Source: Alkalimonas sp. (lineage in GTDB: Bacteria; Pseudomonadota; Gammaproteobacteria; Enterobacterales; Alteromonadaceae). Taken from it: a DNA stretch of 64,000 bases. A program made the translations under genes and the position numbers. Shown here in pieces: positions 1-64,000 of this stretch. The DNA lies in contig NZ_JAFIFQ010000003.1 of assembly GCF_020831925.1 (NCBI RefSeq), positions 1 through 64,000 of the forward strand. Reading direction: 5' to 3'. The stretch's first letter is position 1; every line of letters begins with the position of its first letter. The notes beneath the pieces were generated by a model. The model was not told the origin of the DNA and did not search any database. It was given only the letters and a program-made list of their open reading frames with translations.

Positions 1-3000
1 CACCATCGACCTGCAGCCGTACTTTATGGCGCAGGCCGTTATCAACCAGCGCCTGGTGCACTTCGGCCAGGCCCAGCTCCCACGGGCTGCCGGCGTATTT
101 AACCGATGTCAGCGGGCTGGCGCCGGTGCCGCCATCGTAGCCGGAAACGGTAATCAAATCGGCATAGGCCTTGGCCACACCGGTGGCTATGGTGCCGATG
201 CCTGGCTCTGATACCAGTTTGACCGAGACCAGCGCTTTAGGATTGACCTGCTTTAAATCGAAAATCAGCTGGGCCAAATCTTCAATTGAATAAATGTCGT
301 GGTGCGGTGGCGGTGAAATCAGCGTAACGCCAGGCACCGAATAACGCAGGTGGGCAATTTCAGCGGTGACTTTCTCACCCGGTAGCTGGCCACCTTCACC
401 GGGCTTAGCACCCTGAGCCACTTTGATTTGCAGCACTTCGGCATTGACCAGATAGTGCGGCGTAACACCAAAGCGACCAGAGGCGATTTGCTTGATTTTG
501 GAATTTTTTTCGGTGCCAAAGCGGCGTGGATCTTCACCGCCTTCACCGGAGTTTGAACGGCCACCCAGCCGGTTCATAGCAATAGCCAGCGCTTCGTGGG
601 CTTCCGGGCTTAAGGCACCAATCGACATAGCGGCACTGTCAAAGCGCGGGTACAGTTCGGTATCCGGCGCGACCTGCTCCAATGGCAGTGGTGTATCGAC
701 CGGTTTAATGCGCAGCAGATCGCGGATATGAGCAATAGGGCGCTCATTCACCAGTTTGCTGTAGCGCTGGTAATCGCGGTAATCGCCGCTACGCACTGCC
801 TGCTGCAGGGTTTGCACCACATCCGGGTTGTAGGCATGGTACTCGCCATCGTGCACGTATTTCAGCAAGCCACCATGATTCATGGGTTTGCGTTTTAGCC
901 AGGCGATATGCGCCAGTTGCTGCACATCCTGCTGCAGATCGGCAAAACCAGCACCACCGATGCGCGAGTCGATATCGGCAAAGCAGAGCTGCATCACCTC
1001 TTTGCCCAAGCCGATGATCTCAAACAGGTTGGAGCAGCGGTAACTGGCGATGGTGGAAATCCCCATCTTCGACATGATCTTAAACAGGCCTTTGTTGATG
1101 CCTTTGCGGTAATTGAGCACAGCCTGGCGGGCACTTAGACTCAGCCTGCCTTTTTCCACCAGCTGCTCCACCGTCTCGTAAGCCATAAAAGGATAAACGC
1201 CGGTAGCGCCTAAACCAACCAGCACGGCGAAATGGTGCGGATCACGCGCTGTGGCTGTTTCGACAATAATGTTGGAGTCGCAGCGTAGCTGAGCTTTTAC
1301 CAGGGCTTGTTGCACGGCACCTACTGCCATGGCGGCCGGGATTGGCAATTTACCAGGGCCGATATCGCGATCGGATAGGATCACCAGCACCACTTTCTCA
1401 TCGCGTACTGCTGTGATCACGGCATCACACAGCTGGCGCAGTGCCTGCTCCAGGCTAAGCTGTTCCGGGGCAAAGTTTAGCGAAAACTGGCGGTGGCGGT
1501 AAAACTCATCATCGGCAGCTTTAAGTTGCTTCAGATCAGAATACATCATCACTGGCGATTCAAATTGAATACGACGGGCGTAACCGGCCGTTTCGCTAAA
1601 CACATTGTGCTCGCGGCCTATGCTGGTCGCCAGCGACATCACATGGTTTTCGCGCAGCGGATCGATCGGCGGATTGGTCACCTGAGCAAATTGCTGCCGG
1701 AAATAATCAAACAGGTTGCGCGGTTTTTGCGACAGCACTGCCATCGGCGTATCGTCGCCCATAGAGCCGACCGCTTCCTGACCATCTTTGGCCAGCACCG
1801 TCATCACCTGATCGATTTCTTCGTAGCTGTAGTTAAACAGCTTGTGATAGACCTGCATGGTGTCATCATCAAACACTCGTTTGCCAATCAGATCAATTTC
1901 GTACTTTTCATACGGGATCAGACGCTGTACATTTTCATTCAACCAGGCGCGGTACGGGTGACGCTGTTTTAAATCTTCATCGATATCGCAGGAGCGCCAG
2001 ACTTTGCCGGTGTAGGTATCCACTGCCAGCATTTCGCCCGGGCCAACCCGGCCTTTTTCCTGCACTTCATCCGGGCTGTAATCCCAGATCCCGACTTCGG
2101 ATGCCAGCGTCAGTACCTGGTCTTTGGTGATGACAAAACGGGCAGGGCGCAGGCCGTTTCTGTCCAGGTTGCAGGCTACATGACGGCCATTGGTCATCAC
2201 GATACCAGCCGGGCCATCCCAGGGTTCCATATGCATGGAGTTAAATTCGTAGAAGGCTTTTAAATCATCGTCCATCACCCGGTTGCCTTGCCAGGCAGGT
2301 GGCACCAGCAAGCGCATGGCGCGAAATAAGTCCATGCCACCGGCTAAAAACAACTCCAGCATATTATCCAGTGAGCTGGAATCCGAGGTGTCTTCTTTGA
2401 CAAAAGGAGCGGCCTGCTGCAAATCGGGCAGCAGGGGCGAGCCAAATTTGTACTGGCGGGCGCGGGCCCACTGCCGATTGCCTTTAATGGTGTTGATTTC
2501 ACCGTTGTGGGCTAAAAAGCGAAAGGGTTGTGCCAGCGGCCAGCGCGGCATGGTATTGGTGGAAAAGCGCTGATGGAACACGCAAATTGCGGTCTCCAGC
2601 CGGATATCGGCCAGATCCAGATAAAAGCGCGGCAAGTCAGCCGGCATCATCAGGCCTTTAAATACGGTAACCAGGCAGGAAAAGCTGGGGATATAAAAAT
2701 CGGCATCATCGGCCAGCCGTTTTTCGATACGGCGGCGCACCATATAAAGGCGGCGCTCCAGATCGCGTTTACGCCAGCCGGGCTGGGCATTGACAAAGAC
2801 CTGCTCGATTTGCGGCAAGGAAGCTACAGCGATAGGCCCCAGCACTGAATCATCAATCGGCATTTTGCGCCAACCGACCAGGCTGAGGGTTTCATTGCCG
2901 ACTTCTTCTTCAATCACTTTGCGGGCAAAAGCAGCTTTGTCCGGATCCTGACTTAAGAACAGCATGCCAACGCCGTATTTTTTGCCGAGCGTCCAGCCAT

Positions 3001-3220
3001 TTTCTTCGGCAATGGCTCGAAAGAAACTGTCGGGCTTTTGCATTAAGAGACCGCAACCATCGCCGGTTTTACCATCGGCAGAAATCCCGCCTCGGTGCTG
3101 CATGCGATCCAGGCCATTGATGGCGGTTCGCACCAGCTTATGGCTGGCTGCCCCTTCTAAGTGGGCGATCAGGCCAAAGCCACAGTTTTCCCGGGCTTGT
3201 GCGTGTTGGTACAACGCCAT
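1..3220 (-). CDS. gltB: Glutamate synthase large subunit (5' part, truncated by window)
   Basis: Large subunit of NADPH-dependent glutamate synthase, which moves the amide nitrogen of glutamine onto 2-oxoglutarate in cytoplasmic ammonia assimilation. About 1073 codons are present; family members have roughly 1480-1500, so the C-terminal part lies off the left edge. The ATG follows GGAGG with a 6-base gap. A 12-residue propeptide precedes Cys13 (ENCGFG), the N-terminal nucleophile of the glutaminase domain. MQHRGG, GDGCGLL, HQRFSTN, HNGEINT and SMGDDTP follow in family order, then EGGQLPG and [10 protein letters not shown] of the FMN/synthase domain, where the window stops. gltD would be expected beyond the edge. 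The alignment to E. coli GltB by eye is continuous, so the identity is very secure. Confidence 0.97.
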
Positions 3221-3580
3221 AACACACCTCCAAACTTGTCCAAATGGATATAAATATAGATTTTATGAATTTTTATTCTATTTGTGTGCGCGGCGTTAAA
3301 CTGAAATAAAACAACAAAATAAGTTCAGTTTTTCAGTGTTTCTAGAGTAAAAGCTCTTAGAGCGTCTAGCCGTCTAAACAATATCAAGCTATAGGTATAC
3401 CGGCTTTGCAGAGAAAAAGCAAGCAGACTTTTTGCACCCTAGAGTATAGAAAGTAATCAGTTGAATATGAAAATAAATTACACGAATTGCGGCTATTTCG
3501 GCTATCTATGGGGGTTGAGGCAGAAAAAAAGCTGCAGAAGCAGCTTTTGATAAATGCCAAATTATTCTGAAACTATGCGG
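3221..3580. other. Intergenic region: gltB leader and promoter, iadA terminator
   Basis: No credible gene. The gltB-proximal part is very AT-rich and carries the strong GGAGGTG ribosome site. Several TATATT-like hexamers read towards gltB, but none has a clear partner -35 box, so I do not name a promoter. The iadA-proximal end holds the terminator hairpin listed separately. Confidence 0.5.
3524..3548 (-). terminator. Rho-independent terminator after iadA
   Basis: On the minus strand the sequence forms AAAAGCTGC-TTCT-GCAGCTTTTTTT, a GC-containing stem with a 4-base loop running into a T tract. It lies just downstream of the iadA stop and before the gltB leader, so it should separate the two minus-strand units. 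Confidence 0.75.
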
Positions 3581-4762
3581 TTAAACTTCAAAGGTGCCTT
3601 TTACCACGGCTTTGGCATTGGCCACCAACTGCCGACCTTTGGCCCAGACCTGGTCGATCTGCAAGTCTTCACGCTGAATGAGCACCAAATCGGCATCTTT
3701 GCCTGTGGCAAGACGGCCTTTTTGCTTCAGTCCAAGAATATCGGCTGGCGAGGCGGTAATGCTGCAAATCGCATCGGACAGTGGCACATCAAACTGCTGC
3801 ACTGCCTGACGGGCCGATTGATACAAGGTACGAACCTGGCCAACTTCCAGCCCGAGCATGTTGCCTTTTTTATCATAAATCGGCAGGCTGGCATTGCCAT
3901 CCGAGCTCATGGTCAGCTGCAGTACCGGAATGCCCTGGGCCAGACTAAGCGCCAATGCTTCGGCTGCAGCCACTTCACCATGTGCCAAATCGTAGGCAGT
4001 GGTGCTGGTGGTAAAATCCAGATAACCGCCTTGTTTGGCATAGCTAAGGCCGGCCGCAAACACATCCTGATTGCGGTTCATATGGGTTGGGTAGAACTGG
4101 GTTAATTCCAGTTCGCTGCCACTGACCGCATCCAGAATCGGTTGCAGTATGCTTTCGCCTGCGCCCATGTGGACACTGACAATGCCACTTTTACCCGACA
4201 AAATACCACCGACTCTGGCCGCTGCCGCGACTTTGCGAATTTCGCTGGTGGTCGGCTGGGAGGAGCGGTGATCGCTAATGGCAATCTCGCCAACACCGAT
4301 AAACTTATCGATCAGGATTAAGTCGTCGGTAATGTTGCCGGTCAGGGTGCGGCAGGGGATTTCATACGAGCCGGTATGGCACCAGGTGCTGATGCCTTCT
4401 TCTTCCAGCGCATGCGCCTTGGCCAGCAGATTGGTCAAAGTGCGGGTAGTGGCATCGGTACCAAGCACGCCTATGGCGGTGGTGACGCCGCCTAAGGTCG
4501 CATCGGTCAGTTGCATTTCCGGTGTGCGGCTGGCAAAACCAGCTTCACCACCGCCGCCGATAAAATGCACCAGCGAATCGACAAAACCAGGCACCAGGTA
4601 ATGACCGCGGGCATCGATTTCGGTCAGCGGCAGATTGCCGCTACCGCCAGCAAGCTCGTCGGCAATGGCCAGTATTTTACCGCCGCCAATCAGCACATCT
4701 TTTTGACCCAGCGGTTCAGGAGCCAGCACTTCAGCCCCTTTAAATAAAGTTAATCCGTTCAC
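3581..4762 (-). CDS. iadA: Isoaspartyl dipeptidase (IadA family), altered metal motif
   Basis: Amidohydrolase-superfamily enzyme, 393 residues (E. coli IadA 390), expected to cleave beta-aspartyl dipeptides in the cytoplasm. The GTG start is chosen because CGAGG lies just upstream and the carrier gene stops 10 bases before it; upstream extensions overlap that gene. Conserved pieces are LIGGGGEAG-like IGGGGEAG, SRTPE, the VGEIAISDHR segment (Glu where E. coli has the carboxylated Lys region), VHMGAGES, PTHMNRN and SSDGN. Odd point: the metal motif reads DSLVH where the family has D-x-H-x-H, so the first His is Leu64 while His66 is kept. It is last in an apparent TonB receptor-carrier-iadA unit facing a cyanophycinase, which suggests beta-Asp-Arg or beta-Asp-Lys dipeptides as substrate (inference). 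Confidence 0.9.
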   Translation of the reverse strand: MNGLTLFKGAEVLAPEPLGQKDVLIGGGKILAIADELAGGSGNLPLTEIDARGHYLVPGFVDSLVHFIGGGGEAGFASRTPEMQLTDATLGGVTTAIGVLGTDATTRTLTNLLAKAHALEEEGISTWCHTGSYEIPCRTLTGNITDDLILIDKFIGVGEIAISDHRSSQPTTSEIRKVAAAARVGGILSGKSGIVSVHMGAGESILQPILDAVSGSELELTQFYPTHMNRNQDVFAAGLSYAKQGGYLDFTTSTTAYDLAHGEVAAAEALALSLAQGIPVLQLTMSSDGNASLPIYDKKGNMLGLEVGQVRTLYQSARQAVQQFDVPLSDAICSITASPADILGLKQKGRLATGKDADLVLIQREDLQIDQVWAKGRQLVANAKAVVKGTFEV

Positions 4763-4772
4763 ATACACCTCG

Positions 4773-6263
4773 TTATTGGTAGCCGATCGCCACTGCCAGC
4801 AGCATCGCCAGGCTGGCCAGTAAGAACAGCCACAAATACAGTTTCCAGGCAAAACGGGCCCACAGGGTCCAGTCCACCCGTACCACCCCGAGACAGCCAA
4901 TCAGCGCTGCCGAGGTTGGGATAATGATATTGGTCAGGCCATCGCCCAGCTGAAATGCCAGCACGGCAATTTGCCGCGACAAACCGACTAAATCCGCCAA
5001 AGGCGCAATCAAAGGCATGGTCAGTGCAGCCTGGCCGGAGCCTGAGGCCACAAAGAAATTAAACACCGATTGCAGCACCAGCATAAACCAGGCCGATAGC
5101 CAGCCAGGTAAATCCCCCAGTGCCTGGCCGGAATAATACAGCAGAGTATTAAGTACGGAAGGCGTTTCCGGGTTATCGCCACCCAAAATCAGCACGATGC
5201 CCTTGGCCATGCCAACAATAAGCGCTGCTGGCAGCAACTCAGCCGCCCCTTGCTTAAAGGCATCGGCCGCGCCATTCACGGTAAGTCTGCCAGCTAACAC
5301 CCCCAGCACGGCCACGACTAAGCCTATGGTAAAGAACTGACTGGCAATTTCCGGAATGTAGTACTCTCGTGTGGTGACACCCCAAATAATCCAGCTAAGG
5401 CCGGCAAAGAATGCCAGCAAAATCACCGTATCAACGCCGGTGTAATGGCTGTGCTCAGACTGCTTGCCTTGTTGCTGGGCTTTTACCTGCAGATCGCTGG
5501 CGTAACTTGGCGAAAGCTCAGGATTGGCCTTGATGCGTTTGGCGTAGCGCATGGTGAACACCAGGCCAAAAAGCGTCAGTACCAGCCAAAGCCCATAGCG
5601 AAACTCAGCACCGGACATCAGTGGAATATCAGCAATACCCTGGGCAATGGCAATGCTAAAGGGGTTCATCCAGGAGGCCGCAAAGCCGATTTGGGTGGCG
5701 ACATAGGTCACCAGCACCGTAGTAATGGCATCGTAACCCAGCGCATACATCAGTGGCAGTAGCACAATGCAAAAGGCGATGGCCTCTTCCCCCATGCCAA
5801 AGATGGCCCCACCCAAAGAAAACAACAAAAACATGATGGGGATAAAGAGTGCCTCCATGTTTTTGGTTTTCTCTATCAGTGCCAGGATGCCATTGTGGAT
5901 GGCACCGGTGCGCATGATGATGCCAAAGGCACCGCCAGTGATAAGAATAAAGGCAATGACGCCAATGGCCGAGCCCCACTTAGAGCCTGAGACCATGCCT
6001 TCAAAGGCATAATTTAAAAAGCCAATACCACCGCCTTCGGCGAACAGTGGCACTCCATGCTGTTGCTCGGTATCCAGCGCAAAGCTGGCCGGATCGATGC
6101 GTTGCTGCAGTCCGATCTCACCGTTTTGTTCAACTTCTACCTGCTGCATGCCAAAGCTGCCTGCCGGGATCAGGTGGCTGGCAATAGCGGCCAGTACCAT
6201 CACGAAGAACAGGATCACAAAGGCATCAGGCATGTTGACCGGTTGTTTAACCGCGGTTTTCAT
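4773..6263 (-). CDS. YfcC/DcuC-type amino-acid or peptide carrier, inner membrane
   Basis: A 496-residue polytopic membrane protein of the YfcC family (related to C4-dicarboxylate carriers of the DcuC type), with about a dozen hydrophobic segments from residue 12 to the C-terminus. Family features visible are the SHLIPAGSFG segment after the first helix, the periplasmic stretch of residues 40-80, the FGMGEEAIAF segment and the repeated NP/NIIIPTSAAL half-site near the end. ATG is the first start and the next gene starts 10 bases after the stop, so carrier and iadA are co-transcribed. From the neighbourhood the likely cargo is an isoaspartyl dipeptide or the amino acids released from cyanophycin; the family alone does not fix the substrate. 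Confidence 0.85.
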   Translation of the reverse strand: MKTAVKQPVNMPDAFVILFFVMVLAAIASHLIPAGSFGMQQVEVEQNGEIGLQQRIDPASFALDTEQQHGVPLFAEGGGIGFLNYAFEGMVSGSKWGSAIGVIAFILITGGAFGIIMRTGAIHNGILALIEKTKNMEALFIPIMFLLFSLGGAIFGMGEEAIAFCIVLLPLMYALGYDAITTVLVTYVATQIGFAASWMNPFSIAIAQGIADIPLMSGAEFRYGLWLVLTLFGLVFTMRYAKRIKANPELSPSYASDLQVKAQQQGKQSEHSHYTGVDTVILLAFFAGLSWIIWGVTTREYYIPEIASQFFTIGLVVAVLGVLAGRLTVNGAADAFKQGAAELLPAALIVGMAKGIVLILGGDNPETPSVLNTLLYYSGQALGDLPGWLSAWFMLVLQSVFNFFVASGSGQAALTMPLIAPLADLVGLSRQIAVLAFQLGDGLTNIIIPTSAALIGCLGVVRVDWTLWARFAWKLYLWLFLLASLAMLLAVAIGYQ

Positions 6264-6297
6264 AACGATTTAGCCTGTAACGTACCATTGAAAAGAT

Positions 6298-6320
6298 AGG
6301 GGGGAGCCAGGCTCCCCCTT
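6298..6320 (-). terminator. Strong GC hairpin between receptor and carrier genes
   Basis: Minus-strand arms AAGGGGGAGCC and GGCTCCCCCCT flank a single T, followed by ATCTTTT. The tail is only weakly T-rich, so it may be a partial terminator or an RNA-stabilising hairpin that sets receptor expression above that of carrier and iadA. Confidence 0.6.
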
Positions 6321-6347
6321 AAGGTTGCTTACTAGAATACTTACCTG

Positions 6348-9281
6348 TTAAAAGAAGTAAGTAAAGGATAAGCGATAACTACGGCCCATGGCGTTATGAT
6401 TGATGGAATCAAAGCCGCGAGCACTGCCGAATACACGTGGAGGATCCCGATCCAGCAGATTATCGATGCTGAAGTTAATAGCTGCATTGTCAAAATCATA
6501 GCCGATGTTCGCCCGCAATGTGGTCCATGAGGCGACATTGCGACCACCATCTTCATTCAGCTCACCTAAGTCTTCCAGCTCCCAAATATTGCGACGACGC
6601 AAGCGGCTGATATCGTCTTCATAGGAAGAGGTATAGAGTGCGGTTAAGCCGAGGAACAAGTCATCGTTGCGCCAGGAGATGCGGGCACTACCAATGTTGC
6701 GTGGATAGCGGTAGGTGCCTACCAGCGACTCGATTTCATCCGAGCCTGCTTTATTGCGTTTAAACGACAGGTAGTTGGTCCAATCGATGTCCAGCCCTAA
6801 GCGACCACCGGCAAAGTCCAGCGTATGCTTGAAGCTGATATCCAGGCCTTTAACTTCTTGCTGACCTACGTTTTCCAACTGAATCACGTGATCCCGCAGC
6901 AACGGAAGTTCAGCAAATCGAGGGTTGAATGCAGCATCGTAGGCTTCCAGTATTTCGCTCAGATTAGCCCCTTGCTGATCAATACGAAGGCCAGCGGTAT
7001 CGGTCACCTGACAGACATCTGGATTGTAAGCAATACCAATTTGGCCTTGCGGTACCAAACCACAATGACGGATCGAGGCGTCGTTCGCGGTACGGGCCAG
7101 CATGGCGGTCATATCGGTATCCACCAGGCGTTTGTGTTCAAACTGCCAGTAGTCAACCGTAATAGTGGTATCACGGGTAGGGCTCCAGGCCAGGCCTAGG
7201 CTGATAGACTCAGACGTTTCAGCTTGCAAATCAGGGTTACCCAGTTCCAGCACATTAGGGCTGCTGGTAAAGCTCTGGCCATCACAGTAGAGATCGGATA
7301 CGGTCTGGTTAGCCGAACAGTCATAGGTAGCTGTTGTGGTGCGAAGCTGCACACCCGCCTGAGTCAGCGATGGCGCGCGGAAAGAGGTTGCCCAGGAGCC
7401 ACGCAGAATCAGTTCATCCACCGGACGCCAAGTCAGGCCTACTTTCGGGTTGAAAGTACCGCCAAAGTCGTTGTAATGATCGTAACGTCCAGCAGCCAAG
7501 AGCTCGACCCGCTCAGCCAGTGGTACATAGATTTCGGCAAAAGCGGCGGCCTGGTTGCGGCTGGCGGCAGATAAACTGGAACCGAAACCAAATACATCCA
7601 CCAGGTAGTCATTTTCCGGGCGGGCGCGGGCATTTAACGATGGGGTATCGGTAATTTCTTCGCGGCGAAGTTCCAGGCCAAGGGCGGCACCAACAAAGCC
7701 GTGTGGCATTTCAAACAACTCACCGCTAAAACGGGCATCCCAGCCATAGACGGTGCTGCGACCATCCCGGGTAGGCACTTCTTGTGCCAGAGCTAAAATA
7801 GCTTCGTTGGCTGGGTCATTTTGCAAGAAGGGGTTGTATACCCCAGCCAGGCCAGCACCTGAAGCACAGGTCAGATCAAAACCATCGTAATTGGCAATGC
7901 TACCATCCTGGCACAGCTCACCTGCAATACCTGCGTGGTATTTGTAGCGATTGTAAATGCCGGCCACCGCTTCCTGCTTGGACTTTGAACGTGATAACAA
8001 AATAGCACTTTCCCATTCCCAATGACCAATATCACCGCCCAAGGAAGACACAAAGCGAATGGCTTCACTTTCTACTTCAATGGTACGAGGATCATTAAAG
8101 CGGGCATCAAATTGGAAGCCCCACAGACGCTGGCCAGCCGGTGAAAAGAAAGGATCAATCCAGATTTCATCATTACCAAAATAGATGAAATTAGAGTCAC
8201 GGGTCACGCCGGGGAAGATATCCAAAGCATCTTCCTGTACCCAGGCACCTTCACTGTCATCCAATTGATCAATAGGGGCGGGGCTGGAGAACGCCGTGGA
8301 TTTGGTGCGGGTATAGAACAGATCCGTATTCCAACGCAGCCCATTGGCTAAATCGCGGTTAAACATAAAACCAACAGCAGCACTTTTGAACGGGCTTACC
8401 AGCACATCGTCTTCGTTGCTGTAGTAAGCACAGATTTCCTCACCAAACTCGGTGGTGACAAAGTCCGTTTTACAATCCGGGCTACCGATCTCATCACCGC
8501 TGCGTGCAGAGTTAAAATAAATATTTGGCGTACCTTTGGGTAAGTAAGAGTAGTTACTGACCAGTGCCGGCTCACGGGTAAAGCTGCGATCCTGAGCGGT
8601 CAGCATTTTACGGTCAAAGTAATCGGCGAATACGGTCAGGTTGCCACCAGCGACCTGGCGCCCCATCACAAAATTAATGTTGGCTCGGCCATCATTGCTC
8701 GAAGCAGTGCTGTTGCCGTAGCTCAGGTTTAGCTCGGCGCCATCGTAGTCGCTTTTTAAGATGTAGTTGATAACACCGGCTACTGCATCGGCACCGTAAA
8801 TGGCTGAGGCACCGGTCGCCAGTACTTCTACCCGCTCAATCGCAGCCAGCGGGATGCTATTGATATCGACAAAGTTCTGGGTGCCGGCGGCAAAGGAAGA
8901 TGCAGCAACCCGGCGGCCGTTGATTAGGGTTAAGGTTGAGGCTGGACCTAAACCACGCAAAGAGGCCGCTGCCTGCCCACCTGGCGTTGAGGTAGAAGTG
9001 GCACCACTTTCGGAGGTGGAGAAAGTTCCGCTACCACCACGAACCTGACCCAGGTCGCGCAGCAGTTCATAGATATCGCTGGCACCTGAGTTTTTGATGT
9101 CTTCGGAGGAAATAACCACCAGAGGCTGAGTGCCTTCCAGATCGACCCCGCGAATACGAGAACCGGTGACTTCAATTCGCTCAAGTTTGGCTTCTTCGGT
9201 CGCCGCTTGTTCATTCGCCAGTAGTGGACTCGAAACCAAAGCCGTTGCAATAGCTGTGGCTAAAACTGAGATTTTACGCAT
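6348..9281 (-). CDS. TonB-dependent outer-membrane receptor
   Basis: A 977-residue TonB-dependent receptor. The start is the ATG of MRKISVLATAIATALVSS, preceded by AGGTG; the longer reading begins inside the leader. A signal peptide ends near SPLLANE. The plug domain follows with IEVTGSRIRG, a hallmark of this receptor subgroup, then SLRGLG, TLTLINGRRV, IERVEVLATGASAIYGADAVAGVINYI split over the plug/barrel junction, and a long beta-barrel ending in the aromatic C-terminus SFTYFF. It faces the cyanophycinase across a shared 391-base promoter region and precedes the carrier and iadA, so the likely ligand is a peptide product of extracellular cyanophycin breakdown (inference). Subgroup ligands cannot be read from sequence alone. 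Confidence 0.93.
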   Translation of the reverse strand: MRKISVLATAIATALVSSPLLANEQAATEEAKLERIEVTGSRIRGVDLEGTQPLVVISSEDIKNSGASDIYELLRDLGQVRGGSGTFSTSESGATSTSTPGGQAAASLRGLGPASTLTLINGRRVAASSFAAGTQNFVDINSIPLAAIERVEVLATGASAIYGADAVAGVINYILKSDYDGAELNLSYGNSTASSNDGRANINFVMGRQVAGGNLTVFADYFDRKMLTAQDRSFTREPALVSNYSYLPKGTPNIYFNSARSGDEIGSPDCKTDFVTTEFGEEICAYYSNEDDVLVSPFKSAAVGFMFNRDLANGLRWNTDLFYTRTKSTAFSSPAPIDQLDDSEGAWVQEDALDIFPGVTRDSNFIYFGNDEIWIDPFFSPAGQRLWGFQFDARFNDPRTIEVESEAIRFVSSLGGDIGHWEWESAILLSRSKSKQEAVAGIYNRYKYHAGIAGELCQDGSIANYDGFDLTCASGAGLAGVYNPFLQNDPANEAILALAQEVPTRDGRSTVYGWDARFSGELFEMPHGFVGAALGLELRREEITDTPSLNARARPENDYLVDVFGFGSSLSAASRNQAAAFAEIYVPLAERVELLAAGRYDHYNDFGGTFNPKVGLTWRPVDELILRGSWATSFRAPSLTQAGVQLRTTTATYDCSANQTVSDLYCDGQSFTSSPNVLELGNPDLQAETSESISLGLAWSPTRDTTITVDYWQFEHKRLVDTDMTAMLARTANDASIRHCGLVPQGQIGIAYNPDVCQVTDTAGLRIDQQGANLSEILEAYDAAFNPRFAELPLLRDHVIQLENVGQQEVKGLDISFKHTLDFAGGRLGLDIDWTNYLSFKRNKAGSDEIESLVGTYRYPRNIGSARISWRNDDLFLGLTALYTSSYEDDISRLRRRNIWELEDLGELNEDGGRNVASWTTLRANIGYDFDNAAINFSIDNLLDRDPPRVFGSARGFDSINHNAMGRSYRLSFTYFF

Positions 9282-9672
9282 GTTGTTACACCTGTGCTGT
9301 ACGACGGGCAGCATGCCAACCGACCATTGCTCAGCAAAAGCAAAAGGCAGCAGGTCAAACCGCGGGCGTCGATGTAGTTTTCGTTAGTTCTGGTAAAAAT
9401 TAGTGGGCAGGAACAAATAACACCTGCCGGTCAGGGATGACCGGATGTGCTATTCGTTAAACCACTCAGAGAGGTAGTATGACGAATAGTGATATGAGCT
9501 AAGCTGTACTGCTTTTTTCAGCATATCGCTACCCTGGGACAAAAATGCGTCAAATTCTGCCTATAGATTTATCTCTAATTGGCAAGGAAGTCAATACAGG
9601 ATACTCTATGCAGCGATAAAAAATAATAATAAAAATCGTCTCAATCCATCCGATAAGCAATGAAGTGACCTT
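9282..9672. promoter_or_regulatory. Divergent promoter region, TonB receptor / cyanophycinase
   Basis: No credible gene. The region holds a perfect inverted repeat at 9427-9444, CCGGTCA-GGGA-TGACCGG, suitable as an operator or hairpin, and a very AT-rich stretch next to the cyanophycinase start. The shared location suggests co-regulation of the two divergent units. I could not assign -35/-10 pairs with confidence. Confidence 0.5.
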
Positions 9673-11208
9673 ATGAATCCAATGAATTATATCAAACGAA
9701 CTATCGCATTTTTTCCGCTAATCGCTGCTTTTTCGCTGCACTCTAACGAAGTTATCCAAAGTGGCCACCAGATGATGTTGGTAGGTGGCGGGGTCAGTAT
9801 TTGCACGTCTGAAGCACCAGGGAGTTGTTTACCCGATACGCGGTTTGAACATGATGACAAGCCGTCTTCTGGCAAGTTTCAGGTAGAGCAAGTGGCACTT
9901 TTGCAGAGTAAGGATCCTTTTTCACGTGATTTGATACTGGATTTTGTGCGCCAGGCAGCACAGTTATCTGGCAAAGAGCAACCAGAGGTGTTGGTGGTTA
10001 CCGCTTCATCCCGCAACCCTTTTGCCGCGGTTGATTTTTACCTGGAGCTATTTACCCAGGCGGGGGCTAAGGTGCGCTGGTTGCCCATCCACGCAGCCTA
10101 TCAGCAAGCGCAACGGCTTGGGGCTGAGTCTGGCTGTGCTCAGTTAGATACTTTGTTCGAGCAATACCATGGCCTGACCGAGCCTGGGAAAGAGCACCCG
10201 AATTTAATGGTTTATCAACAGCAGTTTTGTCAGTTTGGTTCTGAGCACAGTGTTGCTTTGATTGACGCTGCCGATGCAATTTTTTTTAATGGTGGCGATC
10301 AGTCGATGACCCTGCAGGCGCTTCGAGGCCTTGACGGAGCTGCAACGCCAGAGCTAACAGCCATAGAGCGGGGGTTAAAAGCAGGTACTTTATTAGTGGG
10401 TGGCACCAGTGCTGGTACTGCTGTCATGTCCGGTAGTGAGCCTGCAGCTGTTCCGATGATTACCAATGGCGATTCACGCTATGCGCTCGCTTTTGGGGCC
10501 CATGCGGTAGAACCACCTGAGCGTGACTGTGCCGAACATGGCACTTGCCCGGCTGGTTTGCATGAGAGCTCCTTAACTTACAAGGCAGAAGGTGGTGCTG
10601 CTCTTTTTCCATGGGGTATTTTGGATACGCACTTTTCTGAACGTGGGCGCGAGGGGCGGTTACTTGAGCTGGCTCTGGCGACCGACACCCGTTTTGGTTT
10701 TGGTGTCGATGAAGCGACCGCTCTGTGGGTTTATGTACCTAAAGCAGGCTCAGATGACGTGTGGTTTGAAGTGCAAGGACGAGGAGGTGTGTTTATCCTT
10801 GATCTGTCGACTGCTCAACAGGACCAAAAAGCGGATGGAAAGCGAGTTCGTCAGGTCGTGACGCACTATTTAACGCATGGCGACAAGGCCAGGCTGCATC
10901 AAGGCGAGCTTAGCATTCAGTTTGCTGACTGGAAGCATGGGGTTGCAGACGATGCTGCAAAGCCGCAACAACTGAATAAGATCTTGCAGCATGATCATTT
11001 TCAGCAGTTAGCTCATCATTTGTGCGTCAGCAATCAGAAGACTGCCAGCGGACAAGACCAGCTGGCAGCCACCAGATTCTTATTGCAATTAAGTCGCAAT
11101 GACCAGAGCAAAAGCAAGCCAGGCGTAATAGTAAAAGATGACCAAGCGTTTCGTTTTTGCTCGTATCAGCATATGCTGCTAGAGCTTAGCGTAGCAGCGA
11201 ACCCTTAG
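9673..11208 (+). CDS. Exported cyanophycinase-like peptidase, family S51
   Basis: A 511-residue serine peptidase of family S51. An N-terminal hydrophobic segment (IAFFPLIAAFSLHS) looks like a signal peptide, so the enzyme is probably periplasmic or extracellular, like the secreted CphE type rather than the shorter cytoplasmic CphB type of about 270 residues. The nucleophile elbow is GGTSAGTAVMSG with Ser246; FFNGGDQSM, which precedes it by about 40 residues, is the other S51 signature, and DTHFSERGREGRL follows as in cyanophycinases. The C-terminal third is extra. Cyanophycinases cut the Asp-Arg polymer to beta-Asp-Arg dipeptides, which fits the neighbouring receptor, carrier and isoaspartyl dipeptidase. 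Another ATG nine bases later is an alternative start. Confidence 0.85.
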   Translation: MNPMNYIKRTIAFFPLIAAFSLHSNEVIQSGHQMMLVGGGVSICTSEAPGSCLPDTRFEHDDKPSSGKFQVEQVALLQSKDPFSRDLILDFVRQAAQLSGKEQPEVLVVTASSRNPFAAVDFYLELFTQAGAKVRWLPIHAAYQQAQRLGAESGCAQLDTLFEQYHGLTEPGKEHPNLMVYQQQFCQFGSEHSVALIDAADAIFFNGGDQSMTLQALRGLDGAATPELTAIERGLKAGTLLVGGTSAGTAVMSGSEPAAVPMITNGDSRYALAFGAHAVEPPERDCAEHGTCPAGLHESSLTYKAEGGAALFPWGILDTHFSERGREGRLLELALATDTRFGFGVDEATALWVYVPKAGSDDVWFEVQGRGGVFILDLSTAQQDQKADGKRVRQVVTHYLTHGDKARLHQGELSIQFADWKHGVADDAAKPQQLNKILQHDHFQQLAHHLCVSNQKTASGQDQLAATRFLLQLSRNDQSKSKPGVIVKDDQAFRFCSYQHMLLELSVAANP

Positions 11209-11244
11209 CAGGCAGAGTAGAATTGAGCAGATAAAGAGGCATTG

Positions 11245-13539
11245 ATGACGGTTCAACCTGTACATCCGATGGTAAAAGGTCTGGCAGAACGATTACGGCA
11301 GTGGGGTTGGCTCAAGCTGATGGCGCTGGTGCTGTTGTTCGTTGTTATGGCCGCGACTTTGCTGGCACTCGGTGTATCGGTACTGCTTGGTGCTGGTATC
11401 CATTGGGATACGGTTTTAACTGTCTTGCTCCTCACCTGCCTGATTGGTCCCTTGGTATTGGCGCTGGTGTTTTATCTGATTGAACAACTGGATGCCACTT
11501 TGTTGTATCTGGAAGATTCCAGCCGCCAGGAAAAAGTACTGAATCAGCACCTGCAGGAAAATATCCGCCAGCTGAACTTTGAAATCGAAGAGCGTAAAAA
11601 AGCTTTTCAGGCCAAGCGTAGAGCCATTGATGAGTTGCGCAAAGAAATTCTTGAGCGTAAAAAAGCTCAGCAGGAGCTGGAAGAGCAGACCTTGCTGATC
11701 CGCTCCATCGTTGATAGCTCGCCCGATTTATTCTATTACCGGGATGAAACGGGCCGCTTTGCCAGTTGCAATAAAATGTTTGAAGTTACCATGGGCAAAC
11801 CGGCCGCTGAGCTGCTTGGACGCCATCCGGCAGATATCTTCAAAGATGATACGGTGCCTTCTGCGATTTTAAGTGACCACGAAGTAACGACCCAACAATC
11901 CGAGCTGATCCTGGATGTGGAATTTACCGATAGCAAAGGACAGAGTCTTTGGTTTGAAATGCGTAAGGTGCCGTTTTTTGATAAGCAAGGGCGCTCCATT
12001 GGCTTGCTGGGTTTTGGCCGGGATATCACCTCACGTAAGCTGGCCGAGCAAGCGTTGGAGAAGGCCTATCAGGACAAAGGCAAGTTTATTGCAACGTTAA
12101 GCCATGAGCTGCGCACTCCGCTGAATGGCATTGTTGGTTTAACCAGACGCCTGCTGGACAGCGAACTGGCAGAATCACAACGCAGCTGGAGTCAGACTAT
12201 CTTTACCAGTGCCGAAACTCTTGGAAATATTTTCAATGATATTATTGATTTAGATAAAATTGACCGCCAGGATCTCGATATTGTTTATCAGAACATCGAA
12301 ATCAATGGCTTTGTCACCGATATCAAAAACTTTGCCGAACTGATTTGCCAGCAAAAAGAGCTGGATTTTGAGTTGGTTTTGCATGCTCCAGCTGACTGCT
12401 ATTTGCAGCTGGATCCAACCCGGGTACGTCAGGTGCTTTGGAATCTGCTGAATAATGCCGTGAAATTTACCGCCAAGGGCCGTATCAGTTTGTATTGTGA
12501 GCTACTGCAACACGACAACACCCAATTGTTGTTAAAAGTGATCGATACCGGCATTGGCATCAGTCAGCATGAACAAAAGCGTATCTTTGATATGTATTAC
12601 AAGTCCAACGATGGCCGTCGTTTGAGTGTGGTTGGTTCGGGGATCGGTTTATCGGTTTCAAAAGCCTTGGTGGAGGCGATGGATGGTTCCCTGACGTTAG
12701 AAAGTTCGGTGGGTGCGGGCAGTTGTTTTGAAATCTTATTGCCGACCCGCTTGGTTAGTCGGCCCACACAGCAGGCGATTGATTGTCCGGAGCTCACTAT
12801 CTTGTTGGTTGAAGATGTACCTCTCAATGCAGACATCGCTATTAGTTTGTTGGAGCAGCGTGGTCATACTGTGATTCATGCTGAAACCGGAGAAGATGCG
12901 CTGGCATTACTGGAAACGGAGGATGATCTGGATTTGGTGCTGCTCGATATGCAGTTACCGGATATGACCGGTGATCAAATTGCCAGGACGATGCGCCAGG
13001 AGATGCACCTGAAGCATTTGCCTATCGTTGTACTCAGTGCCAATGTGCGCAAAGCGGAAGAGCAACTGGCTGGGATCCGGATTGATGGCGCTTTGGCAAA
13101 GCCACTAAATACCAACAATCTGGATCAATTACTGGCGCAGTTGTTTTCGCCCAGCGCCTTAAAGACAGCCACCACTCAACCTACGGTAGAGTCGGATTAT
13201 ATGCTGGATCTGGCAACCCTGGATGATTATATGCAATCGCTGGGCAAAGAAACTATGCTGCGCAGCGCTAAGTTGTTTGCACAGTTGTTGCCAGGTTACA
13301 TTAACAAGATGCTGGAAGAAGCCGTGCATCAACGGTTGAATGCTTTCAAGGATGCAGCGCACACCCTGAAAGGGGCCGCATCATCGGTTGGTTTGCATTG
13401 GGTGCAGAAGCAGGCTAAAAAATACGAGGCGCTGTCGGAGCCCAATTGGCAACAGCTGGAACGACAGTTGGTAGACTTCCATTTAACAGCAGAGCGGCAC
13501 TTGGCCGCTCTGTATGACTATTTGGAAAAGGATAGCTGA
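11245..13539 (+). CDS. arcB: ArcB-type hybrid sensor histidine kinase
   Basis: Membrane sensor kinase of the redox-responsive Arc system, 764 residues (E. coli ArcB 778). Two N-terminal membrane helices (about residues 23-50 and 55-80), a coiled linker, a PAS domain (about 150-265), HisKA with His287 in TLSHELRTPLNG, HATPase with DTGIGIS and GSGIGLSVSK, a receiver with Asp568 in LLDMQLPD, and an Hpt domain with His706 in AAHTLKGAA. The order matches ArcB exactly. ATG is preferred over a TTG three bases upstream because AGAGGC is correctly spaced. Its partner arcA is directly downstream on the other strand with no base between the stop codons; in E. coli the two genes are unlinked. Confidence 0.95.
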   Translation: MTVQPVHPMVKGLAERLRQWGWLKLMALVLLFVVMAATLLALGVSVLLGAGIHWDTVLTVLLLTCLIGPLVLALVFYLIEQLDATLLYLEDSSRQEKVLNQHLQENIRQLNFEIEERKKAFQAKRRAIDELRKEILERKKAQQELEEQTLLIRSIVDSSPDLFYYRDETGRFASCNKMFEVTMGKPAAELLGRHPADIFKDDTVPSAILSDHEVTTQQSELILDVEFTDSKGQSLWFEMRKVPFFDKQGRSIGLLGFGRDITSRKLAEQALEKAYQDKGKFIATLSHELRTPLNGIVGLTRRLLDSELAESQRSWSQTIFTSAETLGNIFNDIIDLDKIDRQDLDIVYQNIEINGFVTDIKNFAELICQQKELDFELVLHAPADCYLQLDPTRVRQVLWNLLNNAVKFTAKGRISLYCELLQHDNTQLLLKVIDTGIGISQHEQKRIFDMYYKSNDGRRLSVVGSGIGLSVSKALVEAMDGSLTLESSVGAGSCFEILLPTRLVSRPTQQAIDCPELTILLVEDVPLNADIAISLLEQRGHTVIHAETGEDALALLETEDDLDLVLLDMQLPDMTGDQIARTMRQEMHLKHLPIVVLSANVRKAEEQLAGIRIDGALAKPLNTNNLDQLLAQLFSPSALKTATTQPTVESDYMLDLATLDDYMQSLGKETMLRSAKLFAQLLPGYINKMLEEAVHQRLNAFKDAAHTLKGAASSVGLHWVQKQAKKYEALSEPNWQQLERQLVDFHLTAERHLAALYDYLEKDS

Positions 13540-14250
13540 TTAATCTTTATCGATATTACCGACAAAGCGGTAACCTTCACCGTGAATGGTGCTGATCAGC
13601 TCTGGCGTATCCATGTCGGTCTCAAAATGCTTACGGATACGACGAATGGTTACATCTACGGTCCGATCATTCGGACGCAGTTCACGGCCTGTCATATGGC
13701 GGATCAATTGCTCACGGGTAAAGATTTTTCCTGGGGTATCCAGCATCAGACGCAAGGCGCGGTATTCGCCTTTTGGCAAGCGGCGTGACTCACCTTTTGG
13801 CGACGTCAGGTTGCGGCTATTCTCATCCAGCGTCCAGCCATTGAAGGTCACTACGCTTTTGTGCTCTTCCACCACAGGTTGTGCTACCGTGCGGCTTAAC
13901 AGGTTGCGAGCGCGGATGGTTAATTCACGTGGGTTGAATGGCTTGGTCAGGTAATCATCGGCACCAATTTCCAGCCCCAGAATACGATCGACTTCGCTAT
14001 CGCGACCAGTCAGGAAAATCAGGCCAATTTTTTCTTTTTGACGCAATTCACGCGCCAGAATTAAGCCGTTTTTACCAGGCAGATTGATGTCCATCACGAT
14101 TAGATTGACTTTGCTTTCAGCCAGGCGCTGATTCATTTCTTCACCATTGATGGCTTCAATCACATCGTAGCCTTCACCTTGAAACAGGCTGACCAGATTG
14201 GTGCGAGTAACTTCTTCATCTTCAACAATTAGAACGACAGGGGTCTGCAT
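13540..14250 (-). CDS. arcA: ArcA response regulator
   Basis: OmpR-family DNA-binding regulator of the Arc two-component system, 236 residues. Receiver with phospho-acceptor Asp54 in [11 protein letters not shown] and the conserved TKPFNPREL after it; C-terminal winged helix with [15 protein letters not shown] and IRRIRKHFE, nearly identical to E. coli ArcA. Convergent with arcB: the TAA of arcA begins at the base after the arcB TGA, so antisense read-through between the pair is possible. The 195-base upstream region before the next kinase is AT-rich and holds its promoter. Confidence 0.97.
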
Positions 14251-14445
14251 ATAATTAACCTTATGTGAATTTTGTTTGATTTGTGATTCAATGTGACGCT
14301 TTGATATGACAGAACATTGTCAATTAGTTCTCAATTATAGCTTTACTTGGCTTTGTTAACAAGTAGTATTGTTAACATTTAGCGCATCCTAAAGTAATTC
14401 ACCGCATTTGCATGTTTAAATTCATAAAAATCAATTGGTTGAACT

Positions 14446-16065
14446 TTATTTTGTATCTCTTATCAACACCGGAAACTCGATAAAAACATGGACGCCCTCA
14501 CCAATAGAGCTTTCCAGCTGAATTTTTCCCCGCAATGCCTGAGTCACCAGGTTGTATACCAGATGGAGACCAAGGCCGCTGCCACCTTCACCTCGCTTAG
14601 TAGTGACAAAGGGATCAAAAATACGCTTACGAATTTGCTCTGGTACACCAGCACCATTGTCCTGATAAATCAATTGGCAATGGTTATTCTCTGTGGTCAC
14701 GGTGATGATGATTTTTCCTTTATCCTGGTCACTGAAGGCATGGATCAGACTGTTCATAATCAGGTTGATCAGAATCTGATTGATTGGGCCCGGCTTGCTT
14801 TCAAGCAGCAGCTCTTCCGGGCAATTGACCACCACTTCATGACTGGTTTTTTTTAAGTTTGGCCGCAGTGACAGCAATACTTCATTAATTAACTGCAACA
14901 TATTAAAAGTACGTGCACTATCGCTGGATTGATCAACGGCAACCTGTTTAAAGCTTCGAATCAGGCTAGCCGCACGTTCCAGGTTACGGTAGACAATGCC
15001 AAGGTTTTCCTGGGCTTCGCCAATAAAGCGCGATAATTGGGAGGAGGTAAGCTTTTTATCCTGAAAGTTCTGTTCTATCACTTTCAACTTATCTTGCAGT
15101 AAGGTTGATGCAGTGATGCCCAGGCCTATGGGCGTATTTACTTCATGCGCAATTCCCGCAACCATCTGACCAAGGCTGGACATTTTTTCGGTTTCGACAA
15201 TCTGGTTTTGATACTGATGCAAGGTCTCCAGTGTGTTTAGTAGCTCCTGGTTCGATTCCTTTAATGCCTGGGTTCGCTCCGAAATCTTTTGCTCCAAGCC
15301 CTGGTTAAGCTGGCGAATTTCCTGCTCAGCACTTTGCAGCTTATTAAACTGACGCTCAATTTTATCCAGCATCAGGTTCAGGGCTTTACTGAAGGATTCT
15401 ACTTCATCCAGGTTCGTTTGCGGCACGCGCAAACTAAAGTCTTGGGTTTTGGTAATGATTTGAACCTGCTCCAATAAGCCTTTAATGGGCCTGGTTAACC
15501 AGCGCTGTAGTCGGTTGGCAGCCAGAAAGGCCAGCAACAACGCCAGCACTGCAATGGCAATATCGGATAAAATGCGGTTTTGGGTATAGCCGGATAACTC
15601 TGCCTTGGTCGCACGTAAATAGGTATAGCCTATGAGTTGACCGGAAAACTCTATTGGCGCCATCACTTCAAGATGATTCCGGCTTTGCTTTGGTTGTAAC
15701 AGCTCTGGCAAACGATGAAACTGTGTCGGGTAGGGGCCTATGGTTTGACGGTTGTAACTGCTGAAAAATACCGGCTCAGACGCCTCGGGATCCAGGCTAT
15801 AAATATGGATATTATTGATCATAGGAACTGCAGAAAAAGCCTGCAGCTGCTGTTCTAACAGATCAGTGTCATTGTTATAAAGCCCGGTGGCTGAGCTGAT
15901 GGCAATAATGGTGGCGTAGGCCTCCAGCTGGTGCTGAAGTTTGCGGTATTGCGCATTGATATCATGAATGCTGGATAGGGCAAGTGATGCAATCAGTGTC
16001 AGGCTACAAATCAGCATTACAATGCTGATTAACATTCCTTTTATGGAAAAAGTTTTTTGCATCAT
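14446..16065 (-). CDS. Membrane sensor histidine kinase with HAMP domain
   Basis: About 539 residues. A first membrane helix (about residues 10-35), a periplasmic sensor region of about 130 residues, a second helix (AIAVLALLLAFLAA), a HAMP domain, then a coiled coil and a kinase core: phospho-acceptor His in GIAHEVNTPIG, N box NLIMNSLIHAF, G1 DNGAGVP and G2 GGSGLGLHLV. The AHEVNTPIG form marks the HisKA group seen in DctB-like kinases. No cognate regulator is adjacent. The longer reading would start at TTG; ATG at this position (or the one 3 bases inside) is preferred, though no strong ribosome site is visible. Its stimulus cannot be read from the sequence. Confidence 0.9.
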   Translation of the reverse strand: MMQKTFSIKGMLISIVMLICSLTLIASLALSSIHDINAQYRKLQHQLEAYATIIAISSATGLYNNDTDLLEQQLQAFSAVPMINNIHIYSLDPEASEPVFFSSYNRQTIGPYPTQFHRLPELLQPKQSRNHLEVMAPIEFSGQLIGYTYLRATKAELSGYTQNRILSDIAIAVLALLLAFLAANRLQRWLTRPIKGLLEQVQIITKTQDFSLRVPQTNLDEVESFSKALNLMLDKIERQFNKLQSAEQEIRQLNQGLEQKISERTQALKESNQELLNTLETLHQYQNQIVETEKMSSLGQMVAGIAHEVNTPIGLGITASTLLQDKLKVIEQNFQDKKLTSSQLSRFIGEAQENLGIVYRNLERAASLIRSFKQVAVDQSSDSARTFNMLQLINEVLLSLRPNLKKTSHEVVVNCPEELLLESKPGPINQILINLIMNSLIHAFSDQDKGKIIITVTTENNHCQLIYQDNGAGVPEQIRKRIFDPFVTTKRGEGGSGLGLHLVYNLVTQALRGKIQLESSIGEGVHVFIEFPVLIRDTK

Positions 16066-16201
16066 AGAGTTGTCATATTCCAAACCAACAATGGCATGTC
16101 AGTATTCACCTGACTATGATGTTATGCAGAAAACCATAATTTCGCAAACTACTGGCTTGTTTTTTTATGCTTGGAAGGCAACTCTGCAGATGGAGGTTCT
16201 G

Positions 16202-16597
16202 ATGACACCATGGCAATTGTATCAAAACGTAGTCTTTATTAGTTATCAGCCTTTTGCCACTATGAGCAGTTTTGCCATTATCAGTGCAATTAATCCTGCA
16301 GGTAAAATGGCCCCGGCCGGGCAAAATCTTTGTCGCCATATGGCCTTTGCTGCCAGCTTGCACGATGCCAGAGTGCGCTATCGGAAAGTCACAGGAGCAT
16401 CCCCAGATTTTAAGCACCTGGAGCCAAGTTGGGCTGTGTTTTGTAGCCGGCATCAGGCGGTGGAGTATGCGTTGGACTGGCAGCAAAATGCGCTGTACTG
16501 GGTAGAAGACGATGAGCTTTGGCTGCTACCTGCATTGTTGCAGCAAGAGCCGGTGGCTTTGGGCTGTTTTTCGCAGCGCTTAATCCTCGCGCCTTAA
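16202..16597 (+). CDS. DUF3293 family protein
   Basis: 131-residue cytoplasmic protein that I recognise as DUF3293, a small family of unknown function found in many gammaproteobacteria. Family-like features are the opening W-x-x-Y segment, FAIISAINP, the AGQNLCRHM helix and the C-terminal DDELWLLPAL. The start is fixed by GGAGGT six bases before the ATG; a longer upstream reading lacks any ribosome site. It ends 18 bases inside the next, convergent gene. Confidence 0.8.
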   Translation: MTPWQLYQNVVFISYQPFATMSSFAIISAINPAGKMAPAGQNLCRHMAFAASLHDARVRYRKVTGASPDFKHLEPSWAVFCSRHQAVEYALDWQQNALYWVEDDELWLLPALLQQEPVALGCFSQRLILAP

Positions 16598-16900
16598 GAT
16601 ACGTAATATGGGCTCTAGCTCCATCCCCAGTTGAGCTTCTAATTGTCGTCTGTCCATGCGTTGACGGATTTGCGCTACTTCTGATTCTGGCTGCTGTAAG
16701 AATGGCTGAAAATCGGTGACGCAGATGCAGCGCACCCCAGCTTCTTGTTGATCGGGTAGCTGCATCAGCCGGTACAGCTGGTGTGGGCAGGGTAAGGTGC
16801 GGTTTGGCTGCTGCAGGCAGGTGTCAGTTGCCGTCGTGGCCATGGCTGAAAAAGTCAGGCCGGACAAGGCTGTTCCCAGTAATACCGCCTTTACACCCAT
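16580..16900 (-). CDS. Small exported protein of unknown function
   Basis: 106 residues. Signal peptide MGVKAVLLGTALSGLTFSAMA, then a short mature domain with four cysteines, two of them in a RCICV motif, and a charged C-terminal helix rich in Arg and Glu (QIRQRMDRRQLEAQLG). I do not recognise the family. It starts three bases after the rsmC stop on the same strand, so it is probably the last gene of a trmB-rsmC unit. The cysteines suggest disulfides in the periplasm. Confidence 0.7.
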   Translation of the reverse strand: MGVKAVLLGTALSGLTFSAMATTATDTCLQQPNRTLPCPHQLYRLMQLPDQQEAGVRCICVTDFQPFLQQPESEVAQIRQRMDRRQLEAQLGMELEPILRILRRED

Positions 16901-16903
16901 GTG

Positions 16904-17941
16904 TTATTTCCTCGATTTTAAACACTGGTAAATGGTAAAACCATGCGCTTGTGCCAGTATAGTACAATGACCAAAGCTTTCCTGTAGCCAGCTCTGGTAG
17001 GGCAGATGATTGTTAGCAACCAGCGTCAGGCTACCTCCAGGAGATAACCTGTAAGGGCAGGCTCTGATAAAAGCTTCTGCAATGCTGTAATCCGTTTTCT
17101 GACCGGTGTGAAAGGGAGGGTTGCTGACTATGTGCTCGAATTGCGCAGGCGTATCCGGCAACCCATCGGCAGCCAGCACGGTGCCAGTTAGCCCATTGGC
17201 TGCTAGTGTTGCTTGGGCGGCTGCAGTGGCGAGGGTGCTGACATCGGAGGCATAGAGCTCAATCGATGGCTGGCTTGCTTTTAAATAAGCCGCGATAACA
17301 CCACAACCACAGGCAAAGTCCAGCACCCGGCCAGACTGAATGTGCGCCAAATGCTGCAGCAACAAGGCTGTGCCTTTATCCAGACTGCCATGACTGAACA
17401 CCCCAGGGTAGGAGTGAAGGTGTAATTTAATGTCGTTTAGTGTGACAGCAAAGGTTTGGGCGCGGATGGTACTGGCTGGTAAGCGACCATTGACGACAAA
17501 CCAGAGGGCATGGCGGGCATTGTCCAGTTTATGAGCGCTCAGCTCACTGCTTTGCAGCTGTTTGGGTAATGTTTTGATACCGCTTTTATTGTCGCCCACC
17601 ACAAAGATGTCGGCGTTTTCTGCCAGCACCGGCTGCAACTGCTGCAGCATCAACGTCAGCTGCTCTTTGCTTTTCGGGTAAAACAGCACCGCTGTTTCAA
17701 AGCGTTCGGCAAACTCGGGCTTAAGCCCTGAGCTGCAGCGGTAACCGGCGTGCTGCCAGCGGGCAGCTACCGCTACATGGCTGCTGTAGACTGCGATTTT
17801 TTGGCGGTGATCGCTTGGTAGCTGGCCAGCCAGCTGATCCAGCGGCGGCTCCACCAGCAAGCTTGGGCCGGTTAAATCGGCCAGGTTTCGCAGCAGCATC
17901 TGGCTGGCACTGCTAAGCATTTGGCTGGCGCTAGCGGACAT
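16904..17941 (-). CDS. rsmC: 16S rRNA m2G1207 methyltransferase RsmC
   Basis: 345 residues (E. coli 343). A degenerate N-terminal methyltransferase-like domain is followed by the active SAM-dependent domain with VLDFACGCGVIAAYL (SAM loop), the acidic YASDVS strand and the catalytic NPPFHTG motif that flips a guanine. Modifies G1207 of 16S rRNA in the assembled 30S subunit. ATG start one base after the trmB stop, so the two RNA methyltransferases are translationally coupled. Confidence 0.95.
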   Translation of the reverse strand: MSASASQMLSSASQMLLRNLADLTGPSLLVEPPLDQLAGQLPSDHRQKIAVYSSHVAVAARWQHAGYRCSSGLKPEFAERFETAVLFYPKSKEQLTLMLQQLQPVLAENADIFVVGDNKSGIKTLPKQLQSSELSAHKLDNARHALWFVVNGRLPASTIRAQTFAVTLNDIKLHLHSYPGVFSHGSLDKGTALLLQHLAHIQSGRVLDFACGCGVIAAYLKASQPSIELYASDVSTLATAAAQATLAANGLTGTVLAADGLPDTPAQFEHIVSNPPFHTGQKTDYSIAEAFIRACPYRLSPGGSLTLVANNHLPYQSWLQESFGHCTILAQAHGFTIYQCLKSRK

Positions 17942-17942
17942 C

Positions 17943-18668
17943 TTAATGCTCCCGCTTAAACATCAGATCCCAGACGCCATGGCCAAGCTTTTTACCGCGT
18001 AGCTCAAACTTGGTGACGGGGCGATGGGTTGGGCGTTCCACATAGTCATTGCTGGCCGACAGGTTGCTAAAGCCTTCCGCGGCCTGCATCACTTCCAGCA
18101 TATGTTCGGCGTAATGCTGCCAGTCGGTAGCCATATGAAAAACACCGCCAATCGCCAGCTTGCTACGTAGTTGCTGCACAAAGTCGGCTTGCACAATGCG
18201 GCGTTTGTGGTGTTTTTTCTTTGGCCATGGGTCTGGGAAAAACAACTGAATGGTAGTAAGGCTGTTATCTGGGATCATCTGAGCCAATACTTCAACAGCA
18301 TCGTGCTGGAACACCCGCAGATTGCTGATACCGGCTGCAGCAGCATCTGCCAGGCAGGCGCCAACGCCAGGGCGGTGCACTTCAATGCCAATAAAGTTTT
18401 TTTCCGGGGCTGCTGCTGCCATTTGCACCAGAGATTTGCCCATGCCAAAGCCAATTTCCAGTACCGTATCGGCTTTGCGGCCAAACAAGGTGGCTAAATC
18501 CAGTAGCTCGGGTTTAAACTCAACGCCCATGGCGGGCCAGTGTTGTTCCAGCGCCAGTTTTTGTGCCTTGGTTAAGCGGCCTTCACGCAGGACAAAGCTA
18601 CGAATTTTACGCATATAAGACGTGGTTTCTGCGCTTTCGTCAGCGGCTGTGGTTGGCTGTTCGCTCAT
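17943..18668 (-). CDS. trmB: tRNA (guanine-46-N7) methyltransferase TrmB
   Basis: 241-residue methyltransferase acting on G46 of tRNA variable loops. Motifs are [13 protein letters not shown] (SAM binding), [10 protein letters not shown], the catalytic [14 protein letters not shown] and the C-terminal T-x-x-E-type segment VTKFELRG. The ATG preceding SEQPTT is taken as the start because GGAGC lies upstream; a 14-residue longer reading is possible. Its promoter lies in the short gap shared with divergent mutY. Confidence 0.95.
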
Positions 18669-18863
18669 GGCGGGCTCCGGTAATGGGTTATTTATGCGCC
18701 TGTTATTCACCTGTCATGTATCTTACAAGGCATCTCAGGCTGGCAACGATTGGTAGCCGCGTATTATCGGTGTTCTTAAGCAGAAGCTCAACCCGCTTTT
18801 TTCCACATAGCCTCGCTTCACCGGGCTATGGCATACTAGCGGGGTTTTCAATGCGGAGGCTGT

Positions 18864-19904
18864 GTGCAGAGTACTGACTTATCCGATAATCATCCGTTTG
18901 CTGCCGATCAATTTGCTGCGCTGGTGATTGGCTGGCAACAGCAGCAAGGGCGCCATGACATGCCCTGGCAGCAAGCCATCACCCCATACAAGGTGCTGGT
19001 ATCCGAGCTGATGCTGCAGCAAACCCAGGTGACTACCGTCATTCCTTATTTTGAGCGCTGGTTACAGCGCTTCCCAACCATTGAAGCTCTGGCAGAGGCC
19101 GAACAGGATGAGGTGATGACGTTGTGGCAGGGGCTTGGCTACTACGCCCGGGCGCGGAATCTGCATAAAGCGGCTCAGGCCATTGCCGAGCGTGGTAGCT
19201 TCCCGGATGATTTGGACAGCCTGCAGCAAATCCCTGGTATAGGCCGTTACACCGCCGGCGCTATTATGTCCTTTGCCTACGATGCCTATGGCCCTATTGT
19301 CGATGGCAATGTGCGGCGCTTATTTTGCCGTTTGTTTGCCTTAGAAGGCTACGCCGGCCAAAGCAAGCTGGAAAAACAGCTGTGGCAGCTGGCAGAACAA
19401 CTTACCCCAAAGCAGCACAACCGCCGCTTTGCCCAGGGCTTGCTGGATTTAGGCGCTACGCTTTGCACCGCCAGGCAACCCGACTGTGTCCGCTGTCCAC
19501 TGCAAGGAGACTGTAAAGCGTACGAACGGCAACAGGTCGATCAGTTTCCAATGGCAAAACCGAAAAAAGCCAAGCCAAGCCGGCAGGGCCACTTTTTATG
19601 GGTGCAGCAGCAGGGCCAGTTGTTGCTGGAGCAACGGCCGGATAAAGGCATTTGGTCTTCGCTACTAACCTTGCCGGAGGTGGCAGCTGAGCACCCGCTG
19701 CTGCAGCAGGCCGAGCCGATAGGCAGCTTTCGCCATCAGTTCAGTCACTATCAGTTGGATGCCACCATCTGGCAACCCCGGCAGCAGGTGCAGGAGTCGC
19801 CTCAGCATGGCTGGTATGCCAGTCGGCAACTGGCCGATATTGCCTTGCCGGCACCGATTCGCAAGTGGATTGAGCAGCAATTAAAGCATTCCACAGCCGA
19901 TTAA
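18864..19904 (+). CDS. mutY: Adenine DNA glycosylase MutY
   Basis: 346 residues. Removes adenine mispaired with 8-oxoguanine. Helix-hairpin-helix LQQIPGIGRYTAGAI, catalytic Asp in IVDGNVRRLFCR, the recognition helix with SELMLQQTQV, the 4Fe-4S ligands C-x6-C-x2-C-x5-C (LCTARQPDCVRCPLQGDC), and a C-terminal NUDIX-like domain (residues about 235-335) that senses 8-oxoG. Start is GTG, set by GCGGAGGC just upstream. yggX follows 37 bases later as in E. coli. Confidence 0.97.
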   Translation: MQSTDLSDNHPFAADQFAALVIGWQQQQGRHDMPWQQAITPYKVLVSELMLQQTQVTTVIPYFERWLQRFPTIEALAEAEQDEVMTLWQGLGYYARARNLHKAAQAIAERGSFPDDLDSLQQIPGIGRYTAGAIMSFAYDAYGPIVDGNVRRLFCRLFALEGYAGQSKLEKQLWQLAEQLTPKQHNRRFAQGLLDLGATLCTARQPDCVRCPLQGDCKAYERQQVDQFPMAKPKKAKPSRQGHFLWVQQQGQLLLEQRPDKGIWSSLLTLPEVAAEHPLLQQAEPIGSFRHQFSHYQLDATIWQPRQQVQESPQHGWYASRQLADIALPAPIRKWIEQQLKHSTAD

Positions 19905-19941
19905 GATAAACTAGATGAAACCATTGCGTTAAGAGGCCAGT

Positions 19942-20214
19942 ATGTCACGTACCGTTTATTGCCAGTATCTGAAAAAAGAAGCCGCCGGCCTGGACTTTCA
20001 GTTGTATCCTGGCGAGTTGGGCAAACAGATTTTCGACACCATCAGTAAAGAAGCCTGGGGCCTTTGGCAAGCCAAGCAAACCATGCTGATCAATGAAAAG
20101 AAACTCAATATGATGGACCCTGAGCACCGCAAACTGCTGGAAGCTGAAATGAAAGCTTTTTTGTTTGAGGGCAAAGAGGTTGCCATTGAAGGCTATACGC
20201 CGCCAAAAAGCTGA
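19942..20214 (+). CDS. yggX: Fe(2+)-trafficking / oxidative-damage protection protein YggX
   Basis: 90-residue soluble protein, colinear with E. coli YggX. The opening [12 protein letters not shown] with the family's Cys, [13 protein letters not shown] and the [19 protein letters not shown] segment are all present. It protects iron-sulfur proteins from oxidants. Paired with mutY, which itself carries an iron-sulfur cluster, as in enterobacteria. A short AAAAAGC/GCTTTTT hairpin overlaps the stop and could serve as a weak terminator. Confidence 0.96.
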
Positions 20215-20256
20215 TTCGGCTTTTTCTATCGGACTTATGGGAGACCAGGCTAAGCC

Positions 20257-21192
20257 ATGGCGCGACGATTACCCCCGCTGAATGCTTTAAAAGCCTTTGA
20301 ATCTGCAGCCCGGCATCTGAGCTTTACCAGAGCCGCCGAAGAGTTGTTTGTCACCCAGGCCGCCATCAGTCATCAAATCAAAGCGCTGGAAGATCACCTG
20401 GGCCTGAAGCTGTTTTTACGCAAAAACCGCTCTTTATTGCTGACCGAAGAGGGGCAGGGCTACTTTCAGGATATCCGGGAAATTTTTTTGCAGCTGCACG
20501 ATGCCACCGAGAAGCTGCTGGCCCGTGGCGCCAAGGGCTCTCTCACCGTGAGTATGCAGCCAAGCTTTGCCATTCAGTGGCTGGTGCCCAGGCTCAACTT
20601 ATTCAGTGAACAGCATCCGGATATTGATGTGCGCATCAAAGCGGTCGATCAGGACGAAGGTTCACTGACCGACGATGTCGATGTGGCGGTCTATTATGGC
20701 CGCGGCAACTGGCGCAATCTGCGCTCAGACAAGCTGCAGGCCGAGTACCTGCTGCCGGTGTGCTCGCCACTCTTGCTAAGCTCTGGTAAGCCGTTGTCGG
20801 AAGTGACCGATTTGCGTTTTCATAATCTGTTGCACGATGGCTCACGCAAAGCCTGGAAGTCCTGGTTTGCCAGTCAGGGTTACAAGCATTTTAATGTCAA
20901 TCAGGGGCCTATTTTCAGCCATTCGTCGATGGTATTGCAGGCGGCCATTCATGGTCAGGGTGTGGCACTGGCGCACAATGTGCTGGCGCGGCCAGACATC
21001 AGCTCAGGTCGCTTAATTGTGCCCTTTCATCATGTGCTCTTGTCCAAAGATGCTTACTACCTGGTGTGCCGGGATAGTCAGGCCGATTTAGGGAAAATCA
21101 CCGCCTTTCGCCAATGGCTGACGGCCGTGGTGCAGCAGGAGCAGGAACAATTTAATGAGCAGCAATTTACCAATGCCGTCGCCGCTGATTGA
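20257..21192 (+). CDS. gcvA: LysR-type regulator GcvA
   Basis: 311 residues. N-terminal winged helix-turn-helix (RHLSFTRAAEELFVTQAAIS) and LysR substrate domain. It is colinear with E. coli GcvA over its whole length, including LLTEEGQGYF, DVRIKAVDQDE, AVYYGRGNW and HGQGVALAHNV. GcvA controls the glycine-cleavage operon. The downstream order gcvA, DUF423, rlmM matches E. coli gcvA-ygdD-rlmM, with one extra gene inserted here. Confidence 0.94.
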   Translation: MARRLPPLNALKAFESAARHLSFTRAAEELFVTQAAISHQIKALEDHLGLKLFLRKNRSLLLTEEGQGYFQDIREIFLQLHDATEKLLARGAKGSLTVSMQPSFAIQWLVPRLNLFSEQHPDIDVRIKAVDQDEGSLTDDVDVAVYYGRGNWRNLRSDKLQAEYLLPVCSPLLLSSGKPLSEVTDLRFHNLLHDGSRKAWKSWFASQGYKHFNVNQGPIFSHSSMVLQAAIHGQGVALAHNVLARPDISSGRLIVPFHHVLLSKDAYYLVCRDSQADLGKITAFRQWLTAVVQQEQEQFNEQQFTNAVAAD

Positions 21193-21862
21193 GCGCCCGG
21201 CTAAGCCGGTGGCGCGTTTGCTGCTGGCGCATGGCGCAGGTGCTGGCATGCAAAGCGACTTTATGCAGTGGCTAAGCACAGCTTTGGTCGCCGCAGGCAT
21301 CGAGGTGTGGCGCTTTAATTTCCCCTATATGCAGCAGCAAGTTGCCGAGCAAAAAAAGCGCCCGCCAAACCCGATGCCAAAGCTGCAGCAGGCTTTTCTT
21401 CAGCAGGTGCAGCAATGCCCCAGCGACTTACCGCTGTTTATTGGTGGCAAATCGATGGGAGGACGGGTTGCCTCCATGCTGGCGGTGGATAAGGGCTTGC
21501 CGATTGTCGGCGTGCTGGCTTATGGCTATCCATTTCATGCGCCAGGCAAGCAGCAGTTCCGCACCGAGCATTTTGCTGAACTTGCCAGACCGCTGCTGAT
21601 CCTGCAGGGCGAGCGCGATACCTTTGGCAATACAGCAGAGCTGGCCGATAAGCACTGGCCTGACGTGAGCCTGAACTGGCTGACGGATGGCGATCACAGT
21701 TTTAAACCGCGCAAGAAAAGCGGGGTCACTCAGTTACAGTTGATTACTGAGGCGGCTGTCATCAGCCGGGCCTGGATCGACACGCAGCCAGAGGTTCAGA
21801 TTAAGGCGCAGACCGCGGCGCAGGTCGAGGCACAAATCGAGGCGCAGCATGAACAGCGCTAA
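21155..21862 (+). CDS. Alpha/beta hydrolase of the Tex30/KANL3-like group
   Basis: 235 residues. LLLAHGAGAGM (oxyanion region), nucleophile Ser in GGKSMGGRVAS, acid Asp in LQGERDTFG and His in DGDHSFKP complete a plausible triad. The C-terminus ends in an Ala/Gln-rich tail with an imperfect AQ-x-x-AQVEAQIEAQ repeat. Overlaps the gcvA end by 38 bases and the next gene start by 14, so it belongs to a coupled unit and sits where E. coli has nothing between gcvA and ygdD. Substrate unknown. Confidence 0.82.
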   Translation: MSSNLPMPSPLIERPAKPVARLLLAHGAGAGMQSDFMQWLSTALVAAGIEVWRFNFPYMQQQVAEQKKRPPNPMPKLQQAFLQQVQQCPSDLPLFIGGKSMGGRVASMLAVDKGLPIVGVLAYGYPFHAPGKQQFRTEHFAELARPLLILQGERDTFGNTAELADKHWPDVSLNWLTDGDHSFKPRKKSGVTQLQLITEAAVISRAWIDTQPEVQIKAQTAAQVEAQIEAQHEQR

Positions 21863-22235
21863 CCTGCTTAAATTAAGCCGCAGCCTGGCCGGGCTCTATG
21901 GTGCTGCTTTGGTGGCTTTATCGGCGGTCACCATGCACCTTGGCTTGAAACAACTTACCGTGGCAGAGCTTGCCGCGGTAGTCAGTGCCTTGTCGATGCT
22001 GGCTGTACATACCCTGGCTCTGTTGCTGCTAAGCAATAAGCCATCGCCCGGCAAACTGGAAACAGCAGCTCTGCTCTGCTGGCATCTGGGCACCTGGCTC
22101 TTTGTCTATACCTTGTTGGCTGGCGTGTGGCAGTTACCATGGCACCTTGGCCGTTTAGCTCCCTTTGGGGGGCAATTGATGATACTGGGTTGGTTGCTGC
22201 TTGCCATCAGCCCCTGGTTTGGGAAGCGCGCATGA
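21849..22235 (+). CDS. DUF423 (YgdD-like) small membrane protein
   Basis: 128 residues with four hydrophobic helices and the family order of DUF423: an N-terminal GLYGAALVALSAV helix, MLAVHTLALLLL, LLCWHLGTWLFVYTLL and the C-terminal PFGGQLMILGWLLLA. Inner membrane, function unknown. Its TGA overlaps the rlmM ATG by one or two bases (ATGA), indicating translational coupling. Confidence 0.87.
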   Translation: MNSANLLKLSRSLAGLYGAALVALSAVTMHLGLKQLTVAELAAVVSALSMLAVHTLALLLLSNKPSPGKLETAALLCWHLGTWLFVYTLLAGVWQLPWHLGRLAPFGGQLMILGWLLLAISPWFGKRA

Positions 22236-23305
22236 AGCAATTATTGCTCTATTGTCGTTCTGGTTTTGAAAAAGACTGTGCGGCGGAAATTCAGGATAAA
22301 GCAGCTCAGCATGAGGTGTTCGGTTATTGCAAACTCAGCAATCACAGCGCCTATGTGATTTTTGAAGCCTACGACGGTGAAGCTTTAGTGCATTTCTTTC
22401 GTACCTTTGCTTTGTCGCAACTGGTGTTTGCCCGCCAGTGGTGTTTGCTGCTGGAACCTTTGCTGGAGCTACAGCCGCACGATAGAGTCAGTACAGTGCT
22501 TGAAGCTGCAGCAACGCACGAGGTGCAGGGCTGTGGTCAGTTGCGGGTGGAATACCCGGAAACCAATGACGGTAAAACCCTGTCGACCCTGGCGCGCAAA
22601 CTGACGGTGCCACTGCGGCTGGCGCTGCGCAATCAGGGTGCTTTAACGGCGAAAGAGCGGGATGATAAGCCGGTGCTGCATCTGTTTTTACTCTCCGGCA
22701 GTGAGGCCATGCTGGGCCTGAGCTACCCGAAGAACAACAGCCCGCTTGAAAACGGCATTATGCGGTTAAAGTCACCGAAAGATACACCCAGCCGCAGTAC
22801 GCTGAAGCTGGAAGAAGCCTTTCTTACCTTCATTCCGGCCAGTGAGCGGCCGCAGCGGTTGGCTTCTGGTTTAAGGGCAGTGGATTTAGGTGCCAGCCCG
22901 GGCGGCTGGACCTATCAGCTGGTGCGGCGCAGCATGATGGTGACCGCCATCGACAATGGCCCTATGGATCCGGCGCTGATGGAAAGCGGCCAGGTTAAAC
23001 ACTTGCAGGTGGATGGCTTTAAATTCCAGCCCGCCAAGCAAAATGTCTATTGGTTGGTCTGCGATATGATTGAAAAGCCTGATCGGGTGGCGATGCTTAT
23101 TTGCGATTGGTTTATCAACGGCTGGTGTCAGGAAAGTATTTTCAATCTGAAACTGCCGATGAAAAAACGCTACGAGATGGTCGAGCAAGTGCTGGAGCAG
23201 GTGCATCTGCGTTTGCATGAAGCCGGCATCCGCTATCAGTTGCAGGCCAAGCATCTGTACCACGACCGTGAAGAAGTGACGGTGCATATTCAGCGAAAAT
23301 CATAG
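22232..23305 (+). CDS. rlmM: 23S rRNA 2'-O-ribose C2498 methyltransferase RlmM
   Basis: 357 residues. N-terminal THUMP-like domain and C-terminal Rossmann methyltransferase with VDLGASPGGWTYQL (SAM loop) and the catalytic Lys/Asp/Lys set within CDMIEKP and LKLPMKKRYE. ATG at MKQLLLYCRSGFEKDC, the family's canonical N-terminus, inside the DUF423 stop; the much longer upstream reading is an overlap with DUF423. Confidence 0.95.
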   Translation: MKQLLLYCRSGFEKDCAAEIQDKAAQHEVFGYCKLSNHSAYVIFEAYDGEALVHFFRTFALSQLVFARQWCLLLEPLLELQPHDRVSTVLEAAATHEVQGCGQLRVEYPETNDGKTLSTLARKLTVPLRLALRNQGALTAKERDDKPVLHLFLLSGSEAMLGLSYPKNNSPLENGIMRLKSPKDTPSRSTLKLEEAFLTFIPASERPQRLASGLRAVDLGASPGGWTYQLVRRSMMVTAIDNGPMDPALMESGQVKHLQVDGFKFQPAKQNVYWLVCDMIEKPDRVAMLICDWFINGWCQESIFNLKLPMKKRYEMVEQVLEQVHLRLHEAGIRYQLQAKHLYHDREEVTVHIQRKS

Positions 23306-23327
23306 CCAAATGTCGCTGTTCGCTTTT

Positions 23328-23360
23328 AAAAACCGCAGCCTTAGCCAGGGGCGGTTTTTT
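23328..23360 (+). terminator. Terminator of the gcvA-rlmM unit
   Basis: Arms AAAAACCGC and GCGGTTTTTT around a 14-base loop, with a T tract on the plus strand, 23 bases after the rlmM stop. Confidence 0.8.
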
Positions 23361-23514
23361 ATTGGGATAACAGCTGGATCGTCGTTTTAGGCGCAGCAAT
23401 GCGGCAATTGAAAAATAAAGACGCCACCAGCAGATCTCCGGGCAAAAACCCCGCGTATACTGAGTAACTCTACCTTGGGCTGTCCTGGCCCGAACTTATG
23501 CAGGAAAATTTCTT

Positions 23515-24339
23515 ATGAAAAAGTTTACCGCGTTATTGTTGATCACCTGCATGCACGGCTTTTTCGCTCACAGCGCATTAGCGCAAGAAAGAACCGCTCT
23601 GGTGCCTTTGCCTTCAGTCGACGATTTCAGCAGAGGCCAGGATGGCTGGGCTTTGGGGTTGGGCCTTGGCATTGAGTACGAGACTCTGTACGAAGGCTCC
23701 GACGAATTTGGCTTTGAGCTGGATCCGGCGGGTGCCCTGCAATGGCGCCGCGGCAATGATATTTTCTTCTGGGCGGGGGAGGCTCTTGGCTGGCGTGGCC
23801 TTCGCGCAGATATCTGGTTATTGGAAGCGCTGATTGGTTTTGATGAAGGCCGTGAAGAAGGGGACTCGAAAAAAGGCTACCTGGATGGACTCGGCGACAA
23901 TGATGAGAGCTTCGAGCTGGTGCTGCAAGCACGCCGTGCTTTCGATGCCGATTGGCGCTATTGGCTGGTTGGCCGGGTTGTCACTGGCAGCAATGGCAAT
24001 CTTGGTTTATTTGGCGTGGGGCGGCGGTTCGGCGATAAACTGGATGGCTCCGGCTCGGAGATTAATGTCGTTGCGGTATTTCACGATAGCAAATTCGCCA
24101 ATAACGATTTCGGCATAACCGCCCAGCAATCGCTGGCATCCGGTTTGAATGAAACCCGGTTAAGTGGTGGTTTTCGCTCGCTGGGGGTCAATTACAATTA
24201 TCGCTACATCATCAATGACAACTGGCAGATTTTCGGTGAAGCGCTGTATGAGCATTACAGCAGCAAGGTGCAGGACAGCCCCATTGCCCGCAGCAAGTAT
24301 GAAGCCGAAGTAGGTATTGGGTTTATTTACGTTTTCTAG
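23515..24339 (+). CDS. MipA/OmpV family outer-membrane protein
   Basis: 274 residues with a signal peptide cut near HSALAQ and an alternating amphipathic beta pattern to a C-terminal phenylalanine (GIGFIYVF). Family features are the WALGLGLGIEYETLYEGSD opening split over the first strands, the central acidic loop (residues about 115-135) and the YRYIINDNWQIFGEALYEHY pair of strands. MipA-type proteins are barrels or scaffolds in the outer membrane. Monocistronic: its own terminator-like hairpin follows and rlmM is closed by a terminator upstream. Confidence 0.85.
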   Translation: MKKFTALLLITCMHGFFAHSALAQERTALVPLPSVDDFSRGQDGWALGLGLGIEYETLYEGSDEFGFELDPAGALQWRRGNDIFFWAGEALGWRGLRADIWLLEALIGFDEGREEGDSKKGYLDGLGDNDESFELVLQARRAFDADWRYWLVGRVVTGSNGNLGLFGVGRRFGDKLDGSGSEINVVAVFHDSKFANNDFGITAQQSLASGLNETRLSGGFRSLGVNYNYRYIINDNWQIFGEALYEHYSSKVQDSPIARSKYEAEVGIGFIYVF

Positions 24340-24350
24340 CCGACAGCTGG

Positions 24351-24381
24351 TAAGCCATGCGCCCTATGGGCGCAAGGCTTA
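24351..24381. terminator. Near-perfect 14-bp hairpin between mipA and yoeB
   Basis: Arms TAAGCCATGCGCCC and GGGCGCAAGGCTTA pair with a single mismatch around a TAT loop. It lies between the tails of two convergent genes and has no long T tract on either strand, so it is a weak bidirectional terminator or RNA end-protecting hairpin. Confidence 0.6.
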
Positions 24382-24406
24382 ACTGTTCGCTGGGCAAGGG
24401 CAAAAG

Positions 24407-24670
24407 CTAATAGTGATAACGGCACGAGATAATGGTAACCGCATGATCGTCAATGGCGTAGACCAGTCGGTTGGTATCATCGATACGCCGCGACCAAAAA
24501 CCAGCTAAATTTTCCTTTAACGGTTCTGGTTTACCAATGCCTTCAAAGGGAGATCGTCGAACGTCGTTGATCAGCTTGTTGATTCGTTTCAGCGTCTTTT
24601 TGTCCTGGGTTTGCCAAAATAGGTAATCGCTCCAGGATTCGTCAGTCCATGACAGTAAACGATTACTCAT
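24407..24670 (-). CDS. yoeB: YoeB-type mRNA interferase toxin (first copy)
   Basis: 87 residues, colinear with E. coli YoeB (84): WTDESWSDYLFWQTQDK, the FEGIGKPEPLK segment with catalytic Glu, FWSRRIDDTNRLVY with the catalytic Arg, and the C-terminal RYHY whose His-Tyr pair completes the active site. Ribosome-dependent endoribonuclease that cuts mRNA at the A site. Its start lies 8 bases inside the antitoxin gene, the usual coupling. All key residues are present, so it should be active. Confidence 0.95.
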   Translation of the reverse strand: MSNRLLSWTDESWSDYLFWQTQDKKTLKRINKLINDVRRSPFEGIGKPEPLKENLAGFWSRRIDDTNRLVYAIDDHAVTIISCRYHY

Positions 24671-24917
24671 CCATCAAGTCTCTGTGGCTTAGCTTACCTG
24701 CTTTGAATTGTGCAATGGAGCGATTCAAATGCTCCGCATTTGCCGGTGAACGGAGTAAGTGCACCGTTTCCATCAGGCTGTTGTAGTAGTCTAGCGACAT
24801 CACCACAGCATCTTCCGCATCACGGCGGGTAATCACCGCTGTATCTGCGTCATTTACGACGGAGTCTAATACCGCTTTCAGGCTATTTCTTGCTTCTGTA
24901 AAAGACACAATTCTCAT
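24663..24917 (-). CDS. yefM: YefM-type antitoxin (first copy)
   Basis: 84 residues. Phd/YefM fold: MRIVSFTEARNSLKAVLD opens the DNA-binding half, VITRRDAEDAVVMSLDYYNSL follows, and the C-terminal LLRSPANAEHLNRSI segment wraps YoeB. Nearly colinear with E. coli YefM. Start set by GGAGG. The promoter just upstream contains TGTAC boxes of the kind E. coli YefM-YoeB binds, so autoregulation is likely. Confidence 0.95.
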   Translation of the reverse strand: MRIVSFTEARNSLKAVLDSVVNDADTAVITRRDAEDAVVMSLDYYNSLMETVHLLRSPANAEHLNRSIAQFKAGKLSHRDLMDE

Positions 24918-24929
24918 AGAGCCTCCATA

Positions 24930-24976
24930 TGTACGTTTTACAGTACAAGTATAACCTTAACCTCTGACATGTACAA
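24930..24976 (-). promoter_or_regulatory. yefM-yoeB promoter and TGTAC operators
   Basis: Minus strand: TTGTAC, 17-base spacer, TATACT, read as -35 and -10. A TGTACA box overlaps the -35, and an inverted repeat TGTAC-N8-GTACA follows the -10 at 24930-24947. TGTACA is the core bound by YefM in E. coli, so the layout supports repression by the complex. Confidence 0.72.
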
Positions 24977-25120
24977 TATAACGCACAGGTTGGTGATGGC
25001 AGTTATTGTCTATATCGAGCGCGGAAAGTCGCGCCGCGGTTTAGATCCTGGCCGGCAGCTAGTTTGTCGGCGGATAAAGTTTATAGGCGATGCGCCATGT
25101 CACAAGGCTTCGGTACAGCG

Positions 25121-25408
25121 CTATCTTCTGACTATCCTGGTGACCACTGCTGCAGCACATGCGACTACTGAAAACTGCCCTGCCATTTGCAGCGCGAGTT
25201 TCGGCCAGAAATTAATTTCTTCAGTAAAAAGTGGATGCCACAGATACACCAGCGACAAATTACCAGGGTAAAGGAACAGCCGAATGCCCGGCATAGGGCC
25301 GCCCCAAAAATCCCACAGTTGCCAGCTTAACGCAAAGGCAACCAAGCCGATCACGACGGATACCGCCCCCGATAGAATAGCTATGGTCGATGTTTTAAGT
25401 TGGCTCAT
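25121..25408 (-). CDS. Small membrane protein, unknown function
   Basis: 95 residues starting MSQLKTSTIAIL. A strong membrane helix covers about residues 8-30 (LSGAVSVVIGLVAFAL), a proline/glycine-rich outer segment follows, and a second helix (ALQMAGQFSVVACAAAVV) is near the C-terminus. I do not recognise the family. It points in the same direction as the cassettes and lies at the decayed end of the attC array, but I find no attC beyond its stop, so it is either the last cassette with an eroded site or flanking DNA. An overlapping plus-strand reading has no protein-like features. Confidence 0.55.
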   Translation of the reverse strand: MSQLKTSTIAILSGAVSVVIGLVAFALSWQLWDFWGGPMPGIRLFLYPGNLSLVYLWHPLFTEEINFWPKLALQMAGQFSVVACAAAVVTRIVRR

Positions 25409-25414
25409 TGGTCC

Positions 25415-25499
25415 CCGTAATGCCGCCAACATCCGCGGCTTTGTAGCGAAGGCGAAGACTCAACGAAAAAGCTGTCGCTGTGATTGGCCTCGTTGGGGC
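25415..25499 (-). other. Decayed attC site (attC1)
   Basis: In plus orientation the site runs from GTAATGCCGCC to CTCGTTGGGGC. It aligns along its whole length with attC9 at the other end of the array (shared GCGGCTTTG, GGCGAAG, GTCGCTGTGA-TTGGCCT blocks), but the conserved TAAC has become TAAT and the opposite core is GTTGGGG. With both cores changed it is probably poorly recombinogenic. It would belong to the inverted toxin-antitoxin cassette. Confidence 0.65.
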
Positions 25500-25531
25500 T
25501 ATTGACGTATAATTGTACGGAAATTCCGTAC
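25484..25531 (+). promoter_or_regulatory. Promoter and operator of inverted yefM-yoeB cassette
   Basis: TATAAT at 25508-25513 is a perfect -10; TTGGCC 18 bases upstream, inside attC1, is the best -35. The start region is covered by a perfect 17-base palindrome, GTACGGAA-A-TTCCGTAC, at 25515-25531. The GTAC cores resemble the YefM operator, so the cassette carries its own autoregulated promoter, as needed for a gene facing against the array. Confidence 0.75.
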
Positions 25532-25545
25532 GTCAAGGTACCTTT

Positions 25546-25818
25546 ATGGATACGATCAGTGTAAACAAATTCAGAGACAACCTGAAGAGTGTTGTAGAGC
25601 AAGTGGTTAGCAGACATGAGCCGCTCAAAGTTACTCGACGAGCCGGAGAGGCTTTCGTTGTGATGAGCGCCGATGACTGGGAGCAAGAACAAGAAACCCT
25701 TCACGTTCTCCAAAGCAAGAGTCTCATGCAGCAGATTGCCGACTCTCTTGCAACTCACACCTGTGGAAAAGGCTATAAGCCGACTAGCGAGCAGATGGAT
25801 GAGATCACTGGTCTTTGA
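25546..25818 (+). CDS. YefM/Phd-type antitoxin (second copy, cassette)
   Basis: 90 residues: MDTISVNKFRDNLKSVVEQV and VTRRAGEAFVVMSADDWEQE are the Phd/YefM DNA-binding half; the C-terminal half differs from the first copy (LLRSPANA is replaced by VLQSKSLMQQIA) so cross-neutralisation is uncertain. ATG follows AAGGT; an 11-residue longer reading begins within the operator palindrome. Faces the opposite way to the other cassettes. Confidence 0.9.
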   Translation: MDTISVNKFRDNLKSVVEQVVSRHEPLKVTRRAGEAFVVMSADDWEQEQETLHVLQSKSLMQQIADSLATHTCGKGYKPTSEQMDEITGL

Positions 25819-26071
25819 AGGCAACACCTGGGACGCGTATGAGGTTTTGCGTGAAAAAGACAAACGATTACACAAGGCCTTGTGCAAATTGCTCAAGGAA
25901 ATGCTGCGATCAGATGACCCTTCTTCCGGCCTGGGAAAACCTGAACCACTAAAGCACAACCTCTCAGGCCTGTGGTCTAAGCGAATATCACAGAAAGATC
26001 GTTTAATATATCGGTTCGACGAAAAGTCCATTTATATCTTCGCTATTGGTGGTCACTACGACCAGCCCTAA
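25799..26071 (+). CDS. YoeB-type toxin (second copy, cassette)
   Basis: 90 residues starting at an ATG 20 bases inside the antitoxin gene. Retains GLGKPEPLKHNLSGLWSKRI and DRLIYRF of YoeB, and the active His-Tyr in GGHYDQP, but it lacks the Arg of the canonical RYHY ending and is extended by three residues. The stop codon TAA is part of the CCCTAAC core of the neighbouring attC2. Likely active mRNA interferase; the changed C-terminus may alter activity. Confidence 0.9.
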   Translation: MRSLVFEGNTWDAYEVLREKDKRLHKALCKLLKEMLRSDDPSSGLGKPEPLKHNLSGLWSKRISQKDRLIYRFDEKSIYIFAIGGHYDQP

Positions 26072-26143
26072 CGCCCGCCATAAAGGCGAGCAACTTGTTG
26101 CGAGTCGAGCCACGGAGTGGCGTTTGGATGGCGATTGTTAGGA
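26066..26143 (-). other. attC recombination site (attC2)
   Basis: 78 bases. Plus strand opens CCCTAACGCCCGCC and closes GGCGATTGTTAGGA; the ends pair (GGCGGGCGTTAGGG with CCTAACAATCGCC). Central arms contain CGAGTCGAGCCACGGAGTGG. Both flanking genes end inside it: yoeB from the left, the exported-protein gene from the right. Confidence 0.87.
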
Positions 26144-26662
26144 ACTAGCCAAATAGTCACGACAAGAATTAAGAATCTCATCAACTTTTTCTCTAATAGG
26201 TGCTTTAACCTCTATCGATTCGAGTTTTGAGCCCGGGCCGAGAACATCTCCGACAGAACCTTTAAAAATATTCTCTACAATTGAATCTTCTTGTTGATTT
26301 AAAGGCTGGATGTCATCTGGTGCCGATTTACCAAGCGCATTGTAAATATACCAAGTAACGCTATTGGCATACTTAATGCCCAATTCAGAGCTGAGGAAGT
26401 CATCAGAAATCTGCAACTGTTCAGAACTAAAATTCTGCTGCAAAATGGACTGGTACGATTTAGCCAAAATATTCACGTCGATTCTGTCAATACACTCTGC
26501 AAACTCTTTTGTCGCAAGACCTTTCTCAGCCCCATCAATTATTGATAACTTTATTCCGCCAAAGCTTACATCGGCTAAAAATTTTGAAGTTGCACTAACA
26601 TCATTGTCTCCAGATGAAATTAGTAAAAATGAAATAGAAAGTGCCAGACCGAGGTAGTTCAT
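26138..26662 (-). CDS. Cassette-encoded exported protein, DUF2059-like segment
   Basis: 174 residues. Signal peptide MNYLGLALSISFLLISSG, then a mostly helical acidic domain with two cysteines. The stretch SYQSILQQNFSSEQLQISD, followed by FLSSELGIKYA, resembles DUF2059 (Y-x-x-x-F-s-x-x-E-l, F-x-s-x-x-G-x-k), a family of unknown role in the periplasm; this is by eye and tentative. The longer reading begins inside attC3, so the internal ATG is used. The TAA stop lies in the attC2 core. Confidence 0.72.
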   Translation of the reverse strand: MNYLGLALSISFLLISSGDNDVSATSKFLADVSFGGIKLSIIDGAEKGLATKEFAECIDRIDVNILAKSYQSILQQNFSSEQLQISDDFLSSELGIKYANSVTWYIYNALGKSAPDDIQPLNQQEDSIVENIFKGSVGDVLGPGSKLESIEVKAPIREKVDEILNSCRDYLASS

Positions 26663-26668
26663 AATAAT

Positions 26669-26746
26669 TCCTAACGCCCGGCGCAACGGGCCATTTGGAG
26701 CGATGAAGGAGCGGAAAATGGGTCCGCCTGCCGCCGTTTGTTAGGC
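26669..26746 (-). other. attC recombination site (attC3)
   Basis: 78 bases, plus strand TCCTAACGCCCGGCGC to CCGTTTGTTAGGC. Minus-strand ends GCCTAACAAACGG and CCGGGCGTTAGGA pair; GGGCCATTTGG and the GGGTCC segment form the inner stem. The right core matches GTTRRRY exactly. Confidence 0.9.
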
Positions 26747-26748
26747 AT

Positions 26749-27261
26749 TTATCTGGTTTTTTCCTCAAACCACTTTTCGAGTTCGACACTGGCAGCAGTA
26801 TCAGTAAGATTGAGGTCCAGTATATAGTAGGGGGAGCCAACTGGCTGCCCACATCTTAACTGGAGCCAACGTGATTTATCTTTTGATTGGAACTGATATT
26901 GTTCGCTCCAATTCATTTTTTGGTTGAAATCTTTAGATAGCTGACCACTTAACTGTCTCAGTGAAGTTATGCATTGTTCAGATGACTCAAAGCTTCTATG
27001 AGTAGTAATTTGAAATACCGCCCCATTGAAAAGCGAAATCCGCATCGTAAAGTCGTTAAAAATTCCGTTGTAGTGTGATTTTGCAGGAGCATGAATAATT
27101 TTAACGGGAGCCTCATCACCAAGATATCTATTGCCAAGCAGCTTAATTTGAGCTTCTTTAAAAGGTTTGCCAATATGAACTCCAAAGATCCTTTCAACAT
27201 CATTGTCGCTGTAAGCCAATGATGAAGTGCTAAATAGAACCAACAAAAGTAGACTCTTCAT
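26749..27261 (-). CDS. Cassette-encoded exported protein, unknown
   Basis: 170 residues. The ATG of MKSLLLLVLFSTSSLAYS gives a clear signal peptide; the longer reading starts inside attC4. The mature part has a short conserved-looking FGVHIGKPFKEAQIKLLG block, a central beta-rich portion (IFNDFTMRISLFNGAVFQI) and two cysteines likely to pair (EQCITSL and LRCGQPVG). No family recognised; the FGV-x-x-G-k-p motif is common at the start of small periplasmic cassette proteins. Confidence 0.72.
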   Translation of the reverse strand: MKSLLLLVLFSTSSLAYSDNDVERIFGVHIGKPFKEAQIKLLGNRYLGDEAPVKIIHAPAKSHYNGIFNDFTMRISLFNGAVFQITTHRSFESSEQCITSLRQLSGQLSKDFNQKMNWSEQYQFQSKDKSRWLQLRCGQPVGSPYYILDLNLTDTAASVELEKWFEEKTR

Positions 27262-27267
27262 ATTTGA

Positions 27268-27339
27268 TCCTAACGCCGTGCTCTGCGGAAATTTAGGAGC
27301 GCCAGCGAGTAAATTTTCCATAGCAGCACCTTGTTAGTT
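27268..27339 (-). other. attC recombination site (attC4)
   Basis: 72 bases, plus strand TCCTAACGCCGTGCTCTGC to GCAGCACCTTGTTAGTT. Minus-strand arms AACAAGGTGCTGC and GCAGAGCACGGCGTT pair with a few bulges, the normal attC fold. Confidence 0.87.
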
Positions 27340-28029
27340 TCACATTTCAAACACACTGCCAAAGCTCTCTCCATTTCGAACCCGTTCTAGTTTTTGATAA
27401 AGCTGTAGCGGCTCGAAATTATTAACTGCCATTCTTGATGCAACATAGTTTTCATGTGTGTTTGTACCACCAAAAAATTCTCTGCCGGTTTTCAATTGTT
27501 TGACGGAGTCTATGGCTTCTTGGCTGATATCAATATTTTCAATTAAGAATGGCTTTCTGTGATCCACGATTAAGGCCACCCCTTCATTGAACCAAACGGG
27601 AATTTCTAGCCAATGATTTAGCCATCCAACTCTTTGTCCAACTTCTGCATGCACCAGCTCATGCGCGGCAACATCTACATTTTGCCCTTTAGGGCCAAGG
27701 ATTATGCAAGTGCCCATTGGGGTATAGTAAGCTGTTGCAGTTGAGTTAGCTCCAAAGTTGCTTGCTTCAGCTTTATTACCCACAATTACTATTTTGGGGG
27801 TAGCGATCATTTCGCCAAATGTTGCATCTACTCTTTGTCTACCGTCTATGATGCTTCTTAAAGCTTCCTCTATATTTTCAACGCTGGGGGATACAAAAAC
27901 ATTTGGAGCGACTTGCTCATAACCTTTAAATCCCACAGCTTCACAGGCCAACGCATGTCTCTGAGAAAAAACACCAGCGAGTGCAACTAACAAAAAGCAG
28001 GCGAAGACAACAATTTTAATTCTTTGCAT
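27340..28029 (-). CDS. Cassette-encoded exported HExxH metallopeptidase-like protein
   Basis: 229 residues. Signal peptide IVVFACFLLVALAGVFS. Zinc motif His123-Glu124-x-x-His127 in AAHELVHAEVG, and 22 residues further Glu149 in VWFNEGVAL, spacing that fits gluzincin (MA-clan) peptidases with the third ligand Glu. Upstream VFVSPSVENIEEALRSIIDG may be the prodomain or edge strand region, and the AAYYT-like TATAYYTPMGTCIILGP gives the strand above the active-site helix. Substrate unknown. ATG is the only sensible start, just after attC5; the TGA abuts attC4. Confidence 0.8.
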   Translation of the reverse strand: MQRIKIVVFACFLLVALAGVFSQRHALACEAVGFKGYEQVAPNVFVSPSVENIEEALRSIIDGRQRVDATFGEMIATPKIVIVGNKAEASNFGANSTATAYYTPMGTCIILGPKGQNVDVAAHELVHAEVGQRVGWLNHWLEIPVWFNEGVALIVDHRKPFLIENIDISQEAIDSVKQLKTGREFFGGTNTHENYVASRMAVNNFEPLQLYQKLERVRNGESFGSVFEM

Positions 28030-28044
28030 GATGCTCCCTCGTGA

Positions 28045-28172
28045 AACTAACGCCGCGTTAAGGGGTGAGCAACGCCAACTACCAACTCACCGCATTACAC
28101 TAAAAACTAATAAAATCAATGCATAACGAAAATGCTACGCGTTGCGAATCCCTCTTTAACGCCTTGTTAGGG
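28045..28172 (-). other. Long attC recombination site (attC5)
   Basis: 128 bases, the longest in the array. Plus strand AACTAACGCCGCGTTAAGG to CTTTAACGCCTTGTTAGGG. The arms CGCGTTAAGGGGTGAGCAACGC and GCGTTGCGAATCCCTCTTTAACGCC pair over about 22 bases, with an AT-rich apical part, resembling the long sites of Vibrio superintegrons. Confidence 0.92.
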
Positions 28173-28173
28173 C

Positions 28174-28761
28174 TCAGTTACCCAGCGATACTAGTTCGTC
28201 TAACTCACTCTGCAAGCGAGCAGTTCGTTCAAAAACTAAAGTTTCGAGTTCCGAGTAATATATCAATGGGTATATAGATCCCCCTTTGTACATATCAGCT
28301 ACTGATCTCGCATGGGCTTCGATATACTCGTTCCACTTTGCCTGTGCACACCCGTATGCTTCGGTGTGGTCACTATCTAGCTTACTCATTAATTGAGCGT
28401 AAACCTCGTTCATTTTAATTAATGAACGATTGTAACTATCCGAAGCCATTTGGTTCATTTCAGTTTGAGTAATATGCTCAGTGCTACTCGCCTGCATATG
28501 AGAAACCGATTTGGTGTTTAAATCAAAAACATGACTTTGCACCGCGCTACTTTTTTCTGTGAGCATAGATCCAAATTGGTTTAAGCCTGAGATATCTAAA
28601 CCTTGCTCACTCATTTTTTTATGTATATCTAGAACTTTTTGATGCTTATCCAAAATTTCTAATTCAGGCTTTGATTCGATTTTTCGCTTTATAAGATAAC
28701 CAATGCCCGTCATGAGAGCTCCTAGTAGAACGAAGCCCAACTTTTCTATCATTTCATTCAT
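28174..28761 (-). CDS. Cassette-encoded membrane-anchored LprI-like protein
   Basis: 195 residues. One N-terminal membrane helix (LGFVLLGALMTGIGYLI) followed by KRK, a helical linker and a C-terminal domain (about residues 105-190) resembling the LprI/DUF1311 family: LNxxY-like MNEVYAQLMSKL, AQAKWNEYIEAHA and the terminal FERTARLQSEL. Most LprI-like domains carry conserved cysteines; here only one is left (GCAQAKW) so the disulfides are absent, and the K-rich flank predicts the domain is cytoplasmic rather than periplasmic. Function unknown. Confidence 0.75.
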   Translation of the reverse strand: MNEMIEKLGFVLLGALMTGIGYLIKRKIESKPELEILDKHQKVLDIHKKMSEQGLDISGLNQFGSMLTEKSSAVQSHVFDLNTKSVSHMQASSTEHITQTEMNQMASDSYNRSLIKMNEVYAQLMSKLDSDHTEAYGCAQAKWNEYIEAHARSVADMYKGGSIYPLIYYSELETLVFERTARLQSELDELVSLGN

Positions 28762-28783
28762 TTACACTGAATCTTCCTATGAG

Positions 28784-28884
28784 CCCTAACGCCTTTCTAA
28801 GAGGCGAGTAATTGTTGGCTAAAATGTGTAGCGAAGCGGAACCGAGCCAACTGTTACGAGTCCTGCTTGAGCAACTTGTTAAAC
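28784..28884 (-). other. attC recombination site (attC6)
   Basis: 101 bases, plus strand CCCTAACGCCTTTC to GCAACTTGTTAAAC. Inner arms CGAGTAATTGTTGGCT and AGCCAACTGTTACGAG pair over 14-15 bases. The right core GTTAAAC matches the consensus GTTRRRY exactly. Confidence 0.9.
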
Positions 28885-29865
28885 GTCATTTGACTCGAAG
28901 TTTCCTGCTAAATCGGTTTGTCCCCAACGAATATAGCCAGTATCAAAAATCCTGCTATGAAAATCAGACTGGTCTATAAAAAAACCTTGCCTTGAAACCG
29001 ATTCAAAGTTTAATTTATTGTCATACTCATTGAAGTTTGAGTTTATAACAAACTTCTTTTCGTCGACTAATTCTATTCCAAGAATAAAATGAGGAAATAA
29101 AGCACCTTTTACTGAAACTTCCTGTTGCTTTGGAAATAATCCTGTAGATTTATATGTGGGTAGCCTGAGAGCATTGACTATTCGTTGATGATGATCAGCA
29201 ACCCATGGTGCTATTGCATGCACATGAAAAGGTTGTGGAATAAAATAGTGAAATATTATTCTTGAACTATTCCTATTTACTGCTTTAGAAAAACCACGAG
29301 CAATTCTCCTATCTGTTGTAGTTGAAACAAACATTGTTTCTTTACGAATTCCCGCAGATCCTGCGATATGTAGAAAATATAGGAAATAATCTCTAGCCTT
29401 TAGCTTAGTTTCAGAGGTATAGGCTTGATTTATCCTTTGTAAAAAATCGTGTTGATTATGCTGATTTAGAAAGAAATCCCTAAACTCCCTAGATGTGTTC
29501 TTATTTACTTGACTTAAAACTCTGGGATCTTCTAAAGACTCACAAATACGTCTATAGATAAACAATAGGGTTTCATCAGAGCAATCATTTATGCCTGTGA
29601 GGAAATTTCTTTCCGTATTAAAAGTATCAACTGAAAAATGTCTGGCTTTATCACCAAAGTAAAAAGCGCGTTCGAACACTTCATTCGTTTCAATTCCCAA
29701 ACCACCACTAGTTAAACGCCTCCTAATATTGCGCTGCTCTTCTCCTCGAAATAAAAATAGCAAACGCCCAGCCTTATCCTGTTCAGATAAAAAAGATTTA
29801 AGGCTTAAGAAGCGTGTTCTTAACTCTTCGCTTATCGGCTGTAAGTTATTATCAACGTACTCCAT
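28879..29865 (-). CDS. Cassette protein with FRG / ADP-ribosyltransferase-like motifs
   Basis: 328 residues, no signal peptide. Three motifs in the right order suggest an R-S-E type ADP-ribosyltransferase-like fold or the related FRG domain: LLFLFRGEEQRN (Arg40), MFVSTTTDRRIARGF (Ser181-Thr-Thr) and KQQEVSVKGAL (Gln247-x-Glu249). The 140-residue gap between the first two is long and filled by a helical insertion, which weakens the case. The C-terminal segment FPHFILGIEL after the Glu resembles the last strand of that fold. Function unknown; effector, toxin or defence roles are open. The TAA stop lies in the attC6 core. Confidence 0.72.
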   Translation of the reverse strand: MEYVDNNLQPISEELRTRFLSLKSFLSEQDKAGRLLFLFRGEEQRNIRRRLTSGGLGIETNEVFERAFYFGDKARHFSVDTFNTERNFLTGINDCSDETLLFIYRRICESLEDPRVLSQVNKNTSREFRDFFLNQHNQHDFLQRINQAYTSETKLKARDYFLYFLHIAGSAGIRKETMFVSTTTDRRIARGFSKAVNRNSSRIIFHYFIPQPFHVHAIAPWVADHHQRIVNALRLPTYKSTGLFPKQQEVSVKGALFPHFILGIELVDEKKFVINSNFNEYDNKLNFESVSRQGFFIDQSDFHSRIFDTGYIRWGQTDLAGNFESNDV

Positions 29866-29878
29866 ACCCTTCCTTGAC

Positions 29879-29971
29879 GTTTAACGCCCGGCTTTGGGGC
29901 GGGCTTGGAGCCGCGCAGCGGCGGAAAGGCCGTCCCAGCCCCGAAGGGGCGACAACAGCCGATTGTTATGT
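29879..29971 (-). other. attC recombination site (attC7)
   Basis: 93 bases, plus strand GTTTAACGCCCGGC to CCGATTGTTATGT. Stem GGCTTTGGGGC with GCCCCGAAGGGGC, apical GCCGCGCAGCGGCGG. Left core GTTTAAC is a perfect RYYYAAC. Confidence 0.9.
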
Positions 29972-29986
29972 GATTTGCAGGCGCGA

Positions 29987-30205
29987 CTAAACACCAGATT
30001 TCACCATATCCCTGATCTTTATTGCCTTTTCGAAATGATCCAATTTGTGAGTCTCAATCCACCACCGGGCTGCTTCCATAAGCACTTCTGGCTGATCATT
30101 TCTATTTTTGAAGAATGCGTAAAACGAGAGGCCGACTCCTGAACCTTTCTGATCGATTTTGTGATCACATACTTCTACAATTTTTTCTCTTAGCTCTTTC
30201 CGCAA
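29987..30205 (-). CDS. Small cassette protein, unknown (TTG start)
   Basis: 72 residues, soluble and mostly helical. The segments IVEVCDHKIDQKG, GLSFYAFFKNRND and the C-terminal ARWWIETHKLDHFEKAIKIR look like a conserved small family; it may be DUF6500, but I cannot confirm that. TTG is taken as the start because AGGGA lies 7 bases upstream and no ATG or GTG occurs in frame before a stop. Confidence 0.68.
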   Translation of the reverse strand: MRKELREKIVEVCDHKIDQKGSGVGLSFYAFFKNRNDQPEVLMEAARWWIETHKLDHFEKAIKIRDMVKSGV

Positions 30206-30231
30206 AACAGTATCCCTATGCTGGATTGATC

Positions 30232-30306
30232 ACATAACGCTTTGCACAGCGGCGCGAGGAACGAGCGTCCGGTGCCGCAGGCACGAACTGCTGCAACTTG
30301 TTAGCC
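30232..30306 (-). other. attC recombination site (attC8)
   Basis: 75 bases, plus strand ACATAACGCTTTGCACAGC to GCTGCAACTTGTTAGCC. Arms TTGCACAGCGGCG and the CTGCTGCAA side pair. The stop of the DUF4435 gene (TAA) is inside the right core. Confidence 0.88.
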
Positions 30307-31194
30307 CTTGGGCATATTTGATACAGGCATGTTAACTCCTAACCCAGCAAGCTGTTTACCCATAGGACTACGCTGAAATTCAGAGAACTCGCAGGCTAGT
30401 CTTAGCATAAGTTCAAGCTTGTCGGCCGTCATTCCTTTTTGACCTCGACACTCAAGATGTAGAGACAACATTTCTGTCAAATCGTGACCTCTTGACAAAG
30501 ACCAACTTGAAGATGCTTCTCGATCAAGGCGTTCAGCCACCTCAATAAGATCGTCAGTATACTCACGATAATTGGACCATCTGGGTAATGCTTTTAAGAG
30601 TTCATTCTGATCAAAAGAGATATCTTTAGGATTGAAAAATGCTCGGATATCCAGCCCATTTAGAACACTTGATCTTAGATTATGCTCTTTTTGAACTATA
30701 ATGTCTGCCGCACGAAGACTTCCAGTGACACGTGACGCACGCTCCAAACGATCTCGCAGATTATCTGCTTCGTTGATATCAATATCCAAGTTAACTAAAA
30801 CCTTTTCAAAGGCGCTAGTATTTATAAGAAAAGACTCTAAGTCATTGTAATGAAGTCGATTTTCAGTGAAGCAAAAAGAATTGTAGATAAAACTCGGATG
30901 ATTATGCAGTTTATGTCCGGCAATGAAATCAAAGTCAACATCGGCTAGAAAGCACAGGAAATCATAGTCACAATACGGCTTCATTTGTGAAGCGCTATAT
31001 ACACGACTCACCAATGACTTGCCATCAAGCCCGTCAAATCGAATCGATGCATTCGCGCAAAGCCATTGACTTAGAAAGCGCTTATCACACACACCTTCTA
31101 CAACGGCAGTGCGTATTTCTTTACTTCGATACATTTGCAATGCGTTATTAAGGAGATTCTTGGGATCTTTTTGATACTTACGGAGTGAGCTCAT
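30301..31194 (-). CDS. DUF4435 TOPRIM-like effector, PARIS AriB-like
   Basis: 297 residues. DUF4435 signatures are visible: VVEGVCDKRFL (Glu33 and Asp37 of the TOPRIM-like glycine-rich start), the metal-binding acidic run FLADVDFDF (Asp85, Asp87, Asp89) and YNDLESFL. In the PARIS antiphage system the DUF4435 partner AriB is a nuclease released from its ATPase partner AriA by phage anti-restriction proteins; it then cleaves tRNA. The gene follows the ATPase by three bases, in the same order and strand as PARIS. Whether it belongs to PARIS proper or a sister AAA-DUF4435 group needs phylogeny. Confidence 0.8.
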   Translation of the reverse strand: MSSLRKYQKDPKNLLNNALQMYRSKEIRTAVVEGVCDKRFLSQWLCANASIRFDGLDGKSLVSRVYSASQMKPYCDYDFLCFLADVDFDFIAGHKLHNHPSFIYNSFCFTENRLHYNDLESFLINTSAFEKVLVNLDIDINEADNLRDRLERASRVTGSLRAADIIVQKEHNLRSSVLNGLDIRAFFNPKDISFDQNELLKALPRWSNYREYTDDLIEVAERLDREASSSWSLSRGHDLTEMLSLHLECRGQKGMTADKLELMLRLACEFSEFQRSPMGKQLAGLGVNMPVSNMPKG

Positions 31195-31197
31195 ATA

Positions 31198-32547
31198 TTA
31201 CACTCCATAGCTGTCTTGGCTGCCAACCTCTCGATGCTGTTCAGCAAGCTCGATCACGCTCTCCCATCTATCCCCTATTAGTATTGGAGAGTGTGTTGCT
31301 AGAAGTACTGTAAAGCCATTAACTTTTCGAATTTCTTCAAGAATTGAAAGGAACTTCTCTTGCCATTCAGGATGAAATGAAATCTCTGGCTCATCAATAA
31401 GAACAAGCGAACCCCTAGTCGTACTAAACACTAGCTTTCCTATCAGGACAATTAAGTGTTGCTCACCGGAGGATAATACTGACAGAGATAATACCTGCTT
31501 TTCTCCATCACAAACTCTAACAACAATACCCTCGTCAGCTGATGTTTCAATTTCTTTAAAGGCAATTAGGCTATTGATAGAACTACAAAAAACATCGAGG
31601 CGACGCGCTAGATCATCGAGTAAAGAAAATTTCTCACGAATGTCGTCCAAGTATGTTTTTAGTACCAGCATGCCAGCATTTTCCGAAGATTCAGCATGGA
31701 CATTCAGTTGTTTTGTTGTTCCAGTATGAGGAACTAAGCCGAGTCGCGCATATCTCTCTTCATATTCCTGAACAGCTTTTATAGATTCAACAATAGCCTC
31801 CCTAGCCGGTGATACCCCTTCTTTTAAAGACTCCATTAGCCGAGTTGGAAAATTTGTCTCTTTTTTTCGACCCTCTTCAAACTGATTTCGAATAGCAAAC
31901 TGAATTTTATCTTGAATATCTTTCGCTAGAGCCCCTACCATTAAACTACTTTTAGCTGCTGCATGCCCTCGAATATCGAAATCTTCTTCAAATTTTAGGC
32001 GGTTAGTGGGGATGGAAAATACCTTTATTGATCTTCGTGCTTTTTCTAGCCACTCATCGCGTTTAATATTCCTCCTGAATATTGGATGATCACCATATCG
32101 AGACAGTATTTCAGCACGATCAAATACCTCCCCAGTACGATCATGTCGCCATGTTTTTGGTCCAATCCTCGTCAGGAATGGCAAGGCTCTTTCAACTACA
32201 AATGATCGCTGGGCCCCATCTTGATTCCCAAATGGGTCTTTTATTTTCGTTTCATTAGATCCGGAACGAATTGTGACTTGATTATTTTCAAGGTCATCAT
32301 CGATATGGAGTATTTCGATAACATCATTATCCGACAAATAAAAGCGAATACTTCCAAAATTCTCCCTGATAAAATAGTAATGATCGCCTGAAGCAAAACT
32401 GCTAATTATCTTTAATATTGTTGACTTCCCGTACCCATTTGGTGCGGTTAATATAGATATATTTGTTTCATTATCATAGAGGTTAATGGTGTAGTCAAAG
32501 CGACCAAAGAGCTTATCAATCTCTATTCTTTCAATTATTTTTTCCAT
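31198..32547 (-). CDS. AAA/SMC-like ATPase, PARIS AriA-like
   Basis: 449 residues. Walker A APNGYGKS (35-42), a long helical middle region (about 190-330), ABC signature LSSGEQHL, Walker B with catalytic Glu in SLVLIDEPEISFHPEW and the H-switch ATHSPILIG. This is the AAA_15/AAA_21 type of predicted ATPase found with nucleases such as OLD and DUF4435. The chosen ATG follows AGAGGG by four to six bases; a reading 30 residues longer lies inside attC9 and has no ribosome site. Coupled to the DUF4435 gene. In PARIS the ATPase senses the phage trigger and holds the nuclease in check. Confidence 0.82.
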   Translation of the reverse strand: MEKIIERIEIDKLFGRFDYTINLYDNETNISILTAPNGYGKSTILKIISSFASGDHYYFIRENFGSIRFYLSDNDVIEILHIDDDLENNQVTIRSGSNETKIKDPFGNQDGAQRSFVVERALPFLTRIGPKTWRHDRTGEVFDRAEILSRYGDHPIFRRNIKRDEWLEKARRSIKVFSIPTNRLKFEEDFDIRGHAAAKSSLMVGALAKDIQDKIQFAIRNQFEEGRKKETNFPTRLMESLKEGVSPAREAIVESIKAVQEYEERYARLGLVPHTGTTKQLNVHAESSENAGMLVLKTYLDDIREKFSLLDDLARRLDVFCSSINSLIAFKEIETSADEGIVVRVCDGEKQVLSLSVLSSGEQHLIVLIGKLVFSTTRGSLVLIDEPEISFHPEWQEKFLSILEEIRKVNGFTVLLATHSPILIGDRWESVIELAEQHREVGSQDSYGV

Positions 32548-32588
32548 GAATCCCTCTAAAATAGATTGCGGTAAAATTTCTGACGTAA

Positions 32589-32672
32589 GGCTAACGCCGC
32601 CAGCACGCGCGGCTTTGCAGTGGAGGCGAAGCCGCAACGGAAAAGACGTCGCTGTGACTGGCCTTGTTATAA
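32589..32672 (-). other. attC recombination site (attC9)
   Basis: 84 bases, plus strand GGCTAACGCCGCCAGC to GGCCTTGTTATAA. Stem GCGCGGCTTTGC / AGGCGAAGCCGC-type arms with a GTCGCTGTGA segment. It is the intact relative of decayed attC1. Confidence 0.88.
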
Positions 32673-33074
32673 CTCAATGCTCGTGACCACTGTTTTGCTT
32701 AAGTTTTTGAAGCCGGTTCTTTCATACTCAAGAACCCAATTTGTTTCAAGCGTAATTGGTAACTTCTTGGATTGAATATTCCCAAACACGATTTTTGTAA
32801 CATCCACGGGATTATGAGCCGCAAAGAAATAAATAGAACCGTCAATGTAGCCAGGCACCGGATTGATTGGAAATATGAACTCCTTCCCCTCAAGCTCCAC
32901 CGGATTCCGTGGAATACGAACACAGTCGAGGCGGATACATGTATCCACATTTTCAGCATAACCATCTAAGTTCAATTCAAAAGGCGCAACATCAACTTCA
33001 ATGGAGACGTTTCCGTCTTTCCCTTGAATCTTGGCTTTTGTGAAAACAATTTTCTGTATCGGAAATTCTTCCAT
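32667..33074 (-). CDS. First cassette protein, unknown
   Basis: 135 residues, soluble, beta-rich with no signal peptide: IQKIVFTKAKIQGKDG, a central LDCVRIPRNPVELEG and the C-terminal WVLEYERTGFKNLS. Family not recognised. ATG at the cassette start; the stop lies in the attC9 core. A promoter for it must lie between here and the idh terminator, but no convincing -35/-10 pair is visible. Confidence 0.7.
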   Translation of the reverse strand: MEEFPIQKIVFTKAKIQGKDGNVSIEVDVAPFELNLDGYAENVDTCIRLDCVRIPRNPVELEGKEFIFPINPVPGYIDGSIYFFAAHNPVDVTKIVFGNIQSKKLPITLETNWVLEYERTGFKNLSKTVVTSIEL

Positions 33075-33087
33075 GCTTCACTCTGAG

Positions 33088-33094
33088 TTATAAC
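33088..33094 (-). other. Outer core site of the array (attI-like or secondary site)
   Basis: Minus-strand GTTATAA, the same core as in attC9, at the upstream boundary of the first cassette. No second imperfect repeat or integrase follows, so this single core marks where the array joins chromosomal DNA. Low confidence as a functional site. Confidence 0.4.
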
Positions 33095-33316
33095 AGCTTG
33101 ATAGTTTGTAAAGTCCCTTCTTTCCGCGCGGGATTTTGCCTTCTATCTTTTTTTGATGAAATTAAACTAGCGAAAAACTTGCTGATAAGCAACAGAATTT
33201 TAACGATGAGCTGGTATGTGAGTGGTAATTGCTGGGTTTCTACTTGCGATTCGCTGGTTAACTGCTGGTTTACTTTGAACTGAGTGTTTGTACAGTCTTA
33301 GCTAGCTGACTTTTGG

Positions 33317-33350
33317 CACTAAAAAAACCGCTGCAGCGGTTTTTTTAGTG
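33317..33350. terminator. Perfect bidirectional terminator between idh and the array
   Basis: A perfect 34-base palindrome; each 17-base arm reads CACTAAAAAAACCGCTG and its complement, giving a GC stem followed by a T tract on both strands. It ends idh transcription and blocks read-through into the cassettes. Confidence 0.9.
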
Positions 33351-33366
33351 GGGTAAGCGATGGAGC

Positions 33367-34374
33367 TTACAGCCGTTCCAGCATCGCTGCGGTGAAGTCG
33401 GTGGTGCCGTGGCTGCCGCCGAGGTCGCGGGTGGTGCGATCGCCGCTGGCAATTACATCGGTCAGGGCCGCTTTGATTTTCTCGGCTTTGTCTTTCATGC
33501 CCAGATGCTCCAGCATCTGAATCGACGCCAGGATCACCGAGCTTGGGTTAGCCAGGTTTTTACCGGCGATATCCGGTGCGCTGCCGTGCACGGCTTCGAA
33601 AATCGCGCAATCTTCACCAATATTGGCACCTGGAGCCATGCCCAGGCCGCCGACCAAGCCGGCGCACAAGTCAGACAGAATGTCGCCAAACAGGTTGGTG
33701 GTGACAATCACATCAAACTGCTGCGGGTTCATCACCAGCTGCATGCAGGCGTTATCAACAATCATTTCCTGCATCTGGATATCGCTGTACTGAGCCGCCA
33801 CTTCGCGGGCCACTTTCAGGAATAAACCAGAGGTAGATTTCAGGATATTGGCCTTGTGCACCACAGTCACTTTTTGACGCTGCTCACGGCGTGCCAGCTC
33901 AAAGGCAAAACGCACGATGCGCTCGGCACCTTCACGGGTGATGATGCTGGTAGCCTCGGCGACCAGGCCATCTTCGGACACCACCTGGCCATGGCCGGAG
34001 TACATGCCCTGGGTGTTTTCCCGGATGGTGATGATATCGATGTTCTCGTAACGGGCTTTGGTGCCTTTGAACGAAATCACCGGCCGTACATTGGAGTACA
34101 GATTGAATTTTTTACGCAAGGTCACATTGATGGAGGTAAAGCCCTCGCCAACTGGCGTGGTCAATGGCCCCTTTAAGGTGATTTTGTTGCGGGCAATGGC
34201 GTCTAAAGTTGCTTCTGGCAGCAGCTCGCCGGTTTTTTCCAGCGCAGTTAAACCCGCATCAACGTATTCGTACTGAAAATCACAGCCGGCTTTATCGAGA
34301 ATTTGAATGGCTGCTTCAACAATGCTTGGACCGATGCCATCACCTTTGATGACCGTAATGGTTTGGGTGCTCAT
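33367..34374 (-). CDS. NAD-dependent isocitrate dehydrogenase (IDH/IMDH family)
   Basis: 335 residues of the isocitrate/isopropylmalate dehydrogenase family; [22 protein letters not shown]-type [30 protein letters not shown] and [11 protein letters not shown] identify the NAD-linked isocitrate dehydrogenase branch rather than IcdA or LeuB. Oxidises isocitrate to 2-oxoglutarate in the TCA cycle. The ATG is preceded by AAGG; the longer reading has no ribosome site. Single gene with a strong terminator. LeuB or tartrate dehydrogenase are less likely because of the LRKxFNLYxNVRP motif. Confidence 0.9.
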
Positions 34375-34538
34375 GAGAAACCTTATAATTTGCTTTCGTG
34401 GAATTGGGGGCTGGGCGAAGAGGCCCAAAATCGCGGCAAATTATAGCATTTTTTCCGGATATGATACCAGTTTGTAGGAAGGTTACTTGATATACGACCT
34501 TAGTCTTAGCTTTATAGCGCTAAAATTAAGTAATAAAA

Positions 34539-36167
34539 CTACATTGACAGCGTAAGTGGGTAGTAGCAATGTTGCAACAGGCTGTCAGGGAGCTGCTCTG
34601 TTAGTTGGCTGCCCGGATCATTGTGCAGCATTAACCGATCACAGCATTGCCAGGCAGCATGCAATTGCTGGCTGTAGTGGCTTACTTGATCGGACTGAGA
34701 ATGGGCACTGGCCGGGATACGAAAATGCAGCACCGCTTTTTGCAGTGCTTTGGGTTGCTGGTAATGATGAAACAACCACTGTATCCGCTTTAGGTAGCTA
34801 TCGGATTGCCATAGCTGCTGTTGACAAAGCTTGTGCAGGTGCTGGCAACTGACAGGGGTAAAGCCCGCCAGATAACGCAGTGCACTGAGTTGCCAGAGCG
34901 GCAGACAAAGCAGCCAGCTGATTAGCTCCAGCTGAGCGGTCGGCAGGTCCAATTGTTGCTCGGTTAACGCCTGCTGCAGCAGTTGCCGCAGTTGCAACAG
35001 CCAGTGATGATAGGGCTGATGTTGTTGCACGGCAAAACGTTGGCATTGGATTTGTGACAACAGCCAGGGCAGCTGTGCATGGCCTAACAATAAAAGTGCA
35101 TGTTTGACTTGATGGATGTCTTGTTTGCTACGGTTGGCTTTGCTGGCAGCGGCTAACAGCAAGCTGACACCAGCTTCATCCTGCTCCAGGATGGGAATGA
35201 GCCGTGCAGGCTCCAGCGCACAGAGCTGCTGAATGCTATTGAAATCCAGCGTTGCTGCAGAGGGTTTTCCTGGCAGTGATTGTTGGATTAAATCACTGTG
35301 CTCGGCTTTTCCAATGAGCTGCAACCAGTGCCAGTCATGAAAACCGGTCTTTTGCTGATAGGGCTCATCAGTGTGCTGGATGGCCTGCACTGGTCCTGTG
35401 AGCTGGCCCTGCTTTACTGGCAACACCAACCAGAGTTCCGCTTGCTTATCCAGCAACAGCCACTGTTGCTGCTCTTGCTGAAGCATCAGGCCACAATGCC
35501 AGAGCGCCGGGCCAATGCTTGCCAGGGATTCCAGCAACTGGTAGCTCGCCTGATCCTGTTGACGCCAAAGCATGACCCGCAGAGTGTGCAGCAGATCATC
35601 CGATGGCAGCAGTACCAGCTGGCGAGCAATCTGACGGGTTAGTTGCAGCGCAGTGCTAAAAGGATTTTGTTGCCAGGCAGGTTTGGTTTTTTCCGCATAG
35701 CAATGTTGCAGCCAATGTCGGCTATATGGCGCAAGGACTGCTTTGAAACGGCTTAAGCTGTAGTGGGCAGGGAAGTGCAGCAGCTTACTGGCTGTACGTT
35801 TGTCATCGGCTAACTGATTTACCGGCTCAGCCACTGCCGCCAAACTAAGCAAGGCGGTACTCAGCAGTTGCTGGTGAAGCTTATCAGACCATTGATGCGT
35901 TCTGCCAAGCAAATAAAGCAGGCAGCATTGTTTCATAGCTACTAACGTACAAAAAGGAGGTTGCACTGGATGAAACTGTAGCTGGGCATAGACGCCCAAC
36001 TCAGTTTCGGCTGCACAGTCGATAAAAGTCTGGGCCAGTTGATCTGCCTGCTGTTGCAGTGCATCGGTTTTGCTAAGAGCGCTTGATGCCCGGTAAAAAT
36101 CCGTGACGGCCCGATACAGCGGCTGCCAATTACCTGGCTCAGTGAGCGCTTGGGCGTTGTTGTTCAT
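34539..36167 (-). CDS. HDOD-like protein, degenerate, unknown
   Basis: 542 residues, Gln/Leu-rich, no membrane segments. The middle (about residues 310-385) has a weak HDOD-type pattern: ICx-like SIQQLCALEPARL, AGVSLLLAAASKANR and ALLLLGHAQLPWLLSQI, where functional HDOD proteins have the same D-x-x-L-l-r-l-x-N-s and A-I-x-x-L-G layout. The rest is helical and unrecognised, and the catalytic HD pair is absent as in all HDOD domains. It ends the diguanylate cyclase-ppnN-xni-DUF3192 transcription unit, overlapping the DUF3192 gene by 29 bases. Confidence 0.7.
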   Translation of the reverse strand: MNNNAQALTEPGNWQPLYRAVTDFYRASSALSKTDALQQQADQLAQTFIDCAAETELGVYAQLQFHPVQPPFCTLVAMKQCCLLYLLGRTHQWSDKLHQQLLSTALLSLAAVAEPVNQLADDKRTASKLLHFPAHYSLSRFKAVLAPYSRHWLQHCYAEKTKPAWQQNPFSTALQLTRQIARQLVLLPSDDLLHTLRVMLWRQQDQASYQLLESLASIGPALWHCGLMLQQEQQQWLLLDKQAELWLVLPVKQGQLTGPVQAIQHTDEPYQQKTGFHDWHWLQLIGKAEHSDLIQQSLPGKPSAATLDFNSIQQLCALEPARLIPILEQDEAGVSLLLAAASKANRSKQDIHQVKHALLLLGHAQLPWLLSQIQCQRFAVQQHQPYHHWLLQLRQLLQQALTEQQLDLPTAQLELISWLLCLPLWQLSALRYLAGFTPVSCQHLHKLCQQQLWQSDSYLKRIQWLFHHYQQPKALQKAVLHFRIPASAHSQSDQVSHYSQQLHAAWQCCDRLMLHNDPGSQLTEQLPDSLLQHCYYPLTLSM

Positions 36168-36531
36168 ACAAGTCGATGGCCTCATTGCCTATGGCCACCA
36201 GTTGGCGGTCTATGAACAGCAAAGGTGTACACTCATCTTCAGTGGTGATGCCATCGGCGATAGCTCGATGTGTGCGGTAATACAGCAACTGATACACCAC
36301 ACCATCTTTGCGATAAGCGCGGGTAATATCCGGGCCACCGAGCCGTTCTATCACTTGTTGTTGCTGTACCTTCGGTTCTTGCTCCAGGCTTTGAATGTAT
36401 TTGGCGTTAAAGGCTTCCCTGATTTGCCAATTCATTTGCTCAGGATCATCCGGGTAAAACCGAAGGATACCGGCGACAATAATAAAATACAGGGCGATGC
36501 CTGCCAACAGCAGTGCAAAAATCCTAAGCAT
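36139..36531 (-). CDS. DUF3192 family protein (membrane-anchored)
   Basis: 130 residues. N-terminal membrane helix (LRIFALLLAGIALYFIIVAGIL), then a short domain whose QLLYYRTHRAIADGITTEDECTPL stretch is split over two strands and shared with the second DUF3192 gene of this window. Anchored in the inner membrane and facing the periplasm if the helix is a signal anchor. Function unknown. Overlaps xni by 8 bases. Confidence 0.8.
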   Translation of the reverse strand: MLRIFALLLAGIALYFIIVAGILRFYPDDPEQMNWQIREAFNAKYIQSLEQEPKVQQQQVIERLGGPDITRAYRKDGVVYQLLYYRTHRAIADGITTEDECTPLLFIDRQLVAIGNEAIDLYEQQRPSAH

Positions 36532-37342
36532 GGGCCGGCTCCTGATTGGGGTAGCGTAACTGTTGCAGGTTCAGACCAAGCTCCATATCCGTTCGGGGCT
36601 GAAATAACTGCAAAAAACACTGAATATCGGCTTTGTGATCCGTGAGCTTTATGCGCATAGCTTTTGGACAATCTGGGTGCTGCAGGATTTCAGTAAAAGT
36701 ATCACCCAGCTGCAATAACTCGAGCGCGGTTTTTGGTCCTATACCGGCAACTCCGGGAATATGGTTGGTACTATCGCCGACCAGGCTCCAGTAACGGATT
36801 AAACGCCTGGAAGGCACACCAAACTTTTGCTGGACATAGGTTTCATCCAGATACTCACGGCGGAAGTGATCATACAGCTTTACCCCGCTATCCAGCAGAG
36901 GGCAATAGCCTTTATCTGTGGAGACCACAGTGACGGCTTGTTGATGTTGCCGCATTTTCAGTGCCAAAGAGGCAATGATATCATCGGCTTCATAGCCCTC
37001 TTGCTTATGAATGGCAATGCCAAGCTGCTGGATATGCTGTTGCAGTTCTGGTAGGGCTTGTTGCAGTATGGCTGGCATTGGACTGCGGTTGGCTTTGTAA
37101 TCCGGGTACAACTGATGACGCCAGGTGGCTTGCTGGCTGTCAAATACCAGCAGCAAATGGCTTGGCTGGCACTGCTCGATAATGGTTCGCAGCGCTTTTT
37201 CCACCGCATGTGTGGTGTTTTTCATCAGTTGCTGGCGGGTGCTTTCAGTCAGTTGATCAGGCAAAGGCAGGTAAGGCCGCTCCTGCGCTGCGTAGAGCCG
37301 CCTAATCAGATTCATCGCATCAATCAACACCAGATGAGTCAT
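36524..37342 (-). CDS. xni: Flap endonuclease-like protein Xni (exonuclease IX)
   Basis: 272 residues. FEN-like 5' nuclease: LVLIDAMNLIRRLYA, LLLVFDSQQATWRHQLYPDYKANR, the acidic EGYEADDIIA and STDKGYCPLL sites and the helix-hairpin-helix GVAGIGPKTALELL. The length and the lack of a polymerase domain match E. coli Xni. Four bases after the ppnN stop, so co-transcribed. Confidence 0.93.
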   Translation of the reverse strand: MTHLVLIDAMNLIRRLYAAQERPYLPLPDQLTESTRQQLMKNTTHAVEKALRTIIEQCQPSHLLLVFDSQQATWRHQLYPDYKANRSPMPAILQQALPELQQHIQQLGIAIHKQEGYEADDIIASLALKMRQHQQAVTVVSTDKGYCPLLDSGVKLYDHFRREYLDETYVQQKFGVPSRRLIRYWSLVGDSTNHIPGVAGIGPKTALELLQLGDTFTEILQHPDCPKAMRIKLTDHKADIQCFLQLFQPRTDMELGLNLQQLRYPNQEPAHA

Positions 37343-37346
37343 GGTT

Positions 37347-38705
37347 CTATTGTATGATCCTGTAACAAGGCTCGTAGGTGCTGCCTGGCAGCTTCATGCG
37401 CCCTTGCTCTACAAAAGCTTGCAGTAAGCGATCCATCATGCGCATCAGCTCGGGTTCACCACTTAACTGAAATGGACCTTGCTGCTGAATTGCTTTGATG
37501 CCTTCATCTTTTACATTGCCTGCAACAATGCCAGAGAAGGCCCGTCGCAAATTAGCGGCCAGTGTTGCGGTATCTTGCTGGCGGTGCAAGTCCAGTGCGG
37601 CCATATTGGCATGGTTCGGGACAAATGGTTGCTGAAAGTCTTTTTCAATCTTCAGCGTCCAGTTGAAGTGGTAAGCATCGCCGACCTGACGCCGATAATC
37701 ACGCACTTCCTGACATCCTGCTTTCAAAGCTCTGGCCACAGCGGCCGGATCATCAATAATCACCTGCACCAGATCCAGCGCCTGCTGACCTAATGTTTGC
37801 TCAATAAAGTGAATTATTTCTTCAAAGTAGCCTTCACTGCTTTTCGGACCAGTCAGGATCACCGGTAGCTTTTGTGCTTTGTTCTCTTCGTGCAGCATAA
37901 TACCTAACAAATACAATAGCTCTTCAGCAGTTCCGGCACCGCCTGGGAAAATAATAATGCCATGAGCGACCCGGACAAAAGCTTCCAGGCGTTTTTCAAT
38001 ATCCGGTAAAATGACCAGTTCATTGACGATAGGGTTGGGTGGCTCAGCTGCGATGATACTGGGCTCGGTCAAGCCAAGGTAGCGGCCCTGACTGATTCGC
38101 TGTTTGTTGTGCCCAATGGTCGCGCCTTTCATTGGACCTTTCATGGCGCCAGGGCCACAACCAGTGCAAATATTCAGGCCGCGCAGACCAAGTTGATAGC
38201 CAACATCCTTGGTGTACTTATACTCTGCTTCTTTAATCGAATGACCGCCCCAACAGACGATCATGGTCGGCTCTGTATTGCAACCCAGCACCTGCGCATT
38301 GCGCAAAATATCAAACACACTGTGGGTGATGTGTGCGCTACTGGTCAGATCCAGCCGGTTGGCATTGATTTTAAGCTGGGTATGGTAAAACAATATATCG
38401 CGTAATACAGCGAACAGATGCTCGTGAATACCCCGTATGATCTGACCATCGACAAAGGCGTCTTTGGGTGGATTAAACAGCTCAATTTTAATGCCGCGTT
38501 CACGGCTGATAAGATTGACGGAGAAGTCTTTGAATTGCTGATAGATTTCAGCTGAGCTGTCGGTATGGCTGCCTACGTTTAGTACCGCCAGGCAGCAATT
38601 GCGAAACAGCTGAAAGGCTTCTTTGTTGGTGGTTTGCTTTAGTCGGTCTACTTCGAGCTGGGAAAGCAAACTCATTGAGCCAACTGGATTTAATTGGACA
38701 TGCAT
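37347..38705 (-). CDS. ppnN: Nucleotide 5'-monophosphate nucleosidase PpnN (YgdH)
   Basis: 452 residues. LOG-like core with [16 protein letters not shown]-type [32 protein letters not shown] and [16 protein letters not shown] motifs, flanked by the N- and C-terminal domains of PpnN. Cleaves nucleoside monophosphates to base and ribose 5-phosphate, and is a (p)ppGpp target in E. coli. The ATG at MHVQLNPVG follows GGAGCC by four to eight bases. First enzyme of the xni unit after the diguanylate cyclase. Confidence 0.95.
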
Positions 38706-38727
38706 AAAAGGCTCCATGGCCGTGCTG

Positions 38728-40293
38728 TTATTTGTGCACGGATTTAAGTACTACCTTGTCCCTGCCTGCATGTTTAGCCTCATACAAGGCCTCATCGGCC
38801 CGGTCAAAGGCAGCCCGGACATTATCGTGTTCGGTTAATTGCGTCGCACCAAACGACAGGGTGATAGGTACTTTTTTGTTTTTGAATTTGAATGGGATCT
38901 TTTTAATTTTTTCCCGTAGATTATTCAGTGGTTTATCCAGCTCCGATAAACTGGTTTCAGGAAACAGGATGACGAACTCCTCGCCACCGTAGCGTGCAAT
39001 AAAATCGGTTTCACGCAGGCTCTGCTTTAAAGCCCGGGCAATAACTTTTAAGGTTTTATCGCCTGCACTGTGGCCATAGTTGTCGTTGATACCTTTGAAG
39101 TAATCGACGTCAGCCAAGGCGACACAAAGAGGAGTGCCATATCGCTGATAGCGCTTTAATTCCAGCTCAAAGCGTTCATCAAATGCTGCTCGATTCGGGA
39201 TCTCAGTCAGTGCATCCTGCAGGCTACGGAATTTTTGTTCGGCAAGTTTTTTCTGGAACTGTTGTGCTTCAGATTCCAGCTCTATTAAGCGATGTTCCAT
39301 GGTTTTTAACGAGCTTAGCATCAGTTCACGTTCTTGCTTTTCGAGCAGTTCTTTTTCTGCCAATGAACTGGTGATTTCACTTAAACGTTCATTGACCAAA
39401 CCTTTGAGCTGCTCCAGCGAAGTCGCATTTTTGCTGTCTTTGCCAAAGGCATCAATTTTAAGCTCCAACTGTCGACTGAGCTGGTTGAGCTTGCTGTGCA
39501 GTGAGCTGGACTGGCTAAGCGATGAAACCAGAGACTTTTGCACCTGCTCCAGCGTATCGTGCAGCTGCAACAAAAAATGCTGAGCTGATTGCCGTTCAGA
39601 GTTGATGCTGGCAACAATAATGGTGATGGTTCCCAGGCAGGCATTTAATAGCTCCTCAATGCCCAGGTGGTCCATCAGTGATTGGCGGATCTTTTCGATG
39701 TCGTTGGAGAACTGCTCGGCAAAGCTCATTTCTGTCAGCAGGTTGGTCAACTCAACCGAGATTTGTCGGCAAATATGGCCGTAACGATCCTGCTCCGGGT
39801 TGTCGGAGTCATCCAGGCTTTGCTTCGCTTGCAGCGCATTTTGATACAAACGGGCCAAATCAGTTAAATGCGGCAGGTAAGCGTGGATGGTCGGGGAGCT
39901 TTCGTTTACTTTAGTAAGTAAGGTGCGTAAGTCACGTCGTAACTGATCCGGCAGGCCTTTTTGCTGCTGCAGTAGTTGGCCTGCTTCCTTTAAACCATGT
40001 TGCAGTTTGCGCAAATCCTGCTCATTTTTGCTCTCGAGATGCCTTAAACCATCACTTAACGTTTGAACCAGCGGCAAGAGTTTTTCCAAGTCGGTGCCGC
40101 GAGCCAGCTCTAAACGAAGTTTGGCAAGCTTATTGTCAAGCTCAATATCAAGCCCCTTGCATGCGAGAGATAATCGGGAGACAAACTTGGCCAAAATTTT
40201 AAACTGACTTTCGTAGGTGTCTTCCAGTTGTTTGCGCGTTTTTAACGCATGCTCGAGTTGCTGTTTCAAATCATCTTGCAACGGCATCACCAT
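38728..40293 (-). CDS. Diguanylate cyclase with coiled-coil N-terminus
   Basis: 521 residues. A long coiled coil (residues about 5-340) without membrane helices leads to a GGDEF domain with the active [13 protein letters not shown] and an RETD inhibitory site five residues upstream, so it should make cyclic di-GMP from two GTP and be product-inhibited. The coiled coil includes [13 protein letters not shown] before the catalytic domain. Start could be this ATG or the one six bases in; neither has a clear ribosome site. Precedes ppnN. Confidence 0.92.
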
Positions 40294-40411
40294 GAATGAT
40301 TATCAGAAAATGTCTACTGTGAGAGGTCAGATATAAGTATATATGCTAGCACAAGAATTGCGACTGTTGTTTGACATAGATGCGAATTATGCAAGGTAGC
40401 TGCGACCAAAA

Positions 40412-40444
40412 AAATAAGCCGGTGAGGGGAGCCGGCTTATTTTT
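40412..40444. terminator. Terminator hairpin upstream of the diguanylate cyclase gene
   Basis: Arms AAATAAGCCGG and CCGGCTTATTT around a nine-base loop, with T tracts on both strands. Between the tiny ORF and the diguanylate cyclase gene on the minus strand. Confidence 0.7.
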
Positions 40445-40637
40445 GTAGGGTATTTGTCTGGCCAGCTCTCGGGCTGTCTTTGCCAAACAGGTTACTTACA
40501 CAAATAGTAAGGTAACCAGGATTGCTCTTCTGTCGAGGTAAGGTGTTGCATGATGCTGTTCATCCATTGGCTGAATGCAGCTCAGTCCATCTGAACTGCT
40601 GAATGAATTATAAGCAAAAAAGCTTTGCTTTGAAAGT

Positions 40638-40671
40638 AAAACTGAAAGTTTTCATGCTGACTTTCAGTTTT
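40638..40671. terminator. Hairpin downstream of queF
   Basis: Arms AAAACTGAAAG and CTTTCAGTTTT, 12-base loop, running into a TTTTAC tail on the minus strand, about 100 bases after the queF stop. Probably its terminator. Confidence 0.55.
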
Positions 40672-40772
40672 AACTCAGGCGCTATTCCTGTAAGATCAAT
40701 TTACTCAGTTACTTAGCTATTTTGTTTGGGCTGTCATTCTGAAAGTTTGTTCGTAATTTTTCAGGTGTTTGA

Positions 40773-41612
40773 TTATTGCCTGGTCAGGCGGATCACCGGG
40801 ACCGGATAGGGTTCACTGCTACGCAACGGGTTGATGTCCAGGCCTCCGCGGCGGGTGTAACGGGCATAAACAGCCAGAAACTCTGGTTGGCATTGTCGCC
40901 AGATATCGGTAAAGATCCGTTCAACGCACTGCTCGTGAAACTCATTGTGCTGGCGAAACCCTATCAGATAACGTAGTAAGGACTCATGACAAATGGCTTT
41001 GCCACGGTAGTGAAAAAAGACACTGGCCCAGTCTGGCTGATTGGTGATCAAACAATTCGATTTCAGCAAATGTGAAAACACCTTTTCATCCCTAGGGGCT
41101 GCGTCGGCCTTAAGCTTTAATTGCTCTGGCTGATACAGATATTCGGATACCTCGATATCCAGATCATCCAGGCAACTGCCCTGGATCCAGGTGGGTTGAA
41201 AGGGTTGTAATTCATTGACATTGTGCAGGGTTACATCAACTTTTGCGCCGGCACAGGCGGATAAATCCTGCTGCAGCAAACGAAACACCTGGCCTAAATC
41301 GGTAAAGCGGGTTTGATTTAAGCTGTTCAGGTAGAGCTTAAACGATTTGGATTCAATCAGATTCGGCGAATCAAAAGGTACTACAAAGGTAGCCAGAGCA
41401 ACCACTGGTTTGCCTTTATGGTTTAACCAAGACAGCTCATACGCATGCCAAATATCCTGACCAATAAAGGGCAGCTCTTCGGTCAACTGCAATTCATTGC
41501 GACCAACCAAGCGAGGTACCGCCTGTAACAGCTCGGGGGCATAGTCGGATGCATAGCCGGTTACTTTACCCAGGCTTAATTGTTGCTGCAGTTCCGGCTC
41601 AAGCTTTGTCAT
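40773..41612 (-). CDS. queF: NADPH-dependent 7-cyano-7-deazaguanine reductase QueF, long form
   Basis: 279 residues, the two-domain proteobacterial form. The N-terminal half has ESKSFKLYLNS with the family's QueF motif; the C-terminal half has SNCLITNQPDWAS with the catalytic Cys and HNEFHEQCVER. Reduces preQ0 to preQ1 for queuosine. ATG at MTKLEPEL is used; the longer reading has no ribosome site and overlaps the region upstream of syd. Confidence 0.95.
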   Translation of the reverse strand: MTKLEPELQQQLSLGKVTGYASDYAPELLQAVPRLVGRNELQLTEELPFIGQDIWHAYELSWLNHKGKPVVALATFVVPFDSPNLIESKSFKLYLNSLNQTRFTDLGQVFRLLQQDLSACAGAKVDVTLHNVNELQPFQPTWIQGSCLDDLDIEVSEYLYQPEQLKLKADAAPRDEKVFSHLLKSNCLITNQPDWASVFFHYRGKAICHESLLRYLIGFRQHNEFHEQCVERIFTDIWRQCQPEFLAVYARYTRRGGLDINPLRSSEPYPVPVIRLTRQ

Positions 41613-41692
41613 GGCAGTTCCAGTCAGGTTAGAATGAGCACATTGTAACATACCGGCTGATGTTGGATCAGCCGAAAATAAGGATGAATTGC

Positions 41693-42244
41693 ATGGATTT
41701 GGCCACCAGTTGGCAGGATTTTATTGAACGTACGCTCGCCTGGTCGCAGCAACAGCAGCAGTCTTTGCTGACAGAGCGTGACAAGGTGCTGCCATCGCCC
41801 TGTGAAATAAAAGCGCAAGGTGATGATCAGGTGCTTTGGCAGCCGGTGCTGCAACAACCAAGGCTGGATTTTAGTGCGGTGGAACAAGCTCTGGAGCTGG
41901 AGCTGCATGCCGATATCAAGGCCTTTTATGGTCTTTATTATGGGGGCGGCCTGGCAGCTGAGCATACTGAAGGTAAGTTATTGCTGCTGATGCCCTGGCA
42001 TGAAGCCGATTGCGACCGTTTAAAAGAGAACATCATTGGCCATATCCTGATGAAACGGCGGCTGCGTCAGCGTGAAACTGTCTTTGTTGCCGTAACGGAT
42101 GATGAGAATGTGATGGTATCGGTATTAAATGGCACCGGAGAGGTGTACGCCGAATCGGTTGGTAAGGAAGTAAAACATAAACTGGCGGACTCGCTGGGTG
42201 AATTTTTGCAGCAGCTAACACCGGCTAATAGCGACGGTTTTTGA
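41693..42244 (+). CDS. syd: SecY-interacting protein Syd
   Basis: 183 residues. The family pattern FYGLYYGGGL and LMPWHEADCDRLKENIIGHI with acidic surface helices is clear. A peripheral inner-membrane protein that binds SecY and monitors the translocon. AAGGA precedes the ATG with a nine-base gap; a second ATG nine bases upstream is possible. Divergent from queF with an 80-base gap. Confidence 0.9.
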   Translation: MDLATSWQDFIERTLAWSQQQQQSLLTERDKVLPSPCEIKAQGDDQVLWQPVLQQPRLDFSAVEQALELELHADIKAFYGLYYGGGLAAEHTEGKLLLLMPWHEADCDRLKENIIGHILMKRRLRQRETVFVAVTDDENVMVSVLNGTGEVYAESVGKEVKHKLADSLGEFLQQLTPANSDGF

Positions 42245-42252
42245 CTGCTTTT

Positions 42253-42280
42253 CATCCAGCAAGGCCCGCCCTGCTGGATG
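42253..42280. terminator. Hairpin after syd
   Basis: Arms CATCCAGCA and TGCTGGATG around a 10-base GC-rich loop, nine bases after the stop, between convergent syd and DUF2310 genes. No T tract, so a weak terminator. Confidence 0.55.
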
Positions 42281-42292
42281 GGTACTAACGAG

Positions 42293-43066
42293 CTACTGAC
42301 AATCCCAGGCGATATTGGATACCAGCCGGCAGCTATCGCAACGAAACTGGAACAAACCATGCCAGCTGCCATCAAGTCCCCAGTCACTAGCACAGCCGGG
42401 GCACTTTTTGCAGGCCTCCTTGTTGCAATTGGGGCTACTGCCACTGTATAAATAATAATAACAGGTCTTGCCGCTCAGCTTTTCTACCTGCCTGGCCAGT
42501 TGCCTGCCTTGCTGGTTTAATGTGCTGTGCAGTTGCTGCAGTGCATTTTCGGCGCTTTTGGGCAGCACACGCTGCTGCTGCATTTGTATTTCATCCAGCG
42601 CCTGGTATTGCAGCTGCCAACGGATGAAAGCTTCGTAATCTGTTGTACTATCCGCGCCTAGCCGATACAAAGGCACAGGCGCAAAATGCTCACTGCAACG
42701 CAGCGGTGAGACTTGCTCAGCAAAATTAGTAAACACTATATAGCCTTCGGCGGGCTGGCAGGGATCGGTATGGCTGGACATCAAATCCTGTCCCAGCAGT
42801 TTTAACTTTGGGTAAGCCAGTCCAGCCTCAGACAAGGCTGCTAATGCCTGCTGTCCACGCTGACTATGATGCTGCGGTATCAGTGCATCTTCGGCGGGCA
42901 AAATTACCCGGCTGCAGAAATGATCGTTGGCAAAATAGGTAGGAAACTCCCGCCCAATCAACTGGCCTTGGAAAATCAGGGCCTCCAGATACTGCCGGAT
43001 TTGCTGTTCTGCCTGGCTGTAGCTGGTATCGCTAACCAGCCGAAACTGCAGCTCAGCCAGCCACAT
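42293..43066 (-). CDS. Zn-ribbon containing DUF2310 protein
   Basis: 257 residues of the DUF2310 family (predicted nucleic-acid binding). The C-terminus carries a zinc ribbon C-x4-C-x2-C-x2-C-type cluster in SPNCNKEACKKCPGCASD and a second pair in RCDSCRLV. The N-terminal part is helical with FCSRVILPAEDALIP. Cytoplasmic; function unknown. Its start lies 14 bases inside the next gene, which is on the same strand and upstream. Confidence 0.85.
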   Translation of the reverse strand: MWLAELQFRLVSDTSYSQAEQQIRQYLEALIFQGQLIGREFPTYFANDHFCSRVILPAEDALIPQHHSQRGQQALAALSEAGLAYPKLKLLGQDLMSSHTDPCQPAEGYIVFTNFAEQVSPLRCSEHFAPVPLYRLGADSTTDYEAFIRWQLQYQALDEIQMQQQRVLPKSAENALQQLHSTLNQQGRQLARQVEKLSGKTCYYYLYSGSSPNCNKEACKKCPGCASDWGLDGSWHGLFQFRCDSCRLVSNIAWDCQ

Positions 43067-43388
43067 GTGAAGTTCCCTGACTCTCCAGCAGTGCCAGCCG
43101 CTGCTCCAGCAGAGCTATTCTGGCTTCCAGGTGCTCAATACGATGTGCCATGGGCTCTGTGTGAGGTTGTGATGCAGCAACCGGCTCTTTTGCTATCTTG
43201 GTGTTGGCTGCTGTTTGTTTGGCTTCGGCAGGTAATTGTTTCCATTGCTGAAAAGCAGGCAATAAGTCTGCTGGTGGCACTTTACGTCCCAACCGACTGC
43301 GAAGTAGTGCCAGGCTGGGAGTTTTACCTTCCTGGATCAGGCATGCTGCTTCCTGACTTAGTAATTCCAGGGCTGTTGTGCTGTTCAT
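43053..43388 (-). CDS. Small protein with C-terminal coiled coil
   Basis: 111 residues. An N-terminal helical domain (about residues 1-50, LRSRLGRKVPPADLLPAFQQW) and a C-terminal coiled coil (RIEHLEARIALLEQRLALLE). The layout resembles small proteins that may oligomerise, such as KfrA-like or chromosome-associated coiled-coil proteins. Overlaps DUF2310, so the two probably work together. No family recognised. Confidence 0.72.
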   Translation of the reverse strand: MNSTTALELLSQEAACLIQEGKTPSLALLRSRLGRKVPPADLLPAFQQWKQLPAEAKQTAANTKIAKEPVAASQPHTEPMAHRIEHLEARIALLEQRLALLESQGTSHVAG

Positions 43389-43537
43389 TGGTGAAATCCG
43401 CTAGTTAATGGCCAAATCTTACATCAATTTTGCCCATGCTGGCATGATATAATTTTAAGTTATTGATTTATTTATCATTAAAAATTGGCCTTTTCCTTGC
43501 TTTGCCCCCTGTGCTCAAAAAATAAAAGGAGAAAAGA

Positions 43538-43903
43538 ATGACTATGAAACATCTGCTGTTGGTATCTGCGCTGATCCTGCCATTATCTGGCTGTGTGGTG
43601 GCGGTGAATGGCTCGAAAGACGCGCGTTTTAATGAATCGGACTGGCGTCAAACCCAAAAAGCCAATCGCAGTTACATTAACCAGTTAACAACGGGGACCT
43701 CACTGGTGCAAGTGATGCAAGATCTGGGATCACCGGATTTTACGGAAGCTTTTCAGCAGGGGGATACCTCTGTGCAGGTGTTGTTCTATCGCACCCACCA
43801 CAGACGCAGCGATGGCATGACCACCAAAGATGAATGCACACCGCTTATTTTTAGCAATGGCCGCTTAACTGGTTGGGGCGATAAAGCCTACGCTCAGCTG
43901 TAA
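43538..43903 (+). CDS. DUF3192 lipoprotein
   Basis: 121 residues. Lipoprotein signal with lipobox LSGC (Cys at about residue 21) places it on the outer or inner membrane. The domain ends VLFYRTHHRRSDGMTTKDECTPLIF, matching the other DUF3192 gene of this window at 36139. AAGGAG precedes the start. Function unknown. Confidence 0.85.
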   Translation: MTMKHLLLVSALILPLSGCVVAVNGSKDARFNESDWRQTQKANRSYINQLTTGTSLVQVMQDLGSPDFTEAFQQGDTSVQVLFYRTHHRRSDGMTTKDECTPLIFSNGRLTGWGDKAYAQL

Positions 43904-43917
43904 AGCCTCGTGATGCA

Positions 43918-43942
43918 AGAGCCAGAGCATAGCTCTGGCTCT
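43918..43942. terminator. Bidirectional hairpin between convergent DUF3192 and DUF2789
   Basis: Arms AGAGCCAGAGC and GCTCTGGCTCT around ATA, a perfect 11-bp stem overlapping the end of the DUF2789 gene. It can terminate both genes. Confidence 0.75.
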
Positions 43943-44171
43943 ACTTGCGCAGCAATGTATTTAACTCATCAATCACTTCAGACCAATCGGCATCTTCCTT
44001 TAAAGACTCGGCAATAAAGCTGGCCTGACCAGGGCTCCAGAATGGCGCTTTCTCCAGCGGTACATGTTCGGCCAGGCGATGCTGGGCAATAAAAGCATCA
44101 ATTGCTGCTTGATCGTTATCTAATCCGAGCTGGGCAAACAAAGTGGCTAGGCTATGTGTTGAGGTATCCAT
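43941..44171 (-). CDS. DUF2789 family protein
   Basis: 76 residues. Helical, acidic protein beginning MDTSTHSLATLFAQLGL and with AFIAQHRLAEHVPL and WSPGQASFIAESLKEDADWSEV split over two helices, the DUF2789 pattern. ATG chosen because GGAG is eight bases upstream; the alternative two codons earlier leaves too little spacing. Cytoplasmic, function unknown. Confidence 0.85.
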   Translation of the reverse strand: MDTSTHSLATLFAQLGLDNDQAAIDAFIAQHRLAEHVPLEKAPFWSPGQASFIAESLKEDADWSEVIDELNTLLRK

Positions 44172-44289
44172 TGACATGTCTCCGTTAAAATCAGTTTGCC
44201 TTAAGGGTAGCGCATCAAAGTAGATTGGCAATTGCTAATTGCCCTGCTATGGTGATGAAAAAACAATCATAATAAGAATCAGGAATGCT

Positions 44290-44928
44290 ATGTCGGTTGA
44301 ACAATTAAATCATTTGCTGGTGCGTGAGCTGGAAGGACAGGAATTAAATGTCGCCGCTTCCATTTTGTATCAGTCTTACCACGATGACCCGCTTTTTATG
44401 ACCATTTTTCAGGCCGAAAAAGCCGACTATGAAAAAAAGCTGCGGGCAGCCATTCGCGAAGAGCTGAGTGCCTTTTGGCAAAGTAGTCAAACCATTATAG
44501 GGCTGTTCCAGGCTGAGCAATTAATCGGTGCCGCTTGTCTGGTAAAAGCCACCTCAGGCCTGGGTGGCCATCGTTACTGGCACTGGCGACTAAAGATGTT
44601 ATTGACAGCAGGTTATGTCTCTACCCGCCAGTTGCTGGAAAAAGAAGAACGTATTCACGCAGCCATGCCAGCTAAGGATTACCATATGCTAGCTTTTATT
44701 GCGGTATCCCCCAGGCATCAGCAGCTTGGCCTTGGTCATCACTTGCTGCGGGCGGTGGATCAGCTGGTCGATCAGGATAGTGAGTCTTCGGGCGTGGGGG
44801 TTTTTGTCACGCTGGAAAAGTATCTACCATTCTTTGGTGGTGATGCCTATCAAAGCGTGACTGAGCTTAGTTTTAATGCAGTACAGGGCAAGCTGTTGTT
44901 CCGGCCGCGTCAGTCAGGTGCAGCTTAA
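44290..44928 (+). CDS. GNAT family N-acetyltransferase-like protein
   Basis: 212 residues. GNAT motif A is FIAVSPRHQQLGLGHHLLRAV with the acetyl-CoA loop Q/R-x-x-G-x-G/A and the C-terminal VFVTLEKYLPFFGGDAY gives the last strands. The substrate is unknown. The ATG with AGGA four bases upstream is the natural start; the longer reading includes a poor N-terminus. Confidence 0.85.
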   Translation: MSVEQLNHLLVRELEGQELNVAASILYQSYHDDPLFMTIFQAEKADYEKKLRAAIREELSAFWQSSQTIIGLFQAEQLIGAACLVKATSGLGGHRYWHWRLKMLLTAGYVSTRQLLEKEERIHAAMPAKDYHMLAFIAVSPRHQQLGLGHHLLRAVDQLVDQDSESSGVGVFVTLEKYLPFFGGDAYQSVTELSFNAVQGKLLFRPRQSGAA

Positions 44929-44960
44929 GGGCAAGGCATTAGCTAGCTTTGAAAGCCAGG

Positions 44961-45278
44961 TTAATGAGTAGGGAAGCTCTCTGGCAGCCGGTAAGCCGGT
45001 AAATCAAAAGCTGCGTACTGCAAGCCAGATAAGCTCAAAGTACCCTGATAGCGGCTCTCACCATCGCTGCTAAAATCAACGCCATAATGGGTCAGCCAGC
45101 GCAGCCGGCCCTGACGGCGCTCCAGCTTGTGATGAAGCCTGCCACAATCCAGATACTGCAACTGATGTTTTTTGCACAGGTGTCTGGCCAGCACAATAGC
45201 GCGCTCGTCCTGCTTGCGCTGCAACCAGAACAGATAACAAATCAATAGTAAGCCAATAATCAGCCAGGTGGTGGCCAT
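44961..45278 (-). CDS. DUF3301 family membrane-anchored protein
   Basis: 105 residues. An N-terminal membrane helix (TTWLIIGLLLICYLFWL) and a cytoplasmic domain with RHLCKKHQLQYLDC and the family's FSSDGESRYQGTLSL. The ATG beginning MATTW is chosen because family members start close to the helix. Function unknown. Confidence 0.85.
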   Translation of the reverse strand: MATTWLIIGLLLICYLFWLQRKQDERAIVLARHLCKKHQLQYLDCGRLHHKLERRQGRLRWLTHYGVDFSSDGESRYQGTLSLSGLQYAAFDLPAYRLPESFPTH

Positions 45279-45412
45279 CGATAGGGTCCAGAAACTAATA
45301 CTGGCGCTTATGGTACTGACAAAACCAGTCACTGACAACAGACAGCCGTGGATGCCGGTGTTGATAAACTTATGCTAAGATCCGGCCAGAATCTTTTGCC
45401 ACAGGAGTTGTG

Positions 45413-45730
45413 ATGTCACAGCTGATTGTTGCTGCACTGCAGGAAATTAAAGCTGAGTTAAAAGCACTGGAGCTATGGAGCCCAGTGCCACCAAGCCCCG
45501 AGGCCATGGCAAGTACAGCGCCCTTTTGTTGCGACACCATGCCTTTTGAGCATTGGTTGCAATTTGTGTTGCTGCCACGCATGCAGGCTTTGCTGGATGG
45601 CGATCATCCATTGCCAGAGAAAGTCAGTATTTTGCCTATGGCCGAAGAAACACTGGCCAAGTATCCAGAGGATACCCGCTTATTGTTGTACTGGATAGGA
45701 CGCTTTGATGCCTGCTTCCAGACTGATTGA
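45413..45730 (+). CDS. yqcC: YqcC-like DUF446 protein
   Basis: 105 residues of DUF446, helical, with FCCDTMPFEHWLQFVLLPRM and a C-terminal LLLYWIGRFDACF. Begins the yqcC-truC-yqcA unit, in the same order as in E. coli. AGGAG precedes the ATG; function unknown. Overlaps truC by 23 bases. Confidence 0.92.
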   Translation: MSQLIVAALQEIKAELKALELWSPVPPSPEAMASTAPFCCDTMPFEHWLQFVLLPRMQALLDGDHPLPEKVSILPMAEETLAKYPEDTRLLLYWIGRFDACFQTD

Positions 45731-46511
45731 AACGCCCGACATCACCGAACTGACCATTTTGTATCAGGATGAATGGCTGGTGGCGGTGGATAAACCGGCC
45801 GGTATGCTGGTGCACCGTTCCTTTTTGGACAAACACGAAAGCCGTTTTGTGATGCAGACGCTGCGCGATCAACTGGGCCAGCATGTGTTTCCGGTGCACC
45901 GACTGGACCGGCCTACCTCCGGTGTCTTGCTGTTTGCCCTATCCAGTGAGATAGCCAGGCTACTGAGTGAGCAAAATGCCAGCCAGCATTGGCACAAAGG
46001 CTATCTGGCCATAGTACGGGGTTATCTGGTGCAGGGTGGCACTCTGGATTACCCCTTAAAAGAGCAGCAGGATAAAATCGCCGATAAATTCAGCAGTTCG
46101 GATAAGGAAGCGCAAGCTGCAGTGACCGACTACCTGCCGCTGGCGCAGGTGGAGCTGCCGATCCCCGTGAGTCGCTACCCGGCGGCGCGTTACAGCCTGG
46201 TGGCGCTATCGCCTCGTACCGGGCGTAAACACCAGTTGCGGCGTCATCTGGCGCATTTGCGCCATCCTATCATTGGCGATACCAGCCATGGCGATGGCAA
46301 GCACAACCGTTTGTTTCGCGAGCATCTTGACTGCGCGCGTTTACTTTTGCTGGCGAAACAATTGATCCTGACCCACCCGATCAGCGGTACAAGGTTGTGT
46401 ATCGAGGCTAGTCTGACCGAGTGGCAACCAATACTGCAGCAACTGGGTTGGCCCGAAGATGAAAGCTTTTATCGCCAGGCGTTGGCGACACTTTACAAGG
46501 AGCAAGCATGA
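45708..46511 (+). CDS. truC: tRNA pseudouridine(65) synthase TruC
   Basis: 267 residues of the RluA family. ILYQDEWLVAVDKPAGMLVH, the catalytic Asp in HRLDRPTSGVLLFA, and RTGRKHQLRRHLAHL. Makes pseudouridine 65 in several tRNAs. The start overlaps yqcC and the stop overlaps the next gene's ATG, so the three genes are coupled. Confidence 0.95.
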   Translation: MPASRLIETPDITELTILYQDEWLVAVDKPAGMLVHRSFLDKHESRFVMQTLRDQLGQHVFPVHRLDRPTSGVLLFALSSEIARLLSEQNASQHWHKGYLAIVRGYLVQGGTLDYPLKEQQDKIADKFSSSDKEAQAAVTDYLPLAQVELPIPVSRYPAARYSLVALSPRTGRKHQLRRHLAHLRHPIIGDTSHGDGKHNRLFREHLDCARLLLLAKQLILTHPISGTRLCIEASLTEWQPILQQLGWPEDESFYRQALATLYKEQA

Positions 46512-46957
46512 ACCGTATTGCCATTATCGTTGGCACCGTCTATGGCGGTGCTCAGTATGTTGCTGAGCAGGCCGAGCAGTTACTGACCGGGCGTGGTTAT
46601 CTCTGTGGTTTGCACACCGAGCCAACACTGGATGCTGTTCTGGCAGAAGATCCTGATGTCTGGCTGGTGATCAGCTCAACCACAGGGCAGGGCGATATTC
46701 CGGACAATGCCTTGCCATTTTTCATTGATGCCCGGGATCGTTTTCCGCTTTTGACCGACAAAGTCATTGCGGTGATTGGCCTGGGGGATAGCAGCTACGA
46801 CAATTTTTGTGGGGCCGGTAAGCAGTTTTACGAGTTGTTGCAGGAGCTGCAGGGCAAACCGCTGGCCGAGCCACTGTGGATCGATGCCTGCGAAACGCTG
46901 GAGCCGGAGACGGTAGCACTGCCCTGGCTGGAAGCGCACTTTCCAAAACTAAGCTAG
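46508..46957 (+). CDS. yqcA: YqcA-type flavodoxin
   Basis: 149 residues. FMN loop VGTVYGGAQYVAEQA, STTGQGDIPDN and GLGDSSYDNFC are the three flavodoxin loops. A short-chain electron carrier of the YqcA/MioC type. Overlaps the truC stop by four bases. Confidence 0.94.
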   Translation: MNRIAIIVGTVYGGAQYVAEQAEQLLTGRGYLCGLHTEPTLDAVLAEDPDVWLVISSTTGQGDIPDNALPFFIDARDRFPLLTDKVIAVIGLGDSSYDNFCGAGKQFYELLQELQGKPLAEPLWIDACETLEPETVALPWLEAHFPKLS

Positions 46958-46989
46958 CGCCTGGTGAGCTCGTTGTGACAGCACAGATA

Positions 46990-47021
46990 CCATAAAGGCC
47001 AGTAATCACTGGCCTTTATGG
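46990..47021. terminator. Bidirectional terminator, yqcA / dapD
   Basis: Perfect 14-bp arms CCATAAAGGCCAGT and ACTGGCCTTTATGG around AATC, between the convergent ends of yqcA and dapD. T tracts are modest. Confidence 0.8.
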
Positions 47022-47051
47022 TTTGCTTGGCTAATTAGCCTGGCTGTTGCT

Positions 47052-47876
47052 TTACTCTACATTGCGCAGCAGTGCATTGATGCCAACTTTAGCGCGGGTC
47101 TGGGCATCGACTTTCTTAACAATAATCGCCGCATACAGACTGTGGCTGCCGTCTTTGCTTGGCAGGCTGCCTGGTACTACCACAGCACCGGCTGGTACCC
47201 GGCCGTAGCTGACTTCACCGGTTTCTCGGTCATAAATACGGGTGCTCTGGCTGATGTACACCCCCATCGACAGCACGGCGCCTTCTTCAACAATCACCCC
47301 TTCCACCACTTCAGAGCGGGCACCGATAAAGCAGTTGTCTTCGATGATGGTTGGGTTGGCCTGCAGCGGCTCCAGCACACCACCGATACCAACACCGCCG
47401 GATAAATGCACGTTTTTACCGATCTGAGCGCAAGAGCCAACTGTGGCCCAGGTATCGACCATGGTGCCTTCGCCCACATAGGCGCCAATATTGACGTAAG
47501 ACGGCATCAGCACGGCATTTTTGGCAATGTAGCTGCCTTTACGCACCGCCGCAGGTGGTACTACGCGAACACCTTCAGCGGCAAAGCGGGCAGCATCGTA
47601 GCCGGCGTACTTCATCGGTACCTTGTCGTAGAACTTGGTTTCACCGCCATCGAGCACTTCATTGTCATTGATACGAAACGACAGTAAGACGGCCTTTTTT
47701 AACCACTGATGCACCACCCATTCGCCCGCCAGCTTTTCGGCCACCCGGGCTTTGCCGCTGTCTAAAAGCTCCAGCGCTGCTTCAATAGCTGCTCGGTGTT
47801 CGGCCGAGACGGTGCTGGGCGTGATGGAGTCGCGCTGCTCAAATGCTTGTTCAATAATGGTTTTTAAATCTGCCAT
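47052..47876 (-). CDS. dapD: Tetrahydrodipicolinate N-succinyltransferase DapD
   Basis: 274 residues. Lysine/diaminopimelate biosynthesis enzyme with left-handed beta-helix repeats: [46 protein letters not shown], plus the SISR-type C-terminus. Identity is very high to E. coli by eye. glnD lies 9 bases upstream on the same strand, and both are divergent from rpsB as in E. coli. Confidence 0.97.
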
Positions 47877-47885
47877 CTTGGGTTA

Positions 47886-50507
47886 TCAACCTTCTGTTAC
47901 GTGAGTTAAATGGTCAATCAAAGTCCGTTTCAACTGGCTTTGTTGGTCAAAATCAAGGGCGGTATCTTCTGCCGTTGAGACCATGAAAAAATCTTCTGCC
48001 CGCTCGCCCAAAGTGGTGATTTTGGCGGCGTGGATTTGAATGGCGCATTGCTGGAACACATCACCAATGCGGGCCAGCAAGCCGGGTGCATCCAGCGCGG
48101 CAATTTCTACCATGGTGCGGTTTTTGCTGTTGCCAGGTAAAAAGCTGACTTTCGGCGGTACATTGAACTGGCGCATCTGGCGCGACAGTTTCGAGTGACG
48201 TTGTGGCTCCACTTTACCGGCTATGGCCTGCTCCAGCGCGCGTTTGATGCTTTGTACCCGTGATGGCGAAGTCACTGGCTGGCCATTTTGCTCCAGCACC
48301 ACAAAGGTATCCATCACATAGCCGTCTTTGTTGGTCATTATCTGGGCATCAAAAATGGCGACTTTTTTGCTATCAAGCGCCGAGACCAGCCGGGCGAATA
48401 AATTGGGCTGATCCGGCGTATAGACAAACACCTGGGTGCTGCCCCGAATGGGGGCCTTGCTCACCAGTACCAGGGGCTGTTTCGGCTCTTTGTGGCGCAG
48501 AATATGCTCGCAGTGCCAGACAATTTGCTTGGGGTTGTAGCGAATAAAGTAATCGGCCTTGATCCGGCTCCACAAATGCTGGATCTCGGTTTTGGTAAAG
48601 GCCTGGCGTTGCAGCAATCGCAGGGCTTCAGCCTGGTTCTCGCGGATTTGATCGCGCATATCCATCGGTTTTTCCAGGCCGCGGCGAAAGGCTTTTTGCG
48701 TCGACAGATACAGATCACGCAGCAAGGAGCCTTTCCAGTCGTTCCACAGGTTGTCGTTGGTAGCGCGAATATCGGCCAGCGTCAGACAATACAGGTAATT
48801 GAGCCGGGTTTCATCTCGTACTTTTTCAGCAAATTCGATGACAACCTGCGGATCATGAATGTCTTTGCGCTGAGCGGTGACCGACATCAGCAGGTGCTGC
48901 TCGACCAGCCAGCTGATCAGCTTGCTGTCAAAATCACTGAGTTTGTGCAGCCGGCAGAACTCTTTGGCATCCATAGCGCCGAGCTCGGAGTGATCGCCAC
49001 CCCTGCCTTTGGCAATGTCGTGGAAAATGCCGGCCAGAAACAGCAGCTCGGGCTTTTCCATGCGTCGCACGATATCCGAGCACAGCGGGAATTCATTGTC
49101 GTACTCCGGCAGGGTATAGCGGTACAGGTTTTTCAGCAGCCGGTGGGTGTGCTCATCCACGGTATAGGCATGAAAGAGATCGAATTGCATCTGGCCAACA
49201 ATATTGCGCCACTGCGGCAGGTAAGCTGCCAGAATGCCGTATTTGTGCATCAGAGTGATGGACGTATCCATACCACGTGGGTGACGCATCAGTGCCAGAA
49301 ACAGCCGGCGACAGGCCTCGTAATCCTGCAGATCCCCCATTAAGCGGCGCCGCACCTGACGCAGCAAACGCAGTGTATCGGAGTGAATGCCAGTGATGTT
49401 GGAGTTGTTGGCAATGTGCCAGAACAGCTTAAGCAGATTGTCGCGTCTGGCAAACACACTGTTGTCCAGTGCTTTGATCAGGTGGCCATGCAGCTCAAAG
49501 CTATCATCCAGCGGCTGCACTTTGGCACTTTGATGGTTATTCAGAATGCTGCCTTCAAAATGCTGCAACAGCATTTCATTCAGCTCACTGACCCGCTGTA
49601 CGGTGCGAAAAAACCGTTTCATCATGCGCTCAACGGTAGCTTTGCCATCGTTTCCAAAGCCTAGCCGCTCGGCTACTGCTGGCTGGTAGTCAAACAACAG
49701 CCGGTTTTCATTGCGGCCAGCCTCCAGATGCAAAGCAAAGCGCATCTGCCACAAATAAGCCTCGCACTCCATCAGCTCCTGGTACTCGTCTTCGGTTAGG
49801 TACTGATAAGCCACCAGTTCCCGCATGGTCCGGGTCTGAAAGTGCCGTTTAGCCACCCAGCCCACGGTCTGAATATCACGCAAACCGCCCGGGTTGGCTT
49901 TTAAGTTTGGCTCCAGGTTGTAGGCGGTGCCATGATACTGAGCATGACGCTGTTGCTGCTCGTGACGCTTGGCTTCAAAAAATTGTTGGCTGGTCCAAAA
50001 GTCCGTGGCATTGATTGCCTGATGCAGGCGCTCATACAGCGCTTTATTACCGAGCAAGCGGCGCATTTCCATCAGATTGGTGGCGATGGTGATGTCTTCT
50101 TTGCCGAGCTGCAGGGTTTCATCCAGCGTGCGGACACTGTGGCCAACTTCCAGCTTCAGGTCCCATAGCTGGGTAATAAATGCGGATAATTGGTCTTGCT
50201 GGGTGGCCGTTAATTGCTGTTCACTTAATATCAGCAGGTCAATATCTGAAAACGGATGCAGTTCGCCACGGCCATAACCGCCAACGGCAATTAGACACAG
50301 GGTGTTATCCTGATGAAGATCCTGTTGCTGCCACAAGGCCGCCAGCAATTGATCGATAAAGCGGGCTCTGGCTTTAACCAGGCTTTGCACCGACTGTTGC
50401 TCGAAAGCCAGCTCGGACCAGCGCAGAAATTCGGCCATATGCTTTTTGTAGCCATCCAGGCTGAACTGGCTGGGCCAGCTTTTTTGAAAAGCAACAGCTT
50501 CTTTCAT
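47886..50507 (-). CDS. glnD: Bifunctional uridylyltransferase/uridylyl-removing enzyme GlnD
   Basis: 873 residues. Nucleotidyltransferase domain GGYGRGELHPFSDIDLLIL, HD domain FHDIAKGRGGDHSELG, and two C-terminal ACT domains (about 700-775 and 805-873) that bind glutamine. It uridylylates PII (GlnB) when glutamine is scarce. The ATG at MKEAVAFQKS is the first start; the gene continues from map by about 20 bases. Confidence 0.96.
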   Translation of the reverse strand: MKEAVAFQKSWPSQFSLDGYKKHMAEFLRWSELAFEQQSVQSLVKARARFIDQLLAALWQQQDLHQDNTLCLIAVGGYGRGELHPFSDIDLLILSEQQLTATQQDQLSAFITQLWDLKLEVGHSVRTLDETLQLGKEDITIATNLMEMRRLLGNKALYERLHQAINATDFWTSQQFFEAKRHEQQQRHAQYHGTAYNLEPNLKANPGGLRDIQTVGWVAKRHFQTRTMRELVAYQYLTEDEYQELMECEAYLWQMRFALHLEAGRNENRLLFDYQPAVAERLGFGNDGKATVERMMKRFFRTVQRVSELNEMLLQHFEGSILNNHQSAKVQPLDDSFELHGHLIKALDNSVFARRDNLLKLFWHIANNSNITGIHSDTLRLLRQVRRRLMGDLQDYEACRRLFLALMRHPRGMDTSITLMHKYGILAAYLPQWRNIVGQMQFDLFHAYTVDEHTHRLLKNLYRYTLPEYDNEFPLCSDIVRRMEKPELLFLAGIFHDIAKGRGGDHSELGAMDAKEFCRLHKLSDFDSKLISWLVEQHLLMSVTAQRKDIHDPQVVIEFAEKVRDETRLNYLYCLTLADIRATNDNLWNDWKGSLLRDLYLSTQKAFRRGLEKPMDMRDQIRENQAEALRLLQRQAFTKTEIQHLWSRIKADYFIRYNPKQIVWHCEHILRHKEPKQPLVLVSKAPIRGSTQVFVYTPDQPNLFARLVSALDSKKVAIFDAQIMTNKDGYVMDTFVVLEQNGQPVTSPSRVQSIKRALEQAIAGKVEPQRHSKLSRQMRQFNVPPKVSFLPGNSKNRTMVEIAALDAPGLLARIGDVFQQCAIQIHAAKITTLGERAEDFFMVSTAEDTALDFDQQSQLKRTLIDHLTHVTEG

Positions 50508-50527
50508 GCGCTTTAGCTCCTGTCGGT

Positions 50528-51316
50528 TTATTCGGCGCTAACCATCCGCTCGATGGTATCGTCACTGCGCAGGGTCAAAATTTCACAGCCGGTTTCTGTT
50601 ACCAGGATGGTGTGCTCGTATTGGGCCGACAGGCTGCGATCCTTGGTCACGACGGTCCAGTCGTCTTTGAGCAGCTTGCTATGACGGGCGCCGGCATTAA
50701 TCATCGGCTCTATGGTCAGGCACATACCGGCTTTTAATACCTCACCGGTACCGGCTCGGCCATAGTGCAGTACTTGCGGCTCCTCATGAAACTCGGCGCC
50801 AATGCCATGACCACAATACTCACGAACCACCGAGTAACCGTGCTTTTCGGCGTGCTGCTGAATCACCTGGCCAATATCGCCCAGGCGGGCACCATCTTTC
50901 ACCTTCTTGATGCCCAGGTACATGGCTTCCTGCGTTACTTTGATCAGCCGCGCAGCCAGAATGCTGGCTTCACCCACCACAAACATCCGTGAGGTATCGC
51001 CGTGATAGCCGTCTTTAATTACGGTGATATCGATATTAATGATATCACCGTCTTTCAGCGGTTTGTCATTTGGAATGCCGTGGCAGATGACATGGTTGAC
51101 CGAGGTACAAATCGACTTTGGGAAACCGTGGTAATTGAGCGGGGCAGGAATGGCTTGCTGCACATTGACGATGTAATCGTGGCAGCGGCTGTTCAGGTCG
51201 TCTGTAGTCACGCCAGCGACCACATAAGGCTCAATCATTTCCAGCACCTCGGCTGCCAGACGGCCAGCCAGGCGCATTTTTTCGATTTCTTCCGGTGTTT
51301 TGATGATTGGGGGCAT
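50528..51316 (-). CDS. map: Methionine aminopeptidase type I
   Basis: 262 residues. Removes initiator Met from new proteins. Metal ligands are in DGYHGDTSRMF (Asp pair), EYCGHGIGAEFH (His), TIEPMIN (Glu) and the C-terminal EHTILVTETGCEILT. ATG at MPPIIKTPEEIEK is the family start; the longer reading has no ribosome site. Confidence 0.96.
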   Translation of the reverse strand: MPPIIKTPEEIEKMRLAGRLAAEVLEMIEPYVVAGVTTDDLNSRCHDYIVNVQQAIPAPLNYHGFPKSICTSVNHVICHGIPNDKPLKDGDIINIDITVIKDGYHGDTSRMFVVGEASILAARLIKVTQEAMYLGIKKVKDGARLGDIGQVIQQHAEKHGYSVVREYCGHGIGAEFHEEPQVLHYGRAGTGEVLKAGMCLTIEPMINAGARHSKLLKDDWTVVTKDRSLSAQYEHTILVTETGCEILTLRSDDTIERMVSAE

Positions 51317-51606
51317 CCGGTCTCTCTCTGTGTCATAAACGGTGGCATAAAAATGCCACAAAGCGGGTATAATATTGTGTTTTACAGGTGGCTATGGTAT
51401 AAAGCGCGCCGCAATTTAGCAAATAGCTTTGTGCTTTTCTTCAAAGTATTTCGTTATTGCTTATGCTGCGAAATGACAAATAACACACATACATCGGCAC
51501 ATGGGCCGGGGTGCCTGCACTATCCTGCACAATAAAGCGGGTTGGTAAGCGGGTCGGAACATGGGATGTATGGAGGCCTAACCCCTAAATTTAAGGTATT
51601 TTTATC
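51317..51606 (+). promoter_or_regulatory. rpsB leader (likely S2 autoregulatory region) and promoters
   Basis: 290 bases between divergent map and rpsB. Candidate -10 boxes are TATAAT at 51368-51373 and TATAAA at 51398-51403, the second with TTGTGT 17 bases upstream as -35. The 200-base transcribed leader with CACATGGGCCGGGGTG, GCGGGTTGGTAAGCGGG and the GGAGGCCTAACCCC element before the ATG suggests the S2-binding autoregulatory structure seen upstream of rpsB in gammaproteobacteria. Structure not verified. Confidence 0.5.
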
Positions 51607-52335
51607 ATGGCAAAAGTTTCAATGCGTGACATGCTCCAGGCGGGTGTCCACTTCGGTCACCAAACCCGTTACTGGAACCCGAAAATGAAGCCGTTCATCT
51701 TCGGCGCGCGTAACAAAGTACATATCATCAACCTGGAAAAAACCGTTCCTTTGATGAATGACGCACTGAGCTTCATCCAACAGGTTTCTGCCAAGAAAGG
51801 CAAAATCCTGTTTGTTGGCACCAAGCGTGCAGCTTCTGAAGCCATTAAAGAAGCAGCAAAGAGCTGTGACCAGTACTACGTTGACCACCGCTGGTTGGGC
51901 GGCATGCTGACCAACTGGAAAACCGTTCGTCAGTCCATCAAGCGTCTGAAAGACCTGGAAGCACAAAGCCAGGACGGTACTTTCGACAAGCTGACCAAGA
52001 AAGAAGCGCTGGATCGTACCCGCGAAATGGACAAGCTGGAAAAGAGCCTGGGCGGTATCAAAGACATGGGCGGCTTGCCAGACGTTCTGTTCGTGATCGA
52101 CGCTGACCATGAGCACATTGCCGTGAAAGAAGCTAACAACCTGGGTATCCCAGTTGTGGCTGTAGTAGATACCAACTCTGATCCAAAAGGCATCGACTAC
52201 ATCATTCCTGGTAACGATGACGCCATCCGTGCCATTCAGCTGTACCTGTCTGCTGTAAGCCAGGCAGTGAGCGAAGGCCGTAGCAACACCATCGAAGTTC
52301 AGGCGGAAGCTGAAGGTTTCGTCGAAGCTGAATAA
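51607..52335 (+). CDS. rpsB: 30S ribosomal protein S2
   Basis: 242 residues. [47 protein letters not shown] and the glutamate-rich C-terminus are nearly identical to E. coli S2. Preceded by a leader and followed by an attenuator. Confidence 0.98.
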
Positions 52336-52373
52336 GCTGTTGGCTCCCTGGGAGCTGAACTGACTAAGACATC

Positions 52374-52399
52374 AACAGAGGCTTCGGCCTCTGTTTGTT
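52374..52399 (+). terminator. rpsB-tsf attenuator hairpin
   Basis: AACAGAGGC-TTCG-GCCTCTGTTTGTT: an 8-9 bp stem capped by a stable UUCG tetraloop and followed by a short T run, between rpsB and tsf. It is probably a partial terminator that lowers tsf expression, as in E. coli. Confidence 0.75.
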
Positions 52400-52427
52400 C
52401 AAACCGATTGATAACGAGGATACTCTG

Positions 52428-53300
52428 ATGGCTGTAACTGCTGCCTTAGTAAAAGAACTGCGCGAGCGTACCGGCGCAGGCATGATGGATTGTAAGAAAG
52501 CTTTGGAAGAAACCAAAGGTGATATCGAAGCTGCGATTGATGAAATGCGTAAAAGCGGTCTGGCCAAAGCGGCTAAGAAAGCTGGTCGTGTTGCCGCTGA
52601 AGGCACCATTCTGACCCGCGTTGGTAATGGCTTCGGTGTTGCGGTTGAATTCAACTGTGAAACCGATTTCGTAGCACGTGACGGCAGCTTCCTGGCGTTC
52701 GCTAACAGCGTGGCAGACCTGGTTCACAGCAACAAAATTTTTGCTTTGGACGCTTTGCTGGCTACTGACCTGAATGGCAGCACCGTGGATGAAACCCGTG
52801 CCGCTTTGGTTGCTAAAATCGGCGAGAACATCAATGTTCGTCGTATCGCTGTGGTTGAAGGCGATACCATTGGTCAGTACGTGCACTCTGGCCGTATCGG
52901 TGTATTGGCTGTATTGAAAGGTGGTAACGAAGAGATCGCCAAAGACGTCGCCATGCACATTGCTGCGAACAACCCGGGCTTTGTTAAGCCAGAAGACGTG
53001 CCAGCCGATGTGGTAGAGCGTGAGCGCGCTATCCAGATCGAAATCGCAGTCAACAGTGGCAAGCCACAAGAAATCGCTGAGAAAATGGTTGCTGGTCGTA
53101 TGGCCAAGTTTACCGGTGAAGTCAGCCTGACTGGTCAGCCGTTTGTGAAAGATCCGTCCATGTCGGTTGGTGATTTCTTAAAGCAAAACAGCGCTGATGC
53201 CGTTTCTTTCATTCGTCTGGAAGTCGGTGAAGGCATCGAGAAGAAAGAAGAAGACTTCGCCGCTGAAGTTGCCGCACAAATTGCCGCAGCCAAGAAGTAA
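52428..53300 (+). CDS. tsf: Elongation factor Ts
   Basis: 290 residues. Guanine-nucleotide exchange factor for EF-Tu. [31 protein letters not shown] (the TDFV motif that displaces Mg) and VAMHIAA are conserved. The ATG at MAVTAALVK has CGAGGA upstream; the longer reading overlaps the attenuator. Confidence 0.98.
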
Positions 53301-53339
53301 ATTTACGCTTTAGCCTCAGGGCAAAAAAAGCTAGAATAG

Positions 53340-53367
53340 CCGCGACCTCAGGTCGCGGTTTTTTTTT
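53340..53367 (+). terminator. Terminator after tsf
   Basis: CCGCGACC-TCA-GGTCGCGG followed by nine T, a strong Rho-independent terminator that separates tsf from pyrH. Confidence 0.93.
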
Positions 53368-53422
53368 GGCAGGCTGCCAACAGAAAACCACCCTGTACAG
53401 CGGATAATCAGATGGAGCACGC

Positions 53423-54157
53423 ATGAACCCGAAACCAGCATACCGACGCATATTACTGAAACTAAGCGGTGAAGCCCTGATGGGCGATGAAGGCTTTGGC
53501 ATCGACCCCAAAGTGCTGGATCGGATGGCGCAGGAAATCAAAGAGATTGTCGAACTGGGTGTGCAGGTTGGCATCGTGATTGGTGGCGGCAATATTTTCC
53601 GTGGAGAAGGCCTGGCAAAAGCTGGTATGAACCGGGTGGTCGGGGATCATATGGGCATGCTGGCAACCGTCATGAACGGCTTGGCGATGCGCGATGCGTT
53701 GCACCGAGCTTATGTGAATGCCCGTATGATGAGTGCGGTACCGTTAAATGGTGTCTGCGATAACTACAGCTGGGCAGAAGCCATCAGCTTGTTGAAGTCT
53801 GGCCGGGTGGTGATTTTCTCTGCTGGTACCGGCAATCCATTTTTTACTACGGACTCTGCCGCCTGTCTGCGCGCTATCGAAATTGAAGCCGATGCAGTGT
53901 TAAAAGCTACCAAAGTTGATGGCGTTTACTCCGCGGATCCGGTGAAAGATCCGGCCGCGACTATGTACAGCACGCTAAGTTACAGCGAGGTGCTGGAAAA
54001 AGAATTGAAAGTGATGGATCTTGCGGCTTTTACGCTGGCGCGGGACCACAGTATGCCAATCCGGGTGTTTAATATGAACACGGCCGGAGCATTAAAACGG
54101 GTGGTGATGGGCGAGGTTGAAGGAACTCTGATCGACCACGCTGAGAATTTACAGTAA
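53423..54157 (+). CDS. pyrH: Uridylate kinase PyrH
   Basis: 244 residues. [17 protein letters not shown], and [15 protein letters not shown] are family hallmarks. Phosphorylates UMP to UDP. ATG is 6 bases after GGAGCA. Confidence 0.97.
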
Positions 54158-54209
54158 ACTAGATCGAATTTACTGCATAAACAGCTGACTGCTTACAAGG
54201 ATAACTTAA

Positions 54210-54767
54210 GTGATTAACGATATTATCAAAGACAGCAAAAGCCGGATGGAAAAAAGTGTTGATGCACTGAAATCTCAACTGTCCAAAGTTCGTACTGGCC
54301 GGGCACATCCCAGCCTGCTCGACAACATCATGGTGCCTTATTATGGCGCCGACACTCCATTGCGCCAGATGGCAAATGTCACAGTGGAGGATGCGCGTAC
54401 TTTAACGCTGACGGTGTTTGATAAGAGCATTACGGCCGCGGTGGAAAAAGCCATCATCAACTCCGATCTGGGTTTAAACCCAATGAGTGCTGGCACCAAC
54501 ATCCGTATTCCTTTACCGCCATTGACCGAAGAGCGCCGTCGTGATTTGGTCAAAGTGGTAAAAGCAGAAGCTGAGCAAGGGCGGGTGGCTATTCGCAATA
54601 TCCGCCGCGATGCCAACAACGATTTGAAAGCCTTGTTAAAAGACAAGGACATTACCGAAGATGATGAACGCCGGGCAACCGATGAAATTCAGAAACTAAC
54701 CGATCTCTATGTCAAGCGGGTGGATGAAGTACTGGCCGACAAAGAAAAAGAACTAATGGAAGTTTAA
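54210..54767 (+). CDS. frr: Ribosome recycling factor
   Basis: 185 residues. [24 protein letters not shown] and RRDLVK with the helical repeat typical of RRF. Splits post-termination ribosomes with EF-G. The start is GTG with AAGGA upstream. Confidence 0.97.
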
Positions 54768-54786
54768 GCCGGTCTTAGACTGATGG

Positions 54787-54819
54787 AACGCCGTGCTTGG
54801 TTATTTCACGGCGTTTTTT
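54787..54819 (+). terminator. Terminator after frr
   Basis: Arms AACGCCGTG and CACGGCGTT around an 11-base loop, ending in six T, just before the uppS ribosome site. Confidence 0.85.
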
Positions 54820-54836
54820 ATTGATGCAGGGGTCGC

Positions 54837-55607
54837 ATGTCCACACCGTCACAGCTGAACCAAAATGAGTTACCTCAGCATGTTGCCATTATTATGGATG
54901 GTAATGGCCGCTGGGCCAAGCAACAAGGAAAACCCCGGGTCTGGGGGCATAAGAAGGGAGCGGACGCGGTTCGACGTAGTGTACGGTTTTGTCGTGAGCT
55001 GGGTATTTCAGCCTTAACTTTGTTTGCTTTTAGTAGTGAGAACTGGCAACGACCGGCTGATGAAGTCAGCAGCCTGATGCAGTTGTTTATGCTGATGCTA
55101 AAAAGTGAAGTCAAGAACCTGCATAAAAATCAGGTGCGCTTACGTGTTTGTGGCGATTTGAGTGCTTTTGATGAAGCACTCCGAAAGCAAATTAAGGCGG
55201 CCGAAGCCTTAACCGCGGATAACCGGGCACTGACGCTAACCATAGCTGCCAATTATGGCGGCCGTTGGGATATTACTCACGCCGCCCGCCAACTAGCACA
55301 AGAAGTCAGTGCTGGTCGTTTGGCTGTCGATGCGATTGACGAACAGCGGATGGCTCAATATATTCAGTTGGCGGATTTGCCTGAACTGGATTTGCTGATC
55401 CGTACCGGTGGGGATGTTCGCATCAGTAATTTTTTACTGTGGCAAGCCGCCTATGCTGAACTTTGGTTCACTGATACCCTATGGCCGGACTTTGATCAGC
55501 AGGTTTTTGCGGAAGCTGTCGCTGCGTTTATCAGCCGTGAACGCCGTTTTGGTTGTACCTCGGAACAGGTTTGTGCTTTGGCGAGCCGCCAATCGAAAGG
55601 AACATAA
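54837..55607 (+). CDS. uppS: Undecaprenyl pyrophosphate synthase
   Basis: 256 residues. HVAIIMDGNGRWAK with the catalytic Asp, FAFSSENWQRP and RTGGDVRISNFLLWQ are the cis-prenyltransferase signatures. It makes the C55 lipid carrier for peptidoglycan and O-antigen. Starts a run of tightly packed envelope genes. Confidence 0.97.
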   Translation: MSTPSQLNQNELPQHVAIIMDGNGRWAKQQGKPRVWGHKKGADAVRRSVRFCRELGISALTLFAFSSENWQRPADEVSSLMQLFMLMLKSEVKNLHKNQVRLRVCGDLSAFDEALRKQIKAAEALTADNRALTLTIAANYGGRWDITHAARQLAQEVSAGRLAVDAIDEQRMAQYIQLADLPELDLLIRTGGDVRISNFLLWQAAYAELWFTDTLWPDFDQQVFAEAVAAFISRERRFGCTSEQVCALASRQSKGT

Positions 55608-55608
55608 T

Positions 55609-56472
55609 TTGCTAAAACAACGCATAATAACAGCAGTTATCCTGGCACCACTGGCGCTGGCCGCCGTATTCTTTTTACCTTTACCTGCCTTTGCAGCTTT
55701 TGTTGCCGGAGCCTTTTTGTTAGGGGCCTGGGAATGGGGCAGCTTTTGTGGCCTAACCGGTAGCCGAAAGCGTTGGGGTTTTGTCGCCTTAACTGCTGTT
55801 CTAATGCTAGCTACCTATGTGCTGCTGCCTGCTGGCCTGAACTGGCCTTATACCGGTTCTGCACTGATTTTTGCCGTGTTGGCGGCTGGTATTTTGTGGT
55901 GGGGCTTGGCTGTGGTGCTGGTGGTGAGCTTTCCTGCAAGCCAGCCGTTTTGGTCACAGCAACTTTGGTTGCGTGCCTTGATGGGGCTTCTTACTTTGGT
56001 GCCGGCCTGGCTGGCCATTGTGCTGGTGCGCAGTGTTGGCATCGAGGTCAACCCCTATGCGGGTGCCTGGCTTATTTGTGGCTTACTGGCGCTGGTGTGG
56101 GCCGCCGATATCGGCGGCTATCTGGTGGGTAAGCCTTTTGGCCGCACCAAGTTGATGCCTAAAGTCAGCCCGGGCAAAACCATTGAAGGCATGTTGGGTG
56201 GCCTTGGCATGGTCTTTTTGCTGTTGGCGGCTTTTTGCTGGTATTTAGGCTGGCCGGAGCAAAGCCCGGTGCTTTTTGTCGCTGCTTTTGTCCTCACTAC
56301 GTTATCCGTCTTTGGTGATTTGACCGAAAGCATGTTAAAGCGGGTGGCTGGGGTGAAAGACAGTGGCCGGATGCTGCCAGGACATGGTGGTATTTTGGAT
56401 CGGATTGACAGCCTAACGGCAACAGCACCGCTTTACGCCTTGCTGGTCGCCTTATTGGGTGGTTTTTACTAG
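55609..56472 (+). CDS. cdsA: Phosphatidate cytidylyltransferase CdsA
   Basis: 287 residues (E. coli 285), polytopic membrane enzyme making CDP-diacylglycerol. The signature SPGKTIEGMLGG is followed by KRVAGVKDSGRMLPGHGGILDRIDS. The start is TTG with AAAGGA eight bases upstream and the uppS stop one base earlier; a much longer reading in the same frame overlaps uppS and is rejected. Confidence 0.95.
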   Translation: MLKQRIITAVILAPLALAAVFFLPLPAFAAFVAGAFLLGAWEWGSFCGLTGSRKRWGFVALTAVLMLATYVLLPAGLNWPYTGSALIFAVLAAGILWWGLAVVLVVSFPASQPFWSQQLWLRALMGLLTLVPAWLAIVLVRSVGIEVNPYAGAWLICGLLALVWAADIGGYLVGKPFGRTKLMPKVSPGKTIEGMLGGLGMVFLLLAAFCWYLGWPEQSPVLFVAAFVLTTLSVFGDLTESMLKRVAGVKDSGRMLPGHGGILDRIDSLTATAPLYALLVALLGGFY

Positions 56473-57684
56473 ATGCAGCAACTGGTGATCTTGGGAGCCA
56501 CTGGCTCCATCGGGCAAAGTACTTTGAAAGTGGCGGCAGAGCATCCAGAGCGTTTTGCTGTGCTGGCATTGACAGCGCATCGCTCGGTCAATGCCATGCT
56601 GCAACTTTGCCTGCGTTTTCAACCGCGCTTTGCCGTGATGTCGGATCACACAGCGGCCTTAGAGTTGCAGCAGCGATTACAGGCAGTGCAAAGCAATACG
56701 GAAGTGCTGGCTGGTGAGCAGGCACTTTGTGATATAGCGGCGCACCCGGATGCAGACATGGTGATGGCTGCCATTGTCGGAGCCGCTGGTTTGTTACCCA
56801 CTTTGGCTGCTGTCAAGGCAGCTAAAACAGTTCTGTTGGCAAACAAAGAAGCACTGGTGATGGCTGGGGCTTTTTTTATGCAACAAGTGCGACAAAGTGG
56901 TGCCCGGTTATTGCCGATTGATAGTGAGCACAATGCTATTTTCCAATGTTTGCCTGCGACGTTGCAGCAGGCCGTCTGTAAGCACCAATTGCATGCTGAT
57001 AGCCTGCAACAACAGAGCATCAGTAAAATCATACTGACAGCCAGTGGCGGGCCTTTTTTACAGAAACCGCTTGATGAGTTTGCTCAGATTACACCCGCTC
57101 AGGCAGTAGCCCATCCGAACTGGGACATGGGTCAGAAAATATCTGTCGACAGTGCCACTATGATGAACAAAGGACTGGAGCTGATTGAAGCTCATTGGTT
57201 GTTTCAGTGTCCGGTTGAACAGATTGAGGTGGTGATCCACCCGCAGAGTGTGATTCATTCCATGGTACAGTATCAGGATGGATCGGTGATTGCGCAGCTT
57301 GGACAGCCTGATATGTGCACGCCCATCGCCTATGCTATGGCGTACCCTGAACGAGTCAGAACTCAGGTGCCGCCATTGGACTTTAGCACACTGACCGCAC
57401 TGACATTCTCAAAAGCAGAGCAGGCGCGCTTCCCCAATCTCTATTTGGCGATTGATGCCTGTCGCTATGGTCAAGCCGCCACTACCGCATTGAATGCCGC
57501 CAACGAAGTGGCGGTAGCAGCATTTCTTGCCGGACGGCTGCGTTTTGATCAAATCGCACTGGTCAATGCTGATGTACTGGAGCAACTCGCAACAGCACAA
57601 GCAACAGAGCTAGAGGCTATTCTGGCGTTGGATCAACAGGCCAGAAAGGCCACCGAGCAATTCATCATAAGGCAACTGGCATGA
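56473..57684 (+). CDS. ispC: 1-deoxy-D-xylulose 5-phosphate reductoisomerase IspC
   Basis: 403 residues. [14 protein letters not shown] (NADPH), [19 protein letters not shown] and [14 protein letters not shown] match the family. Second step of the MEP isoprenoid pathway. The ATG directly follows the cdsA TAG and the stop overlaps the rseP ATG. Confidence 0.97.
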
Positions 57685-59036
57685 GCGCGCTTATCTGGAA
57701 TATTGCTAGTTTTGTGATTGCCCTGGGCATTCTGATTACCGTGCACGAGTTTGGTCACTTTTGGGTGGCACGAAGAAACGGTGTCTTGGTCAAACGGTTT
57801 TCCATCGGCTTTGGTAAGGCTTTATTTCGTTGGCGCGATCGGCAAGGGACCGAGTTTGTGGTGGCGATGATCCCGCTTGGCGGCTATGTTCGCATGCTGG
57901 ATGATCGTTTTGACCCTGTGTTGCCGCAATTTAAAGATCTGGCTTTTAACCAGAAAACCGTGCAGCAGCGCATGGCCATCATCGTTGCTGGCCCTATGGC
58001 CAACTTTATTTTTGCCATCTTCGTACTCTGGTTGATGTACATGATAGGTGTACCGGAAGCTAAGCCAGTTATTGCCGATGTGCGAGCGGGCTCTATTGCG
58101 GCCCATGCCGAACTTCGGCCAGACTACCAGATAACAGCAGTGAATGGCCGCACGGCAGCAGATGTCCGCACACTGAACTTGTTGCTGGTAGAACAGCTTG
58201 GGCGTAACCAGATGACGCTGCAGCTGGAACACCGGCAAAGTGGCCAGCGTGCCGAACGCCAGCTCGATACCCGCCAGTGGCAGTTTGACCCGGATCGGCA
58301 AACGATCTTTGATAGCCTGGGTATTGATTTGATGATGCCAACACCATTGACGACTTTGGCTCATATTGAGCCGGGTTCTCCGGCTGAGCAAGCAGGCTTG
58401 GAAGTTGGTGATGAAATTACTCATGTTGATAATTCGTCGTTGCAAAACTGGTATCAGTTAACTGAATGGATACAAAATAATCCATCCAGGCCCCTTGACA
58501 TACGCATTCTGCGGCAAGGCCAGTCACTGGCCTTGACAGTAGTACCCGGAGAACGGCAAACTGCCGATGGCTTTACGCAGGGCTATCTTGGGATAGTACC
58601 GGCAAGCAGTGGCTGGCCTGAAGGAATACGCTATACCAAGCGGCACAACCCACTGACTGCATTGCAAGTTGGGGTGGAGCAAACCTGGCAGTTAACCCGG
58701 CTTAGCTTTAGCATGATTGGCAAGTTTATCTTTGGCGATGTCTCAGTGCGGCATTTAAGTGGACCTATTTCCATTGCCCAGGGCGCAGGGACTACCGCCA
58801 GTATTGGGCTGATTGCATTTTTGACCTTTCTGGCCTTGATTAGCGTCAACCTTGGGGTCATCAATTTATTGCCTTTGCCAATTTTGGATGGCGGGCACTT
58901 AATGTACATGGTTGTTGAACTAATACGTGGCAAACCGGTCTCTGAAAAGGCGCAGGAGATAGGTTTTCGGATAGGGGCCATGGTTCTTCTGCTGTTGATG
59001 GGAATTGCGCTACTCAACGATATTTCTCGTTTGTAA
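57681..59036 (+). CDS. rseP: Site-2 intramembrane protease RseP
   Basis: 451 residues. Zinc motif [12 protein letters not shown] in the first membrane helix, two periplasmic PDZ domains (about 115-180 and 210-285) and the third ligand Asp in [12 protein letters not shown] near the end. It cleaves anti-sigma-E RseA in the envelope stress response. Overlaps ispC by four bases (ATGA). Confidence 0.96.
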
Positions 59037-59061
59037 TCACTAATCAAAAGTTGTTCACAGA

Positions 59062-61554
59062 ATGATAATGAAACGATTGGCAGCTGCCATGCTGCTTGCT
59101 GGAATCAGTCACACCATCCATGCAGATGAACCCTTTGTGGTGCAGGATATTCAGGTCGAAGGTTTGCAGCGAGTTGCTTTAGGTGCAGCTCTGAATAACA
59201 TTCCTTTCAGTATTGGTGACTCGGTGACAGAGTACACCTTGTCCCGAAGCATTAAGACGCTGTTTTCTGCCGGCCATTTTGATGACATCCGCGTGCTGCG
59301 TGATGGCAATGCGGTGATCTACCGCTTGAAAGAGCGGCCAACAATTAACAGTATTGAGTTTGATGGCAATAAAGACATCAAAGATGATCAGCTGAATGAA
59401 AGTTTAACGGCGCAGCGTATTCAGGTTGGCGAACCTTTGGATCGCACCATTTTACGCAGTGTTGAAAATGGTCTAACCGAGTTTTACCACGGCGTGGGCA
59501 AATACCAGGCTAATGTGGAAGTAGAGCTGGTGTATTTACCGCGTAACAGGGTCAACGTCAAAATTAAGTTCGATGAAGGCGATGCTGCATCGGTTCGGCA
59601 GATCAATATCGTTGGTAACGAAGTGTTTGATAATGACACCTTGTTAAGCGTGTTTGAATCCGGCCAGGATAAACCATGGTGGCGTTTTTTGTCCTCTGAT
59701 CGTTATCAGAAGCAAACGCTGCAAGGCGACTTTGAACGTGTGCAAAGTTACTACCTGGACCGCGGTTATCTGCGCTTCAGCATCGACTCGTCGCAGGTCT
59801 CGGTTAGTCCGGATAAGTCGTCAGTTTATGTCACATTGAATGTGACTGAAGGCGAGCAGTATACCGTGACAGGGGTACGTTTTGCCGGTGACTTGATCGG
59901 TCAGGATGCTCTGATTGAACGCATCGTGCCTATTCGTCCAGGCGAGCTCTACAATGGCGCTTTGGTGACCTTTACCGAAGAAACCATCAGCCGGGTCTTA
60001 GCTCGTTTTGGGTATGCCAACTCTCGCGTTACCACCATTCCTGATATCAACGACGATACCAAAGAAGTTGAGTTGACCATCAATGTGGACCCGGGTAAAC
60101 GCATCTATGTGCGCCGCATTGATATTGCTGGTAACTCTAATACCAAAGATGAAGTGTTCCGTCGTGAGCTTCGCCAACTTGAAGGTGGTTGGTTGTCGAA
60201 CGATGCGTTGGAACTGTCCAAGCAGCGTATTCAGCGCTTGCCTTATGTTGAGCGCATTGAGTTTGAAACTCGCGATGTGCCGGGTATAGAAGATCAGGTG
60301 GATATCACCTTCAATGTGCGCGAGCAGCCATCCGGCAGTTTTAATGCGGGCATTTCGTATGGTGACTTCCAGGGGCTTGCTTTCCAGATTGGTGTCGAAC
60401 AAACCAACTTTATGGGTTCTGGTAACAGTGCCGGTATCAATTTAAATACCAATAAGTACCAGAAAACAGTGTCACTCAATTACAACAATCCTTACTTCAC
60501 GTTGGATGGGGTAAGCTTAGGTGGCCAAGTATTTTACACCAAAACGGATTACAGCAGCTTAAGCTCGAATCTGGAAGCGTACCGTCAGACACGCTATGGC
60601 ATTGGTACCTCCATGGGTATTCCAATCAACGAGTACAATCGATTGAATTTTGGTGCATCCATCAGTGTGAATGATCTGAGCTTACTGCAGGATTACGATC
60701 AGCTGCGCCACTTCAAGAATGTGTTGCTGGATGGCAATGATCCGGATGGGCGTTTAAAGTACATCAACTATGAGCTGACAGCAGGCTGGGTACAAAGTAC
60801 TCTGAACCGCGGCTTGTTCCCGACCGCTGGCCACTATTTTGGTTTAAATGGCCGGGTTTCTACACCAAACTCCGATCTACAGTTCTTTAAGACCACTTTT
60901 GAAGCGCGTAAATACATCCCGCTCAGTCGTGATCATAGCTGGACCTTTATGAGTAAGCTCGAACTTGGTTACGGCAATGGGTATGGTAGCCGAAATGGCT
61001 ATGATTACACCTTGCCTTTTAATGAGAACTTTACTGCGGGTGGTTACAACATCCGTGGTTTCGAGCACAGGATTATTGGTCCACGTGCTGTCTTCCGGAT
61101 CCCAACGTCAATCCCTGGCTTGCCCGATCCAATTGGTGGCGGCAGTGGTAATTTACCGGGTGACCCGTCCAATGACCGTTACAGTGTATCGCAACGCTCG
61201 ATTGGTGGTAATGCCATGGCGGTTGCTACGCTGGAGCTGATCACGCCGACACCTTTTGTTGGTGAAGACAATCGCAACTCGGTTCGAACCAGTGTTTTCA
61301 TTGATGCCGGTAACGTCTGGGATACGGAGTTTGATTTCAATCGCTATGCCAGCCTAACACAGCAGCGTCAATTTGATCGTGAACCGCTGTTGGCAGATTA
61401 CTCAGATCCGTCTATGATCCGGGTCAGTACCGGTGTATCCTTGCAATGGATTTCACCGATGGGTCCTCTGACCTTCAGTCTTGCCAAGATCATCAATAAA
61501 TACGATGGTGACTTGCAGGAAAACTTTAGTTTTAATATTGGTGCTACTTTCTGA
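59062..61554 (+). CDS. bamA: Outer-membrane assembly factor BamA
   Basis: 830 residues. Signal peptide ending SHTIHA, five POTRA domains (starting VQDIQVEGLQRVALGAAL), then the Omp85 16-strand barrel with FTAGGYNIRGFEHRIIGPRA (split across the L6 loop, which has the VRGF-like IRGFE motif). Core of the BAM complex. The ATG ATA ATG pair is ambiguous; MIMKR or MKR. Confidence 0.97.
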   Translation: MIMKRLAAAMLLAGISHTIHADEPFVVQDIQVEGLQRVALGAALNNIPFSIGDSVTEYTLSRSIKTLFSAGHFDDIRVLRDGNAVIYRLKERPTINSIEFDGNKDIKDDQLNESLTAQRIQVGEPLDRTILRSVENGLTEFYHGVGKYQANVEVELVYLPRNRVNVKIKFDEGDAASVRQINIVGNEVFDNDTLLSVFESGQDKPWWRFLSSDRYQKQTLQGDFERVQSYYLDRGYLRFSIDSSQVSVSPDKSSVYVTLNVTEGEQYTVTGVRFAGDLIGQDALIERIVPIRPGELYNGALVTFTEETISRVLARFGYANSRVTTIPDINDDTKEVELTINVDPGKRIYVRRIDIAGNSNTKDEVFRRELRQLEGGWLSNDALELSKQRIQRLPYVERIEFETRDVPGIEDQVDITFNVREQPSGSFNAGISYGDFQGLAFQIGVEQTNFMGSGNSAGINLNTNKYQKTVSLNYNNPYFTLDGVSLGGQVFYTKTDYSSLSSNLEAYRQTRYGIGTSMGIPINEYNRLNFGASISVNDLSLLQDYDQLRHFKNVLLDGNDPDGRLKYINYELTAGWVQSTLNRGLFPTAGHYFGLNGRVSTPNSDLQFFKTTFEARKYIPLSRDHSWTFMSKLELGYGNGYGSRNGYDYTLPFNENFTAGGYNIRGFEHRIIGPRAVFRIPTSIPGLPDPIGGGSGNLPGDPSNDRYSVSQRSIGGNAMAVATLELITPTPFVGEDNRNSVRTSVFIDAGNVWDTEFDFNRYASLTQQRQFDREPLLADYSDPSMIRVSTGVSLQWISPMGPLTFSLAKIINKYDGDLQENFSFNIGATF

Positions 61555-61570
61555 ACATTGAGAACAAAGG

Positions 61571-62095
61571 ATGATGACCTTGAAAAATTTATTTGTTAAA
61601 ACCGCTGCAACTTTGGTTTTTGGTGCTTTTTTGTTAGGGGCAACGGCTGCTCATGCTGCAAAAATTGCGTTTGTAGATGTGCAGGCGATTGCCAGCCAGT
61701 TGCCACAGGCGCAGCAGATTCAGGAAACTATTATGGCTGAGTTTGGCGAGCGCATTGAAGCGATTGGCCAGCTGGAGCGCGATATCAACTTCAATGTTGA
61801 AAAAATTCGTCGTGATGGTCCGACCATGAGTGAAGCTGAACAGCAGCGTCTGGCTGAAACCATCCAGCAACAGCAAATTCAGTACGAGCAAATGGCGCGT
61901 CCATTGGACGAGCAAATGCGTCAGCGTCAGGCTGAAGAGCGCAACAAGCTGCTTGCTGTGATCAAAAACGCTATCGATAAAGTAGCCGAGCAAGGTAACT
62001 ACGACATCGTGCTGAACTCTGGTGCAGCCGTCTATGCCAAAGACAGCTACGATATTTCAGCGGCTGTTGTTCGTCAAATTCAAAGCGGCAACTAA
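61571..62095 (+). CDS. skp: Periplasmic chaperone Skp/OmpH
   Basis: 174 residues from the first ATG. Signal peptide through TAAHA, then the Skp coiled coil IAFVDVQAIASQLPQAQQ, with a charged helical hairpin and C-terminal strand. Holds unfolded outer-membrane proteins for BamA. Start unclear: ATG, ATG or TTG within nine bases; AAAGGA is best placed for the TTG of MKNLFVKT-like LKNLFVKT. Confidence 0.93.
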   Translation: MMTLKNLFVKTAATLVFGAFLLGATAAHAAKIAFVDVQAIASQLPQAQQIQETIMAEFGERIEAIGQLERDINFNVEKIRRDGPTMSEAEQQRLAETIQQQQIQYEQMARPLDEQMRQRQAEERNKLLAVIKNAIDKVAEQGNYDIVLNSGAAVYAKDSYDISAAVVRQIQSGN

Positions 62096-63139
62096 ATGAA
62101 AAGTTGGACCGCCCTGCAATTAGCTCAGCATCTCGATGCTGAGCTAATTGGTTCTGAAGAGCTGCAAATAGGCAGCGTTGGCACTTTAGAGCGGGCCCGG
62201 CCTGATCAGGTCAGTTTCCTCTCTAATCCAAAACTCAAGCATTTACTGACGGACTGCCAGGCTGGCCTCTTATTGCTGCGCGCTGAAGATAAAGCGATGT
62301 GGCCAGGAGCCGCCCTTTTGGTTGCCGATCCTTATGTTGCATTTGCCAAGCTTGCTCAATTACTGGACTCCACACCGCCAGCGGCTTTAGGAATACATCC
62401 TACCGCTCAGATTGATGCTGGCGCAACCCTTGGTAAAGGGGTGTCGGTTGGCCCTTATGCTGTTATTTCAGCCGGAGCGGTGATTGGCGATGATGTGGAA
62501 GTGGGTGCTCACACTTTTATTGGTGAAGCTGCTCGCCTTGGCGCTGGTTGCCGGATTTGGCCCAATGTCAGCATTTACCATCGCGTAGAGCTTGGTAGCA
62601 ACTGCATTGTGCACAGTGGTGCTGTATTGGGAGCCGATGGCTTTGGTTTTGCCAATGAGCGCGGGCGATGGTTGAAAATACCTCAGGTTGGTACTGTGCT
62701 AATTGGTGATGATTGTGAAATCGGCGCTCAGACCTGTATTGACCGTGGTGCAATTGAAAATACAGTGATAGGCAATAATGTCATTATTGACAACCTGTGT
62801 CAGATAGCACACAACGTGCGGATAGGCGATCATACCGCTATCGCCGGATCTACCACCATTGCTGGTAGTGCCATTATTGGTCGTTATTGCATCATCGGTG
62901 GTGCAGCGGTTATTAACGGTCATATTGAGATCTGTGATGGCGCGCAAATCAGTGGTATGGCCATGCTAATGAAGCCCGTAACGGAAAAAGGCGTCTATAC
63001 TTCAGGCATACCAGCCACTACCAATGCAGAATGGCGGAAAAATACGGCACGTTTGCGAAAAATAGATCAGCTGTATCAACGCGTCAAAGATCTTGAGCAA
63101 CAGCTGGCAGACAGCAAGACAACTGACAAGCAAGCATAA
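62096..63139 (+). CDS. lpxD: UDP-3-O-acylglucosamine N-acyltransferase LpxD
   Basis: 347 residues. N-terminal uridine-binding domain, left-handed beta-helix hexapeptides ([20 protein letters not shown]), catalytic His in the [25 protein letters not shown] region and a C-terminal helix. Third step of lipid A synthesis. Begins at the base after the skp stop. Confidence 0.97.
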
Positions 63140-63159
63140 AGACAAACAGAGGATCAACT

Positions 63160-63612
63160 TTGGCTAATCCCATTTCAAGTCTTGAAGTTCAGGACATTAT
63201 GGCTTTGTTGCCACATCGCTACCCATTTTTATTGATTGATCGGGTGATTGATTACACCCCGGGAGAAAGCCTGACTGCGATTAAAAATGTCACCATCAAT
63301 GAACCTATATTTACCGGGCATTTCCCGGGCCGGCCTATTTTCCCTGGGGTTCTGATTCTGGAAGCCATGGCGCAGGCAACGGGCATTTTAGGATTCAAGA
63401 CAGCGGCAGAGCGCTCTGAAAACGAGTTGTATCTGTTTGCAGCCATCGATGAAGCTCGCTTCAAAAAACCTGTGGTACCGGGTGATACCATGGTGCTGGA
63501 AGTAAAGTTTTTAAAAGAGCGCCGTAATATGTGGAAATTCTACGGTGAGGCCAAAGTTGACGGTCAGCTGGTCTGTTGTGCCGAGCTGATGTGTGCCAGG
63601 AGAGAATTCTGA
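63160..63612 (+). CDS. fabZ: 3-hydroxyacyl-ACP dehydratase FabZ
   Basis: 150 residues. [14 protein letters not shown], the catalytic His/Glu in [20 protein letters not shown]. Dehydrates beta-hydroxyacyl-ACP in fatty-acid synthesis. The start is TTG, set by GAGGA seven bases upstream. Confidence 0.97.
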
Positions 63613-63613
63613 C

Positions 63614-64000
63614 GTGATCCATCCATCTGCAGTGATAGAGCCTACAGCTCAGTTAGGCAACAACGTCCGGGTTGGTCCTTTTAGTTACATCGGGCCAGAT
63701 GTTATTTTGGGCGATGACTGCATTGTCGAGTCCAATGTGGTGATCAAAGGCCCTAGCATTATAGGTCGTGGCAATCACTTTTTTCAGTTCGCCAGCATAG
63801 GTGAAGCCTGCCAGGATAAAAAATACAAAAATGAACCGACAGAGTTGATAGTCGGTGATTTTAATATTTTCCGCGAAGGCTGTACTGTGCATCGTGGTAC
63901 CATTCAGGATGAAGGCAAAACTGTTATTGGCAGCCACAATCTGTTTATGAATTACACCCATGTCGCTCATGATTGTGTGATTGGCAGCAATGTTATTTAT
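63614..64000 (+). CDS. lpxA: UDP-GlcNAc acyltransferase LpxA (5' part, truncated)
   Basis: 129 codons are in the window, of about 255-260 in the family; the right edge cuts it. GTG start one base after the fabZ stop. [34 protein letters not shown] and the catalytic His in [10 protein letters not shown] are present. First committed step of lipid A synthesis, and expected to be followed by lpxB outside the window. Confidence 0.96.

Follow-up and report, generated by a model that had tools for sequence, protein, structure and literature searches.

The window, by which we mean the whole 64,000-nucleotide stretch of Alkalimonas DNA that was analysed, carries a locus that we read, with somewhat more confidence than doubt, as one for scavenging a beta-aspartyl polymer, most likely cyanophycin, under leader control across one regulon. 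Judged from sequence, its genes would probably let this Alkalimonas feed on a polymer in which other microbes store nitrogen, or on similar isoaspartyl peptides, and a short leader peptide, apparently undescribed until now, probably switches the pathway genes on. The features are as follows:

3581..4768, minus strand: iadA-like isoaspartyl dipeptidase (TIGR01975 profile, start choice, active-site columns)
4773..6263, minus strand: YfcC/DcuC-type inner-membrane carrier (NF008611, PF03606)
6348..9314, minus strand: TonB-dependent receptor TBDR1 (PF00593, PF07715; present in 43/147 family genomes)
9395..9442, minus strand: hairpin pair, candidate terminator/attenuator (fold energy against shuffles)
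9450..9524, minus strand: 24-codon leader ORF, MLKKAVQLSSYHYSSYYLSEWFNE-TAG (conservation, pattern search, codon selection)
9673..11208, plus strand: exported S51 cyanophycinase-like peptidase, 511 aa (profiles, PDB matches, active-site residues)

Gene content and linkage

The four genes lie where the preliminary description had placed them, with S51 (9673-11208, plus strand) diverging from a TonB receptor-YfcC carrier-IadA operon (9314-3581, minus strand). The carrier scored 713 bits against NF008611 (cut-off 500) and also matched PF03606, the receptor carries the Pfam plug and barrel domains (PF07715 and PF00593), and IadA scored 493 bits against TIGR01975 (cut-off 331). The iadA ORF is listed from 4900, but a GTG at 4768 (or 4762), directly past the yfcC stop, is the likelier start and gives 395 aa from 4768. 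By eye, the true start of TBDR1 may be the second Met at ~9281.

Across the 147 family genomes searched, the receptor was found in 43, covering 23 of 52 sampled genera. All four genes were present within a single fetched receptor locus in 37 of these 43 genomes; counted singly, S51 accompanied the receptor in 41, YfcC in 42 and IadA in 38, a grouping beyond chance. Gene order was shuffled yet the genes stayed linked (S51-YfcC-IadA in L038 and L082), and in three genomes (G011, G060 and G093) receptor, carrier and S51 lack an adjoining IadA while a histidine-type IadA is encoded elsewhere.

Two neighbours of the locus were also considered. The neighbouring gltB had been proposed to channel the released nitrogen into glutamate, a role which the comparison does not bear out: within the ~1 kb of flank read per fetched locus, gltB adjoins the receptor operon in only 6 of 43 loci (in a seventh genome, G136, gltB-iadA-yfcC lies on a different contig), and S51 copies with a dead active site and no operon have gltB beside them as well. 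Thus gltB appears to mark position rather than function, and its adjacency looks incidental. On the other side, an ArcB-like redox sensor kinase lies 34 bp downstream of S51, and the order gltB-S51-ArcB is kept in three loci (L040, L041 and L088) which have no operon and in which the S51 active site is dead, as would be expected if S51 were a sensory or structural partner of the kinase and not an operon member. We consider this very unlikely for the window, since ArcB occurs in only 8 of 43 fetched stretches and S51 is mostly found with the operon and with its active site intact.

The S51 peptidase and the dipeptidase

S51 has a signal-peptide-like N-terminus (by eye) and three PDB matches, all of them cyanophycinases, while its profile scores fall below both the TIGR02069 cut-off (94 vs 126.6 bits) and that of Pfam S51 (23.3 vs 23.9); with the score under the curated cut-off, we label it cyanophycinase-like and do not file it as a TIGR02069 member. 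Its triad is intact (S246, H320 and E347), and the residues Q210, D318, R324, R326 and R329 are present, corresponding to the critical and pocket residues (Gln, Asp, Arg, Arg, Arg) listed with the triad for cyanophycinase in the accessible part of PMC3235067. The assayed CphE, the extracellular cyanophycinase of Pseudomonas alcaligenes, has this same pattern; as described there, it shares with the window enzyme a signal peptide, the Ser-His-Glu triad, the pocket and a Thr before the His (T319 here). On the other hand, the CphE gene is 1260 bp, while the 511-aa window enzyme has an extra C-terminal region as well as conserved Cys and scores under the TIGR02069 cut-off. The active site is thus of cyanophycinase type, and a matching activity is predicted. 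The S51 of Alkalimonas amylolytica (L021) is 92% identical.

After 14 rows (duplicates and one partial ORF) were dropped before alignment, ten inspected positions (DQSDTHRRRE) were identical in 48 of 49 operon-linked copies, the odd one (L084) being a truncated ORF. Among 22 clade members without the operon, the triad was kept in 7 and lost in 15; this count leaves out L086, of CphE type, which the printed Fisher test counted as unlinked. The dead label requires at least four changes on starred branches and seven by parsimony, with L084 scored as dead. In an unrooted tree the S51 clade branches apart from CphB/CphE (SH-aLRT 99). An S51 phylogeny outside the cyanophycinases had been named in the preliminary description as grounds for giving up its reading, and here the evidence divides: the separate clade speaks against that reading, but the retained cyanophycinase pocket speaks for it. 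An AlphaFold2 model of S51 from a two-row alignment (mean pLDDT 31.9) was set aside.

Several observations count against our favoured explanation: i) S51 scores below the family cut-offs and falls in a clade of its own; ii) the sole S51 of the genome above the cyanophycinase cut-off, C118, stands outside the leader group and has no adjoining IadA; iii) an intact S51 occurs without the operon in the 7 of 22 cases above; iv) IadA does not adjoin the other genes in G011, G060 and G093.

IadA departs from its relatives at the metal site. In all 47 locus IadAs (the truncated L132 excluded), the HxH motif that belongs to the two-zinc site reads LxH, with Leu where E. coli has H68, whereas IadAs of cyanophycin-storage clusters have His at this position in 16 of 16 cases. 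The enzymes of E. coli, Leucothrix, Colwellia and Fervidobacterium (PDB 1onw, 8dqn, 5xgw and 7cdh) belong to the same family and share the other active-site residues, but all are HxH. As judged from the open-access literature searched, the LxH motif looks like a new feature. Where a carbamylated Lys is expected the locus IadA has Glu, as does the Colwellia enzyme in the portion of PMC5517026 available.

Such differences in the metal site could mean a different substrate. The locus subtype (L68, S289) is distinct from the one in cyanophycin clusters (H68, C289), also where one genome encodes both (G004, G075 and G106), and the cyanophycinase-type C118 is not in the leader regulon. Less probable than our favoured reading, though deserving some weight, is that the locus does not serve cyanophycin and instead handles isoaspartyl peptides of aged protein or another beta-Asp polymer, with the leader sensing the degradation product. 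Two points run the other way, in that S51 retains, in their CphE form, the residues that PMC3235067 (as far as accessible) gives as critical to cyanophycinase, and that the genomes whose locus lacks IadA have the histidine type elsewhere, suggesting that the dipeptides of the two are interchangeable.

The leader ORF and candidate control signals

A 24-codon leader ORF (9524-9450, minus strand), absent from the preliminary description, precedes the receptor and ends in YLSEWF(D/N)E-stop. It was present in 45 of 45 S51-receptor/carrier intergenic regions (37 distinct), these being stretches of at most 1000 bp between S51 and a divergently oriented receptor or carrier gene, near relatives included; its length was 24 in 44 of the 45. 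Over codons 17-24 of 32 distinct copies, differences at codon positions 1, 2 and 3 numbered 475, 60 and 1590, against 2835, 2920 and 2800 in the upstream control. This pattern shows strong amino-acid selection and points to translation.

A search of the 147 family genomes for the last seven codons plus stop gave 78 matches, spread over 46 genomes, while the reversed-pattern control gave one; 77 of the 78 exact matches fit a pathway unit. In 74 distinct leader/gene pairs the next gene was TBDR1 (40), YfcC (5), an S51 with a PPC domain (S51-PPC; 13), TBDR2 (12, though one of these, in G072, occupies the place of the locus receptor) or none called (4, comprising three loci that end too early and one chance match outside the family). 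Seven further matches comprised six ahead of S51-PPC and one, ahead of flagellin (G145 C444), taken as chance. Thus the same C-terminus also heads two units elsewhere in the genome, one with a second receptor and the other with a further exported S51, S51-PPC. This suggests that the three leader-headed units form one regulon; where receptor and carrier lie apart (G033, G075 and G106), each has its own copy. With the flagellin-linked match removed, the stops of the 77 fitting leaders were TAG 57, TAA 20 and TGA 0, against TAG 45, TAA 147 and TGA 34 in labelled neighbouring genes.

Pfam and NCBIfam searches with three leader peptides returned no match, and no description of the leader was found among the matches listed from the open-access literature, nor in the accessible part of PMC2659441. 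The closest parallel is TnaC, which according to the available text of PMC8429421 also has 24 codons and precedes a catabolic operon, with a critical Trp, action at the stop codon and a Rho site 3' of the stop. Here too a short ORF with a conserved C-terminus lies directly upstream, in this case of the receptor, but the TnaC stop is UGA (read by RF2) as against UAG/UAA in window-type leaders, and we claim no sequence homology. By analogy, the window ORF would be a TnaC-like attenuation leader.

Directly 3' of the leader stop are two hairpins, the second of which (9428-9406) is followed by a U run. They fold at -16.5 kcal/mol (z -3.3), a stability that 1 of 200 shuffles matched, making 9395..9442 a possible terminator or attenuator; the scan of this region names a distinct terminator-like site, 9363-9347. 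Terminator-like hairpins past the leader were found in 13 of 41 regions vs 12 of 164 shuffles, and by the same test 28 of the 41 loci have no strong intrinsic terminator. Shine-Dalgarno-like motifs upstream of the leader were not enriched (7/44; shuffled 13%), and a sigma-70 scan of 9250-9750 found no promoter-like site. Two candidates were discarded: ARG boxes, whose sites of at least 9/10, in 5 of 45 intergenic regions, are in weak excess over 8 of 225 single-base shuffles (the best ARG-box-like site in the window scored 7 of 10), and a single sub-threshold Rfam match in 9150-9800, taken as chance.

Among locus leaders Y17 never varies and Y11 and Y13 hardly do, which together with the 3' hairpins would suit classical attenuation, in which the ribosome stalls within the leader when Tyr or Trp runs short and the operon is thereby opened. 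We regard this as unlikely, given that S51-PPC-class leaders, mostly ending in D(Y/F)HLSEWFDE, are poor in Tyr, that the most conserved part is the C-terminus with the stop and not Tyr runs, and that Tyr is not produced by the pathway. It is likewise improbable that the 24-residue product works in trans, as a small membrane protein, a signal or a modified-peptide precursor: the amino-acid selection and fixed length would fit, but separated units each keep their own copy, the N-terminus and length depend on leader class, the ORF lies on the same strand directly ahead of a pathway gene, and we noticed no obvious maturation enzyme adjoining the leader.

Proposed route and its meaning

Clusters of this kind are already described: a 'Cyanophycin utilization locus' was reported by Ben Hania et al. 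for strain L21-Spi-D4 (cited in PMC10206079), and cyanophycinase, IadA and a transporter are clustered in 45 of 52 such genomes without CphA1, as the accessible part of PMC10206079 relates. The window locus resembles these in clustering a cyanophycinase-type enzyme, IadA and a transporter with no CphA1 above cut-off, and departs from that description in its TonB receptor, YfcC, divergent S51, LxH IadA and leader. In Citromicrobium, a TonB transporter lies beside a cyanophycinase gene and cyanophycin uptake was inferred from this proximity; the available text of PMC3400609 describes neither an IadA/YfcC operon nor a leader, both of which the window locus has.

In the genome searched (95% complete) no cyanophycin synthetase scored above cut-off, the best of 15 TIGR02068 matches reaching 92 vs 850 bits. 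Linkage, the S51 active site and the lack of a synthetase above cut-off thus give good support for a pathway that scavenges cyanophycin, or isoaspartyl peptides related to it, from outside the cell, and in this the outside-in pathway of the preliminary description stands; what we would change is the place of cutting, from outside the cell to the periplasm. Since porins can admit a molecule as small as a dipeptide, the receptor would more plausibly import longer chains for S51 to cut in the periplasm.

In the route we propose: i) TBDR1 would move chains or fragments through the outer membrane; ii) exported S51, with its intact active site, would free beta-Asp dipeptides; iii) YfcC would move these into the cytoplasm; iv) the LxH IadA, an assigned family member, would presumably split them into Asp and a second amino acid, Arg or a different one. 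For control, the selected 24-codon ORF would be translated ahead of TBDR1; with inducer present, nascent YLSEWF(D/N)E may stall the ribosome at its UAG/UAA stop, and the stalled ribosome would keep a downstream terminator or Rho from stopping transcription. We hold it an even call that YLSEWF(D/N)(E/N)-stop defines a novel family of arrest peptides that sense a metabolite and are dedicated to isoaspartyl/cyanophycin catabolism in the host's family, stalling at RF1-read stops (UAG, UAA) and coordinating three unlinked units: two TonB receptors, one or more exported S51 enzymes, and the carrier with an LxH IadA of remodelled zinc site.

The LxH IadA raises the question of how an amidohydrolase of such type operates minus one alpha-metal ligand. 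If the proposal is true, the leader would join the few arrest peptides that respond to an inducer, acting at RF1-read stops, and a wide bacterial group, with the receptor in 23 of 52 sampled genera, would have a dedicated route to beta-aspartyl-locked nitrogen together with a natural sensor.

Locus genes and their linkage across the family

The arrangement proposed in the preliminary description, an exported-type S51 peptidase facing a TonB receptor-carrier-isoaspartyl dipeptidase unit, was borne out, as all four genes were found (contig C80 of the 3.6 Mb genome, which is 95% complete):

9314-6348, minus strand: TonB-dependent receptor (ORF and profile search)
6263-4773, minus strand: YfcC/DcuC carrier (above curated cut-off)
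about 4768-3581, minus strand: IadA-type dipeptidase (above curated cut-off)
9673-11208, plus strand: S51 peptidase with signal-like N-terminus (below curated cut-off)
9524-9450, minus strand: leader ORF, 135 nt before the receptor ORF
11242-14250: ArcB-like hybrid kinase, separated from the S51 gene upstream by 34 bp, and winged-helix response regulator (236 aa, other strand)

With 92% identity between their S51s, the host and Alkalimonas amylolytica are probably closely related. There are published accounts of cyanophycin utilization loci (PMC10206079) and of a TonB receptor gene adjacent to that of a cyanophycinase (PMC3400609), and cyanophycinases have been noted in Pseudoalteromonas tunicata and Thalassotalea.

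Among 147 family genomes, S51 matches were found in 70 (E limit 1e-3), IadA in 60 (1e-40) and the receptor in 43 (1e-100), the latter in 23 of 52 genera. Of the 43 fetched receptor loci, 41 included S51, 42 YfcC and 38 IadA; 37 had all three. The exceptions were as follows: i) in G033 the receptor lies ~20 kb from the other locus genes; ii) in G136 the locus is broken by contig ends; iii) in G111 S51 is missing from the locus; and iv) in G011, G060 and G093 the carrier has no adjoining IadA. Loci L038 and L082 carry co-directional S51-YfcC-IadA genes, and L081 the same without YfcC, each downstream of a large, different gene that encodes outer-membrane-barrel or carboxypeptidase-regulatory domains; these three operons gave no match to the leader pattern.

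The neighbouring gltB had been suggested to channel nitrogen from the pathway into glutamate. Within the ~1 kb flanks covered, gltB adjoins the unit in 6 of 43 loci and an ArcB-like kinase in 8. As gltB and arcB are neighbours in E. coli as well, we take the adjacency to reflect chromosome position.

Active sites of the S51 peptidase and IadA

The window S51 scored below the cyanophycinase cut-off (94 vs 126.6 bits), and its alignment retains Ser246, His320 and Glu347 plus Gln210, Asp318, Thr319, Arg324, Arg326 and Arg329. The critical residues reported for CphB are Gln101, Asp172, Gln173, Arg178, Arg180 and Arg183, and CphE, an assayed extracellular enzyme, is described with the same set except Thr for Gln173 (PMC3235067); thus the window S51, with the CphB-critical residues kept and Thr for Gln173, carries the CphE-type set. 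The preliminary description had made a cyanophycin role depend on an S51 phylogeny within the cyanophycinases: on the unrooted tree the clade stands apart from CphB and CphE (SH-aLRT 99), although the CphE residue set is kept.

Ten inspected positions were identical in 48 of 49 operon-linked S51s, the remaining copy (L084) being a truncated ORF. Among 22 clade members without the operon, the triad was kept in seven and lost in 15; as the copies are related, the value of a Fisher test of triad against linkage is not a clean probability. The dead state required at least four changes on starred tree branches, or seven by parsimony (L084 scored as dead), and on the tree the dead, unlinked S51 of G017 branches next to the linked one of G063. 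The triad-destroyed homologues (L040, L041, L068, L069, L073-L075, L077, L088, L124-L126, L129-L131), several of which adjoin gltB and some of which sit between gltB and arcB, are possibly pseudoenzymes with another role.

Separately, most other members are about 550-665 aa long and have a stretch of ~110 residues close to the N-terminus that is absent (window about 9856) from the window S51 and from two near relatives (508-511 aa). Eight cysteines are conserved without exception in an alignment of seven S51s, a feature that would be compatible with disulphides and export.

All 47 locus IadAs carry Leu at the site equivalent to E. coli His68, which opens the HxH motif. His occupies this site in all 16 IadAs beside cphA1, in the two stand-alone IadAs (G011 and G060), in IadAs from six genomes belonging to three other families, and in the solved IadA structures whose residues were compared. 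Locus IadAs and the truncated L132 share one side of a tree branch (local support 0.53), and G004, G075 and G106, which have both cluster types, keep both IadAs. On sequence grounds the locus IadA is a subtype of its own, and it is expected to be an active enzyme with an altered alpha-metal site, since the remaining ligands and substrate residues are kept.

A leader ORF before the receptor

In an unbiased gapped-word count over 37 distinct S51-receptor intergenic regions, one word recurred in 26, vs at most five in six shuffled sets. The word marks the 3' end of an ORF that runs on the receptor strand and occurs in all 45 regions. In most copies this ORF reads M(L/I/Y/F)KKA..L..Y.Y..(F/Y)YLSEWF(D/N)E-stop; the receptor or carrier ORF follows after 26-377 nt, in most cases about 100-160. 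In 44 of the 45 a start codon (43 ATG, one GTG) falls exactly 24 codons upstream of the stop; in the 45th, L043, the slice was too short for this count and the region survey placed an ATG at the expected site. Over codons 17-24 of 32 distinct copies, differences numbered 475/60/1590 at positions 1/2/3, vs an even 2835/2920/2800 in the 24 nt upstream; the leader's amino acids are thus under selection. In the open-access literature searched, we found no earlier description of the leader or of the LxH IadA.

Genes preceded by the leader and a proposed mechanism

Searching the 147 family genomes with a pattern for the last seven leader codons plus stop yielded 78 matches, spread over 46 genomes, vs one for the reversed pattern. 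In a class-wide sample (369 genomes), matches came from the present genome (three), G024 (one) and one distant genome (one, a different peptide), vs one for the control; outside the family the pattern is therefore at chance level. In 74 distinct leader/gene pairs the next gene was receptor 1 (40), YfcC (5), S51-PPC (13) or a second receptor (12, including G072, a locus receptor); the other four were three loci cut short and the distant chance match. Seven further matches preceded S51-PPC genes (six) or a flagellin gene (one). The latter (G145 C444:25246-25269, L250, reverse strand; FSEWFDN-TAG, an exact match about 145 nt upstream) was taken as chance. In all, 77 of 78 matches fit pathway genes, so that the units headed by the leader probably make up a regulon, and neither this chance match nor a weak ARG-box excess alters the reading.

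The present genome has all three leader classes, on C80, C101 and C54. C101 encodes two tandem S51s (L016 8455-11245), one of which has a PPC domain and bears an LSEWF leader of its own (11120-11245, minus strand), among proteins TonB-like and Sel1-repeat by eye. On C54 (L202 1240-4154) the second TonB receptor, whose leader ends SPYYLSEWFNN-TAG, adjoins genes for a TetR-type regulator and a radical-SAM protein, the latter gene resembling rimO. Elsewhere, C118 encodes a CphE-like protein above the cyanophycinase cut-off and C129 a short, weak S51 match; in a profile search of this 95% complete genome no CphA1 exceeded the cut-off of 850 bits, the strongest of 15 weaker matches scoring 92.

Receptor and carrier genes are separated in G033, G075 and G106, and there both are preceded by a leader copy of their own, which argues for action in cis. 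Leader stops (n=77) were TAG in 57, TAA in 20 and TGA in none, i.e., only those read by RF1, vs 45, 147 and 34 in labelled neighbouring genes. Terminator-like hairpins followed the leader in 13 of 41 regions vs 12 of 164 shuffles, and the window has two strong ones directly 3' of it (z -3.3). Against a regulatory leader stand the lack of a Shine-Dalgarno excess before it, of a strong terminator after it in 28 of 41 loci, and of any pattern match before the cyanophycinase-type gene of C118.

The analysis shows the ORFs, their linkage, the active-site residues, the selection on the leader and which genes it precedes; substrate, transport steps, leader translation, stalling and inducer are inferred from these. 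In the most likely mechanism, the receptor would import chains, which S51 would cleave in the periplasm; the carrier would transport the resulting dipeptides for cleavage by IadA; and a product would stall the ribosome at the leader stop, much as free Trp stalls it on TnaC, likewise 24 codons long (PMC8429421), so that transcription would go on.
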